DNA of 60,480 bases from Phlegmacium glaucopus (lineage: Eukaryota > Basidiomycota > Agaricomycetes > Agaricales > Cortinariaceae). A program made the translations under genes and the position numbers. Below are positions 1 through 60,480 of this stretch, in pieces (positions within the stretch are counted from its first letter, which is position 1; each line of letters begins with the position of its first letter). The notes beneath the pieces are model-generated. The model saw only the letters and a list, made by a program, of their open reading frames with translations. It was not told the DNA's origin and made no database searches. The DNA lies in assembly GCA_015039465.1 (NCBI GenBank), contig MU129998.1:161685-222164 (forward strand), given 5' to 3'.

Positions 1-1827
1 GATGCGATTAGCCTGGCATTATTTTTACTTCACGCCTATCTCATCCTGGGATTTGGTGATATTCCCGCTATGGCTCTGATCATGCGCATGAAGGGGCAAA
101 ATGGTATCAGGCCTTGTTGAATATGTGACATCAAAGGCATTCGCTTCAATTCTCGCACAAACTATGTCCCCCTCCGACGAGACAAGGTTCCTGGAGCTAC
201 ACCTCCTCGATACAACCCATCTAATCTTCCCATCCACACCCATGAGAAACTAATGAAACAAGCACACGACGTTGAAATAGCGCCCAACAATGTCACACGT
301 GAACGGCTTGCTAAAGAATATGGCATTAAGGGCATACCGGTGCTAAGTTCCATATCTTCAATTTCCTTCCCTTCCTCATTCCCATTCGATTTCATGCATC
401 TTATCTGGGAGAATTTAATTCCCAATCTCATCAAGTTCTGGACTGGCGAGTTCAAAGACTTGGATCACCAAGGCGAAGGCTACTTTATCAAGCCCCATAT
501 CTGGAATGAAATCGGAGCATCTACAGCTGCATGCAGGGTGACAATTCTGGCAGCTTTTGGGGCTCCAGTACCTAACATTGCAACAAACCGGTCTCAAATG
601 AGCGCCGAGATGTATGCCAATTGGACGCTGTATATTGCTCCGATTGTGTTACGCGGAAGGTTTAAAAGTCCTCAATACTACCAACACTTCATGCGGCTTG
701 TTGAACTTCTCAAGCTTTGTTTAGCATTCGAGATATCGGAAGCAATGTTGGATCAAATTGACGAGGGTTTCCGGTCATGGGTGGAGGAATACGAAAAGTG
801 AGTCCTCTTCTTTCCTCTCATGTATCACACTCAAATCGATATAGGCGGTACTATAAACATGATCCCACCCGGCTTTCCGCCTGTCATTTGACCATCCATG
901 CCCTTCTTCATATTGCATGGGGTATCAGGGTAGCCGGTCCTGTCTGGACCTACTGGGCATACGCCATGGAACGACATTGCAACACTTTGCTCCAATCGAT
1001 CAGAAGCAGACGCCACCCATACACATCTATTACTTTGTTTGTCACTGCAACTGCACAGCTCGATCAAATCCGACTATTATATGATCTACATGAAGCCCTA
1101 CGCCTGGATCCCGACGAAAAGGAAAGCACCAAACTTGTGCATATTTTGTGTAGGTTCTGTTAATCACCTGTTACTGATCACTCATTCAAAATTTAAACAG
1201 ATCCGCAGTACATGCTTGCTGCCCCCCGACAATGTGAAACCTTACCCCTAGCAATACGAAACAAAGTTCTGGCTTGTTTAGCAATGCGCTTCAATGTCCA
1301 TAAGAGCATCGTTCAATCAGTCATCAAACTGGATCAGCCAATTGTGCAGTACGGCAGAGTCAGCCGTCTTGAAGGAGGTGATCTTATGATTGGTCGTCAC
1401 TTTGTCAAACAGGCTGAGGACAGCCGGGATGCATCTTTTGTTCGAGTAAGTCTTGCCTTCTTTCCATATATGCAATTTCTGAGTATCTCTTCTCCAGTAT
1501 ACTCAACTTGTAGATCGACATGCTTGCCGCCCTAGACAAACACCAGACTTTGAGTTGCAAAATTTCTTTGGCCAACTAAACCGTATCCTTCTCTTAGAGT
1601 TACCGTCAGCACAACGACTAGACCTAGATAAGCCAACAACGGTCATTGTAGCGCTAATTTGAGAAGTCAAAGCAACATTAAGGAATGGCATCTACTACTA
1701 CAAAGATTTTGGTGTCGATGAGGTTGTTGATCTGAGTACGCTACAGTGTGTTGTCAGAAGGATACAGGACAGAGACGAGTGGGCTATCATTGATCGGAGC
1801 GATAATGTGGACATTCAGGTGGACTGA
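1..1827 (+). pseudogene. Tnp2/CACTA-type transposase remnant
   Basis: Conceptual translation gives the C-terminal half of a basidiomycete Tnp2-like (CACTA/EnSpm) transposase, entering from beyond the left edge. Recognisable blocks are FPFDFMHLIWENLIPNL near 380-440, WTLYIAPIVLRGRF near 625-665, and the segment with HALLHIAWG and YAMERHCNTLLQSIRSRR near 900-1015. Short introns separate the blocks (for example about 800-845 and 1148-1200). The protein would end at the TGA at 1825-1827. Two in-frame stops break it: TGA at 118-120, where the family usually has Arg, and TGA at 1660-1662 inside an otherwise open stretch. Both read as CGA changed to TGA. The family would act by cut-and-paste transposition in the nucleus; this copy should be inactive. 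Family assignment is from remembered motif patterns, not a search. Confidence 0.8.
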
Positions 1828-2380
1828 AGCTACTAAACGTCTCTGTTTATTTTTCAAGGCAAAATAATGGATTTTTTTGCATAGCCTGAACCTTGGCTTC
1901 CACCGCGAGATGTCGAGCATGGCACCTGAACCTCCCTTTCCACATGGCCTCCTCCAACAATACGCTCGTTACCATTCAAAGGCAGTTATTTAAAATTCAA
2001 CATCAACTAGCCACACCCTACGAACACTATATTAACAACCGGCACCACTTTCAAGAGGCAACCTCACGAACGTACGTTTTACTTCCTACCCATTAAATTT
2101 ACTATGTTTTTTTTAGCTTTCTACACTCGTTCGACTTATCAAGTATCCATGAGACTATCATTCGCAGCCTCTCACAGGCTCTGATTGACGCCAACAAACC
2201 TAACGCCATCTGCCACCTCGTTCTCTCCTGGAACGGTTCCAGTCGTCACTGCATCGAAGGAATGGACCATATGATTTCCTGACGAGCCTCCAGTTGAACA
2301 AGCTTTATTCCAATGTACATGTAAGTACTTGACCGCAACCAATCAACAAGACCACGCAACACATCCCTTCCACATTCATG

Positions 2381-2417
<37 letters not shown>

Positions 2418-2468
2418 ATCAAGAACCAATGGACAATCCTAGATGGGCATATCTCCTGGATTTACCGT

Positions 2469-3473
2469 CAAGACTTTACACTCACCCACCAGTCCGATCG
2501 GAATCCGATCGGACTCCGAGTAATCCGATTGGAATCCGAGTAGTCTGAGTAAAAACATCAAAAGTCCGAGTTCAGTCCGAGTCAGTCCAAGTTCAGTCCG
2601 AGTTCAGTCTGAGTTCAGTCCGAGCTGAGTCCGAGTCCGAGTAAAAATTACTTGGACTCGGACTCAGCTCGGGCTCAGCTCGGACTGAACTCGGACTGCA
2701 TCAGGAAAAATGATTTTGACACCTTTAGTGCATCCTGGTGCATTGACCATCTGGATTAAATCACATCAGATCTGAGAAAATAGAGACCTACTAGCTACTT
2801 CTGTTAAGGTTTGGTTAAGGTTTGGTTAAGGTTTGGTTAAGGTTTGGTTAAGGTTTGGGTTAAGGTTTGGTTAGGGTTTTATTAAGGTTAGGGAGGTATA
2901 TTCTGCTCAGATCTGACCATCTGAGCAGATCTGCTCAGAATGCCTGCCAAATCTGCTCAGATCTGGTCAGATCTGGTGGATCACAGAAAAGACCTTGAAT
3001 TTTCATATAGAATGTTTAACTGCCGGGTCCAGGAAAGTATTTTGCAATTTTCTCAATAAGGAGAGCTGCTATTAATAGAATTAAACATATTCAGGGTCCT
3101 AAAACAATTCTCTACCATTTTTAAAAAATTTCCTTTTTTGGAATCTTATGTAATCTACTCTGACCCACCATATGCTTGAAATCATGCTTATCTGTGATCA
3201 TGTGACCAATAGTCTGTGTGGGAAGAGGACAAACATGGTACAAACATGGTACAAACAAGTAGTCTAAGCAATTTACTTGGACTAAGTCTGAGTAAGTCCG
3301 ATCAGAATCCGATCGGAATCCGATGACACACAGTCCGATCAGATTCCGAGTAGTCCGAGCAATTTACTCGGACTGAACTCGGACTGGGCTCGGACTCAAA
3401 ATTTGAAAATGGCTGGTGCTCCAGCCAAATTTGAGTCCGATCGGAATTAGTGGCTTAGTGTAAAGACCTCCTT
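2469..3473 (+). mobile_element. MITE-like element, full-length copy
   Basis: The left end reads CTTTACACTCACCCACCAGT and the right end GGCTTAGTGTAAAG, with related subterminal AGTCCGATCGGAAT sequence on both sides. TTACCGT flanks the element at 2462-2468 and 3472-3478, giving a possible 7-bp target duplication. It has no coding capacity. Internal hairpins are built from AGTCCGAG repeats. Part of its middle (CCAGGAAAGTATTTTGCA onward) recurs at about 12350-12545. The superfamily is not assigned; a hAT-like origin is possible from the duplication length. Confidence 0.6.
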
Positions 3474-3475
3474 AC

Positions 3476-3772
3476 CGTAAGTACGCGTACTCCATTCATA
3501 TGTTTTAAACAACGAACGCCGCGACCGAACACAAGACTTTTGAGATCGTATGGCGACATGTTGAGTCGCGATTGGACGTCCAACGGTTTGAATGAGCTCA
3601 GTAAAGATCTGTTTGCTGGGATGGTCGAGAGTGGTGTGTGAGTTGAGTTGAGGATGTTCCTGTGAAAATGAAGGGAGTCATGGGGAATGAATGAGCGATG
3701 GAACCGTGGAATAAACACTCGGGTTGAGGTCATGGTGTATGTGAGAGAATGAAGTCTGGAGGTGGCGGGGGG
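3476..3772 (-). CDS. Reversed 99-codon exon of the membrane-protein gene
   Basis: Read on the minus strand, this segment is open for 99 codons in phase 0 and is bounded by an acceptor (catgcag) before 3772 and a donor-like GTAAGG after 3476. The 44 bp upstream of its acceptor repeat the end of the plus-strand intron at 2340-2384. Its end joins the sequence that also begins the intron at 4713. Joined in sense orientation it would read in frame from the donor at 2321 into exon Y at 4764. The protein is rich in Ser, Arg and His and contains LNMSPYDLKSLVFGRGVR. I do not recognise a domain. In the present orientation it cannot be spliced into the plus-strand transcript. Confidence 0.55.
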
Positions 3773-4712
3773 CTGCATGAATGTGGAAGGGATGTGTTGC
3801 GTGGTCTTGTTAATTGCTTAGACATACTTGTTTGTACCCATGTTTGTACCCATGTTTATCCTCTGAATCCCACACAGACCATTGGTCACATGATCACAGA
3901 TAAGCATGACCTCAAGCATATGGTAAGGGGGCAGAGAAGTATTACATAAGATTCCAAAAAAGGAATATTTTTAAAAATGGCAGAGAATTGTTTTAGGACA
4001 CTGAATATGTTTAAATTATATTAACAGCAGCTCCCCTTATTGAGAAAATTGCAAAATACATTCCTGGACATGGTATAAATTGTTGTTTATGTTGTTATAT
4101 AACACCACCTCTCCTTATTGACAAAATTGCAAAAGACTCTAAGGGACACGGCGGTTAAACATTCTATATGAAAATTTGAGGTCTTTGCTGTGATCCACCA
4201 GATCTGATCAGATCTGAGCAGATTTGGCAGGCATTCTGAGCAGATCTGAGCAGAATGGAAACTATATACCTCCCTAACCTTAATAAAACCCTAACCAAAC
4301 CTTAACTCAAACCTTAACCAAAACCTTAACCAAACCTTAACCAAACCTTAACCAAACCTTAACAGAAGTAGCTAGTAGGTCTCTATTTTCTCAGATCTGA
4401 TGTGATTTAATCCAGATGGTCAATGCACCAGGATGCACTAAAGGTGTCAAAATCATTTTTTCTGATGCAGTCCGAGTTCAGTCCGAGCTGAGTCCGAGCT
4501 GAGTCCGAGTCCAAGTAATTTTTTACTTGGACTCGGACTCAGCTCGGACTCAGCTCGGACTGAACTCAGACTGAACTCGGACTGAACTCGGACTGACTCG
4601 GACTGAACTCGGACTTTTGATGTTTTTACTCGGACTACTCGGATTCCAATCGGATTACTCGGAGTCCAATCGGATTCCAATCGGACTGGTGGGTGAGTGT
4701 AAAGTCTTGACG

Positions 4713-4763
4713 GTAAGCCAGCCCCATCTAGGATTGTCCATTGGTTCTTGATAGTTTTTTTAG
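4713..4763 (+). other. Intron preceding exon Y, duplicated in reverse at 2385-2466
   Basis: This is a 51-bp intron with donor GTAAGC and acceptor TTTTTTTAG. A reversed copy with a 31-nt homopolymer in place of 7 T sits at the left end of the inverted repeat. The shared sequence shows that gene DNA, not only transposon DNA, was duplicated in inverted orientation. Confidence 0.5.
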
Positions 4764-5129
4764 CAGCGTACGATTAATCACAGAACATTAACATTTACCA
4801 TCGCCTTTGCGGCGTCTTTTCTTCTATATCAATACTTGATGCCAGTAGTCACAGTGTTCTACGCTTTTCTGACTGCTATCTGCTACCTCAATGCCAAGTT
4901 AGTGGCAGCAGATCGATTTCTGGCCATAGCTACAGAAGAGCCAGCTGTAAGTTTCAATCTATTCCATAGTGATTTGAGCTAATATCTTCATCAGCGACAC
5001 AAACTTCTCTACAATTTCGTGTTCCTCTCTGCGCTAACCCTCATCTACTTGCTCAGACTATATTTTGCAATGTTAGCGCTACTCACATGCACCCTCATTT
5101 ATCTGCAATACATTTATTTTAGTTTGTAA

Positions 5130-7636
5130 CTACCCTAGAAGTAGTAAAATCCTTTCTTGATATAAGAGTTTCACTCTTATGTTTCTTGTTGTAAATGTCT
5201 AAAATAAATATCAAATTCTACGAAAAATATGGATATATCTACTGTAGACTGCCTACACAGTGTTGAGAACATTGGTGACATCAAGAGTTGTAAATTCCTT
5301 TGAAAATTTATGACGTTTCAAGTTGGAATTTTTTCAAAAGTTTTTGTTACATATTTGTCCATAAAAGTCTACATTAATTGGCGGAATTTCCCCGATGCCA
5401 AAAGTGGTAAATTACCACAGTCCCAAAAAACAACACTTTCTGTCAGAATTATCCCATTCCACCCTTTGGGGTTGCTTTTTCCCACGCTCCTGGTCTCACA
5501 GTGCTTGAAGCCACTTGACAAATGGCTTGATGGTAATATAAATTCTAATAAATCCTATACAATTCTATAAATATTTACACATATAAAGAACCCTATAAGT
5601 CAGGGGGTCATCTCCCAACACTAAGCAATCAAAGTACATAGTGTCATGTTATTTGAAAAATACTAACATTGCTCAAGCCAGCCTCAACAACACTACCTCC
5701 TGCAGTCCTGCATGGTTGCCCTGTTTTGTCACATTTAGAATATGTCCAAATTAGGCAACTCAATTCCCTCCACATCAATTATTGATCTAATGTACATGTC
5801 CATGGGTCCAAACCTGGAAATTTATATAGTTTACCCATGACAATCACCAGTGCATCTCCTGCTTCCACCTGTGCCTTCTTGGGCTATTATCTTCACAACA
5901 GATGGGATTTAAGATTATATTTGCAGAGATAAAATCATCTATTTGTATATTGCTTCAATTCTACAAGTTCAAAATTTTACTTACTGGCCCCTAACCATGT
6001 TAAAGTGCACATTTTGAGGATCTATATTGACAGAGGGGGCACTAATTAAAATTTTGGACTTGTAGATCAATTGGACTTTAGATTCTAAGCAAAATCCTCC
6101 TGCAAATCATGCTCATGGGTGTTGTGGTTGAAGGGATAATGTCCAATCTCTTTGGAGCCTCATATTTGGCAGGAAATTGAGATTCATTTCACATTTTTGG
6201 CTTAAATATAATGTTTTTCCTGTAAGGAATATTTTAGGCATGTATAATTACTTCTTATTCTTAAATACAGCACAATCTTTTTGCTATCTCAGAGGTGTGG
6301 AGAGCACAAATGCAATGTCTCAAGAAATTGGCTGTGTCACATACACTGAGGATTGTGCAACCCCATTAGTAGTAATCATGTATCAGGTGATGTGACTCAG
6401 AGTCTGTTTATACTTAGGTTATTGGCTTTTTCCGGTTTGCTTATTTGTGACTAACTATCATGATGGGAGCCAGGAAGCAAACAATGATCAATAACTCATT
6501 TCCAGCAATGTGTTGTTATCATATATTTGTTTTGAAAAGGTTTTTGAGATAATTTATAATGTTCACTTATTAATTTACTACCCATTCCTTGTGCTTATCC
6601 ATTTACCCAAAAACATCCCTGTGAAACCTCATAAAATTGAAGACCAGTGACTGTTGTTTGTTTTGGAAGCTAAAAGACAGGTTTCTGAGTTCAAAGGTGT
6701 TTCTTCCTTGGGTCCTATGGAGATGCTCTGGCCACAATAATGTAAAGAGGTTGATACACATAAGAAAATTTTCTCAATAAAAATATATATAAAAATTATA
6801 ATAGTAATAATAATACAAGGTTCTGCAATATCAATCTTTATCTTTCTAAATTATTGATCAATTTCATTGTTGGTGCTTGGAATTTTGTTTTTGACTGAGA
6901 ATATATTTCTGGTGATAATATTTGTATATCAAATTTACATTGTTTAACAGGAACATAGTGAAACTGCAAACGAAGAAAAGGGATACATATATATATCATA
7001 CCAAATAATACTGGCTCAGTCCCAGTTGAAGAGGTATAAATCTTGAACCTATTGGAACTCAATTTTTTTAATACATTATTTAGCTTTTACAAGTCATTTT
7101 TTTACCCCAGTTTCAATAGATTTTGAATCACAGTGACTCCCATATTCTTAACCTTCTATCCTGCAGTGCTCTCTCAAATTTGAAGAATCAAAGGCAGCAG
7201 TTCAGTATTTTGCAGATATGTAAGTTATTATAATCCTTGCACAAACATAGCTCAAACATATTTCACTAGAAAGTTGTTTAGTAAGATCCTATGCTTTCAC
7301 AAACAGATTTCCAACCCTCATTCACTCATTGTTAGGGGACACCTGATTTCAAACCAAACCTCAACCTCAGGACCATACATCCCGCCTTTCCAACGAACTC
7401 CATCTTTCCATCCAACTCTGATTCCGTCACTGGTTTACTCCGCCACTCTGTAACTCCACTCCGACTCTGATCCTCCAGTTATACTCTGCCTTTTATTTTT
7501 ATTTCCCACATCACACCACTTTTTAATTAATTAATTAATTATTATTGTATCATTCCTTCATTTATTTTATATCTCTGTTATGTCCATATTAGTACTTAAA
7601 TACCCCTTAGCCTAGCAGGGATCCCCATCCTTTCCT
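5130..7636. other. AT-rich stretch without recognised gene
   Basis: About 2.5 kb of AT-rich sequence. Open frames are short (at most about 86 codons) and show no recognisable motif or splice pattern. Short homopolymers and simple AT runs occur around 6775-6820 and 7525-7545. It may contain old transposon sequence, but I see no terminal repeats. Confidence 0.5.
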
Positions 7637-7659
7637 CTTTGGATCCCCTGCTAGGTGAG

Positions 7660-10600
7660 TGTTACATTCCGTTATATGTTACTCTGGTCCAGCTCCGTTG
7701 GAGTTGTCTCCGGTAGTCCGTACTCCATTCCAGTACTTTCCCTTGTCTCTGGTTCTACTCCTCCTACGTCCAACTCCAAGGCTTCTCCATTTCATTCCGG
7801 CTCTTCCAATGTTACTCCAAACTCATTACCACATCTTTGCCATAACCACTATTTCTTTGTCATCCCTTTCCCACTATCAGTCATCACACCCACCATGGAT
7901 TATTCACCCAAGAATGCAGGACCTTCCAGGAGCAGAACGCTATCGCGCACCAATACTGATTGGTAGCATGAGAACAAAGCTTAAAAGTCGCCATCATGAA
8001 AATAAGCGGACTTTGAATTCACTTACCTATTTTGGAAGCAGCCCTGAATCGCGTTCCTGGTCAACAAAATCATTCGTTCAACGTTAACATCCTCATCGCT
8101 CATCATATCCTCAATGTCTTCCACTATGTTGTCTATCATTTACACTATCGACATGCTCCTTAACATCTACCATCCGTTTGTCCCTTGGCTAGTGATACAA
8201 CAAAGCAATCAATCTACTATTCGCATCGGTCATCGGCTCGCGTTTGATCGTATCTATGGCCCATCATTTCAAGAACGGCCCGTTTATGGACGCATCAGCT
8301 ACATCTCCCATTATGTCAAAGGCTTTGTCATTGTTGTTGTGGCTATGGACCCACAAGTCTTCACCTCAGCTATCTATCTTGCCATACCTCACTCCTGGAT
8401 CACACTCAGTCCCCTATCCTCACTCATCTACCTCTTATCTCATCATTCACTGCCAAAACCATCATTCACGCAGTACCTGAAGCCTTCCCACCCTCTTTAT
8501 GACAATTTAGGAAGTCCAGGAGGATCACAACTAAGCAGGAATTGCAGATGAATCAGCAGTATAGGATTATTCTCACAGAGTGTCAAGTGTTATCAAGGCT
8601 GCGCTATAAATCGTTGTTGTTGTTGTATATAAACAGCAACCAGAGAGCAGTGGACCAGACCTTAGGTCAAGTGACTCCCTTTTGTATCGTTTAGTGTTGG
8701 TATATAAACACCAACCAGAGGGCAGTGGACCAGACTTTAGGGTCAGGATATCTCCCTGTTGTTTGTTTAGGGAAGGTATAACCAGAGACTTGTAAGCACA
8801 CTTGTTTTAACACACAGAGGTAAGGGGAAGATGAATAGAGAAGAGAAGGAGGAGGATGAAGGTCTTGGAAGATGAATGAGGTATAAGACGAGGATGAGGA
8901 TGAGCAAGAGAGAGTCTTCAGTAAGACTATAGCGGTTGAGGGATAGGGGATAGATTGACAGTTAGGGGCAGGAAAAGCGAACTTGAGGGAGGAATTCACT
9001 GGAATTCCACTGAGATGATGACTGTGGGGGGTAAGAATGGATTGAGCTGAACTACCTATCCTGGTACAAAAGAGCAGTATTTATACCCTAAGGATGAGGC
9101 TATGTAAAACAAATAGAAAGAAAGAAAGTACGCGCTGTCAAAGGAAGAATGATGAAGAGAGGACAGCTGCGAGAAGAAAAGAACAATGGAAAAGAAGAAG
9201 GAACAATAGAATTATCTGTAAAGTGTCAAAGTGCGAGAGAAAAGAAAGGAAGGCAGTGTACATAGTCCAATAGCAAAAATATATCGACTCCATAGGCGTG
9301 TGGTCATGTCAAAAATGTGAAAGGTCCTGAGTCAACACTTGAAAGGCGCAGCCTTGTTCCCGAGAAAATACTACTTGCCCATGATCCCATGTCGCGCAGC
9401 CTTGATAACACTTGACACTCTGTAAGAATAATCCTCTGCTGCTGATTCATCTGCAATTCCTGCTTAGTTGTGATCCTCCTGGACTTCCTAAATTGTCATA
9501 AAGAGGGTGGGAAGGCTTCAGGTACCGCGTGAATGATGGTTTTGGCAGTGAATGATGAGATAAGAGGTAGATGAGTGAGGATAGGGGACTGAGTGTGATC
9601 CAGGAGTGAGGTATGGCAAGATAGATAGCTGAGGTGAAGACTTGTGGGTCCATAGCCACAACAACGATGACAAAGCCTTTGACATAATGGGAGATGTGGC
9701 TGATGCGTCCATAAACGGGCCGTTCTTGAAATGATGGACCAAAGATACGATCAAACGCGAGCCGATGACCGATGTGAATAGTAGATTGATCGCTTTGTTG
9801 TATCACTAGCCAAGGGACAAACGGATGGTAGATGTTAAGGAGCATGTCGATAGTGTAAATGATAGACAACATAGTGGAAGACATTGAGGATATGATGAGC
9901 GATGAGGATGTTATCGTTGAACGAATGGTTTTGTTGACCAGGAACACGATTCAGGGCCGCTTCCAAAATAGGTAAGCAAATTCAAAGTCCGCTTATTTTC
10001 ATGATGGCGACTTTTAAGCTTTCTTCTCACGCTACCAATCAGTATTGGTGCGCGACAGCGCGACATGGGATCATGGGCAAGTAGTATTTTCTCGGGAACA
10101 AGGCTGCGCCTTTCAAGTGTTGACTCAGGACCTTTCACATTTTTGACATGACCACACGCCTATGGAGTCGATATATTTTTGCTATTGGACTATGTACACT
10201 GCCTTCTCTTCTTTTCTCTTGCACTTTGACATTTTACAGATCTTTCTATTGTTCCTTCTTCTTTTCCATTGTTCTTTCTTCTCGCAGCTGTCCTCTCTTC
10301 ATCATTCTTCCTTTGACAGCGCGTACTTCTTTCTTTCTATTTGTTTTACATAGCCTCATCCTTAGGGTATAAATACTGCTCTTTTGTACCAGGATAGGTA
10401 GTTCATCTCAATCCATTCTTCCTCCCCACAGTCATCCTCTCAGTGGAATTCCAGTGAATTCCTTCCTCAAGTTCGCTTTTTCTGCCTTTAACTGTCAATC
10501 TATCCCCACTGTCAATTACTATAGTCTTGCTGAAGACTCCCTCTTATTCTTCCTCATCCTCTTCCTTAACCCCTCTGAGTTCACTTTTTCAGTCCTTTAC

Positions 10601-11084
10601 TGTCCACCCTCAGTCACCTTTTATATTCATCCTCATCCTCCTCTACTCTCTCTTAACCAAGTGTGCTTACTAGTCTCTGGTTATACCTTCCCTAAACAAA
10701 CACAGGGGGATATTCTGACCCTAAAGTCTGGTCCAGTTCCCTCTGGTTGGTGTTTTATAACAACACAAACAATGATTTATAATGCAGCACTTGATATTTA
10801 TCCTTTATACTTTGGTTGCTATTCCTTTTATTATTTAAGTACTCGAAACTTGTATGTTTTCCTTAGTTTCAAATATCAACTTAGTTTCCTACTCTTGTTC
10901 ATCCTCTAAGTCACTGAGGTCTTCCCTCTTATTCCTTTCTCTTCCGGTTCCGAAATCAGGACACTATAGGAGCTGGGCGGCACAGCACATACACTGAGGC
11001 CAAAGTCCTTTCTGTTACTTGTTCCGGTTCCGTTCCATCCATTTCAGAGTTACTCCGACATTATCCCTTTGTCTAAACTTAACA
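7660..11084 (-). mobile_element. Solo LTR interrupted by a nested 2.85-kb insertion
   Basis: The element begins TGTTACATTCC and ends CTTAACA on the plus strand, with GTGAG directly repeated at 7655-7659 and 11085-11089 (5-bp target duplication). Its two outer parts, 7660-7941 and about 10790-11084, match in reverse the uninterrupted solo LTR at 55613-56185. The homologous sequence breaks at GAGCAGAACGC and resumes at GCAGCAC. TGTTA/TAACA ends plus a 5-bp duplication are typical of LTR retrotransposons. No gag or pol frame is present. ORFs of 100-166 codons inside this interval belong to the nested repeat and have no recognisable motifs. Confidence 0.7.
7942..10789. repeat. Nested composite: segments A, B, reversed A, reversed B
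   Basis: Segment A (about 7945-8592) recurs reversed at about 9400-10050, at roughly 95 percent identity by eye. Segment B (about 8603-9395) recurs reversed at about 10056-10780. The order is A, B, reverse A, reverse B rather than the simple A, B, reverse B, reverse A. B contains TATAAATA at 10366-10380 (reverse copy near 9075) and an internal duplication of a block with ACCAGAGGGCAGTGGACCAG (8613-8660 and 8699-8745). The 145-166 codon frame shared by both A copies differs almost only by missense changes, so I do not call it a gene. Confidence 0.6.
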
Positions 11085-11089
11085 GTGAG

Positions 11090-12021
11090 TCACTTGTAGA
11101 TATCTCTTCTGAAATATTATTAACTTTGGATCCCCTGCTAGTCTGACTAAGTCAGCATCACAGTTGCCCTAACATTCATGGGTTTGTGATGGATATTGGC
11201 CTCCATCTCATTATTTACAACCATATTAAACTGGATCACATTCTCCAAGAACAACAAGAATTAGGAGTACATACAAACATTGTTGAATTCCAGCCCAGTA
11301 AAACTTTAACCTTCATGTGGATAGTCTCAGCTGAAATCACCTCAAAACTATGAAACCAACTTCCAATCAACTCAACTCAGAAATTACCGTAAAATCTACA
11401 GTATGCAATTTTTTGAAAACACTTTATTTCCCTCTAGATGGAAATGGATACATGAACCTCCAGCTAGGGGTACAAACACCCTTGCAACCATCAAAAAAAA
11501 GGTCCCCTATAAGAACGAGACTTACTAATGTAAGACTTGTAACTGGGTTAATATGGACATGGTCTCTCCAACTCGGAACCACTTATAGCCTGAATATGCA
11601 GGTAGTAAAAAAAGGTGCATACATAGAATGAACCTACTGGAGTTCTCGTATCTCATCTTTCCTTTTTCTCTCAGTACTCTTGGATGTTCCAGCAAGAATC
11701 AACTACTCCTTCAATTTCACTACTTATACACATTCTATGTTTATCACTGCTTGCTCTTTGGAGCTTTGATACTCAGTACTCAAGCTTTATCAATTTCCAT
11801 ATCCTGACTGCTATGCTTCCCTGCCAGCTTCCTTTCAACTTCATTTACCTTGTCATATCCAATCCCTGCACTTCAGAGTCTGGGGTTTCAACAGTCCTTC
11901 AACAGTTATGGGAGTCCCCATCATTGTCTATTGCCCATACATCAGAATAGGGTTACTTCATGATTAACAGTTACAGACCATGCTTAAGCTTCTGTCCAAC
12001 AATGCTAGTGACCATAAGATG
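11090..12021. other. Stretch without recognised gene
   Basis: Short frames only (at most 93 codons), with no recognisable motif, repeat or splice pattern. An 18-bp copy of CTTTGGATCCCCTGCTAG at 11124-11141 matches 7637-7654. This repeat lies outside the LTR target duplications. Confidence 0.4.
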
Positions 12022-13119
12022 CATCAGGAAAAATGATTTTTGCCCTAGGTAGCCTTGGGTAATTTGTTAGTATCACATCACTACTCAGGACATCCCAGGA
12101 CACCCCAGGACACCCCAGGACACCCCAGGACATCCTAGAGCAGCACAGGTAAAATTTGAGTGTTACACACTTATCCAAGGACACCTCAGGACAACCTAGG
12201 ACAGCATAGATAAAGTTTTGAGTGTCACCCATTTTCTCAGGACACCTTTAGTGTATCCTGGTGCATTGACCATCTGGACTAAATCACATCAGGAGGCCCT
12301 GGGAGTCCCTTAGAATTTATGAATTTTGCTAGAAAATCTTTAACTGCTGTGTCCAGGAAAGTATTTTGCAGTTTTCTCAATAAGGAGAGCTGCTATAAAT
12401 ATAATTTAAACATATTCAGGGTCCTAAAACAATTCTCTACCATCTTTAAAAAATTTCCTTTTTTGGAATTTATGTAATCTACCCTGACCCAGCACCATAT
12501 GCTTGAAATCATGCTTATCTGTGATCATGTGACCAATGGTCTGTGCACCACCCAAAAGATATATAAACCACCCACAATTTTGTTTTCTTATTTCCTACTT
12601 CCCCAGTATTATACTAGTATATTTATGTATCACTATTTTATTATTATTTTATTACTAGTATATATGATGTTTAGAATAATTGAATATAATTTTATTATTA
12701 TTATTATTATTCTGTTGTGTGAGACCACTCAAATATCTGGTTTATATATGTTTTCTAGCATCAGATCCAAAGGGACTAAGGCTGCCTCAGGATGCTCTCA
12801 GGTGGCCTCAGGTTGCCTCAGGATGCTCTCAGGTTGCCTCAGGATGCTCTCAGGTTGCCTCAGGTTGCTCTCAGGTTGCCTCAGGTTGCTCTCAGGTTGC
12901 CTCAGGTTGCTCTCAGGTTGCCTCAGGTTGCTCTCAGGTTGCCTCAGGTTGCCTCAGGACGCTCTCAGGTTGCCTCAGGTTGCCCCAGGACAGCCTAAGA
13001 CTTTTCATACATAGGTAACTTACACCCCAGGGCAACCTCTTGACCTGAGCACCCTAAGCTGCCTGGGGCACCCCAGGACATTTCAGGACAGCCTAGGGCA
13101 GAAGTCATTTTTCCTGATG
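12022..13119. mobile_element. MITE-like element with CATCAGGAAAAATGA termini
   Basis: The terminal inverted repeats are CATCAGGAAAAATGA at 12022-12036 and its reverse complement at 13105-13119. The interior holds ACACCCCAGG repeats near 12090-12140, a 300-bp block (about 12240-12545) also present in the inverted repeat at 2.7-3.2 kb and 3.9-4.2 kb, and a 21-bp minisatellite at 12780-12990. There is no coding capacity. I see no clear target duplication. Because related sequence and ends also occur inside the 2.4-kb inverted repeat, both belong to one repeat family. Confidence 0.6.
12780..12990. repeat. 21-bp minisatellite (CTCAGGTTGCC unit)
   Basis: About nine imperfect tandem copies of a 21-bp unit built from CTCTCAGGTTG and CCTCAGGTTG. 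All three plus-strand frames are open because the unit length is a multiple of three and contains no stop. The resulting Ser/Gly/Cys- or Leu/Arg/Pro-rich frames should not be read as genes. Confidence 0.85.
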
Positions 13120-13384
13120 AAAGCGATAGACAAAGTCCAATCATGCGAAGGGGCCATTGAAGTCAGCAGCATTGAATGTTATGAGTGCTCAGGCTCAACC
13201 CTCAACCCTAGTCTGCCGCGTGGCTGGCACAAGTTCGGCACTATCATTGAGCTCTGACCTGGGGGGTTTCTGATAACATACACAAACAGCCTTGCTCAGC
13301 TCATGGAGGGGGGTTTTTTTCCCAACATGTTTGAAACCCTGGGTTTCTCTTAGAAACAGGGGTTTCTGGATAGTTTTATCCATA

Positions 13385-14471
13385 AGTCCCTTTAGGATTT
13401 AATACCCTTTGAACTGAGTGAAGCAAAGCAAGTCCACTTGTAAGTTCTTTCTAACTTGTGCCAATTCACAGTGGTGAAATTTGGGAAAGAAAGAATGAGT
13501 GCAAATTCACTAATGTTATTGGTGCTTTCTAGTTACTTTTATACATAAATGAGAAACAAAATTAGGTAAGAGTCTGTAAGGATGACTGATGATGTTTTAT
13601 GATGACTGTTACAACTTCAAACGATTCAGTGAGTTCTGATTGTAAACAGTCATATAAAGATCGAGTTCATTCAACAGTGAGCTCAATAGAATGCCAAGAG
13701 AGTCGTTCTTGAGGTATTGTCTAAAGAGTTTGAGGTCGTTCAAGAGTAAGGTAACCAGAGGTTGATTCTCAAGAATTATCTAAGGTTTACATCCAGTGTA
13801 ACTAGCATATTTATAGTAAATAAAAGAGGCATGCATAGGATGAGTAGTCCGCATGTTAGAAGGTATGCATGGATATAAATAGGTGAAACATATGAAAAGG
13901 ATGAGGCGAGCATATGTAAACGGGAATGAAAAGAAGAAGTAGAATGCATGTAAGTGAAATGAGCATGTGTTCGGCGGTGTTAAAAAAAAAGAAAAATAGT
14001 TCATAACAATGACTGATGATTTTATGATGTCATGTCTTGTTTTTGGATAATAAATCCTTGTTTTATGATGATAAATCTTGTTTCTAGATGATAAATCATG
14101 TTTCTAGATGATAAATCATGTTTCTAGATGATAAATCATGTTTCTAGATGATAAATCATGTTTCTAGATGATTAGAAACAAGACTTGACATTATAAAACA
14201 AGGATTTATCATCCAAAAACAAGACATGACATCATAAAATCATCAGTCATCATAAAACATCATCAGTCATCCTTACAGACTCTTACCTAATTTTGTTTCT
14301 CATTTATGTATAAAAGTAACTAGAAAGCACCAATAACATTAGTGAATTTGCACTCATTCTTTCTTTCCCAAATTTCACCACTGTGAATTGGCACAAGTTA
14401 GAAAGAACTTACAAGTGGACTTGCTTTGCTTCACTCAGTTCAAAGGGTATTAAATCCTAAAGGGACTTACC
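13385..14471. mobile_element. Fold-back element with long inverted arms
   Basis: The left arm starts AAGTCCCTTTAGGATTTAAT at 13385 and the right arm ends with its reverse complement at 14471. Removing the solo LTR at 13607-14008 and one target copy makes the arms match almost perfectly over about 290 bp (13385-13606 plus 14014-14075 against about 14165-14471). The centre is a 20-bp tandem repeat (ATGATAAATCATGTTTCTAG, about 14081-14168). It has no coding capacity. Copies of the terminal motif continue to the right at 14490, 14640 and 14700. Confidence 0.75.
13607..14008. mobile_element. 402-bp solo LTR with 5-bp target duplication
   Basis: The element starts TGTTACAACTTC and ends TTCATAACA, so the ends are TGTTA/TAACA. 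ATGAC flanks it directly at 13602-13606 and 14009-14013. A TATA-like CATATAAAG lies near 13650. Excising it together with one ATGAC restores the symmetry of the fold-back element, which is an internal control for the boundaries. Confidence 0.85.
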
Positions 14472-15034
14472 TTTGTTCTGTTTAAACCAAGGATATTAAA
14501 TCCTATAGGGACTTGTCTTAGGAGCAAGGATATTAACATCCTTTGTCAGAGTCTGAGGAGAAATCCTTGTACTATAAAGCTGTTTCATAGTCTGCCTGTA
14601 GGACTTTAAATCATTTGTTGTGGATAGACAAAGAATATTAAATCCTAAAGGGACTTGTCTTTGATCTTCCAAAATTACTTATCATATAGTCAAAGAATAT
14701 TAAATCCTAAAGGGACTTGTCTTTGTTCTATAAGATTACTATATCTGGTAGTCTAAGAAATTGGACTATAAACCTGTTTTAGAATCATAGTCTATTAGAC
14801 TTTAAACATTGTATTGGAGGTTATTCAAGAGCAATTGGCTATACTTTCAAGGAAGCCCTAACTTGCACAATACAAAACTTTGTTATTGATTGCTAGTTGT
14901 TGGATTTGTTGTAAACATTTCCTTAAACAGTAGTAATCTCAGAAATACAAATTAAATCATATCAGCCCCTAACAATACTTTATAGATTCATAAATTCAAT
15001 TCTATGCGGAAAATTTAAGAAAAAAAAACTACAT
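14472..15034. repeat. Dispersed TTAAATCCTAAAGGGACTTG repeats
   Basis: At least four copies of a motif close to ATTAAATCCTAAAGGGACTT, each followed by GTCTTTG or similar, lie between 14445 and 14725. They match the end of the adjacent fold-back element. No gene is visible here. Confidence 0.6.
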
Positions 15035-15178
15035 AAAGTTTGGTTCAAACTGGTTCAAACCCAGTTCTCAAAATCTTAGAAATACAAGAACCAAGAACTG
15101 GACCGAACTGAACTGAACCTAAACCAATGGTTTGGTTCTTTCTGTTCTTGGTTCTTGCGCTGGTTTGGAACCAAACTT
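15035..15178. mobile_element. Small palindromic GGTTC-rich MITE
   Basis: AAAGTTTGGTTCAAAC at the left and GTTTGGAACCAAACTTT at the right form terminal inverted repeats around about 145 bp of GGTTC/GAACC-rich sequence. It is non-coding. No certain target duplication was seen. Confidence 0.5.
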
Positions 15179-15489
15179 TGGCATCACTAAACCAGACTGA
15201 ACTGGACTTTGGCATTACTACAGTCAGTGTCCAAATTCTGGAAAAATGTTACCACACTAAGAGTCTAAGACATACCTTGTAGACATACAAGTCATACAAT
15301 ATCATGAGGCAGGAGGACACAATGCCTAACCGGGCCAATGGAAGGACACCCACAAGGAGGAGCTCATGTGTGTGTTGGACATGCTGTTGCACTGAATGTC
15401 ATCACAGTAGCCCGTGATCACAAAGTTTCTTGGGGAAAGGGGGTTTTGCAATAGTTTTATCCTTTGGTGAGTATGATAAATCATAAGTA

Positions 15490-16122
15490 CAGTTGACTTG
15501 CTCATAATGCATAATGTCATAATGCATATTTGTCATAATGCATGGGATTTTTGCAAAACGGAGTTGGTTTGCAGGGATTTGACATCCATAATGCATAGGA
15601 TTATTTTGGCAATATGCATTATCAGATTGGAGGAAATAGGGGATTTTTTAGATTACCATTGCATTTTTGTACTGATAGTTTGCATATTTATCATTCAAAA
15701 TGTATAAGTTCAGCTGATTTTCATAACAAAATGAAAGAGTCTATTGATTCCTGGGGATCAAGGCCTTGTCTTCAAATTCTAAAATACTATGAGCACTCTA
15801 TGTCTTCTGGGGCAGAAAAAACGCGAAAGATATGTGAAAAACCGGCACCCTATACACGAAAGCCACGAAAGATGCGCCGAAAATGACGTCAAAACATGTG
15901 GAGAAGAATTTTGGGGTGCACTTTGTAGAGAGGAACTTGTAATGGTGAAGGAGACACAGATTAACAATTATTTTGCTACATGTCATCTAATCAGTCACAT
16001 GTTTCCCAATTAGTCAATGTCACATATTCTCACACAGCATGACAATTGTCGTTATGCATAAATGTGATAATGCATAACCTGAGGGCCGGTTCATTGCGTA
16101 TGCATTATGAGCAAGTCAACTG
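15490..16122. mobile_element. Pogo/Tc1-like MITE, 633 bp, TA target duplication
   Basis: The terminal inverted repeats are CAGTTGACTTGCTCATAATG, flanked by TA at 15488-15489 and 16123-16124. The CAGT start and the TA duplication fit the pogo/Fot1 branch of Tc1-mariner elements. The left interior repeats CATAATGCAT several times. No transposase frame is recognisable, so it would depend on an enzyme supplied elsewhere. Confidence 0.8.
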
Positions 16123-16346
16123 TATGTGTGTGTGATTTTAGATTTATAGTCTGCTTATGCAATAGAAACGATACCTTGCCTTTGATGCCATACCTTGGAC
16201 ATGTCACAATGATCAGCTGACGTTGTGGCAGTGTAACCGTGTGAATGCTCACGTGATTGCATTCGAATGCGCCCACATGATGCTGACGAAGCAATGAGTG
16301 TGAAAGACCAAAACACGTTTGGTTTCATTTGGCAGACGATCGCGAG

Positions 16347-17832
16347 ATGGCAAACATCCGTCGGGAAGCTGGCGCATATAGAGAGCAATGGCGTGTAACG
16401 ATTCCGGCTTCCAAGAAACTTCCCCCTGTGCCCAACCCCTGGACTGGTACCGCCATCCACCGCAGGAGATAACAGCCAATCCTCCCACCGCGAACCCAAG
16501 AACAGCAAGATCCTCCGTTATCACCTTCTGGCTTGCGACCAGCGGTCGTTCCTGACAGGTTCTCGCCGCGTCGATATGCAAGCGGCGCATATAATCGATA
16601 CCGTCCGCAGGGACAATCGACGCAAAATGAACGTCGTGAGTGCCTCGGATTCTTCCCGCACACAGACATTGACCGTGATCAGGAAGAGCTTCTCACCCAA
16701 CAGCGCCTTCATCATTCGTCATTCCAGACTTTTCAATTGGATAGCATCATTAACTGTATTCTTCGTAAGTAGGTCCCTCTTGTAAATCATTGACATTCAA
16801 TTCAGTCCATGACAGTGGAAGCAACCTATCACGTCCAGTGGGACCTTTACGGGACTTTCTGCATTGTTCCAGCTGTTGACGACGCTTGCGCCATGCTCAG
16901 TGCGCTGCGAACTTCTAATCAAAAGTGGATAGCCGATGAAATCGTTGACAGGCTGGCCCGGCCCCTAGACGTACGTATTTTACCCCTGGCCTCTTGCACT
17001 GACGAGCCATCTACAGGTTGGACTAGCACCGTTTGACCGACCTAAATGGGACATTGTCGTCCTCCATCCACAAGCCTTACTTCCCGATGGCGAGACGCTT
17101 CCAATTGCTCAAGGTCGATACTTCCAGACCCAAACCTCCCAGCCGCCCCAAAACGCGCCTCACGTGGACGTATTGGGTCGCGTTGGGTGACCAGCTCGTC
17201 TCTGCTTCGGATCCGGGCGATTTTTTCCCTCCCTTCACCGCCCAGGACGCCCGCTCTACAACTCGTACACCCTACCCACCTATCTCCTCCCTCGCAATGG
17301 TCATAAATTCTAACGCCAAGCTGCAGTCTTTCATGAAGGACCACAGAGCCTCTGCAACCCCCCGAATCACAATGTTCGCCAACCTTGTCTCTGAGCTGAT
17401 GGACGAGATATTCTTTGTCCCACGGGGTTTTTACAGTCGTCTCGATGACCCATTGTTCTCGCAAGTTTTCGCACAATCTCATCTGGTTGTTGGTGCTGCT
17501 TCAATTGGTGCTGTATCAGGGACGGGAAAACCTAATCCCACCGGACACGGGTTCGGGCAGCCATCGACCGCTTTTGGCGCGATGGAAGAACCCGATGCTC
17601 CAGAGCAACCCGACGACGACGACGGTCTTACGCCTTCGGAATTTCGATTGCTTGCACAACAGGCTCGTGACCCGGAACTCACGCCTAGGGACCGCTCGAA
17701 TGCAGCATCAATGCTGATCTGTGGCGTGCATGGTGAGCAGTCTTCTCAGTGTCTTGGTTACCCAATTTCTCACCGTTCCACGCAATAGGTTTTGCGAAGC
17801 CTTATGCATTTGAAAGCCTGGAGGATGTCTAA
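16347..17832 (+). CDS. HNH-nuclease-like protein (first of two)
   Basis: Translation shows an HNH-type core: CDQRSFLTG, then VDMQAAHIID, then DSIINCILLEATYHVQWDLY, in the order Cys/Arg-rich start, His-Ile, Asn-Cys, His expected for the fungal HNH_2-like family. Phased introns are 16637-16683 (47 bp, joins MNV to EELLTQQ), about 16768-16818, 16973-17018 and about 17186-17249; a last one from 17733 joins ICGVHG to FAKPYAFESLEDV before the TAA at 17830-17832. The start at ATG 16347 and the first junction (about 16400-16500) are uncertain because the N-terminal frame must change there. The C-terminal third contains an acidic stretch (EQPDDDDGL). These basidiomycete proteins are numerous and poorly characterised; DNA cleavage is inferred from the fold only. 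Confidence 0.65.
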
Positions 17833-18560
17833 CTGGTCTGGTCTTGGTACATAATCTCGAGGGCTTCTCTTTCCTTCCTACATCTCCACATACCGTCCCG
17901 TACCCAAAAGTCTCTTATTCTGTACTTTACAAGACTTCCTTTATACTGTACATATATACTTGATAGAGCATCTCTGTCTTTTCAGATGCTGTAATTACCA
18001 CCACCGCTACAATCTCCTTCACCCCTCGCAATTCTCGACTGTCAAAGGCCTTAAACCGTGTTGTAAGACATTTTTTAAAAGTAATCTAACAAACCTTATG
18101 GGAATTAGGGTTGATAGGGTTCGAACGAAGATTGCCACATCCCATGCCGCTCCCCTTGTCAAGGGATGTCGGCGAACTTTACAACGAGACGGATAGGGTA
18201 TGAATGGTAATGGAAAGCAAAGGGAGACCCTAGAATAGGGAGACCCACAAGGTCCATCGCAAGGCGAGTCGCACTTCCTTTTCACACTCACTCATGTCTT
18301 TCCCATAGAACAGGCCCACAACCAGCTCGACCCCCACATGGACCTGCTCGTGCACGCCCCAAACGCCAACGCCACATCGACACCAAGCCCAGCCAATGAC
18401 GCCAACATCATGTCAATCCGCTTCGACCCAACCAGCCCATCGCCGAGGCTGAGCCACCGTAATTTATATTCGCATATTCACATACTAAGTAGCTCTGACT
18501 CAACAAGATAATGTGACTACATCATCAAAGGACAGGTAATATAAGTGGATTTTAGCCTGT
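17833..18560. other. Intergenic region
   Basis: About 730 bp between the two HNH-like genes. A GC-rich patch at 18310-18460 has a plus-strand frame with Pro, Asn and Ser-rich sequence (MDLLVHAPNANATSTP) that looks like a coding fragment, but I cannot connect it to exons. The GGTTCGAAC near 18118 is not part of a tRNA cloverleaf. Confidence 0.4.
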
Positions 18561-20068
18561 TTAGTCCAGATCTCCATCATAGGTAGCTAACAGGTGCTCC
18601 TTCAGTGGCATGTTTCCCCGACAAAGATACAAATGACTAAACTTACCTGCCATTTTTTGCCTCACGAGGTAGGCATGGACATGTGAACCTAGCGGGGTCG
18701 ACCATCTCGGGTCAGTGGGATCTATCTCGTTGTCGAAGACGCCAAGTCCTTCCATGAAAAGGTCAATCTCCTGGTCTTCGTAATCTTCCCAGACGTCGCC
18801 GCGGCAGACACTGACAGCAAGGCACTCATTGAAATGCAAACGGAGAAATCGGTCACTAGGTCGATAAGGACCATCGATAAGGGTAAGATGGCTCTTCAAA
18901 GGTATATTACCATTCAAGTTTTCCGAACCCTCAAATGCGATGATGCGATAATTGTCCTGTACGTCAATGGATACCACAGATCAACATCCCAAAAAGTGAA
19001 TACATACATCAACGTCGATGCCGAGCTTGTTTTCCCAGAAGAGGGCAACAATGTCCTTACGACCTGATACGACATTTTGGACAACCATCAATTCGCTTAA
19101 ATCGCATGCGTCGGGATTCGCATAGTACTTAGACTCAAGCGTGTCGTCATTCGAAAGCTTATTAGCGAAAATGAAAATAAGGATCCAGATGCGATGATTT
19201 GAAATGTTGAACCACTTGCCTTATGACCTAAGAAAGGCGGAAATACCCATGTCGCCACCAGGGGATCAGATTCATAGCTCGGCACGACTCCAGAAAAGAT
19301 GCATTGGCGATCTCTATCGAGGGCTTGTTGAATGAGAGAGGCGCCCAGGGACGCCTGCTCTACATCAGAGAAAGCAAAACAAATTCCATGCAACAGGTGA
19401 GGTACCTTGGCAGAGAGTGACGGACTGTTCTTTTTCACCGCGCGCTCCATACCCGCAAACGAATGAAGCGGATTGAAGTAAGGGTAAAGTATGGGGTTTC
19501 CTGCATGTCAAGCCAAGTTCACCTAGTTGTGATGGTGCACAAAGAGTAGCCTTACCTGGAGTATATAACCCATAGTCTCCGGGAGCAATAATTTCCTGAG
19601 ATTCTCGCGACAACGCAGCGCCATATTTGTGGACAGAATACGTCATCACATAAGTAGGTCGAACCTCGACAGGGAAGAGAGTAAACCTCTCGGCTTCCTG
19701 CCAACTATGAGACGAAGCTTGGTACATAACGGCGTTAGTTATCCAACGATATGCTGTTGAAACTGTGATTGGTGAGTCACTACTAACACGCCAGCCTGGA
19801 TATGGATTCTGAGGATGACTTTGGATAATGTTAAACGTCAAAACAACTAACCTAAGGCCAGGTTGTCCTGTCTAGTGCACCAAATGAAGACATTGCGGTG
19901 TTGTCGAGTAGATTTTTCGGACAAGACGTGCGTGGGTTGGTACATGTTTGGTATCCTGCGTACGTACTGCTCACGGAGGCAAACAATTCGAATCAGATGC
20001 CGCTTCTTGTGTGGCCCGTCTCCAACTTGTAACACCATCATGGATCTGCTGTCTCCGATATTTCTCAT
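18561..20068 (-). CDS. HNH-like protein with degenerate motif (second)
   Basis: Six exons phase cleanly: 20068-19852, 19795-19556, 19500-19406, 19357-19220, 19157-19008 and 18956-18561, giving about 411 residues. Introns are 56, 55, 48, 62 and 51 bp; that at 19158-19219 has a GC donor (GCAAGT). Landmarks are GWRVSSDSPITVSTAYRWI, VRPTYVMTYSVHKYGAAL, then LDRDRQCIFSG with DPLVATWVFPPFLG, and DNYRIIAFEG with GPYRPSDRFLRLHF. This is the HNH_2-like architecture, but the usual first His of the Hi(F/V)P block is Thr here (ATWVFPP). Catalysis is therefore doubtful. The 3' end could use one more intron (GTAAGT near 18647). It points away from the first HNH-like gene and is followed by GPN2 on the same strand. 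Confidence 0.8.
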
Positions 20069-20270
20069 AGAGTTTACGAATATGCATGGTACTTTGTATC
20101 AAGTTAATTTGACCCCGAGATTTAAGAACCAAATCCATTTCTGATTAAACATACAGGGTAACAAATAACTATAGATACAAGCACGAGGGCATTGCGACGA
20201 TATAATAAGGAGTGTCAATGGGTAGAAAGAAAGAAAATATAATGAACTGTACATCTAGAGGTGCATCTGG

Positions 20271-21494
20271 TTATGTACGCTCCCCAAATTTGCCCTCCCG
20301 AGCTGCCAGATCCCTAACCATCTCACCCTCTTTCCTCCATTCCTTTTTTTCATATGCATCCCACTCCTCCCTTGCATCAATCCACCTCTCCTGGACATCC
20401 CTAATATCACTCGCGGGGCCTTTCATTTCTCCAATTGCGCTCGAAAACAAGGCATATGTATTTGGTCGAACCGCTGCAGCTGCATTGCTCTGGTCAATCG
20501 TGTCTGGTGGTCGTTGAGAGCCTGCTGGAGGCACGAACACGTAACCCGTTGCTTTGTCAATGGCTCTAGTAAGATGGAGCATCGAGTTTTTGTCCTGATT
20601 TGAGGTGAATATACAAGTATATGGCCAGTATACTGTCTTACCTCGACGGCGAGGGTCTCAAATCCAACCAAACTGTAATCTTCAACAAGTGAGATCATGG
20701 CCATATTCAGCGCTGTAAACCGAGGAGATAGAGATGCAGAAAGAGAATTCTCAAGGTATGATAGATCCTGCACTTCGGTATAGAAATCAAGGTTGAAGTC
20801 TACAAATCTATCAGAATCACAATGGTGGTAGGAATGTCTCAAATTTGAAATCATCATACCTAAATCACCATACTGCGAGATTAAATCAATCTTTGACAGG
20901 ACATTGATATGCGGCAACTCTAGTTGGAGCATAGCACGAAGTGATAGGAGGAGGACGGAGACATATTTAGCAGCGTCTGTAATATAATGTGCATCACACA
21001 AATGAACAGCAGCCAACTAGAAGGGCCTCGATTAAGAATCAATCTTCAAAGCATAATACAACTCCCAAACGCGAGAGGGGAAGAAGCAAAAAAAAACACA
21101 CCCGAAAAGAATTTCTCGCCAGTCTCTCCACGATCCGCTTGATACTTTCATGATTCGTACTTAGCTCGACTTGGCCAGGCAGATCAAACAACACATAAGC
21201 GTCATCTCCTAGTGCTTTTAACCGTCCTTGCAACCAATCGAAATTAACCTCGAGATACTCCATGCAATACAGTAGTCCACCATTGGGTCCGAGGTCATGC
21301 TTATCCATAACATCTTTTAGGGTGATCAAGGATGAGACGTCGATGGCACATGGGTATGGAAGAGCGTCATTGGCAGGGTCGAGGTTCACAACGAATATTG
21401 GACGGTTCAGTGCGGTAAACAGTTGATATTTTCCAAAGCAGTAGGTAGACTTTCCACTCCCTGGAGACCCGCAAACGATCTCACCAAAAGGCAT
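20271..21494 (-). CDS. GPN2: GPN-loop GTPase 2
   Basis: Four exons (21494-21102, 21016-20860, 20799-20642, 20594-20271) give about 343 residues, near the usual size of fungal Gpn2. Visible motifs are the P-loop GSPGSGKST close to the N-terminus, VVNLDPAND, the family-defining Gly-Pro-Asn in DLGPNGGLLYCMEYLE, the DxxG-like FDLPGQVEL, and LSKIDLI as the guanine-specificity segment. The C-terminus is charged (EEWDAYEKKEWRKEGEM). GPN proteins are homo- or heterodimeric GTPases needed for assembly and nuclear import of RNA polymerase II (and III). The start is the only ATG preceding the P-loop. It is transcribed divergently from the RecQ gene. Confidence 0.93.
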
Positions 21495-21674
21495 AGTCGC
21501 TGACTGAGGGCAAAATTGAAAGAGCCTTCAGATTATTGTTTGGTCCAGGCTTGGGAAACAAATAGTCCCGAGGTGTGAGATCAATTGCACCTTTGGTTTC
21601 CGACGGTGACATCTCTCACCTTTAATCCAGCCTTTTTCGCGTGTATTCTCTTGAACCTGGCCGATTAACACGAA
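21495..21674. promoter_or_regulatory. Shared divergent promoter of GPN2 and RecQ
   Basis: Only 180 bp separate the start codons of the two divergent genes, so both core promoters and 5' leaders must lie here or overlap. I see no clear TATA box. The interval contains GGTGACATCTC and TCACCTTT-like motifs without a confident factor match. Confidence 0.5.
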
Positions 21675-25173
<3,499 letters not shown>

Positions 25174-25427
25174 ATATGTTACATTGAGGAAATGACAATA
25201 AAATACATGTACTATTCATACTACTATCACAAAACAACAATGATACAAGTAAGAAAAACCAAAAGACCTCTGAGTCGAAGGGGCCATAAATCATAAGATC
25301 ATGAATGCATTATAGTTCATAGTTATGGTCGTGAGTGAGCGAACGCAAAAAATAATGATAGACGAAGAATTGTATGCAGAGATGTAACGGACACATGGTC
25401 GGGGGACAATGTCAATCATAAAGATGA
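25174..25427. other. Convergent 3' intergenic region
   Basis: A 254-bp interval between the stop codons of RecQ (plus) and the Ser/Pro-rich gene (minus). It must contain both polyadenylation regions; AATAAAATAC at 25197-25206 is a candidate for RecQ. No gene is present. Confidence 0.5.
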
Positions 25428-28141
25428 CTATTTTGGTTGTTTGAGTGCGGAACGAAGAGGTGGTTTCGGGACCAGCCGATGACCCATATCAATACGTATA
25501 TTCTCTTCATTCATCCAGCCTTCTCCGTGTTCAGGATAATCGTCGAATTCTGGGGGGTATTCTTGACCGACAGCTGGGGGTTTAAACACACCATCGTTTG
25601 TCCATAATTGATCACTAGATAAAAAAATTAATTAGGACATAAAGGATAGGATAATAAAGAATTTGTTTACCCTCGGCGGTTGAACCAGCCCTTCCGCCGT
25701 TGGCTAGCAAAAATGGGTGATGGACAAATCAAGTTCTCATTCCACCGAACCGACCTAACCAAAGGAGCCGAGTTACGACCAGATGATGGCTCAACGGGCC
25801 TAGTAGGTGGATTTTGATCTCCATCAGAGTATCGTCTCTGTGTCGGTTGTTCAGGAGGGACAAATCCTTGGTCGGTAGAGTTTGAGGATGAACTGTATCC
25901 TCCACTACTGCCAATCTTCACTGGTATGGACGGTTTGTCATATGGAGCTGAACCACGAGTTGGTGAACCACTTTTGGCGTGAGTAGTTGGAACCTCGACG
26001 TAAGATGTTTTTGAGCGAGAGCTAGGAACCTCTTGGGGGACATTTCGAGAGTTGATCGTCGGGTATGATGGAGCCCTGTCGTCCGACTTGAATGAGGGCT
26101 GTCCGATAGGGATATTCTGGCGTTGAGAAGAATGAGTATCCCGATTAAAGCTCGGTGTTGTCGGCTGACTGTTGTATACAGCCTGAGAGCTTGAACCACG
26201 AACATCGTTTCGACGCTCAGGCTCTACATAATCAGAATGGTAGACAGAAGGCTCCTGCACTCTCGAGGGTGGCGATGTTCGAACGGGTTTATCCTGCTCA
26301 GCGACTCGTCGAGGATCTGGCATTGTAGCGCTGGATGCCTGATATTGCTGAGACGAGGAAAGGTGCTGGCCTTGGTTGTTCATCGGTGGCAAGTTAGGTC
26401 GCGTAGGACTCGAAAATGAGGTTGATCGACCTCGACCTCGATCGTTGGACCTCTCTGGTTCTGTAGATCCAATGAAAGCTGCAGGTTGCAGGTGAGCAGG
26501 TTGTTTAGAACCTTCGACTTCCGGGGGACTGAAATGTAATTGAGTCGGAGATGAAGTCGAAGGTGGTTGATACATGTCCCTGGTATCTGTAGGGTGCGGA
26601 ATATTGGAACGTAAGTCAACAGAAAGTTTTTGAACTTCGGCGACGTAAGAGTCGTGTCGCGTTGGAGGTGCAGGTCGATAATCGTTCGACTCTCTTGGAG
26701 CCGGTGTACGCGTATCTCTTCTCGTCTCCGATGCCATGGCCGCACGACTTGGAAGCTCTCCTCGAGGAGGAGAATTTGAAACGTCACGTCGCGGTTCGGA
26801 ATGGTCATAAGGATATTCCCTCGCAAGCTGGCTTCGGAGTCTTGCGTCCGAAGCAGCCTTCAAGACGTTGACATCAGGTCGTGGACCAACGACTGATGGT
26901 CTACGTTCTGCCCTACCTCCTTGACGAGGAACTTCAGGAGGAACGGGAAGAGGCCGATACTCATTCAGATTCATAGTCTCCTGAGAGTTTGCATATGTTG
27001 TTTGCGTAGAACGTGCGGAGCCATTGTCAAACGGATGGTTAGATGTTACTGGCGGTGGTGGGCGGTAAGGAGGAGAAACTCGGGTGTGGTCAGTGTGGTA
27101 AACTCCATCGCGATTCCAGCTATCCTGCGCCTGAACCGGAGGGAATTGGCTCGACTGCGTATTAGTCGGTGGAAACTGTACACGAGACGGGACGCGTTCC
27201 ACTAGTGGAGGACTTCCGTCCTTCGTGGAGAATATAGAAGGAGTAGTAGGGTTTGGATTAAAAGTCGGACTATAGTCGTCGGGTTTCGTCGGAAAGTGCA
27301 GATTTGAATGTAACGGTTGAGCAGAGGCAACTCGCGTGTACGTGTCTGGTGAAGGTTGATTAGGTGGTGAAGTCGACATCCGGCGGACATTAGGTTCAAT
27401 CGCGACTGCGACGTTATTATTGGAATAATATGAAGATGAACTTGAGGAAGAGACTGCGTTGTATTCGGCGTTGATTTTTGCGATTCTATCGCGTTCATCA
27501 ACCTCGAGTTCGGAGATGGTGCTAGGAGCATATTCTGGGATATGATTGGGTAGTTGACCATTATAACCAGTAGTAGTCGAGGAGACCTTTGCCAGGTCGT
27601 TCAAGTTGGCTGAAGAAATCGGGACACGCATTGGGGTGGTTGAATGTCCTTGCATAGACGTAACTCTGGATCGATGATCTTTGGATGCGTCAGCTGAGGA
27701 TTCGTGGGCGTGATGATTAGACATAGTCCGACTCATAGCTGGAGCTTGGGGTGCCATGGATCCATGAACGTAACTCGAAGGTGCAGCTGGAGTAGTCGGT
27801 CTCCTGGCTCGCTCCTCCAAGAAGGGTTCCGGCGTACCAGGACCCCTTAGAGTCAGAGTACTGTCGGTCGACATTGCAGGAGAAAAGGTCGCTGTTGATA
27901 AAGCATCGTAGTCTGACTGCTCATAAATAAAGGTGTCGCTTGAGGCTCCAGGATAAATAGCGTAATTGTTGCCCCGTAGCCGAGTATCGTACAAGATATT
28001 GTGATTACTGGTGTCGTGTGAGGGTTCCGGAACGCCAATGAGCCCCGACATACGGGATGAAGAGGATGCATACCTTGGAATGTACCGTTGCTGCTCAGAC
28101 TGTTGGACAGAGCGATACCCAAGATCCACTTTCGCAGCCAT
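25428..28141 (-). CDS. Ser/Pro-rich disordered protein with conserved-looking C-terminus
   Basis: Two exons: 28141-25671 and 25614-25428, with an intron at 25615-25670. The long exon is open upstream to 28360, but the ATG at 28141 (MAAKVDLGYRSVQQ) is the likelier start because the sequence before it is hydrophobic and unlike the rest. Most of the roughly 885 residues are Ser, Pro, Thr, Asn, Gln and Arg with no predicted fold. Only the last about 100 residues look ordered: VRWNENLICPSPIFASQRRK, GWFNRRG, then across the intron DQLWTNDGVFKPP, EYPPEFDDYPEHGEGWMNEE and HRLVPKPPLRSALKQPK. That tail resembles a motif I have seen only in uncharacterised agaricomycete proteins. Function is unknown; a scaffold or adaptor is speculation. 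Confidence 0.8.
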
Positions 28142-29068
28142 GGGATAGGGAAACACTGAGGCTGTCGGGGTTCTGAAAACTCGGACGGAGAACCGAGAAG
28201 AATTCTGGAACGTATATTTTACAAGAGAAAGAACTAATGAATTTAGAAAATACCTTGGGATGACCATTATGCACGAATTTTGCGCTCGAGGAAGCATTAG
28301 GAAGAATAGAGGAAAACATACTGCTTGGCCAGCATCAGAGTAAGAAAAAAAAACCCCCAAGGTATGGGAAATTTATGTAGGGTGGGGCCGTGCTCCTCAC
28401 ACGAGTTAGGCTTGAGGTGATACATGCGGACCTCGATCGTTAGACAATTCTGCAGTATTGGTCTAAGGGTTCAAAGACGATCGTTGTGGCGATTCTCAAA
28501 TAGCAAAATCTTCTGAATGTTAATTATGTCAGTCTGTTGTTGTGCAATATTGATTTCAGCAAAAGCTGAGATGTAGTACAAAGGGAAGAGGCCACGACTC
28601 ACACATGTCAAAAACCTCGCATCGTGAGTACAAAGCGCCGGAATCTGCTAAAAGGAGCATGGCTTTCATGAGAAAATGAGTGCAAGTGTTTCAAATTTGT
28701 GTCGATGATATACTATGAAACAAATTCATGGCTGCCTTTGGGAGCCTGAGAGGGCTGCATTATTCACAGGCGAGAAGTGCGGATGCTAAAAGTGGCATTG
28801 CCCTGGCAAGCATTTGTAGCTGTGGTGACTCGTGTTTTGGAATGAGGTTGTGATTTCGACGAGCGCTAGCAAGAAATGGCGGCTGGGACGGTAGTTTAGG
28901 GTAGCTGTGATACTAGTACCCTCGCCTGACAATGTCGTGCGCAGTAAGCTTGAGAGAAAGAACTAAAACCTGTTTGATGGGCGATAATTGTGTCACAAAT
29001 AAATAAATAATATTTATCAACGGTTAACTTAGTGTTGACCTCGACGATACTGTGTTGTAGCAGGAAGC
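28142..29068. promoter_or_regulatory. Divergent intergenic region upstream of Cft1
   Basis: About 930 bp between the start of the minus-strand Ser/Pro-rich gene and the plus-strand Cft1 gene. It includes the likely 5' leader and a probable leader intron of the former (around 28205-28255) and two promoters. No other gene is visible. AATAAATAAATAATATTT at 29000-29017 is simple AT repeat. Confidence 0.45.
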
Positions 29069-32000
29069 ATGCATGCACTGCGGCAGGAAATCCAGCCTGC
29101 CAGTGGTGTCGAGTTTGCTACTAGCCTCAGACTTACACCGTCAACGCTGGATGCACCTGCCAACATCTCGACGCGCCACGAGTTTGTTTCTAGAGTTCTC
29201 TGCAATGTAGTAGTCGCTAGATCAAGCTTACTGCGCATATTTGAAGTGCGGGAGGAGCCTGCTCCAATGCAAGATCACGTAGACGACGAAAGAGAGCGGA
29301 GAACCAACATGAGGCGGGGTACAGAAGCTGTCGAGGGAGAAGTCGCAATGGACGAGCAGGGTGATGGGTACATCAACATAGCCAAGGTGGTCTTGTGCGA
29401 GTCAATGTATGAGTCTATGCTGATACTTTTTCCAGTCCATCTCTCAAAGAGTCCCAGTACACACCCCAACCGTCACTCGGTTCTATCTCATCCGTGAACA
29501 CCGTCTTCATGGAATCGTAACTGGAATCGAGGGCGTTAAAACAGTCTCGTCTCTCGACGATAGCTTGGATAGGTTGTTAATTTCGTTTAAAGATGCAAAG
29601 GTACAGTCTTGCCTTGCTTTATCACATTGACGTTTAATTGAAATCTTCGAGAACTCAGATTGCACTTCTCGAGTGGTCAGAGAGTGCCCATGACCTCGAG
29701 ACGGTTTCAATACATACTTATGAGCGAGCTTCTCAATTTGTACGTCCATTCTAATGCTACTATCCACATTTTGTCTCACTAGATTCAACAGCTTGCTTTG
29801 GATTCTCCGCTGTTTCGTGCGGGATTAAGAGTAGACCCTCTATCACGCTGCGCTGCTCTTTCCTTGCCGAAACATGCTCTCGCCATCGTTCCATTTTCGC
29901 AGACCCAGGCTGAGCTGGATGCCATGGACCAAGATCAGATCCAAGTCAGGTACATGTTCTGTTTCGTCTTATCATTTGGACGATGCTAACTTTTTGAAAC
30001 AGAGATATCCCCTTTTCACCAAGCTTCATACTCGACCTTCCAGCCAAAGTGGACCAGAACCTTCGCAATGTCATCGACTTCGTATTCCTGCCAGGTTTCA
30101 ATAACCCGACCGTTGCTGTGCTATTCCAAACGCAACAAACTTGGACTGGGTAAGCACTTTCTCAACCCTCCATTTGCTTTCGTAAGCTAATTCCGACGTC
30201 CAGCCGCCTCAAGGAATTCAAAGATACCGTCAAACTCATCATCTTCACGTTGGACAATGCTACGGAAAGCTATCCTATCATCACTTCCATCGAAGGTCTA
30301 CCCCACGATTGCCTCTCTCTCCTTCCTTGTTCCACATCTCTCGGCGGAGTCGTAATAACGACAACCAACGCACTAATATACGTCGACCAGTCATCACGGC
30401 GACTCGCTCTCCCTCTCAATGGCTGGAACTCTCGGCTCAGCGATATGAATCTCCTTCCTATAGCCCCAGCTGATGAGTCTCGTAAACTCATCCTTGAGGG
30501 CTCAAGATCAGTATTTGTCGATGAAAAAACCTTTTTTGTGATCTTGAAGGATGGAGCCGTGTATCCGGTGGAGATTGTGGTTGACGGGAAAACGGTGTCG
30601 AAACTAACCATGTCACCTCCTTTGGCTCAATCCTCAATACCGAGTGTGGCCATGAACATAGGCAACGATCATATTTTCATTGGAAGCACTGTTGGACCGT
30701 CCGTCCTTCTCAAAGCCGCCCATGTCCAAGAAGACATACACAAAGATGAAGATGGAGATGAGGGACATTCCGCCCCCGCTGCGGTGGTTCAAGGTGATTC
30801 TATGGACTTTGACGACGACGACGGTCAGTGTATATAACAACCTGCTGATACCGAAACCTGATAGTTTTCTCCAGATATCTATGGTAGTTCAAAAGTTGTG
30901 CACAGTTCCGTCACGAATGGGTTAACCAACGGCCACACTACCTCGAAGAAAACGAGAACTGTTATCCATTTATCGCTGCGAGACTCGTTGCCTGCTTATG
31001 GACCCATCTCTAATATGACGTTTTCACTGGCGAAAAACGGGGTGGGTTTCTAACTCTACCCTACTATGCCAACTCTCATCATCTTTCCTTAGGACCGTCC
31101 TGTTCCAGAGCTTGTCGCTGCCACCGGATCTGGTCTACTGGGAGGCTTCACCCTATTCCAGGTAGTTCGACCTTACCCTGTCCTCCCTCCGCTACTTATC
31201 TACCTCCATTTCGTTTCATAGCGTGACCTTCCAGTGTATACAAAACGCAAGGTACATGCCATCGGCGGAGCCCGCGGATTCTGGTCATTGCCCATCCGAC
31301 AATCTGTCAAGACGAGTGGCATTTCCTACGAAAAACCAATGAATCCTTTCCAAGCGGAGAACGATACCTTGCTCTTAAGTACTGATGCAAACCCATCCCC
31401 TGGTTTCTCACGTGTACGTTACTTTTTCTGAACGACTGTTTCCCTACTCATTCGTCTTTTTTTTTGCCAGATTGCTACAAGGGCAAAGAATGACATTTCC
31501 ATCATTACTCGGATACCTGGGACTACCATTGGCGCTGGTCCGTTCTTTCAAAGGACTGCAATTCTCCATGTTATGACGAACGCCATCCGAGTTCTTGAAT
31601 CTGGTGCAATTTTGCCCTTTGTTGTCGTCGTGGCACAGCCACATTAATTTTTTTTTTTTTCATGCAGACGGCACAGAACGGCAGATCATCAAGGATGCAG
31701 ATGGCAATATGCCTCGACCAAAGATCCGTGCCTGCAGCATATCTGACCCCTTCGTTTTGATCATTCGAGAAGACGATTCTATCGGCCTGTTTATTGGTGA
31801 AACTGAGCGTGGAAAGATAAGGAGGAAGGATATGTCGCCAATGGGTGACAAGGTACGTTCGCTCGCTTTGTCTGTCTTTATGAGATTATAACGTTGTTGC
31901 CTAGACTTCAAGATATTTGACTGGTTGTTTCTACGTAGATTCAACTGGTTTACTAGAAAGGCAGTACCAAAATACTGTTTCGCCTAGTGGAGTCTCCCCC

Positions 32001-34623
32001 ACCCTTCAAACAGCGGTTAATGCAGAAAACAAAGGCCAATGGTTACTCTTGATGCGTCCTCAAGGAATCATGGAGGTGCGTCCCTCTTGTCAGCTGTTTT
32101 ATTGGCAATTCTTCATTAGTTATCTACAGATATGGACTCTTCCAAAACTTACTCTGGCTTTTTCCACGGATGGACTTTCAACCCTTCTAAATGTCCTCGC
32201 TGACTCTCATGACTCTCCTGCACCATCTTTACCCCAAGATCCGCCACGAAGACCCCAAGACCTTGACGTCGAGCAACTTTTGCTTGCACCCATTGGCGAA
32301 ACGTCCCCTCGGCCTCATCTTTGCGTAAGATCCCTTCTTCTAGTACCGTATCAACCTGTTAATCATCTACAGGTCTTCCTACGTTCGGGTCAACTTACCA
32401 TCTACGAACTAGTACCGTCTGGCCAACCTGTCGAATACCTGGAGAAAGTTCGGCCTTCTCATCTCAAAATCATCTTCGTCAAGATCGCATCCATGGCCTT
32501 TGAAATTCAAAGACAAGAAGAGGGTGAAAAAAGCATTATCGCAGAGCAAAAGCGGATCTCCCGCAATTTCATACCTTTTGTGACGAGTCCTTCACCTGGC
32601 GTCACTTTTTCTGGGGTTTTCTTCACCGGAGATAGGCCGAATTGGATTCTTGCGGGAAATAAAAGTGGAGTTCAGATCTATCCGTCAGGACATAGCGTCG
32701 TGCACGCCTTTGCCGCTTGCTCGTTATGGGATTCAAAGGGCGATTTTCTACTCTATACCGATGAGGTGTGTGTTTATATTGGCTTGTACCTGACGTTCTG
32801 TTCATATCCGCACCGTCTCCCCTAAGGGCCCAACTTTGCTCGAATGGATACCGGACTTCCATTATGACGGTCCTTTACCTACTCGTTCCATCCCAAGAGG
32901 ACGATCGTACTCCAACATCTTATTTGATCCTTCTACTTTCTTAATTGTCGCAGCTTCCTCCTTGCAAGCCAAGTTCACCTCGTACGATGAGGATGGAAAT
33001 AGGGTCTGGGATCCGGAAGGTCTGTCATCAGCTGACTATGCGGAATATGCAATTGAGTTAAATCATCAACCTTTGCAGCTCCGAACATCTCAGAACCGGT
33101 CTGTGACTGTTCAACTCTTGAGCTGATATCACCGGACATGTGGATCACGTTAGATGGGTAAAATGAACACATTTTTTCACACCCATGCCAGGTCTTGACT
33201 GACAGTTTTTGTGTTAGATTTGAATTCGCCACGAATGAGTATGTCAACGACATGTCTATTGTGACACTTGAAACATCTAGTACCGAGAGTGGCATCAAGG
33301 ATTTCATTGCTGTGGGCACTACTATCGATCGTGGAGAGGATCTCGCAGCAAAAGGCGCTGTTCGTGCTTTGTCGTTGTCTTTTCGCTGAACCCATTCTGA
33401 TGTATTGTTTTTCTACTATACAGACCTACATATTTGAGATCGTTGAGGTTGTAGCAGACCCTGCAATTTCCCTGAAGAGATGGTACAAGCTTCGTCTTCG
33501 CTGCCGAGATGAAGCAAAAGGTCCCATCACGGCTATTTCTGGTTTCACAGGATACCTTGTTTCGTCAATGGGGCAAAAGGTGCAGCCACACACACATTCG
33601 TTTTTTCAAACCGAGCCGGTTTCACTGACAAGTTGAATGTAACACCAAGATCTTTGTTCGTGCTTTCGATTCAGACGAACGCCTCGTGGGTGTCGCATTC
33701 ATGGATGTGGGGGTCTACGTGACATCCCTTCGCACCCTAAAAAACCTACTGCTGGTCGGAGATGCAGTGAAAAGTGTGATGTTTGTTGCTTTCCAGGTTC
33801 GTCGAGCTCAATGAAATGCGACTCCGGATCATCATCTTAACACTTCTTTTAATAGGAAGACCCATACAAACTTGTCCTCTTAGCCAAAGATACAAAACGG
33901 GTGTGTGTTACAAACGCCGATTTCTTTTTCACGAATGGAGAGTTGTCGTTTGTAACTGGTGACGAGGAAGGGATAATGCGAGTCTACGAGTATAATCCAC
34001 AGGGTAAACCTTGGTTTTTTATTCCCTATTCACTCGAGATATTGACTGGTTATTTGGACCATGTGTGTAGATCCCGATTCTGGAGATGGTCGCTACCTCT
34101 TACTCCGCACCGAATTCCACGGACAAAGTGAATATAGAACGTCGACTGTTATTGCTCGCCGAGTGAAAGAAGATAGTGATGTTCCTCAGTCCAAGTTGCT
34201 TATGGGTAAGGCTTCCACCACATGACTTGGATATTAATCTCTAACTATGGTTATGTCCATAGGATCTCCTGATGGTTCACTCTCGTCGCTTACGCCGGTA
34301 GAAGAGCATGCCTACAAACGTTTACAGCTGCTCCAAGGTCAACTTACACGAAACATCCAGCACACAGCTGCGCTGAACCCCAAAGCATTCCGGTACGTTC
34401 CCTCCAACATCAGGTGATGTGTAGACAAGCTGGCTGATCCTTACTTAGCATTGTCCGTAATGACTTTGTGTCTAAACCTTTATCCAAAGGCATTTTGGAT
34501 GGGAACCTTCTCGCACATTACGAGACACTCCCAATCACTAGGCAGAATGAGATGACGCGACAGATCGGTACGGAGAGACTGACGCTGTTGAGAGACTGGA
34601 TATCGCTTAGTGGTGCATGGTAA
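29069..34623 (+). CDS. CFT1: Cleavage and polyadenylation specificity factor subunit Cft1 (CPSF160)
   Basis: A many-intron gene whose exons join into one long protein. The N-terminus MHALRQEIQPASGVEFA and LCNVVVARSSLLRIFEV are CPSF160-like. RDIPFSPSFILDLPAK with NVIDFVFLPGFNNPTVAVLF and GLPHDCLSLLPCSTSLGG match the family's first beta-propeller. Middle exons give the second propeller (VFLRSGQLTIYELVPSGQPV near 32372-32430). The C-terminal CPSF_A region includes VTGDEEGIMRVYEYNP and ends RQIGTERLTLLRDWISLSGAW before TAA at 34621-34623. The intron at about 33021-33078 resolves an apparent stop. Cft1 is the large scaffold of the complex that recognises the polyadenylation signal with the WDR33/CPSF30 module in the nucleus. 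No disruption was found. Confidence 0.93.
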
Positions 34624-35532
34624 TGCGCTGCAAGTACGATAGATAAATTATTCATGTATTTTCCCTGTTGATTCGTTCCCCCTAAGGCCTGTTAAACACC
34701 AGCTCGTGATCGTAGAGCGTACGTAGGGTAGATACATGTAGGCTTGGGCTGGCCAGCGGTGGCTTGTTTCTCTAGCTCTTATGTCTGGTCATTGACCTTG
34801 GCCTTGACTCCCTGCGATATCCGACCTGTGCAGTGAGCTTTCAGGTTGTCTCTCTTCCTTCCCTCTTTTTCTCCACTGGCCATGCCCCTTTCCCGTGGTT
34901 CATCATGAATGTATCATGTGTATCTCAGTAGTTAACTACATGTTTTAATTTGTCTGTCTTGACAACGAATGTGCAACTAGTAGATTTGGAGAAAAAGAAC
35001 AATAAAATAATTCCAGCTGTTATGTAAAGAATGAATGGAACAAAGAATGGCATTGAGATTGAGAAATAGATTATCTCCGAGTCTTGATCAACGACTGATA
35101 TTTTTCATAGAGCATTTGAGGCGTATGATTCGTACCTATGTTACCAGTCGAGTCGAGTCCACGTCTCTGGTCGCGGTGTTAAGGTCTACTATGGGGCTCT
35201 AGGTTTAGTATAGATTTTAGCGGGCGGTGTATCAACCGATGTTGCAAGAAGAGATTTTTCGTCTCCTCGAGTTACTTACGCCTTACCCGCGGAGCTGTTA
35301 CTTACATAGGATCTTGGATTTTTTTGACCATGGTTACTGTCGAACTCAAACGTTGTTCACCGTTCAATGTCATTTTTTCCGTGGTAAGTAGAATTCTACT
35401 TAGTTGTCACAAAAAGAGAAGGATATCAGTTCCCGGCTCATAGCTAGTATTATTTATGGTGAGTCGTGACAGTCACAAGGTACTTTGAGGTACTCAACCT
35501 TATCATTCACAACTACGAGAGCATCTTTCGCA
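34624..35532. other. Intergenic region
   Basis: About 900 bp between the stop of Cft1 and the ATG of the GTPase gene. It holds the Cft1 3' region (AATAAAATAATTCC near 35002) and the GTPase promoter. No repeat or gene is recognised. Confidence 0.45.
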
Positions 35533-38500
35533 ATGTCTACTTCATCGAAACCTCAACTCACTGCTGAGCAGATTCAGAAACTACCAGCAAAGTTTACTCG
35601 ATTTCGTATCCTCGTGATCGGGCGAGCCAACGCAGGCAAGACAACGATCCTGCGAAGACTCTGCAACACTACGGGAGAACCTACAATCTTTAGTCCGAAC
35701 GGTCAAAAGGTGAGGTATATGGTGAAATTTCATGCCAGATGCTGACATCCATATCCATGGTCTCAGATCGAGTCCTCGGCCCTTACAGCTACATGCAAAA
35801 ACCTAGGAACCCCTCGAAATTTCATCTCGTGCGCCTCTGTTTGTACAAACAACCGTTTATGGTAGCTTGAACGCGCGCGTATGACGCATGTTGTGGAGTT
35901 AGAACCCTTCAAGCGCCCCAAGCTCCCTCCATCGCTTGCATCCTGCATCCATTGAGTCGCGTCCACTGTTGCAGCCCATCTATACAAACACTATGTCATA
36001 GCCAATCCTCTTGTGGTTGACCCTGGCACCAATGGCCAAGCAAGGAGAGTATAAAGAGACGAGGACCACTGGACTAAAAGGCAAGCAAAGTTTTCTCTCA
36101 TGCCCAATTATTTCAATCCGAATCCCGCTTACTTTCAACAACGCCATCGATTTCCTAATGACTCTTCCGGTAGATCTCCAATTTCTCTTTATCCGAAGAA
36201 TAGTCGTTCGGCCCATCCCTGTTGCTTCCACGATGTCATTCACCTTCATTCCTCGTAGGCACATAGTCAAAACAAGCTGTTTTTGCTCTTCCGGGATATA
36301 GCGGTAGGCACCCATGGTAGTTGGATTTAGAGGATGTTTAGTACTACTAACTACGGGGTATGCTGCCTCTCCATTATGGGTGGAGTTGTTGCTCCACAAT
36401 TTCCCGACACACTACCGAAACAGGACTTTTAGCATGTTAAGATACCATAAACGGTTGTTTGTACAAACAGAGGCGCACGAGATGAAATTTCGAGGGGTTC
36501 CTAGGTTTTTGCATGTAGCTGTAATCCATCGGTGGGAGTAAGTGGTTCCTGTGCTAGTATTGAGTTTATGTTCAATTAATATCCTCACACCGCAGCGTGG
36601 AGAGCATGACATCAGGAATCAAATTACGTTTGAGAGCAACCCTGGGTTTATCTTCCACGATTCCCGTGGTTTCGAAGCTGGCAGTGCTGAGGAGTTGAAG
36701 ACGGTACAGGAGTTCATTAAGGAGCGTTTGAAGGCAAAAAATGTGAAGGAGCAACTTCACGCAATCTGGTGTGTTAGTACTTGCCTTTAGAGAACAAATT
36801 TCTTGACAGAGAAAAAATGTTTTGGGTAGGTATTGCATTCCAACGAGTGATGACCGACCGATCACGGCAGCAGAAAGGAAATTTTTCAATGAATGTGGGA
36901 CGGGGCTTGGTATGTGTGTCATCTTAATCAATATGTTACTGTGAAGGATAAGTCTGTGAAGTACCAGTGATTCTTTTATGGACCAAGACTGACTCTCTTG
37001 ATGTTGCTAAAATCAAGCAACTCATGAAGGAAGGTAACAGTAGGGCTGAGGCATTGCAACAAGCTCCCCAAAAAGCTTGGACTGATTTTGAACAGAGTAC
37101 TCATCAACGGTTTGAAGAATTTAAATATCCACCAAAGGCATATGTTGTATTTCGAAGTAAGTGTTATACTTGTTAACAACTACTTGGTTAATTGTGTGGT
37201 ATAGAGATGCATGAGCCGGGAGCTGATTGTAAAGACTTGATTGAAAAAACAACAGCTGCACTGTCTAGTGAAGAATTACAACAGCTTTTTCTTTCAACAC
37301 AGCAAAACAATGTTGAAGTGTGTATTAGATATGGGGTCAAAAGGTTGAGAACTATGATATTTTTAAATTCCCACATTAACATAATTTCTAGACTTTTGAA
37401 TCAGACAGAATCAACTCTGTTGAGATATTTTAAAACAAATAAAGGAAATTGGGCATATTTTATGGCAACTGTTCTGTCATATTTTCCAAACATTGTAGTA
37501 TGTATTTGATAAGACTAAAGAAGTCATTGACAACTGATTGATTTTTGTAGAGTGTTATCTTGGGCATATAGTGCTTGATACTTTGGACTAACACATCTTA
37601 TGACAGCATGTGTGTAGGAAGAATCACCATTATGTTATATTGCTTGTTACCTCAATTTTTTTGACAGATTGCAAGTAGAAGACTACCTTGATTTGCCTTA
37701 ACTCTAGCTTACTCTTTTGACAGTTGGTAAGTGCAAGATATCTTGAACTACCTTTACTCTATCTTACTCTTTTGACAGTGGGTAGGTACAAGACCACCTT
37801 GAATTGCATTGATTCTAGCTTACTCTTTTGACAGGATGTGAGTGCAAGACCATCTTGAACTGCCCTAACTTTAGCTTACTCTTTTGGACAGTGGGTAAGT
37901 ACAAGACATCTTGAACTACTTTGACTCCAGCTTACTCTTTTAACAGTGGGTAAGTGCAAGATCTCTTGATCTTTGACTCTAGCTTACTCTTTTGACAGTC
38001 AGTAAGTACAAGATCATCTTGATCTGCTTTGACTCTGGCTTACTCTTTTGACAGGAGGTAAGTGCAAGACCATTAAATCTGCCTTGACTCTAGCTTACTC
38101 TTTTGACAGAAGGTAAGTGCAAGACCATCTTGGTCTGCCTAAAATCTAGCTTATTCTTTTGACAGTATGTAAGTACAAGACCCATCTTGATCTTCCTTGA
38201 CTGTAGCTTATTCTTTTGACAGTCTGTAAGCACAAGACCATCTTGATCTGCTTTGAATCTAGCTTACTCTTATTACAGGATGTAAGTGCAAGATCTTCTT
38301 GATCTGCCTTGACTCTAGCTTACTTTTTGATAGGAGGTAAGTACAAGGCCATCTTGGTCTGCTTTGACCCTTGCTTACTCTTTTGACAGTTGGTAACTGC
38401 AAAATAATCTTGATCTGCCCTGACTCTAGCTTACTCTTTTGATAGTATGTAAGTGCAGGACCATCTTGATCTTCCTTGACTCTAACTTATTCTTTTGACA

Positions 38501-39910
38501 GTCTGTAAGCACAAGACCATCTTCATCTGCCTTGACTCCAGCTTACTCTTTTGACAGGCAGTAAGTGCAAGACCATTAAATCTCCCTTGACTCTAATTTA
38601 CTCTTTTGACAGTGGGTAAGTGCAAGACCATCTTGATCTGCATTGACTCTAGCTTACTCTTTTGACAGGAGGTAAGGACCATCTTGGACTACCTTGACTC
38701 TGACTTATTCTTTTAACAGTATGTAAGTGCAAGACCATTTTGATCTGCCTTGACTCTAGCTTACTCTTTTGACAGGAGGTAAGTTCAAGGACCATCTCAA
38801 ACTGCCTTGACTCTAGCCCACTCTTTGACAGGAGGTAAGTGCAAGGCCATCTTGATCTACTTTGACTCTGGCTTACTCTTTTGACAGGAGGTAAGTGCAA
38901 GACCATCAAATCTGTGTTGACTCTAGCTTACTCTTTTGACAGTTGGTAAGTGGGAGATGATCTCGATCTGTCTTGACTCTAGCTTACTCTCTCCACAGGA
39001 GGTAAGTTCAATCACAGAGAAATCTCTATTACTCTGTCACCTTCTTTTACTCATGTTACAATCTATTTGGACAGTATGTAGGTGCATTAATCATATCTTC
39101 ATTTATGCTTACCTGATTGGCATATCCTTTGGACAGTATGTATGTTGAACATGTAATGTTATTCACCAATTACTCCATCACTAACATTTCTGAACAGAAA
39201 GTATATGCATTAATTTTCTAATGTCTTTTTCTCTGCTGACCTATGTAAACCTTTGCTTACAGATGGCAAGTGTGATTACTCTTACTTTTGTTTTGAATCT
39301 ATATAATAAATGACATTTGGTGAAATTTTTTTGGCCTCATTCCCATCTCTGTACTGACCCTTTTGTCTAGTTTTTGAATTTCAATGTACAGGATTCCATC
39401 TCCAAAATTATGTCACCTATTGTGAGCATTTTCTCTTTGGCAATACACTGGCAGAAGAGTGGCTAATTTCATCTTTCAAGGTTTCCAGCTTATCTACAAC
39501 TTTCAACTTAAAAGAAGCTACATACTGTGCAATTGGCATGCATCTGATTCAACCTTTTTTCTATACTCTCTCTAACATTAACTTTACTTTTAGTTGCAGC
39601 TATCATTGGCCACTTGTCTTTCTTTCTTCAACAAGAATCACCAAGTACCAGAAACTCTTTAGAAAGAGCTGCTCAAATTTATCAGCAATCCACTTACAAT
39701 GCCTCTATCAAGCAAGCAATTGAAAATATTTTTGAACTAGAAAATATTTTCAAAGGCTCCCATGTGAAGAGTCATGTCAAACATACATTCTCAAATCCTT
39801 TCAAAGGCTTTTTGCTTGTTGATGACATCAATCATGAATTACTGGTTGCAGAGGTTGTACAGACTGCATTGAATAATCTCTTGTGTATGGATTCAATTCT
39901 TATTTATTGA
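35533..39910 (+). CDS. P-loop GTPase-like gene carrying a single-codon exon array
   Basis: Seven upstream exons phase exactly: 35533-35709, 35767-35785 plus 36524-36537 (one 33-nt exon, now split by a transposon), 36596-36768, 36830-36909, 36962-37156, 37205-37343 and 37392-37497. They encode a G domain: P-loop GRANAGKTT, DSRGFEAG as the DxxG switch, and LLWTKTDSLD as the base-specificity motif. The type resembles the G-domain proteins common in agaricomycetes, distantly AIG1/septin-like. At 37497 the frame is phase 0 and enters the array at 37498-39370. After it, 39371 onward reads FLNFNVQDSISKIMSPI and, after an unresolved junction, a helical C-terminus from about 39590 (HLSFFLQQESPSTRNSLERA) to TGA at 39910. 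Unless the transposon-bearing exon is skipped, the gene is disrupted. The cellular role is unknown. Confidence 0.7.
35786..36521 (-). mobile_element. Truncated Tc1/mariner element, 736 bp
   Basis: Terminal inverted repeats of about 78 bp begin CAGCTACATGCAAAAACC and are flanked by TA at 35784-35785 and 36522-36523. On the minus strand the interior encodes the amino-terminal helix-turn-helix of a Tc1-type transposase. The DDE catalytic region is missing, so the copy is non-autonomous. The ends still match nearly perfectly, which suggests a fairly recent insertion. It sits inside the second coding exon of the GTPase g gene. Confidence 0.88.
35980..36315 (-). pseudogene. Tc1-type transposase N-terminal fragment
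   Basis: From ATG 36315 the frame begins MGAYRYIPEEQKQLVLTM, then GMKVNDIVEATGMGRTTILR, a helix-turn-helix DNA-binding domain of the kind that opens Tc1/mariner transposases of basidiomycetes. After about 60 residues the sequence stops resembling transposase and runs to a stop without any DDE motif. It could at most make a DNA-binding fragment. Confidence 0.75.
37498..38389 (+). other. Single-codon exon array, part 1 (introns 1-16)
   Basis: Tandem intron-like units, mostly 52-54 bp, with donors mostly GTAAGT/GTAAGC, a branch-like CTTAC or CTTAT about 13 nt before the acceptor, and acceptors mostly TTTTGACAG. Each pair is separated by exactly 3 nt. The triplets, with start positions, are AGT 37551, CAT 37607, ATT 37668, TTG 37724, TGG 37779, GAT 37835, TGG 37892, TGG 37947, TCA 37999, GAG 38055, AAG 38110, TAT 38166, TCT 38223, GAT 38279 and GAG 38334. 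The first three units are more diverged. The donor at 37554 (GTTATC) is weak and that at 37671 is GC type. Exon 7 ends in phase 0, so each triplet would be one codon. Confidence 0.65.
38390..39370 (+). other. Single-codon exon array, part 2 (introns 17-32)
   Basis: The array continues with triplets TTG 38390, TAT 38446, TCT 38502, GCA 38558, TGG 38613, GAG 38669, TAT 38720, GAG 38776, GAG 38832, GAG 38888, TTG 38943, GAG 38999, TAT 39075, TAT 39137, AAA 39198 and ATG 39263. Intron lengths stay at 48-53 bp up to 38998, then rise to 73, 59, 58, 62 and 105 bp as sequence similarity fades. The last donor (39266) is GC type. The donor at 38393 is GTAACT. Across both parts the 31 residues would be 7 Glu, 5 Tyr, 4 Trp, 4 Ser, 3 Leu, 2 Asp, 2 Lys and one each of His, Ile, Ala and Met: acidic and aromatic. 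Confidence 0.65.
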
Positions 39911-41303
39911 TGGGTACTACTAATTGGGAACTATAGCAGGGAAATAAGCCAATGTTTTACTGCATAATTTAAATCATCACACCTCTCTATGTGAAGAACC
40001 AAAAATAGGGAAAAAACATTGTGTGGCCCTGGGCAGTGGGAAGGAGTTCAGAAAGGGAATAATGGCATGTTGCTGGATACTTTAATTTATGGGATGGATG
40101 ATGTGAAGTCATACATGACTCAAAGAAATCTTTACTTACAGCACTTTTCAAAACTATATGAAAATGTGATTTTCTTTTTTCACTCATTCAGTCTTGTTGA
40201 TGTAGGATGCTGACTCTTGGTAAAGCAGCAATTGGCAACATTACCATTACTTTGGCACATTGTTTCCCTTCAGCTCATTCATATAGCACAAAACTCATGT
40301 ATTTGTGAGTCTATGTCAACCTCAAATTGCAATTCAATCCTGTTTTTGAAATTTTGCAAGCCTAAGAGGTCCATATATAGTAATCATGGAGCTTGGAGCA
40401 GTTTTTGACTGATAGTAAGTACATTGAGATATGGTCATATTAGAATTTGATCTTTCAAATTCCAATAGACTTCCAGTGTGCAAAGAGCATGACTAAAGTG
40501 GTTTATTTCATTTATATATGAGTGATATAATCCACATAATTTACTTGAGATGTTTGAAAGAATTAAGAAAAACTTAGTGAAGGTGGAAAGACTTGGAAAA
40601 TGGAGATTTGGGTATATATACCTATTAGGGACCTCAAACAACAGAACAAAATATGTTATTCTAATATATTTTAGACATAGACTTGTAAATACATGAGTTT
40701 CGTGGCTATATGTGCAAGCTGAAGGGAAACAATAGGCTAGATAACTTTGAGTATTGGGTAAAGTTGCTACTTTGCAAAGAGTTGGCATCATGGAAGGCCT
40801 ACATCAACAAGATTGAATGAGCAAAAAATAAAATCACATTTCTATATAGTTTTGAAAAGTGCTGTAAGTACCTTTCCTAGTTGAACTTTGTCAAAGTGTG
40901 GTCTAAGGCAAACACTTTCCTTGCCTGCATATTCTAAGAGAGGATGAAGCAACAAGTGGTATTGTGGTGATGGTAATATAAGTGTAATACAGTACCAAGC
41001 TCTTACATTTGAATTGCTCTTATTGAAGTATATAAAGTAGTTAGTTACTGTTGTACTCAGACATTGTACTCAGACATTTATTTGCCTCACAAGCCCAGTG
41101 AGGCCAAACAACATGTGTTGCTTGCCATTTATTCTATAGATGAAGACTATGTTCTGTTTCTGCTGAAAGTACAGCTTTGATAAAATTCTCTGCTAAAATT
41201 TTGATCTTTTTTTTGGTTCCAAAGCATAGTACAAGTACATAAAAGTAAGTAGAGTACAAACACTTTTATACTTTGATGATTGGCAACTTCAGTCTCTTCC
41301 TAT
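39911..41303. repeat. Region with a diverged inverted repeat, no recognised gene
   Basis: Sequence at about 40130-40420 (with CACTCATTCAGTCTTGTTGA and TTGTTTCCCTTCAGCT) is found diverged and reversed at about 40590-40880, giving arms of about 290 bp around a centre near 40500. Frames up to 118 codons occur in the arms but have no recognisable motifs. The remainder to 41303 is AT-rich and without features. Confidence 0.55.
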
Positions 41304-44300
41304 TCATTTCTTCATATTCATGAGTTCAACATTTAGCTGCTCAGCTTCACCCCACCTTCCCTGATTATTATATGTACTTCCTATATTTTCCATACTCTTG
41401 AGGGTATCTGGATGTTCTACACCAAGCAGTATGTTCATGTCTATAAATTGAACCTCCAGCTGCTCTGCCCTCATTCCACCTTCTCTGATTGCTGTCTATC
41501 CTTGCTAGGTTTGCTGTTCTCTTGATGATCTCTGGATATTCTGCACCAACCAGCTTCTCCTTCAGGTCCATAACTTGACTCTCTAACTGCTCTGCCTCAT
41601 TCCATCTTCCCTGATCACTGTATGTGCTGGCTATATTTTCCATACTCCTAAGGGTGTCTGGATGTTCTGTACCAAGCAGCTTCTTCCTCATGTCCATAAC
41701 TTGAACCTGCAGCTGCTCTGCCTCATTCCACCTTCCCTGATCACTGTATGTGCTTCCTAGATTTGCCAGACTCTTGAGGGTGTCTGGATGTTCTACACCA
41801 AGGAGTTTCTTTCTCATATTAATAACTTGAACCTGCAGCTTCTCTGCCTCATTCCATCTTCCCTGATTACTGTATGTGCTTGCCAGATTTGCCATACTCT
41901 TGAGGGTGTCTGGATGGTCTGCACCAAGCAGCTTCTTCCTCATCTCCATAACTTGAACCTGCAGTTGCTCTGCCTTATTCAATTGTCCTTGATCACTGTA
42001 TGTGCTTGCCATATTTGCCATACTGTTGAGGGTATTTGGATGTTCTGCACCAAGCAGCTTTTTCATCATGTCTATAACTTGAACCTGCAGCTGCTCTGCT
42101 TCAGCCCACCTCCCCTGATCACTGTATGTGATTGCTAGATTTGCCATATTATTGAGAGTGTCTGGATGTTCTGCACCAAGCAGCTTCTTCATCATGTCCA
42201 TAACTTGAACCTGCAGCTGCTCTGCCTCATTGAATTTGCCTTGATTACTGTATGTGTTTGCTAGATTTGCCATACTGTTGATGGTATTTGGATGTTTTGC
42301 ACCAAGCAGCATTTTCATCATGTCCATGACTTGAACCTCCAGCTGTTCTGCATCATTCCATCTTCCCTGATCACTGTAGGTGCTTGTTATATTTGCTATA
42401 CTCCTGAGGGTGTCTGGATGTTCTGGACCAAGCAGCTTCTTCCTCATGTCCATCACATGAACCTCCAGCTGCTCTGCTTCTTTCCACCTTCCCTGATCCC
42501 TGCATGTGTTTGCTAGATTTGACATACTGGTCAAGGTGTTTGGATGTTCTGCACCAAGCAATGCCTTCCTCATGTCCATAACTTGAACCTGCAGTTGCTC
42601 TGCCTCATTCCATCTTCCCTGAACCCTGTATGTGCTTGCTAGATTTTCCATACTGCTCAAGGTGTTTGGATGTTCTGCACCAAGGAGCTTCTTCATCATG
42701 TCCATAACTTGAACTTGCAGCTTCTCTGCCTCATTCCATCTTCCCTGACGCCTGTATGTATTTGCTAGATTTGACATACTCTTGATTGTGTCTAGGTGTT
42801 CCATACCAAGCAGTTTCTTCCTCATGTCCATAACTTCAATCTGCAGCTGCTCTGCCTCATTCCACCTTCCCTGACACCTGTATGTGTTTGCTAGAGTTGA
42901 CATACCCTTGAGTGTGTATGGATGTTCTGTACCAAGCAGTTTTTTCCTCATGGCCACAACTTGAACCTCTAGATGCTCTTCATTGTTCCAGTCCCCATTC
43001 TCCTGCATTACTAGTGCAAAATTAGACCATTTATCATCATAGTACTGCTTCATAAGTCCTATCTGCCTTCCATGTAGCTCATTTGCCTTGATATGTGGAA
43101 ATATTAACCGTCTCAGTGCATAATCCTGACTTTCAAATCTCCATTGAATTGCACAGGACAAGAGTATGCTTCCCATCTCACACATTCTTTGCTGCTCATA
43201 TTTTGACATTCTCTCCCGACTCCAGTAGTGCACCAGAGGATGAATAGACAACATTTTAGATGATTGTCCTCTTTTCATCAAGGAGAAAGAGAGAAGGACA
43301 CTAATCCCTTGTCCAAAGATGAACTCATCCCAGTGACCATCATTATCCAAGCCAAGCAGAGTACGATCCAGTGAAGTGGCTGCCTGTGGAAGCTTCCTAT
43401 TAACATATTTCCTGGACTTCTCAGCAGCAGATTGGAATATTTCTTTAGAAATACTACTATGATGATAGAAAGCACATATTTGAAGAATTAGGATTGCTGC
43501 ATGGGCTGCTTGTGCATCTCCAGCAGTGGAATGTCCACTAGCTCTCCTTTCTATTTCTTTGAAAGAAAGATCCCAAGTCCCATACACTGTTTTATCATAC
43601 TTTGATGCTCCTGTGAAGGTAGCATCTGACATAAGAGCCTGACGATGTACTGAGAATTGCCTCAAATATTGATCAATATCACATTTCCCAACTTCAATAT
43701 AAGCACCAGCCTGATCAATAGCAAGAGGAATGAAGCCAAGTTCAGTCACAATATTTTTGGCAGCTTGTATATGCTCAGGCAATGGATCCAAAGAGCTAGC
43801 TTTGAGAAGCAGAGCTATAGCAGCTGACTCCTCCATTTCATGGATCTCAATTTTGTTCTCAGATGATAGAATCCTTCCCATGAATCTGTTTCTGCTAGTA
43901 ATCAGAATGTTACCTCTGTTACCTGGAGGAATGAACTTGGCCACCACCTCTGGAGGAGGATCATCAGCATTATCAAACACAATCAACCATTCTTCTTGGA
44001 GAGAAGATATCCACTGGAGGACAGAGTCAACTGAGCCACCCACACCAGAATATTGTGCAGCAGGAAGGCTAGATATGCCCTTGAGAGACACTTCCATGCT
44101 CTCCTGAGAGGAGGCATCAACCCAGAAGACATGGGGAAAACTATGAAGACATGAATCCAGTGTTGTGAATAGCAGAGTTAAGAACCCTTACTTGTCAGAC
44201 ATTTCTTCTATGAACTTGAGACAAATCTGGGTCTTTCCTATACCTCCCAATCCCCAGAGGAGACAAGAGTGCCTTGACATCAGTCTGCCAGCAGCACGAT

Positions 44301-45058
44301 GAACAAAAATCTTCCCAAGTTTATTGAGCACGTCCTGCCGTCCAGTAAAGATTGGACTGGAGTTGGGTTTCTGAGTCACAGGAATATGTAACCGCTCTTC
44401 ACCAATATTGGCAGGGAGAATAATGTTGTTCTATATGTACAATTACTGCTTAATCGTATACACGACTTACGAAGACTTACGAAAGTGCCGCCAGTGATGA
44501 GGACGTTCTGGGCATTCGCAAGGAGACCCGTGACTGGTTGTTGAGCCTGCTGATCATGAGCGAAAGCCGCGAATACATGGTGTAAGCAATTCACCGAAGG
44601 ATTTTGTTCTGATTCCATGGATCTCAAGTTCGAAGCGAAGGCTTGGAGTTCATGGGTAGTCTGATCGATGATAATGATTGAATAATTATGGATGTGATGG
44701 GTTAAGTTGAACACGCACATTTACGCCAGTGTCTGGCACGCTTACAGGATTGGTCGCCAGAGCGGAAACCGGGGTGGGGACGCGGCGGTCATGGGCAGTC
44801 TGATGGATGACGATGGTTAAATACTTAAGGATGCGATGGGCCAGGGCGAAGTTGAGCACTCACAGTAACATCAGCTACTTGAATAACTTCTGCGCTTGCA
44901 GTCGCAGCGAGAATGGATGGCATGGGATCAGCGGCGCTTGTTTTAATTGTCGATGTCGAAGTTGCTGGTTCAAGGCTTGAATCCAGAGCATCGTTGATGG
45001 TCATAGATGAATATTTTTGTTTCTTGGACTTGAAAATTTTCTTAAAAAAGCGCTTCAT
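41304..45058 (-). CDS. NLR-like protein, NB-ARC with TPR repeats (copy 1)
   Basis: Short 5' exons start at ATG 45058 with the basic segment MKRFFKKIFKSKKQK. Later ones encode NAQNVLITGGTF, then PIFTGRQDVLNKLGKIF with the Walker A motif GLGGIGKTQ (about 44190-44380). An intron at about 44141-44190 leads to the main exon (from 44140). It carries WLIVFDNADD (Walker B), NILITSRNR, ELGFIPLAIDQAGAYI (GLPL-like) and SIHPLVHYWSRERM (MHD-like), then about twelve 42-residue TPR units of the form MRKKLLGAEHPDTL...TY..QGRWNEAEQL. A one-base insertion (extra C within 41468-41470) shifts the frame in the last units: translation as it stands ends at 41368, while the continuing frame runs to 41304. Such STAND ATPases act as intracellular sensors in fungal non-self recognition or programmed death; the trigger here is unknown. 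Confidence 0.82.
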
Positions 45059-46059
45059 ATCGTTGAACAGTAGGTTGTGGTGAGCTATTGATGAGAGTCG
45101 ATAAGAAAGATGCCCTCGATTATATAAGCGGAGGTCCTGTTGGTTGTTCGTCAAATTGTCTTCTGTTCGGTACTTCGGACTTCCTCTCATTCTCCAATTT
45201 CCCTCATAATGACACTATTTAAAACACCAGCTGGCGCCTTGGCCGTTGCACGAACTTCGTCACCTCTGAGTTTTCCACCTCTCCACCTAGTGCAAAACCT
45301 CCCTCTCGTGGTCCCTCCTCTCAATGATAACTACAGTGTATCCAAATTTAGAGCCAGAAGCACAAGGGACGAAGAGGCTACGGGATCTGCCGGGCAGATA
45401 AACAGCACAGGCGAACCTCGGAAGCAAAAAGCTGGGAGGTATACTTACTTACGTAATGTTCGTAAACAGCAATAACCAACCCTAACCATAGATTATGATT
45501 TTAGTTGATTTAATCATTTTTCTAACTGAATCTTAACAGCGCCTTCTATCTTTCTTCCTCTTTGCCTTGTTCTCCTTCTCGCTCGCACCCTAGCACTCAG
45601 TGGTTAGATGTCGACCATTCTTTGAGGGAAAACAGTGATTCGATCGTCTTTTTTTAGGTTCTCCTTCATCTGCGAGGATTGATCAGATGAAATGTGCTGG
45701 ACGATAAGTGGTGCGTTTTTCCTCATCAATGACTTCCCGAGCCCGAATAATATCGCGTGAGTAGCAGTAGTTTTTAGTGAGTTCGTCAATGTGTCTGTGA
45801 TTCTTGGTGGGACTGATATCTGGTTGGGGCATTTCTGGCAGGTGCTCGAGAACTAGAGCTGCTGGCGAGAAGACAGACGCTATCCGTGTTTTCGACAGAA
45901 GAAAAGAGCTGGACAACGTCGTCATTAGTGCGCCATATAATTCACGCATCCGCTTTGCTGGCATCCCAAGCTTGCGGTGTGTTACGGGATGTGCTAGCAA
46001 TTGGGGCTGTGTGCGTGCTAGGAGATAAATTCAAAAGATAGCTACCCATTTCTGTGATG
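45059..46059. other. Region between NLR copy 1 and the XRN1 relic
   Basis: About 1 kb without a recognised gene. A minus-strand frame at 45683-46000 (105 codons, with MPQPDISPTKNHRHIDELTK) and plus-strand frames overlap each other, and none has motifs I know. The part nearest 45059 must contain the NLR promoter. Confidence 0.4.
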
Positions 46060-48724
46060 ATGGCTCGCACCGGGCTGGACTGGAGAATGGAAAAGGATGT
46101 CTTCGTGTTCAAGTTGGTAAGACTCCGCTCTCCAGAAGAAATTGCATCGGAATTAAATGGACAAACACCACAGTTGTTCCAAACCCAGCCTTAACTGCAC
46201 CCAAGGATCGGAGGAACGCACGCCCCAAGACACCTGGAAATTCACCTTTTCCGACAAGCCTTGATTTCACTTCGGAACTCGTTTTTCATCCGAAGCAGAC
46301 TACATCCAGCCCCCGAAGTACATGTGTGCAGTGGGGTGGATGCCCGAGGATAACAACATTGTTAGCCTGAGAAGCTCAAGTGAGCAATGGGAGATATGGC
46401 CATCCATCAGCAAGACGTGGGTGTTTCCACCTATGAACAGTTGATGGGGTATTGCTAGCATGGCGTAGCATATCGGGTTCGTCTTTTTTCCCAAAATTCA
46501 TTGTTTATGTTTGTCGGTCTCAACCCCTTTTTTTTGTACGATTAGGATTTGATGTATGATCCTAATTCGCCCATTCTCGACTTTTATCCATTGGAATTTG
46601 GGTTGGATCTGAATGGGAAAAAAACATATTGGGAGGCGGTTGTGAAGATTGCATTTATTGATGAAGGTAAAACGGTATGGCAGGTGTGTTAAATTTGATT
46701 ATTTTATTTCCATATCGTTTCTTACCAATTTTTTATAAGCGCGTGAACATAGTCTCACACCAGAGGAACAACATCGAAACTCTTGGGGAACGAGCACTAC
46801 ATTCAGGTTCAACCCAGACGAAACGACAGTTTATCCATCGTCGTTACCAGTAAAATCTTTTTCTTGGGAGAACAAGCTTATGGCGTTCCTGCTCAAGTCT
46901 GTAAACACCAGACACAACTTTGTTATCCTTGCTGTGCGTACCCCTACCCTACCACGCATACATTCATGTTATACTAAACCGTGTTCTTTCCAGTTCTTCG
47001 GAGAAGGTAGAAATCGATAAATTCAAAGACGTCGTTGCCCATCGGAAAGCTAGTCGATACTACCCTTCTTTCAAGGCTGCTGGAATGGTAGGAATCTCTG
47101 GACGGGCGTTGGGAAAGATCACTTCGAGTTTCATGGTCATCACGTCAGATAATCAGAAAACAATTTGGGGAGAAGTTTGAAATACGAAGCGAAGGCTTTG
47201 AAAGTAATCGATTATTCAAGGAAGGAAGGTCGAAACTGGGATTATAGCGAGAAAGCTATCGAATTACTGAGAGAATACAGGTAAGTTGCCCTTTTCTTCT
47301 TTTGTGGTTGACGAACACATGTAACGATTACCTATTTTGTAGAGCAAGTCTTGATGGTAATGGGGATGGTATGTGTTATTATCGTCTTTTCTGTGGGGCT
47401 GAGTTGCTAACGTATATTAATAGATGCACTTCCAGGTCCCGATCCTCATGGACAAGGCAGGGAAATCAAGAGTTGGCTCAAATCCAAAGGTGTCAGAGAT
47501 TTGAGGCCGTGTCTCTTTACTGTGATCAGTTGACCAAGGTATGACAGGATATCCTCCTCCAATATCTTCGCTGTCGAACAACTTCAATACCCGCTTGCTC
47601 TTTCCAAGGAAACCGTAGCTGAAATCGAGGCTTTGGCTGATACCACTATGAAAATCAAATCTCCTGGATAAAGGCGTTTGTCAAAAGCATCCCAAGATAG
47701 GCAGTACTCAAACCTTCCCATGTTGCTTGTCGCCTTCAGATCCAGCATTTTGCACTTGGGGATTCAACGTTATTTGTCGAAGGAGTGGTGGTAGGCCTCA
47801 ATGCCAAGTCGATGCACTGTAGTGTGGGATGTTTCCCTCATGTCTGGTATCACGCTAGGAGATCGGTCAGTTTGACAGTCGGGCTCGTTGACCTTTTCGT
47901 TTTTGATTGAAACTTTGCTTCTCTTTAGATGTTCGCAATATCGTGGTTCAACAGTTGAATTCAATACGTGCCGGAATTGTACTAATCCTCAATTCGTCAC
48001 ATCAACCAATCCGAAAGCTCCTCCACCGGTTCACAATAATGCGCCTTTCAAACCTCGTTTTGGTCAACATCCAGCTATTACACCAGCACCCGGACAGGCG
48101 GCAGCTTCACGTTTCAGACTCCCGTGAAGTCAGCCATCTTTTTTTTCTTATTTCAAGTAACATATATCTGACTTGGGTTTTAAAATTCCTCCCAAGTCCA
48201 AACCAACCTTCACATGTTCATATCATGGTTAACCCAAATAGAGGCGCATGGCGAGGAGTTATGTGAATGGTCGTGGTGGACCGCCTTCTCCAGCCACTCA
48301 AGTGCCAACAACGCATGTCGAGATTGTTTCGCCTGTCGCAGCAGGAGTGCCGTCTACGCCGTTTATCCCCTCTCATAATTCTAGCCGTGGAGGAGGACCC
48401 CCACGAGGAGGCAGAGCTTTTGCTCCAGGATTTCGTGATGGTCGTGGGTTCGTTCCAGGGAGTGATCGAGGTCGAGGGTCTTTCGCTGCTCCCCCCTCTT
48501 GCATCGTGAGGTTGATGTTTATCGGACTGACTATTTGTTTTTTATGTTGTATTATCATATTGGGTCGAACAGAGTCCTTTCTGTTTTTTTTCACGCGTTA
48601 TATACAGGCTCCTAATCGGATCATAAGTAACGGAAGAAATGCCGCGACGACGGTGGCTCTGGCAACAACTTCTAGAATTAAGAACGCTGTCAATGCATCT
48701 TCTACTAATTTCGGCGGTCTCTGA
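46060..48724 (+). pseudogene. XRN1-type 5'-3' exoribonuclease relic
   Basis: Pieces in the right order match the C-terminal two thirds of Xrn1: YEQLMG, DLMYDPNSPILDFYPLEF with GKKTYWEAVVKIAFIDEG (46550-46670), AREHSLTPEEQ with DETTVYPSSLP (46740-46850), FKAAGMVGISGRALGKITSS (47070-47130), SWLKSKGVRDL (47460-47510), FALGD (47750), RGSTVEFNT with NPQFVTSTNPKAPPP (47940-48030) and an RGG-rich tail (48250-48500). It is broken by an in-frame TAG near 46455, a missing base near 47158 (the frame changes between DNQK and NLGRSLKYEAK), deletions between blocks and no N-terminal nuclease domain. Intact Xrn1 degrades decapped mRNA in the cytoplasm. This looks like a decaying duplicate; a functional XRN1 should exist elsewhere. 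Confidence 0.8.
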
Positions 48725-49561
48725 CCAGTATGAATCCTAGTGTTGTGCCAACTTATATTGCGGGGGAAGCAAGGCTGGACTCGTCGTGCATTTGTCGTTG
48801 GTTATATTTACTTATCTGACAAATCTGCCTACTTACAAGGGAGTATTATCATCTGAGTCCTCCATTCTTACCTGCAATTACTGCTTCTCACTTTAGACTT
48901 GCGGATACCCATGCACTACAATATTTTTCGCGCCACCCTTGTTTATGCTGAGCCTTGGCTCCTCGCCCACCAACGACGCGCTGTGTCCCTTGATCAGAAG
49001 GTGGACCCAATTCTCGCCAGGTTATCTTCGAGACAAGCCTTTCGTAGCAGGGTTGCCAGGCTCTCGATGTTTTTGTGGGAAGCCCAGCAGATTCATTACG
49101 AGGATCTCTTCCTCCGCTGGTGTTGAGCTTCATGAGCCTCTTGTGTGCTTCGCTTGCCACTATCGGTTGTCCTCCACTGGTTAGGAATGGCGAAATCCTT
49201 GTGCAATTTTTCATGCACCCTTCCGCCGGTTGGTTGGCCGGTCTTGTTCCTTACAGGACCGCAATTCCGCATGATTGCTTCGTTGCCATCAACAAAGCCA
49301 CGCACCTAGCTCGGATTATTTCGATGTTAGGAAGACATATGTAGTAAAATATACAGCCTTATCATCAGACTAGGCCATCAGGACATTTAGAGTACGTCAA
49401 GTGCTGTGAAATCAGGTGCGTCAAGGGTAATAACTAACACATGCATCACTAATTTGGCCAAATTTCGACAAGCTAAGTTGAGGCAGTGACAGCTCTTATG
49501 TAATCAGAACGTCTTTCGTCTTGCCTCTCATCACCCACTGCGCATCGAGCACCACAACCCA
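48725..49561. other. Region upstream of NLR copy 2
   Basis: About 840 bp with overlapping frames of 70-108 codons on both strands around 48890-49345. None has a recognisable motif or a consistent exon pattern. It includes the promoter of NLR copy 2. Confidence 0.4.
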
Positions 49562-52500
49562 ATGTTCAGCGATATGAAGCGCATTTATAAGGAACTTGGC
49601 AAGTCTAAGAAACCAAAACACACATCTCCGACCACCACCGACGCTCTTGGTTCAAGGCCTGAAGTAGCAACTTCGACATCGACAGCCATAACAAGCCTCG
49701 CTGATCTCGTGCCATCCGTTCCTGCTAGCGCTGCAGCTGAAAGCGCCCAAGTTAATCAAGCCGTTGTAATTACTGTGAGTATTCGCCTTCGCCCATCGCG
49801 TCCAAAATTACGTATCCGTCGTCGTCGATTAGGCTACCCAGGAACTCCAAGTCTCCGTGCCAGTATCTGCCTTGGAGATCAATGATCTTTTTCCCGTAAG
49901 CATTCAACTTATCCCATCACATCCATAATCACTCAATCATCGTCTTCGATCAGGCCGCCCATGAACTCCAAGTCTCCGCCCCAGTCTCTGCCTTAGTGGA
50001 GATCAATGATCTTGCTCCTCGCGTAAGCATTCAACTCGGCCCATCGCATCCATAACTCAATCATCGTCCTTGATCAGACGGTCCATGAACTCCAAATCTC
50101 AGTTGCCCCTACAGCGCATTTGGAAGAAACTTCGCTCTCCCCACCTGATACCGTAATGCAAGCCAAATTGGAATCTACGGAATCAGAACAAAATCCCTGT
50201 GTGAGTTGATTACACCTGCTGTTCTCGGCTATTCCTGATCATCAACAGACTCAGCATTCTGGCTCGGGTCTCTTGCCGAATGCCCAGAATATTTTCATCG
50301 CTGGCAGCACTTTTGTAAGTCTTCTTTTATACTGTACAAATGATTTTGCAATAATTGTATATTTATCTGCCAGAACCATATAGTCAATATGCCCCCTGCC
50401 AATACTGGCCAAGGACAGGTAAAGATCCTTGTACCTCAGAAGCCAAACCCCAGTCCAATCTTTACTGGACGGAGAGATGTACTTGACAAACTTGGGAAGA
50501 TTTTTGTTCCTCGTACTGATAGTCAACCAAGGCGCTCTTGTCTCCTCTGGGGATTGGGAGGGATTGGAAAGACCCAGATCTGTCTAAAGCTCACAGAAGA
50601 CATGTCTGACAGGTAAGTGTCTTCACATTACATCCACAACAACACTGTAGATTCATTTCTTATGCTAGTTTTTCACATGTGTTCTGGGTTGATGCTTCCT
50701 CTCTTGAAAGCATTACAATGTCTTTCAAGGGGATATCCACTATTCCTGCTGCACAGGTTTTTGGTGTAGATGGCTCAGTTGAGTCTGCCCTCCAATGGAT
50801 ATCTCATATTCCAGAGGAATGGTTGATTGTATTTGATAATGCTGATGACCCCTCTCCAGAGGTGGTGGCCAAGTTCTTTCCTCTAGGTAACAGAGGTAAT
50901 ATTCTGATTACTAGCAGAAACAGATCCATGGGAAGGATTGTATCATTTGAGAACAGAATTGCAATCAGTGAGATGGAGGAGTCAGATGCTATAACTCTAC
51001 TTCTCAAGTCCAGCTGTTTGGCTCCATTACCTGAGCATCAACAAGCTGCAAGAAGGATTGTCAATGAACTTGGCTACATTCCTCTTGCTGTTGATCATGC
51101 TGGTGCTTATATTGAAGCTGGGAAATGTGATCTCAATAAATATCTGAGACAATTCTCCTTACATCGTCAGACTCTTATGTCAGATGCTGCATTCACAGGA
51201 GCATCCAACTATAATCAAACAGTGTATGGGACTTGGGATTTATCCTTTAAAGAAATAGAAAGGAGAGCTAGTGGACAATATGACAGTGGAAGTGCACAAG
51301 CAGCCCAGGCTGCAATCCTAATTCTTCAAATATGTGCTTTCTATCATCATAGCAATATTTCTAAAGACATATTCCAATCTGCTGCTGAAGAGTCCAATAA
51401 ATATGCTTTTGATAGTGGGGTAGCTGAAAAGCTACCCCAGGCAATCAATTCATTGGATCATACCTTACTTGGACTGGACAATGATGGTCAGTGGGATGGC
51501 TTTCTGTTTGGGCAAGGCATTAGTGTACTTCTGTCATTCTCCTTGATGAGAAGAGGACAATCCTCTGAAATATTGTCTGTTCATCCCTTGGTGCACTGCT
51601 GGAGTCGAGAGCGAATGTTGAAATCTGAGCAGCAAAGAATATGGGAGATGGGAAGCATAATATTGTCCTGTGCAATTCCATGGAGATTTACCACTGAGGA
51701 TTATGCATTATGGAGATTGGTTCTTCCACATATCAAGGCAAGTGAGTTACATGGAAGGCAGATGGGGTTGATCAGCCAGTACTATGATGATAAATATAGT
51801 AATTTTTCACTGGTAATGAGGAAGAGTGGAGAGTGGAAGAATGCAGAGCAGCTGGATACTCAAGTGATGGACATGAGGAAGAAGCTTCTTGGTGCAGAGC
51901 ATCCAGACACCCTCTCAAGCATGGCAAATCTAGCATACACATACAGGCATCAGGGAAGGTGGAATGAGGCAGAGCAGCTAGAGGTTCAAGTGATGGACAT
52001 GAGGAAGATGCTTCTTGGTGCAGAGCATCCAGACACCCTCTCAAGCATGGAACATCTAGCATCAACATACTGGCATCAGGGAAGGTGGAATGAGACAGAG
52101 CAGCTAGAGGTTCAAGTGATGGACATGAGGAAGAAGCTTCTTGGTGCAGAGCATCCAGACACTCTCTCAAGCATAGCAAATCTAGCATCCACATACTGGC
52201 ATCAAGGAAGGCGGAATCAGACAGAGCAGCTAGAGGTTCAAGTGATGGACATGAGGAAAAAGCTTCTTGGTGCAGAGCATCCAGACACCCTCTCAAGCAT
52301 AGCAAATCTAGCATCCACATACTGGCATCAGGGAAGGTGGAATGAGGCAGAGCAGCTAGAGGTTCAAGTGATTGACATGAGGAAGAAGATTCTTGGTGCA
52401 GAGCATCCAGACACCCTCTCAAGCATAGCAAATCTAGCATCCACATACAGGTATCAGGGAAGATGGAATGAGGCAGAGCAGCTAGAGGTTCAAGTAATGG

Positions 52501-53428
52501 ACATGAGGAAGAAGCTTCTTGGTGCAGAGCATCCAGACACCCTCTCAAGCATGGAAAATCTAGCATACACATACAGGTATCAGGGAAGGTGGAATGAGGC
52601 AGAGCAGCTAGAGGTTCAAGTGATGGACATGAGAAAGAACCTTTTTGGTGCAGAGCATCCAGACACCCTCTCAAGCATGGCAAGTCTAGCATCCACATAC
52701 AGGTATCAGGGAAGGTGGAATGAGGCAGAGCAGCTAGAGGTTCGAGTGATGGACAAGAGGAAGATGCTTCTTGGTGCAGAGCATCCAGACACCCTCTCAA
52801 GCATGGGAAATATTGCATCCACATACAAGCATCAGGGAAGGTGGAATGAGGCAGAGCAGCTAGAGGTTCAAGTGATGGACATGAGAAAGAAGCTTCTTGG
52901 TGCAGAGCATCCAGACACCCTCTCAAGCATGGGAAATATAGCGTCTACATACAGGCATCAGGGAAGGTGGAATGAGGCAGAGCAGCTAGAGGTTCAAGTT
53001 ATGGACATGAGTAAGAAACTGCTTGGTGTAGAACATCCAGACACCCTCAGCAGTATGGCAAATCTGGCAAGCATATACAGGGATCAGGGAAGGTGGAATG
53101 AGGCAGAGCAGCTGGATGTCCAAGTTATGGACATGAGAAAGAAGCTTCTTGGTGCAGAGCATCCAGACACCCTCTCAAGCATGGCAAATCTAGCATCCAC
53201 ATACCAGCATCAGGGAAAGTGGAATGAGGCAGAGCAGCTAGAGGTTCAAGTGATGGATAAGAGGAAGAAGCTTCTTGGTGCAGAACATCCAGACACCCTC
53301 TCAAGCATGGCAAATCTGGCATCCACATACAAGCATCAGGGAAGGTGGAATGAGGCAGAGCAGCTAGAGGTTCAACCCATGAACATGAGAGGTGCAGAGC
53401 ATCCAGACACCCTCAAAAGTGGAATGTA
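49562..53428 (+). CDS. NLR-like protein, NB-ARC with TPR repeats (copy 2)
   Basis: The N-terminal exon starts MFSDMKRIYKELGKSKKPK (ATG 49562; the Met at 49574 aligns with copy 1). Small phase-0 exons follow, including three duplicated ones (49833-50200), then NAQNIFIAGSTF, PIFTGRRDVLDKLGKIF and Walker A GLGGIGKTQ (near 50560). The main exon from about 50671 has WLIVFDNADDPSPEVVAKF, NILITSRNR, ELGYIPLAVDHAGAYI and SVHPLVHCWSRERM, then twelve full TPR-like 42-residue units and a truncated thirteenth before TAA at 53426-53428. The units are nearly identical at DNA level, unlike those of copy 1. It is head-to-head with copy 1 and about 4.5 kb away. Sensing and oligomerising activity is inferred from the family. 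The large minus-strand frame at 51772-52926 is an antisense shadow of the repeats. Confidence 0.9.
49833..50200 (+). repeat. Tandemly duplicated phase-0 exons in NLR copy 2
   Basis: Exons 49833-49895 (63 nt), 49954-50022 (69 nt) and 50078-50200 (123 nt) all begin with a version of ELQVS (ATQELQVSVPV, AAHELQVSAPV, TVHELQISVAP). The intervening introns are also copies of each other (GTAAGCATTCAACT... ending GATCAG). All junctions are phase 0, so copy number can change without a frameshift. NLR copy 1 has two related exons here (near 44650-44830). Confidence 0.75.
51850..53425 (+). repeat. 126-bp tandem repeats encoding the TPR domain
   Basis: About 12.5 direct repeats of 126 bp. Neighbouring units differ at only a few positions; the segment CTTCTTGGTGCAGAGCATCC recurs almost unchanged. 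The last unit is damaged (ATGAGAGGTGCAGAGC lacks the KKLL codons), and repeat-like sequence decays beyond the stop to about 53490. Confidence 0.9.
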
Positions 53429-55607
53429 ACTGGCAGATATTAGAGAAGGTGAAAGGAAGCAGAGCAGGTGAAGGTTCAAGTGGTACTGAGTACCCTTACA
53501 ATGGAGTCTTGAACAATTTGTATTTTATTTACTTTAAAAAATGTTTTGGAACAAATCTTTTTTTTTCACTTTTCTGTATGATATCCATTTGAAGTCCAGT
53601 TGAAAGACTGGACAATATAAAGACTGATCAAGCCTGGTCTGGCCTTTGGTCTATCACCATTTGAAAATTGAAGATTGATCTAAGACTGGTCTTACACATA
53701 AGGACACTACAGTGTGTTGTATAGTACAATTCCTATAATGGACACAGTGTGCCATATGGTATGGATTCCTGGAACCCCTTGAATCCAGGAATATCACCTA
53801 CCATATAGAGAAATACACAGTGTGCTGTGGTCTACGCATTCAAGGAATGCCTGTAAAATGCCAACAGTGTATGCTGCTGCCGGCTCCAGGCCCATCCCTA
53901 GGCCACAGGCAGGGCTGGTATCCATGCATATATATTGTACCTTTCTCTCTGATGTCCTAGAGTCATGATAGCAGCCATCAGTGAGCATAAGGGTAAGGGT
54001 GTTGATATCTGAGGCAGCCAGTGCCAGTGTCAGTGCCAAGAACATGACCATCTGGTGTCCACTGTCAGTGCTGGTGATGTACCTGTGGTGGGATCAGACC
54101 ACAAATATGCATGTAGTTCATGGGGTTAATGTAGATTTCCTCAATAGGCTTTAGAAGTAGTTTGTGGTATTGAAAAAGGAAAGCAATCCATGAAGATAGC
54201 GAAATCCACAAATGATAGCAAAGTACACAAATTAATTTAAAAGAGTGAGACTATGACTTAGAATGATGCTTCAAAGTTTATGGGATCAAAACTCTGGCCG
54301 TCTCTTGTTCACCTTGCCTCCTACTTGCTATGGATACTTAATACAAGAGTTGTATACTAGCCAGGTGCAGATATGTGAAACAGTAATGTAAAAATTGAAC
54401 TAATGTGAAATTACATTGACCCAGTAGTTTGGTAATGGAGGAATAGGAGACATAGTAAAAATAAAGATGATGAGTAAGGAGGTGTAAGTAAGGCAGGTTG
54501 CTTTACCATTGGACAATGGTATTGCCATAAATGGGATAGGAATAAATGCCACAAATTATTTTAGGTGTACAATGGCTCTACAGGTAGCCTCTCACTTGTA
54601 TAAATAGTAGTTGTATATACTCTACAAAAATCAGTGGAATATTCCCCGTCAATTCAGAAATCTTATCACATTTAATCATTCTCAAAGAGCTCAGACCTGA
54701 GCTCTACTTATATTTCATTCAGAAAAACACAACATCCTCTCAGAGTAACGAAGGTCCGTTACTGAGCAAGTGTCTGTGTTATCTTATCATAAACCACCCC
54801 AAAAACCCTGCTTGAACCAGAGATGGATTATATCCTCTCAATACTCTCACATTTTAAAATATACTTCTACCGTAGTACAAACTACAATCACACAGAGGTC
54901 AGTTGAATGACCTCCTGTTTTGAAGGATATGATAAATATATATATATGGAAAATTGAAAGAAAGTAAGTGCAAAACAAAACGGACCATTGTAAAGATATA
55001 AATGTTCCTGGTTCAAAACAGATACAGTAAGTTATTGAGGGTAAGTCAGAAATATTGATTTCCGATGGTGCGAGCGTTTAAGTCACATGATGTGTGATTT
55101 ACACTAACAATTTAGGCGGTTGCAAAATTGTGTGTGCTCGTTATTTGAATATTCGAGAGATTTAATTGCAGTAAAGAGATTTGTTAGATCTCTTTTTGAG
55201 AATGAGTTTAGAAATCCGAGGCTAGCTATGGGTGGGGTACTTCCACTGTCCTCTACAGTAAATAATTACTACCTTTTATATGTAAAATGAAAGGAAATTT
55301 TAAAATGAATTTTACCAGCACTGTTGATCCTAAAACAAATTGTTCTGTTTTAAATTAATTTTTAGAGATGCTAGCTCCTCTTTAGCTGTCTCCATTCTCT
55401 TCTTTTCCTTGCGCAAGCCCGGTCCTGCCTGTGCCCCTTTTCCTGTCTGTGACTTTTCCCAGAATGGGAAAGTCATGTGTGACAGGTTTCTAAAACAGGA
55501 AATCATCTTTTGTGTGTGCGCTTGCTTGTGTGAATGAACTCCATTCCTTACACCATGATAAAACCAGTGCAAGGGATGCACAGAGAGGTAAGGAATGTGT
55601 ATGTGAA
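53429..55607. other. AT-rich region without recognised gene
   Basis: About 2.2 kb. It begins with decayed TPR-repeat sequence. The only notable structures are GTAACGAAGGTCCGTTAC (about 54745-54762), which can form a hairpin, and a TA run at 54940-54950. No coding frame has recognisable motifs. Confidence 0.45.
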
Positions 55608-55612
55608 CTGTG

Positions 55613-56185
55613 TGTTAAGTATGAGAACTCTATTCCGGAGTATCGGACGGAGTTTGACCAGAACGGAACCACGGAATGGATAAGGACTTCAGCCTCAGCG
55701 TATGTGCTGTGCTACCCTAAACCTTCATGTCCTAATTTTGGAGTAGTAACAGAATGGAGTGGAACTGGAAGTCAGAGGGACTTAGTAGAATAATAGGAGA
55801 GGGAAACTAGGTTGATATTTGAACTAAGGAAAACATACAAGTTTCGAGTACTTAAATAATAAAAGATATAGCAACCAAAATATAAAAGATAAATATAACG
55901 TGCTGCGTTCTGCTCCCGGAAAGTCCTGCATTCCTGGGTGAATAATCCATAGCGGGTGTGCTGACTGATGGTGGGAAAGATGATAACAAAGAGATAGTGA
56001 TAGTGGCGAAGAAGTGGTAAAGGGTTTGGGGTATTGTCGGAAGAGCCGGAATGATACAGAGAAGTCTTGGAGTTGAACGTAGGAAGAGTAGTTCAGGATA
56101 TAAGGGAAAGCACTGTACGGAGTATGGACTACCAGAGACAGCTCCGATGGAGCTGGACCGAAGTAACATATGATGGAATGTAACA
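55613..56185 (+). mobile_element. 573-bp solo LTR with CTGTG target duplication
   Basis: It starts TGTTAAGTATGAG, ends GGAATGTAACA and is flanked by CTGTG at 55608-55612 and 56186-56190. It is the uninterrupted relative of the reversed LTR at 7660-11084. A 5' fragment of the same family (TGTTAAGTTTAAATC) lies at 57851-57957. It is non-coding; frames of 130-190 codons on the minus strand are fortuitous. Confidence 0.85.
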
Positions 56186-56190
56186 CTGTG

Positions 56191-57850
56191 GAAGACTGCG
56201 AGATTAGAGAGTGGCTGTGCAAAAGTGTGGTTGTGAAGGAGCAAATATGGCTAAGTCTACTGTGGCTAGTGAGAGTTGTAGATAGGTTGAAGTATGAAGT
56301 GCGAAGAGGAATGAGGATGCTTTGGATGGTTATGAGGATTGTGGAAGTGATGTGCAAGACATGTGCAAAGAGTAGGTGATATTGTAGGACATGCAAATGA
56401 TAGTGTGAGGGTTACTGACAACTGCAGTGGTATGATTTAAATCTGCATAAGCATGGTTTTTGCAATTTTTATCTGTTATTTCAGCATAAATATTAATTAA
56501 TGCACCAATAACTGGCTAATACAGCTGATAATAAACAAGGGAATCAGAGTTGTTTACCCTACAACTGCTGATTAAACCTATTACTGCTGATTAAACCTAT
56601 TACTGTGTGACTTAAATGCATATAGTTAACAAGTATTGTCAAGGGACTATTATTTGTTACACTACAAATTGCATGTCTGGATTAAAACCAATAAATCCAT
56701 GATTATCCTTATAGACTTGGCACAGGAAAAGTTAAATAAACAATATTGGGTTAGCAAATGTCATGGGGTGTGATTGTGGAGCAACAGAATATTATTAATA
56801 AATATTCAGGGGAAGGTTGGTGCCCTAGCAACAGTGGAAGCAGAATAACCAAGATAGTGGAACCATGTGATTGTGTGGGAATCATGATGATTAAGGATAG
56901 GGGGAGTGCTGAACAATCATAAAGATTGTTTCCAGGCACAATAGGCACAGTTACCATCAAGAGGGGTGGAAACTACCTAAAATTAGTAACATGGGGCTAA
57001 AAATAGACAACCCCTATATTTTCAGGAACAATGAGTGCACATGGTGCCAGAGCCAAAGTAAAGGTACCAGGAACCAGTATATCTATTTTTGGACATTATC
57101 TATTTTTAAATATCTCAAATGTATAAAATACCTTCCAGGGTTTGTAAATAGTCAGAAAATTGGATTCTTTCTTTCCCCCCTCATTTGCAACCTAGTACAG
57201 CTCACTGTCTTAGACATTGAGCAAGAACACTTGTCTTTGAGATTTGGAGTTGAATATAGATCAGTTTCTCAGAGTGTTGGACTTGTTATAACAATTATTG
57301 AATTGTTGTAAAAGTTGTGATTGTGTTATTGTCATAGCAGAAGTTTGAAACCTTCTTGTGTATGCAATTGTGTTGAAGTCATAGCAGAAGCAAGGAGTCT
57401 TCCAGTGTATGCAAAATTGTTGAAGTTGTAACAAAGTCTTGGACTTTTGTGTACACAAGTTAAATCAATCAGTAAAGTCTTAGGAATTCTTTGACTGATT
57501 GTTGGTGCAAGCCATAAATTGCAAAACTACTTAAAAGTTTGATCATCCTTGAATTGATCCAAATTATTATTGTTAATTGTGTGTACTAGTTGAAGTGAAA
57601 TTCAAAATCTTGGAAAGTTATACTTTCTAGAAAACCCAACTTGCATTATAGGATTGTATAAAGTATTGATTGAGTTACTGTTTTAAGTAGAGATTTTATA
57701 ATCTTGAAAATACACTTTTTCTCAACAAACTCTGTGCAGTTACATCAGCAGACAAGAGTGTGAGTGATAATGGTAACTGTGAGGTATCTGCAAGTGTGAT
57801 CATATACTGTGAAGTTGTTAAATCACAAAAATATCCTGTTTACGAACCTA
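56191..57850. other. Region without recognised gene
   Basis: About 1.7 kb of AT-rich sequence with frames up to 106 codons and no recognisable motif. It may hold old retrotransposon DNA, but no paired long repeats were found. Confidence 0.4.
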
Positions 57851-57957
57851 GTGTTAAGTTTAAATCAAGGAAGTCACGTCGGAGTTACTCCAGAACAGTA
57901 ACCGGAAAGGACGTTGGCCTCAGCGTGTGTGCTGTGCCGCCCAGCTCCTAAGGTGTC
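57851..57957 (+). mobile_element. 5' fragment of the TGTTAAG LTR family
   Basis: The sequence TGTTAAGTTTAAATC up to about GTGTCCTGA matches the first about 110 bp of the LTRs at 55613 and (reversed) 10980-11084. It then changes abruptly to LINE coding sequence, so a LINE insertion or a recombination junction lies near 57950. Confidence 0.6.
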
Positions 57958-58499
57958 CTGAGAACCACATAGCGTCGGAATGTGTCTCCAGTGTGGACAT
58001 CTGTGGAACTTGCGGCGCAGGGGGTCACTGAACGAGCTCCTGCACCAACGGCAACGTCACCCACTGCAGATCATGCGACGCGGACGATCACACAAGCTGG
58101 TCCCGAGACTGCCCAACCTTTGTCAGGAAATGTAAGGAATATGACTCAAAGCACCCAGAGAATGACCTACCCTACTACCCCTCAACGGAACCCTGGACCT
58201 GGGCCACGGCACCCCCTCCGCCAAGTACCGCCAACAGGTTCAGATCAGTGGAACCTCCCCCCATAAGTCGTATAGCTCCTACGCAGAAACTACGACAACG
58301 ACAGCTCCCCTTCAGACCACAGGCACCAAGAAACACGATATCTCATACCTGGCCAAGAGAAATCAGTCAAGACCAAGACCTATCCGACAGAGCCTCTCAA
58401 GAAAGACCTCCCCTCCCGCATTCACAGATAAGTAACATAGACGACTTGTATACAGGGGTCTCACCCTTCGACACTGACACCACATACCCTACCCAATGA
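57950..58499 (+). pseudogene. LINE ORF1 fragment, zinc-knuckle Gag-like
   Basis: In frame: LRCPENHIASEC, DICGTCGAGGH, stop, TSSCTN, HCRSCDADDHTSWSRDCPTF, then a Pro-rich tail ending TYPTQ and TGA at 58497-58499. The repeated Cys/His spacing is that of LINE ORF1 zinc knuckles that bind the element's RNA. The stop is a TGA where Arg (CGA) is expected. The N-terminus is missing, as in a 5'-truncated LINE. Confidence 0.75.
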
Positions 58500-59025
58500 A
58501 TAGCAACATCGAACCGCCACTGAATAGACTACGAATACTTCAAATTAATCTCAACAAATCACAAAAAGCCCATCTGGACCTCATAAACGGGGCCCTAGGT
58601 AAAGACTGGGACATAATTCTAATACAGGAACCTTACCTTACTCATCTCGGACACATATGGACGCCAAATGGGTTCACCAGCATATTCCCTCAGGATCGAC
58701 TAGCCAGTCCTGAAGACATAGTCAGGTCCGTTATGTGGGTGAACAGCGGCCTTTCATCAAATACATGGAAAGCTCTTAATATCTCGGACAACAACGATAT
58801 CACTGCGATTCAGATCGCAACAGGTAATGGGAAGATAATGATATTTAACATCTATAATGACTGTACTCACTCCCTCACGCTCACGCGGCTACGCCAGTAC
58901 ATGCAAATAGAGCGTAGTGGGGGTCAACGACCATCTGCTATGGTGCGGTGACTTCAATAGACATCACCCTCTATGGGATGACGAAACTGACGAGAGACTC
59001 TTCACGCCCCAGGCCAGTACTTTTC
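58496..59025 (+). pseudogene. LINE ORF2 fragment, apurinic-type endonuclease domain
   Basis: ATG 58496 overlaps the ORF1 stop (ATGA). The frame reads LRILQINLNKSQKAHLDLIN, then WDIILIQEPYL, both typical of the AP-endonuclease-like domain that nicks the target for target-primed reverse transcription. A frameshift near 58915-58925 moves the reading to GVNDHLLWCGDFNRHHPLW, the next conserved block with the catalytic GDFN. The sequence is then cut off near 59025, before any reverse transcriptase domain, by unrelated palindromic DNA. Confidence 0.8.
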
Positions 59026-59037
59026 TGTCCCCCACCA

Positions 59038-59165
59038 GATCTGATCAGAACCAGTCAGATTCTGTGCAGATCTGCTCAGAACCTGAGCAGTTCTGAGCAG
59101 TTCTGACCAGTTCTGCTCAGATTCTGAGCAGATCTGCACAGAATCTGACTGGTTCTGATCAGATC
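59038..59165. repeat. Perfect 44-bp inverted repeat with 40-bp loop
   Basis: 59038-59081 and 59122-59165 are exact reverse complements over 44 bp (the left arm begins GATCTGATCAGAACCAGTCA). The loop is itself made of CTGAGCAGTTCTG units. The start CCCACCAGATCTGATCAGA resembles the centre of the repeat family at 2.9-3.0 kb and 4.2 kb. It abuts the broken LINE. Confidence 0.9.
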
Positions 59166-59299
59166 TGCAATACTTATAAGTCAATTCCTACTAATTCATC
59201 TTTTCTAACTTTTCAAACATATTAATTTAAATTTAAGAAGTTTATTGAGGGGGGATTAGTTACTAATACATTAGAATCACAAAATAATATATTTAGTTA

Positions 59300-59745
59300 A
59301 TATCAGAAAAATGAAATAAAGGTAGTAGGTGGTCAAAATGGGTGGGTAGAGTGTAAAAATGGGTGGGTAGAGTGTAGAAATGGTTGGGTAGAGTGTAGAA
59401 ATGGATAGGTAGGGGTGGAAACGGGGGTGATGGGGGTGAAACGGGGGTGATGGGCGTCTATTCATCATCATAGGTGGGTATTCATCGTCATCGGGGTGTA
59501 TTTGTCGTCATCTGGGCATCATTGGGGTGTATTTGTCATCTTGGGCGTCTATTGGTCGTCGTTGGGGTGTATTCGTCGTCATTGGGGTGTATTTGTTATT
59601 GTTGGGGTGTATTCGTCATCGCGGGGGGTGTATTCGTCGTCTTGGGGCCTATTTGTTGTCATGGGTGGGTATTCATCGTCCTCGGGGCGTATTCATCATC
59701 GTGGGGGTGTATTCGTCATTGTGGGGGTGTATTATCTTTTTATTA
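59300..59745. repeat. GT-rich minisatellites
   Basis: Two arrays: copies of GGGTGGGTAGAGTGTAGAAAT (about 59338-59420), and about a dozen copies of a roughly 20-bp unit like GGGGTGTATTCGTCGTCATT (about 59455-59740). All plus-strand frames look open because of the repetition; none is a gene. Confidence 0.8.
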
Positions 59746-60049
59746 TATTATACAGTTTCATCGTGTTGTTTGGTTATATAACTCTAATCTACCGTTACTG
59801 CAACAACGGTAGTTTTAGTACATAAAACAAGTCACGCTCCCCACACTAGTGCACTAGTGTACACTACGCGGGCAGTGACAAACAACTAGAGCAGAAGACA
59901 AAGAGTGTGGTGGTGGGTAAAAGTTGTTACGGGCAAAGCTGTCGGTGGTATTGTTGCTCCTGGTATTGGTTGCCATTGGGAGGGTAGGCTCCCTCCCTAT
60001 AAAACAATAAAATAAGATAAGATTAAGTGACGATTGTACAATATTATCC
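59746..60049. other. Short stretch without recognised gene
   Basis: About 300 bp between the two minisatellite regions. No motif was recognised. Confidence 0.4.
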
Positions 60050-60480
60050 AGTACATACTGCTGCTGCTGCTGTATGTTGTACATGTCGCTGCTGTTTGTT
60101 GGTGATACGGATGTTGTTGGTGTGTGCTGCACATGTTGCTGCGTTGTGTACATGTTGTTCTTGTTGTGTTTGTTGTTGGGCATGTGCACATGCTACTGCG
60201 TGTGTGCAGGTGCTGTTGATGATCTGCGGGTGCTGCTACTTATGGGGGGGTGCTGCTGCTTATCTGCGGGTACTGCTGCTTATCTGTGGGTGCTACCTAC
60301 TTACGTGGGGGTGCTACTGTTTGTGGGGGTGCTACTGTTTATAGGCGGGTAATCCTGCTTATCTGCGGGTTCTGCTGCTTATGTGCAGGTGCTGTTGCTT
60401 ATATGGGGGTGTTGCGACTTAAGTGGGGTTGCTGTTGCCTTACGTGGGGGGTGCTGCTGTTTATCTACGGGCTCTACTGC
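60050..60480. repeat. CTGCTG-rich minisatellite running off the window
   Basis: It begins with a CTG run at 60058-60072, then degenerate copies of GGGTGCTGCTGCTTATCTGC and similar units up to the window end. The array continues beyond the right edge. Confidence 0.75.

Follow-up and report, generated by a model that had tools for sequence, protein, structure and literature searches.

Can a gene be read through dozens of consecutive exons, each a single codon long? In the 60,480-nt stretch of Phlegmacium glaucopus DNA that was analysed (the window), 31 consecutive triplets of the form AG-NNN-GT/GC lie between positions 37551 and 39265, in a gene predicted to encode a GTPase-like protein. Based on sequence comparison, we consider it likely, with a probability of roughly 0.8, that such one-codon exons are spliced serially and give a family of GTPase-like proteins a short segment that is variable and usually acidic.

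The array and the gene that carries it

The 31 exact 3-nt spacers counted in the first-pass annotation are borne out, none of these triplets is a stop, and the two GC donors that it noted are present at 37671 and 39266. The array is modeled as 32 introns and 31 one-codon exons (37498..39391, + strand), based on the sequence and on a frame test across the family, and its predicted peptide is SHILWDWWSEKYSDELYSAWEYEEELEYYKM. On the + strand, the first 16 one-codon exons start at 37551, 37607, 37668, 37724, 37779, 37835, 37892, 37947, 37999, 38055, 38110, 38166, 38223, 38279, 38334, and 38390, and the other 15 at 38446, 38502, 38558, 38613, 38669, 38720, 38776, 38832, 38888, 38943, 38999, 39075, 39137, 39198, and 39263. 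The array core (37679..39011, + strand) is built of a unit of about 56 nt, a 53-nt intron plus a codon, that is common to other arrays, and a period-56 tandem repeat was found in the window array. The last five one-codon exons (38999..39265, + strand), E-Y-Y-K-M, have longer introns outside the repeat family, and the last codons of paralogs are similar.

The edges of the array required revision. An intron range of 48–105 bp had been given; between 37498 and 39262, all 31 introns measure 48–73 nt, and the value of 105 nt belongs to a last intron ending at 39370. We prefer the acceptor at 39391, which lengthens this intron to 126 nt, because the homologs P0002 and P0121 start the next exon at D-S-I-S-K-I-M. 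The pre-array exon had been placed in phase 0 with its end at 37497. The phase holds with either candidate donor, 37498 (GTATGT) or 37495 (GTAGTA), and the position may shift to the latter, which is considered because the Val is absent from P0008 and P0134.

Upstream of the array, the present model has six exons on the + strand rather than the seven first proposed. Predicted exon 1 (35533..35709) holds the start codon and the G-domain P-loop GRANAGKT, and the annotated P0001 starts identically; it is split from exon 2 by a predicted 886-nt intron (35710..36595) containing an element with 86-nt inverted repeats. Predicted exons 2 (36596..36768; RGEHDI...HDSRGFEAG), 3 (36830..36909), and 4 (36962..37156; WTKTD motif) follow P0001, and predicted exon 5 (37205..37343) takes its boundary from P0002 (NNVEVCIKYGVKRLLNQ). 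Predicted exon 6 (37392..37497; alternative end 37494) ends with YFPNIV in phase 0. Downstream on the same strand, the first ordinary exon (39392..39421; DSISKIMSPI, phase 0) is placed by P0002 and P0121, and P0121 also places the following exon (39481..39535; VSSLSTTFNLKEATYCAI) and the last exon (39594..39910), which encodes the C-terminal helical part with the stop at 39908–39910. The modeled protein has 454 residues, and the array supplies 93 of its 1365 coding nt. In line with the first-pass prediction that retention would disrupt the frame, keeping any one of the 32 introns truncates the modeled protein, to 293–358 of 454 residues.

Spread of the arrays and the reading of the triplets

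The same signature occurs at at least 46 places in the P. glaucopus genome; DNA was read for 21 loci (the window and 20 regions), and at least 25 further places carry it. Allowing at most one mismatch, TTTTGACAGNNNGTAAGT has 745 + 574 occurrences in the 60.5-Mb genome versus 1 + 23 for the reversed control, so the signature is not due to chance. The arrays in the 21 loci comprise 6 to 76 tiny exons, mostly one codon long. Wherever flanks were found, the array occupies one position in a GTPase-like gene family, in phase 0; at five of 20 loci, one flank gave no match, with the downstream gene part alone at L031, L046, and L050 and the upstream part alone at L041 and L049. The arrays at L034 (by about 1.1 kb) and L048 are interrupted, and L046 has a 4-nt exon and no G-domain exons at the locus.

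The window and the 20 regions contain 532 strong acceptors, and for 509 of them a donor follows at a distance of exactly 3 nt. Among the 23 exceptions, the acceptor–donor spacing is 9 nt in three cases, single cases have spacings of 6 nt, 4 nt (L046), 32 nt (L034), 33 nt, and 52 nt, and 15 have no listed donor within 60 nt downstream, several of these being AG-NNN-GT with a donor variant outside the pattern used and some lying outside arrays. Exon length keeps to 3 nt, apart from rare exons of 6 or 9 nt, and intron length varies. In frame 0, 2 of 756 codons are stops (TAG triplets at L033 and L036), whereas the two alternative frames have 40 and 106 stops in 733 triplets; genome-wide, exactly flanked triplets include one stop in 587. 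Splice-site bias was considered as the sole cause of this lack and rejected, as stops are numerous in both alternative frames. A TAA or TGA triplet would create a GTAAGT- or GTGAGT-like string, yet TAT, which creates GTATGT, is common (40/738), and a TAG triplet would create a CAG-TAG pair, but GAG occurs 59 times and AAG 12 times. The absence of NNC codons (0/738 in arrays; 1/587 genome-wide) need not reflect coding selection, because a C preceding a GT donor forms CpG, which is almost missing in arrays (28 observed vs. 1709 expected; flanks at 0.73 of expectation).

The entropy of the codon positions is 1.54–1.87 bits, compared with 0–1.50 at the other positions within 24 nt on either side. 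Unit-by-unit codon alignment is possible in a few blocks only, and the three single-base codon differences in alignable blocks, all nonsynonymous, are too few for a selection test; the composition test took in 15 of 23 arrays. Terminal codons are alike among paralogs though the adjoining introns diverge, in a comparison of 15 pentapeptides hand-picked from 21 loci that left out L033, L037, L038, L041, L043, and L049 because of unclear array ends.

Homologous proteins are consistent with translation of the triplets. The JGI-derived P0008 and P0134 carry an uninterrupted acidic, aromatic-rich segment of 42 or 51 residues at the array position. Their source contigs are too short for array introns, which suggests that P0008, P0134, and P0141 derive from RNA. 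By homology, as judged from the protein sequences by themselves, these segments would likewise be split into one-codon exons. The segment end is array-like in P0008 and not in P0134, whose segment closes with the five residues PMYDL, which are no match (rank 25 of 281). Collectively, the frame-specific stop counts, the phase-0 flanks, and these transcript-like proteins support the first-pass reading of the triplets as phase-0 codons of a real gene.

Three other explanations can be weighed against this evidence. The period-56 repeat and the partial genes would be expected of a non-coding minisatellite resembling splice sites or of a decayed pseudogene, but stops are avoided in one frame only, exon lengths keep to multiples of three, terminal codons resemble one another next to diverged introns, and coding is open on both sides, which makes this highly improbable. 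It is also improbable, if somewhat less so, that exon 6 normally joins the exon at 39392 and that the triplets never or rarely enter the mRNA. The annotated paralog P0002 is modeled in this way (FPQIV-DSISKIM), but that join may be the gene-finder's choice; the stop avoidance in frame 0 only and the threefold exon lengths point to translation, and P0008 and P0134 have the segment there. A less remote alternative, though still unlikely, is that a hard-to-splice array serves as a switch setting the ratio of short G-domain to full-length protein, with the codons mattering little. The truncation by every single retention is consistent with such a switch, as is P0004, which resembles a retained form: it has 305 aa on 1117 nt, is apparently spliced upstream, and appears to stop within the first array intron, so array intron retention probably occurs. 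However, codon diversity, similar paralog terminal codons, and stop avoidance imply that the peptide matters, and array length ranges from 6 to 76 exons.

Relationships among introns and codons

Among 692 units, the intron starts are GT in 681 and GC in 11 and all ends are AG, a parse that itself required GT/GC and AG. The GTAAGT-like donors, the CTTAC-like motif that resembles a branch site, and the acceptors match the U2-type spliceosomal consensus. The proposed multiplication of a cassette of intron plus codon holds in part: block duplications do carry codons along, with identical codons in 15 of 20 register-specific unit pairs, but beyond these blocks the codons are uncoupled from their introns, and cross-array units with near-identical introns on both sides have the codon in common in only 1 of 114 pairs (which are not independent).

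Two further ideas about the introns and codons were set aside. Codon hypermutation was suggested by differing codons between near-identical introns and was rejected, as 15 of 20 codons are unchanged in register-specific block duplicates; differences per nt are 0.052 for introns and 0.117 for codons, a thin check on 20 pairs from three comparisons that passed the filter. Strong intron homogenization between genes proved weaker than it first appeared. For the same gene pairs (105 pairs, 15 loci), the median difference is 0.176 in gene flanks and 0.151 in array introns, and recent family expansion therefore explains much of the intron likeness.

Introners are near-identical introns multiplied within one genome, and mobile copies of this kind might have inserted into an older ordinary exon, between its codons, in place of a duplication of intron-plus-codon cassettes. 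Near-identical introns beside unrelated codons speak for such an origin, as at L041, where three consensus-perfect introns lie between GGG, GTT, GGT, and TCT, and so does the rarity of common codons in cross-array pairs. We regard it as unlikely overall, about as much so as the splicing switch, since insertion by itself does not give exact 3-nt spacing and the duplicated blocks carry their codons along. Moreover, target-site duplications like those flanking fresh introner copies are lacking at most consensus-perfect introns of L041 and L043, where the two neighboring codons differ; one at L046 has ATG on both sides. Introners would be spread over many unrelated genes; of 173 exact 26-nt intron matches, all 100 among the matches listed fall in array clusters, and to this extent the array introns keep to a single site within a single gene family, at exact 3-nt spacing.

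The protein segment and known systems

A Pfam scan of the 446-residue model version lists 10 families, of which only MMR_HSR1 passes the Pfam cut-off (23.1 bits); no IRG family model, STAND ATPase, or WD repeat is among them. At E 0.001, neither P0026 nor P0008 matched any Pfam family, and a protein search with residues 255–458 of P0026 (array plus C-terminal half) found only P0026 itself. The likeness to the IRG fold is weak (rmsd 8 Å, about 11% identity), and families with only a G domain score nearly as high; we do not claim IRG membership. Fold likeness alone says nothing on function.

In our preferred reading of serially spliced one-codon exons, the spliceosome would remove the related introns of about 53 nt one by one, dozens serially and up to about 75. 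Since two splice sites only 3 nt apart could hardly be bound simultaneously, we infer that each intron is recognized as a unit (intron definition) and that removal proceeds one intron after another. If splicing failed, translation would end within or shortly after the first retained intron and leave a protein with only the G domain. At a lower level of confidence, the segment may be a flexible loop that links the G domain of an IRG-like GTPase to its C-terminal helical bundle; the codons of this loop may diversify freely although their introns remain similar, and the loop could plausibly serve as a surface for self/non-self or parasite recognition. The fullest version of this proposal is tentative and, in our view, more doubtful than not: a recognition loop would be built one exon per codon, each codon moving between two interchangeable introns, with intron recombination and exon skipping adding, dropping, or swapping single residues in frame, giving loops of 6 to 80-odd residues, dozens per genome and possibly many more via splicing.

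Neighboring splice sites require space, and very short exons are for this reason considered difficult to splice (PMC4674806). Included exons of 1–3 nt are nevertheless described in the cited portions of reports on Arabidopsis APC11 (PMC4674806), Fusarium CYP621A (PMC12940212), Drosophila hth (PMC7392893), and plant micro-exons (PMC8831610), and for APC11, intron definition is suggested by the authors, the flanking introns being removed serially (PMC4674806). In those portions, 1-nt and 3-nt exons are isolated or few per gene, whereas 6–76 are consecutive in the 21 loci read here. The micro-exon genes of schistosomes, according to the part of PMC4350168 drawn on here, have a mostly micro-exon coding region, reported splicing variants, runs of very small symmetrical exons that keep the frame if skipped, and a fast-evolving product. 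Apart from the one 4-nt case, the arrays likewise have symmetrical micro-exons that could be skipped in frame, and their product would also be fast-evolving, but they form one segment of a GTPase-like protein, with exons of exactly one codon and mutually copied introns, and micro-exons do not make up most of the coding region of the window gene. The WD-repeat genes HET-D/HET-E of Podospora, as presented in the cited parts of PMC1805685 and PMC2873952, resemble the arrays in repeats that are similar between loci, a few strongly differing codons, and unstable array length; both have a conserved repeat body with hypervariable codons. In HET-D/HET-E, however, the entire repeat is coding (WD-40 units), whereas in the present arrays an intron forms the conserved part and a single codon the variable one. 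Similarly, loop L4 of MxA is described in part of PMC11482965 as an unstructured, fast-evolving loop of a large GTPase in which a key aromatic residue sets target specificity. The likeness would be one of position and character only. We know of no micro-exons in MxA.

The ingredients (3-nt exons, intron copies, hypervariable repeats) are each known; no earlier report of one-codon exon arrays, which combine them, was found in the open-licence PubMed Central literature searched. Up to 76 consecutive exons, mostly one codon long, would need ordered splicing, so the arrays would offer a natural substrate on which sequential intron definition is directly testable. The annotated models P0001, P0121, and P0002 end at the array, begin after it, and jump it, respectively, and similar genes may therefore hide elsewhere. 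The arrays would also offer a new route of protein diversification, through repeats in which a single codon varies and the conserved remainder is non-coding.

Structure of the array gene in the window

The array lies at 37498–39391 on the forward strand, and direct reading of the sequence bears out the first-pass annotation: from 37551 to 39265 there are 31 triplets flanked by AG on one side and a GT or GC donor on the other, separated by introns of 48 to 73 nt. Six predicted exons upstream encode a G domain (Pfam MMR_HSR1, 23.1 bits against a cut-off of 21.9), in which GRANAGKT, DSRG, and WTKTD motifs were recognized by eye; the last of these exons ends with YFPNIV in phase 0. Downstream, three predicted exons encode DSISKIMSPI...FNLKEATYCAIVAAIIGHLSFF and the C-terminal part. 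The joined model comprises 454 residues with zero internal stops. Retention of any of the 32 array introns would truncate this protein at 293–358 residues, in agreement with the earlier claim that retention breaks the frame. Based on by-eye comparison, the non-array exon boundaries match those of the annotated homologs P0001, P0002, and P0121, apart from intron 1, where P0001 is modeled otherwise. Intron 1 (35710–36595) contains an element with 86-nt inverted repeats (35783–35868 and 36439–36524) whose arms are 99% complementary. At its junction, the homologs P0004 and P0006 carry 11 extra residues, and the paralog P0005 carries none.

Arrays across the genome and the probable coding character of the triplets

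What had been noted at a single locus holds far beyond the window. With at most one mismatch, the signature TTTTGACAGNNNGTAAGT gave 1319 matches in the 60.5-Mb genome versus 24 for the reversed pattern. The listed pattern matches define at least 46 clusters on 23 contigs, with gaps of over 5 kb between clusters and the outermost places of each entered by hand; 25 of the 46 are known from pattern matches alone, and 20 regions were fetched as DNA in addition to the window. Parsing of the window and these regions yielded 23 arrays, the shortest with 6 tiny exons and the longest with 76, and these counts are low because the parse recovers 29 of the 31 window exons. The arrays of regions L034 and L048 were each split in two, at 4649–5718 (~1.1 kb) and 4087–4814 (~0.7 kb) on the array strand, by other sequence or unparsed units. 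Arrays adjoin exons of the same GTPase-like family in all 20 fetched regions (upstream in 17, downstream in 18, on both sides in 15).

The concatenated triplets contain 2 stops in 756 codons in frame 0, against 40/733 and 106/733 in the other two frames and 28.4 (sd 3.7) expected under a null preserving neighboring-base composition. Similarly, 587 triplets with exact flanks genome-wide include one TAG, zero TAA, and zero TGA. The tiny exons are 3 nt long, with a few of 6 or 9 nt; there is a single 4-nt exon, in L046, a locus without G-domain exons, and one 32-nt stretch in L034, at its array interruption. Moreover, the last upstream exon ends on a codon boundary before GT in 15 of the 20 loci, and the first downstream exon starts in phase 0 in 6 of the 20, in both cases all loci where it was found. 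We consider it highly probable (about 0.9) that the array triplets are translated codons. Both stops among the 756 codons are TAG, in L033 and L036; CAG-TAG-GT could be bypassed via the second AG, leaving a zero-length exon. The 6- or 9-nt exons, which occur in L044, L045, L042, and L037, are possibly fused or not-yet-split codons.

Probable expressed sequences and a splicing proposal

Two homologs with JGI as source, P0008 (295 residues on a 1373-nt contig) and P0134 (285 residues on a 955-nt contig), are continuous: their G-domain part leads via FPHL or FPNV and a 42- or 51-residue segment into the C-terminal part. The window array introns alone would add ~1.8 kb, and the four ordinary window introns within the range of P0134 amount to 213 nt; the contigs are therefore too short to represent such genes unspliced. 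We infer that the contigs derive from RNA, although exon structure may be different in their source species. The pentapeptide preceding the downstream exon is EHHDL in P0008 and EIHDW in P0141; here, the last five one-codon exons read EYYKM, EIHCM, EYHDR, and others. In an in-register comparison with 15 hand-picked array ends from 21 loci, EHHDL (rank 1/291) and EIHDW (2/153) matched, and PMYDL of P0134 did not (25/281). The first array intron seems to be retained in P0004. The protein search also turned up P0026, P0067, and P0017, JGI entries from a more distant subfamily with E/H/R/Y-rich low-complexity segments following a WFPH motif; similar arrays perhaps encode these segments.

With 3 nt between them, neighboring splice sites could hardly be occupied simultaneously. 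For the single-nucleotide exon of APC11, the authors of PMC4674806 judge intron definition more plausible and propose that the two flanking introns leave one after another. The short, consensus-rich 53-nt array introns would suit intron definition with successive removal. Skipping of single codons, as first suggested, is possible but less likely than not.

Evolution and possible role of the encoded segment

Array codons are at or near saturation, adjacent intron positions are conserved, and the gene flanks diverge about as much as the array introns. Among cross-array unit pairs differing by at most three intron edits, 1/114 have the codon in common; same-array pairs whose introns are identical on either side do so in 4/9 cases. 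The pairs overlap and are not independent in either set. In recognizable block duplications, 15 of the 20 codons have been preserved. We tentatively read this as turnover of blocks and exchange within introns, with selection filtering the codons. CpG occurs 28 times in 41.8 kb of arrays (window 37607–39200 and L031–L050) against 1709 expected, and at 0.73 of expectation in the flanks, as if repeats had been methylated and decayed; this depletion may also account for absent NNC codons.

Two TPR ORFs, at 41368–44097 (reverse strand) and 50679–53429 (forward strand), sit 3′ of the array gene. Their 12–13 units, each 42 residues long, stem from DNA repeats of 126 nt with 82% and 91% matches. For these ORFs, Pfam listed TPRs and DUF7779 but no NB-ARC; by eye, they look like fungal NLRs. 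This fits a recognition neighborhood but proves nothing. Minisatellites with 10–31-nt periods lie at 12779–12989, 14038–14172, 59036–59733, and 60205–60471.

Among array-encoded residues, D, E, L, and G are the most frequent (41% together) and aromatic F, Y, and W account for 14%; 21 of the 23 arrays carry a net negative charge. In AlphaFold models the segment scores poorly, with ten-residue means of 42–62 for P0026 and 43–72 for P0008, and the flanking parts are better predicted. The nearest whole-length solved folds, with weak likeness, are immunity-related GTPases. In position and character, the segment resembles loop L4 of MxA, described in PMC11482965 as unstructured and fast-evolving, by analogy only. 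Tentatively, the array codons might matter as a variable recognition loop.
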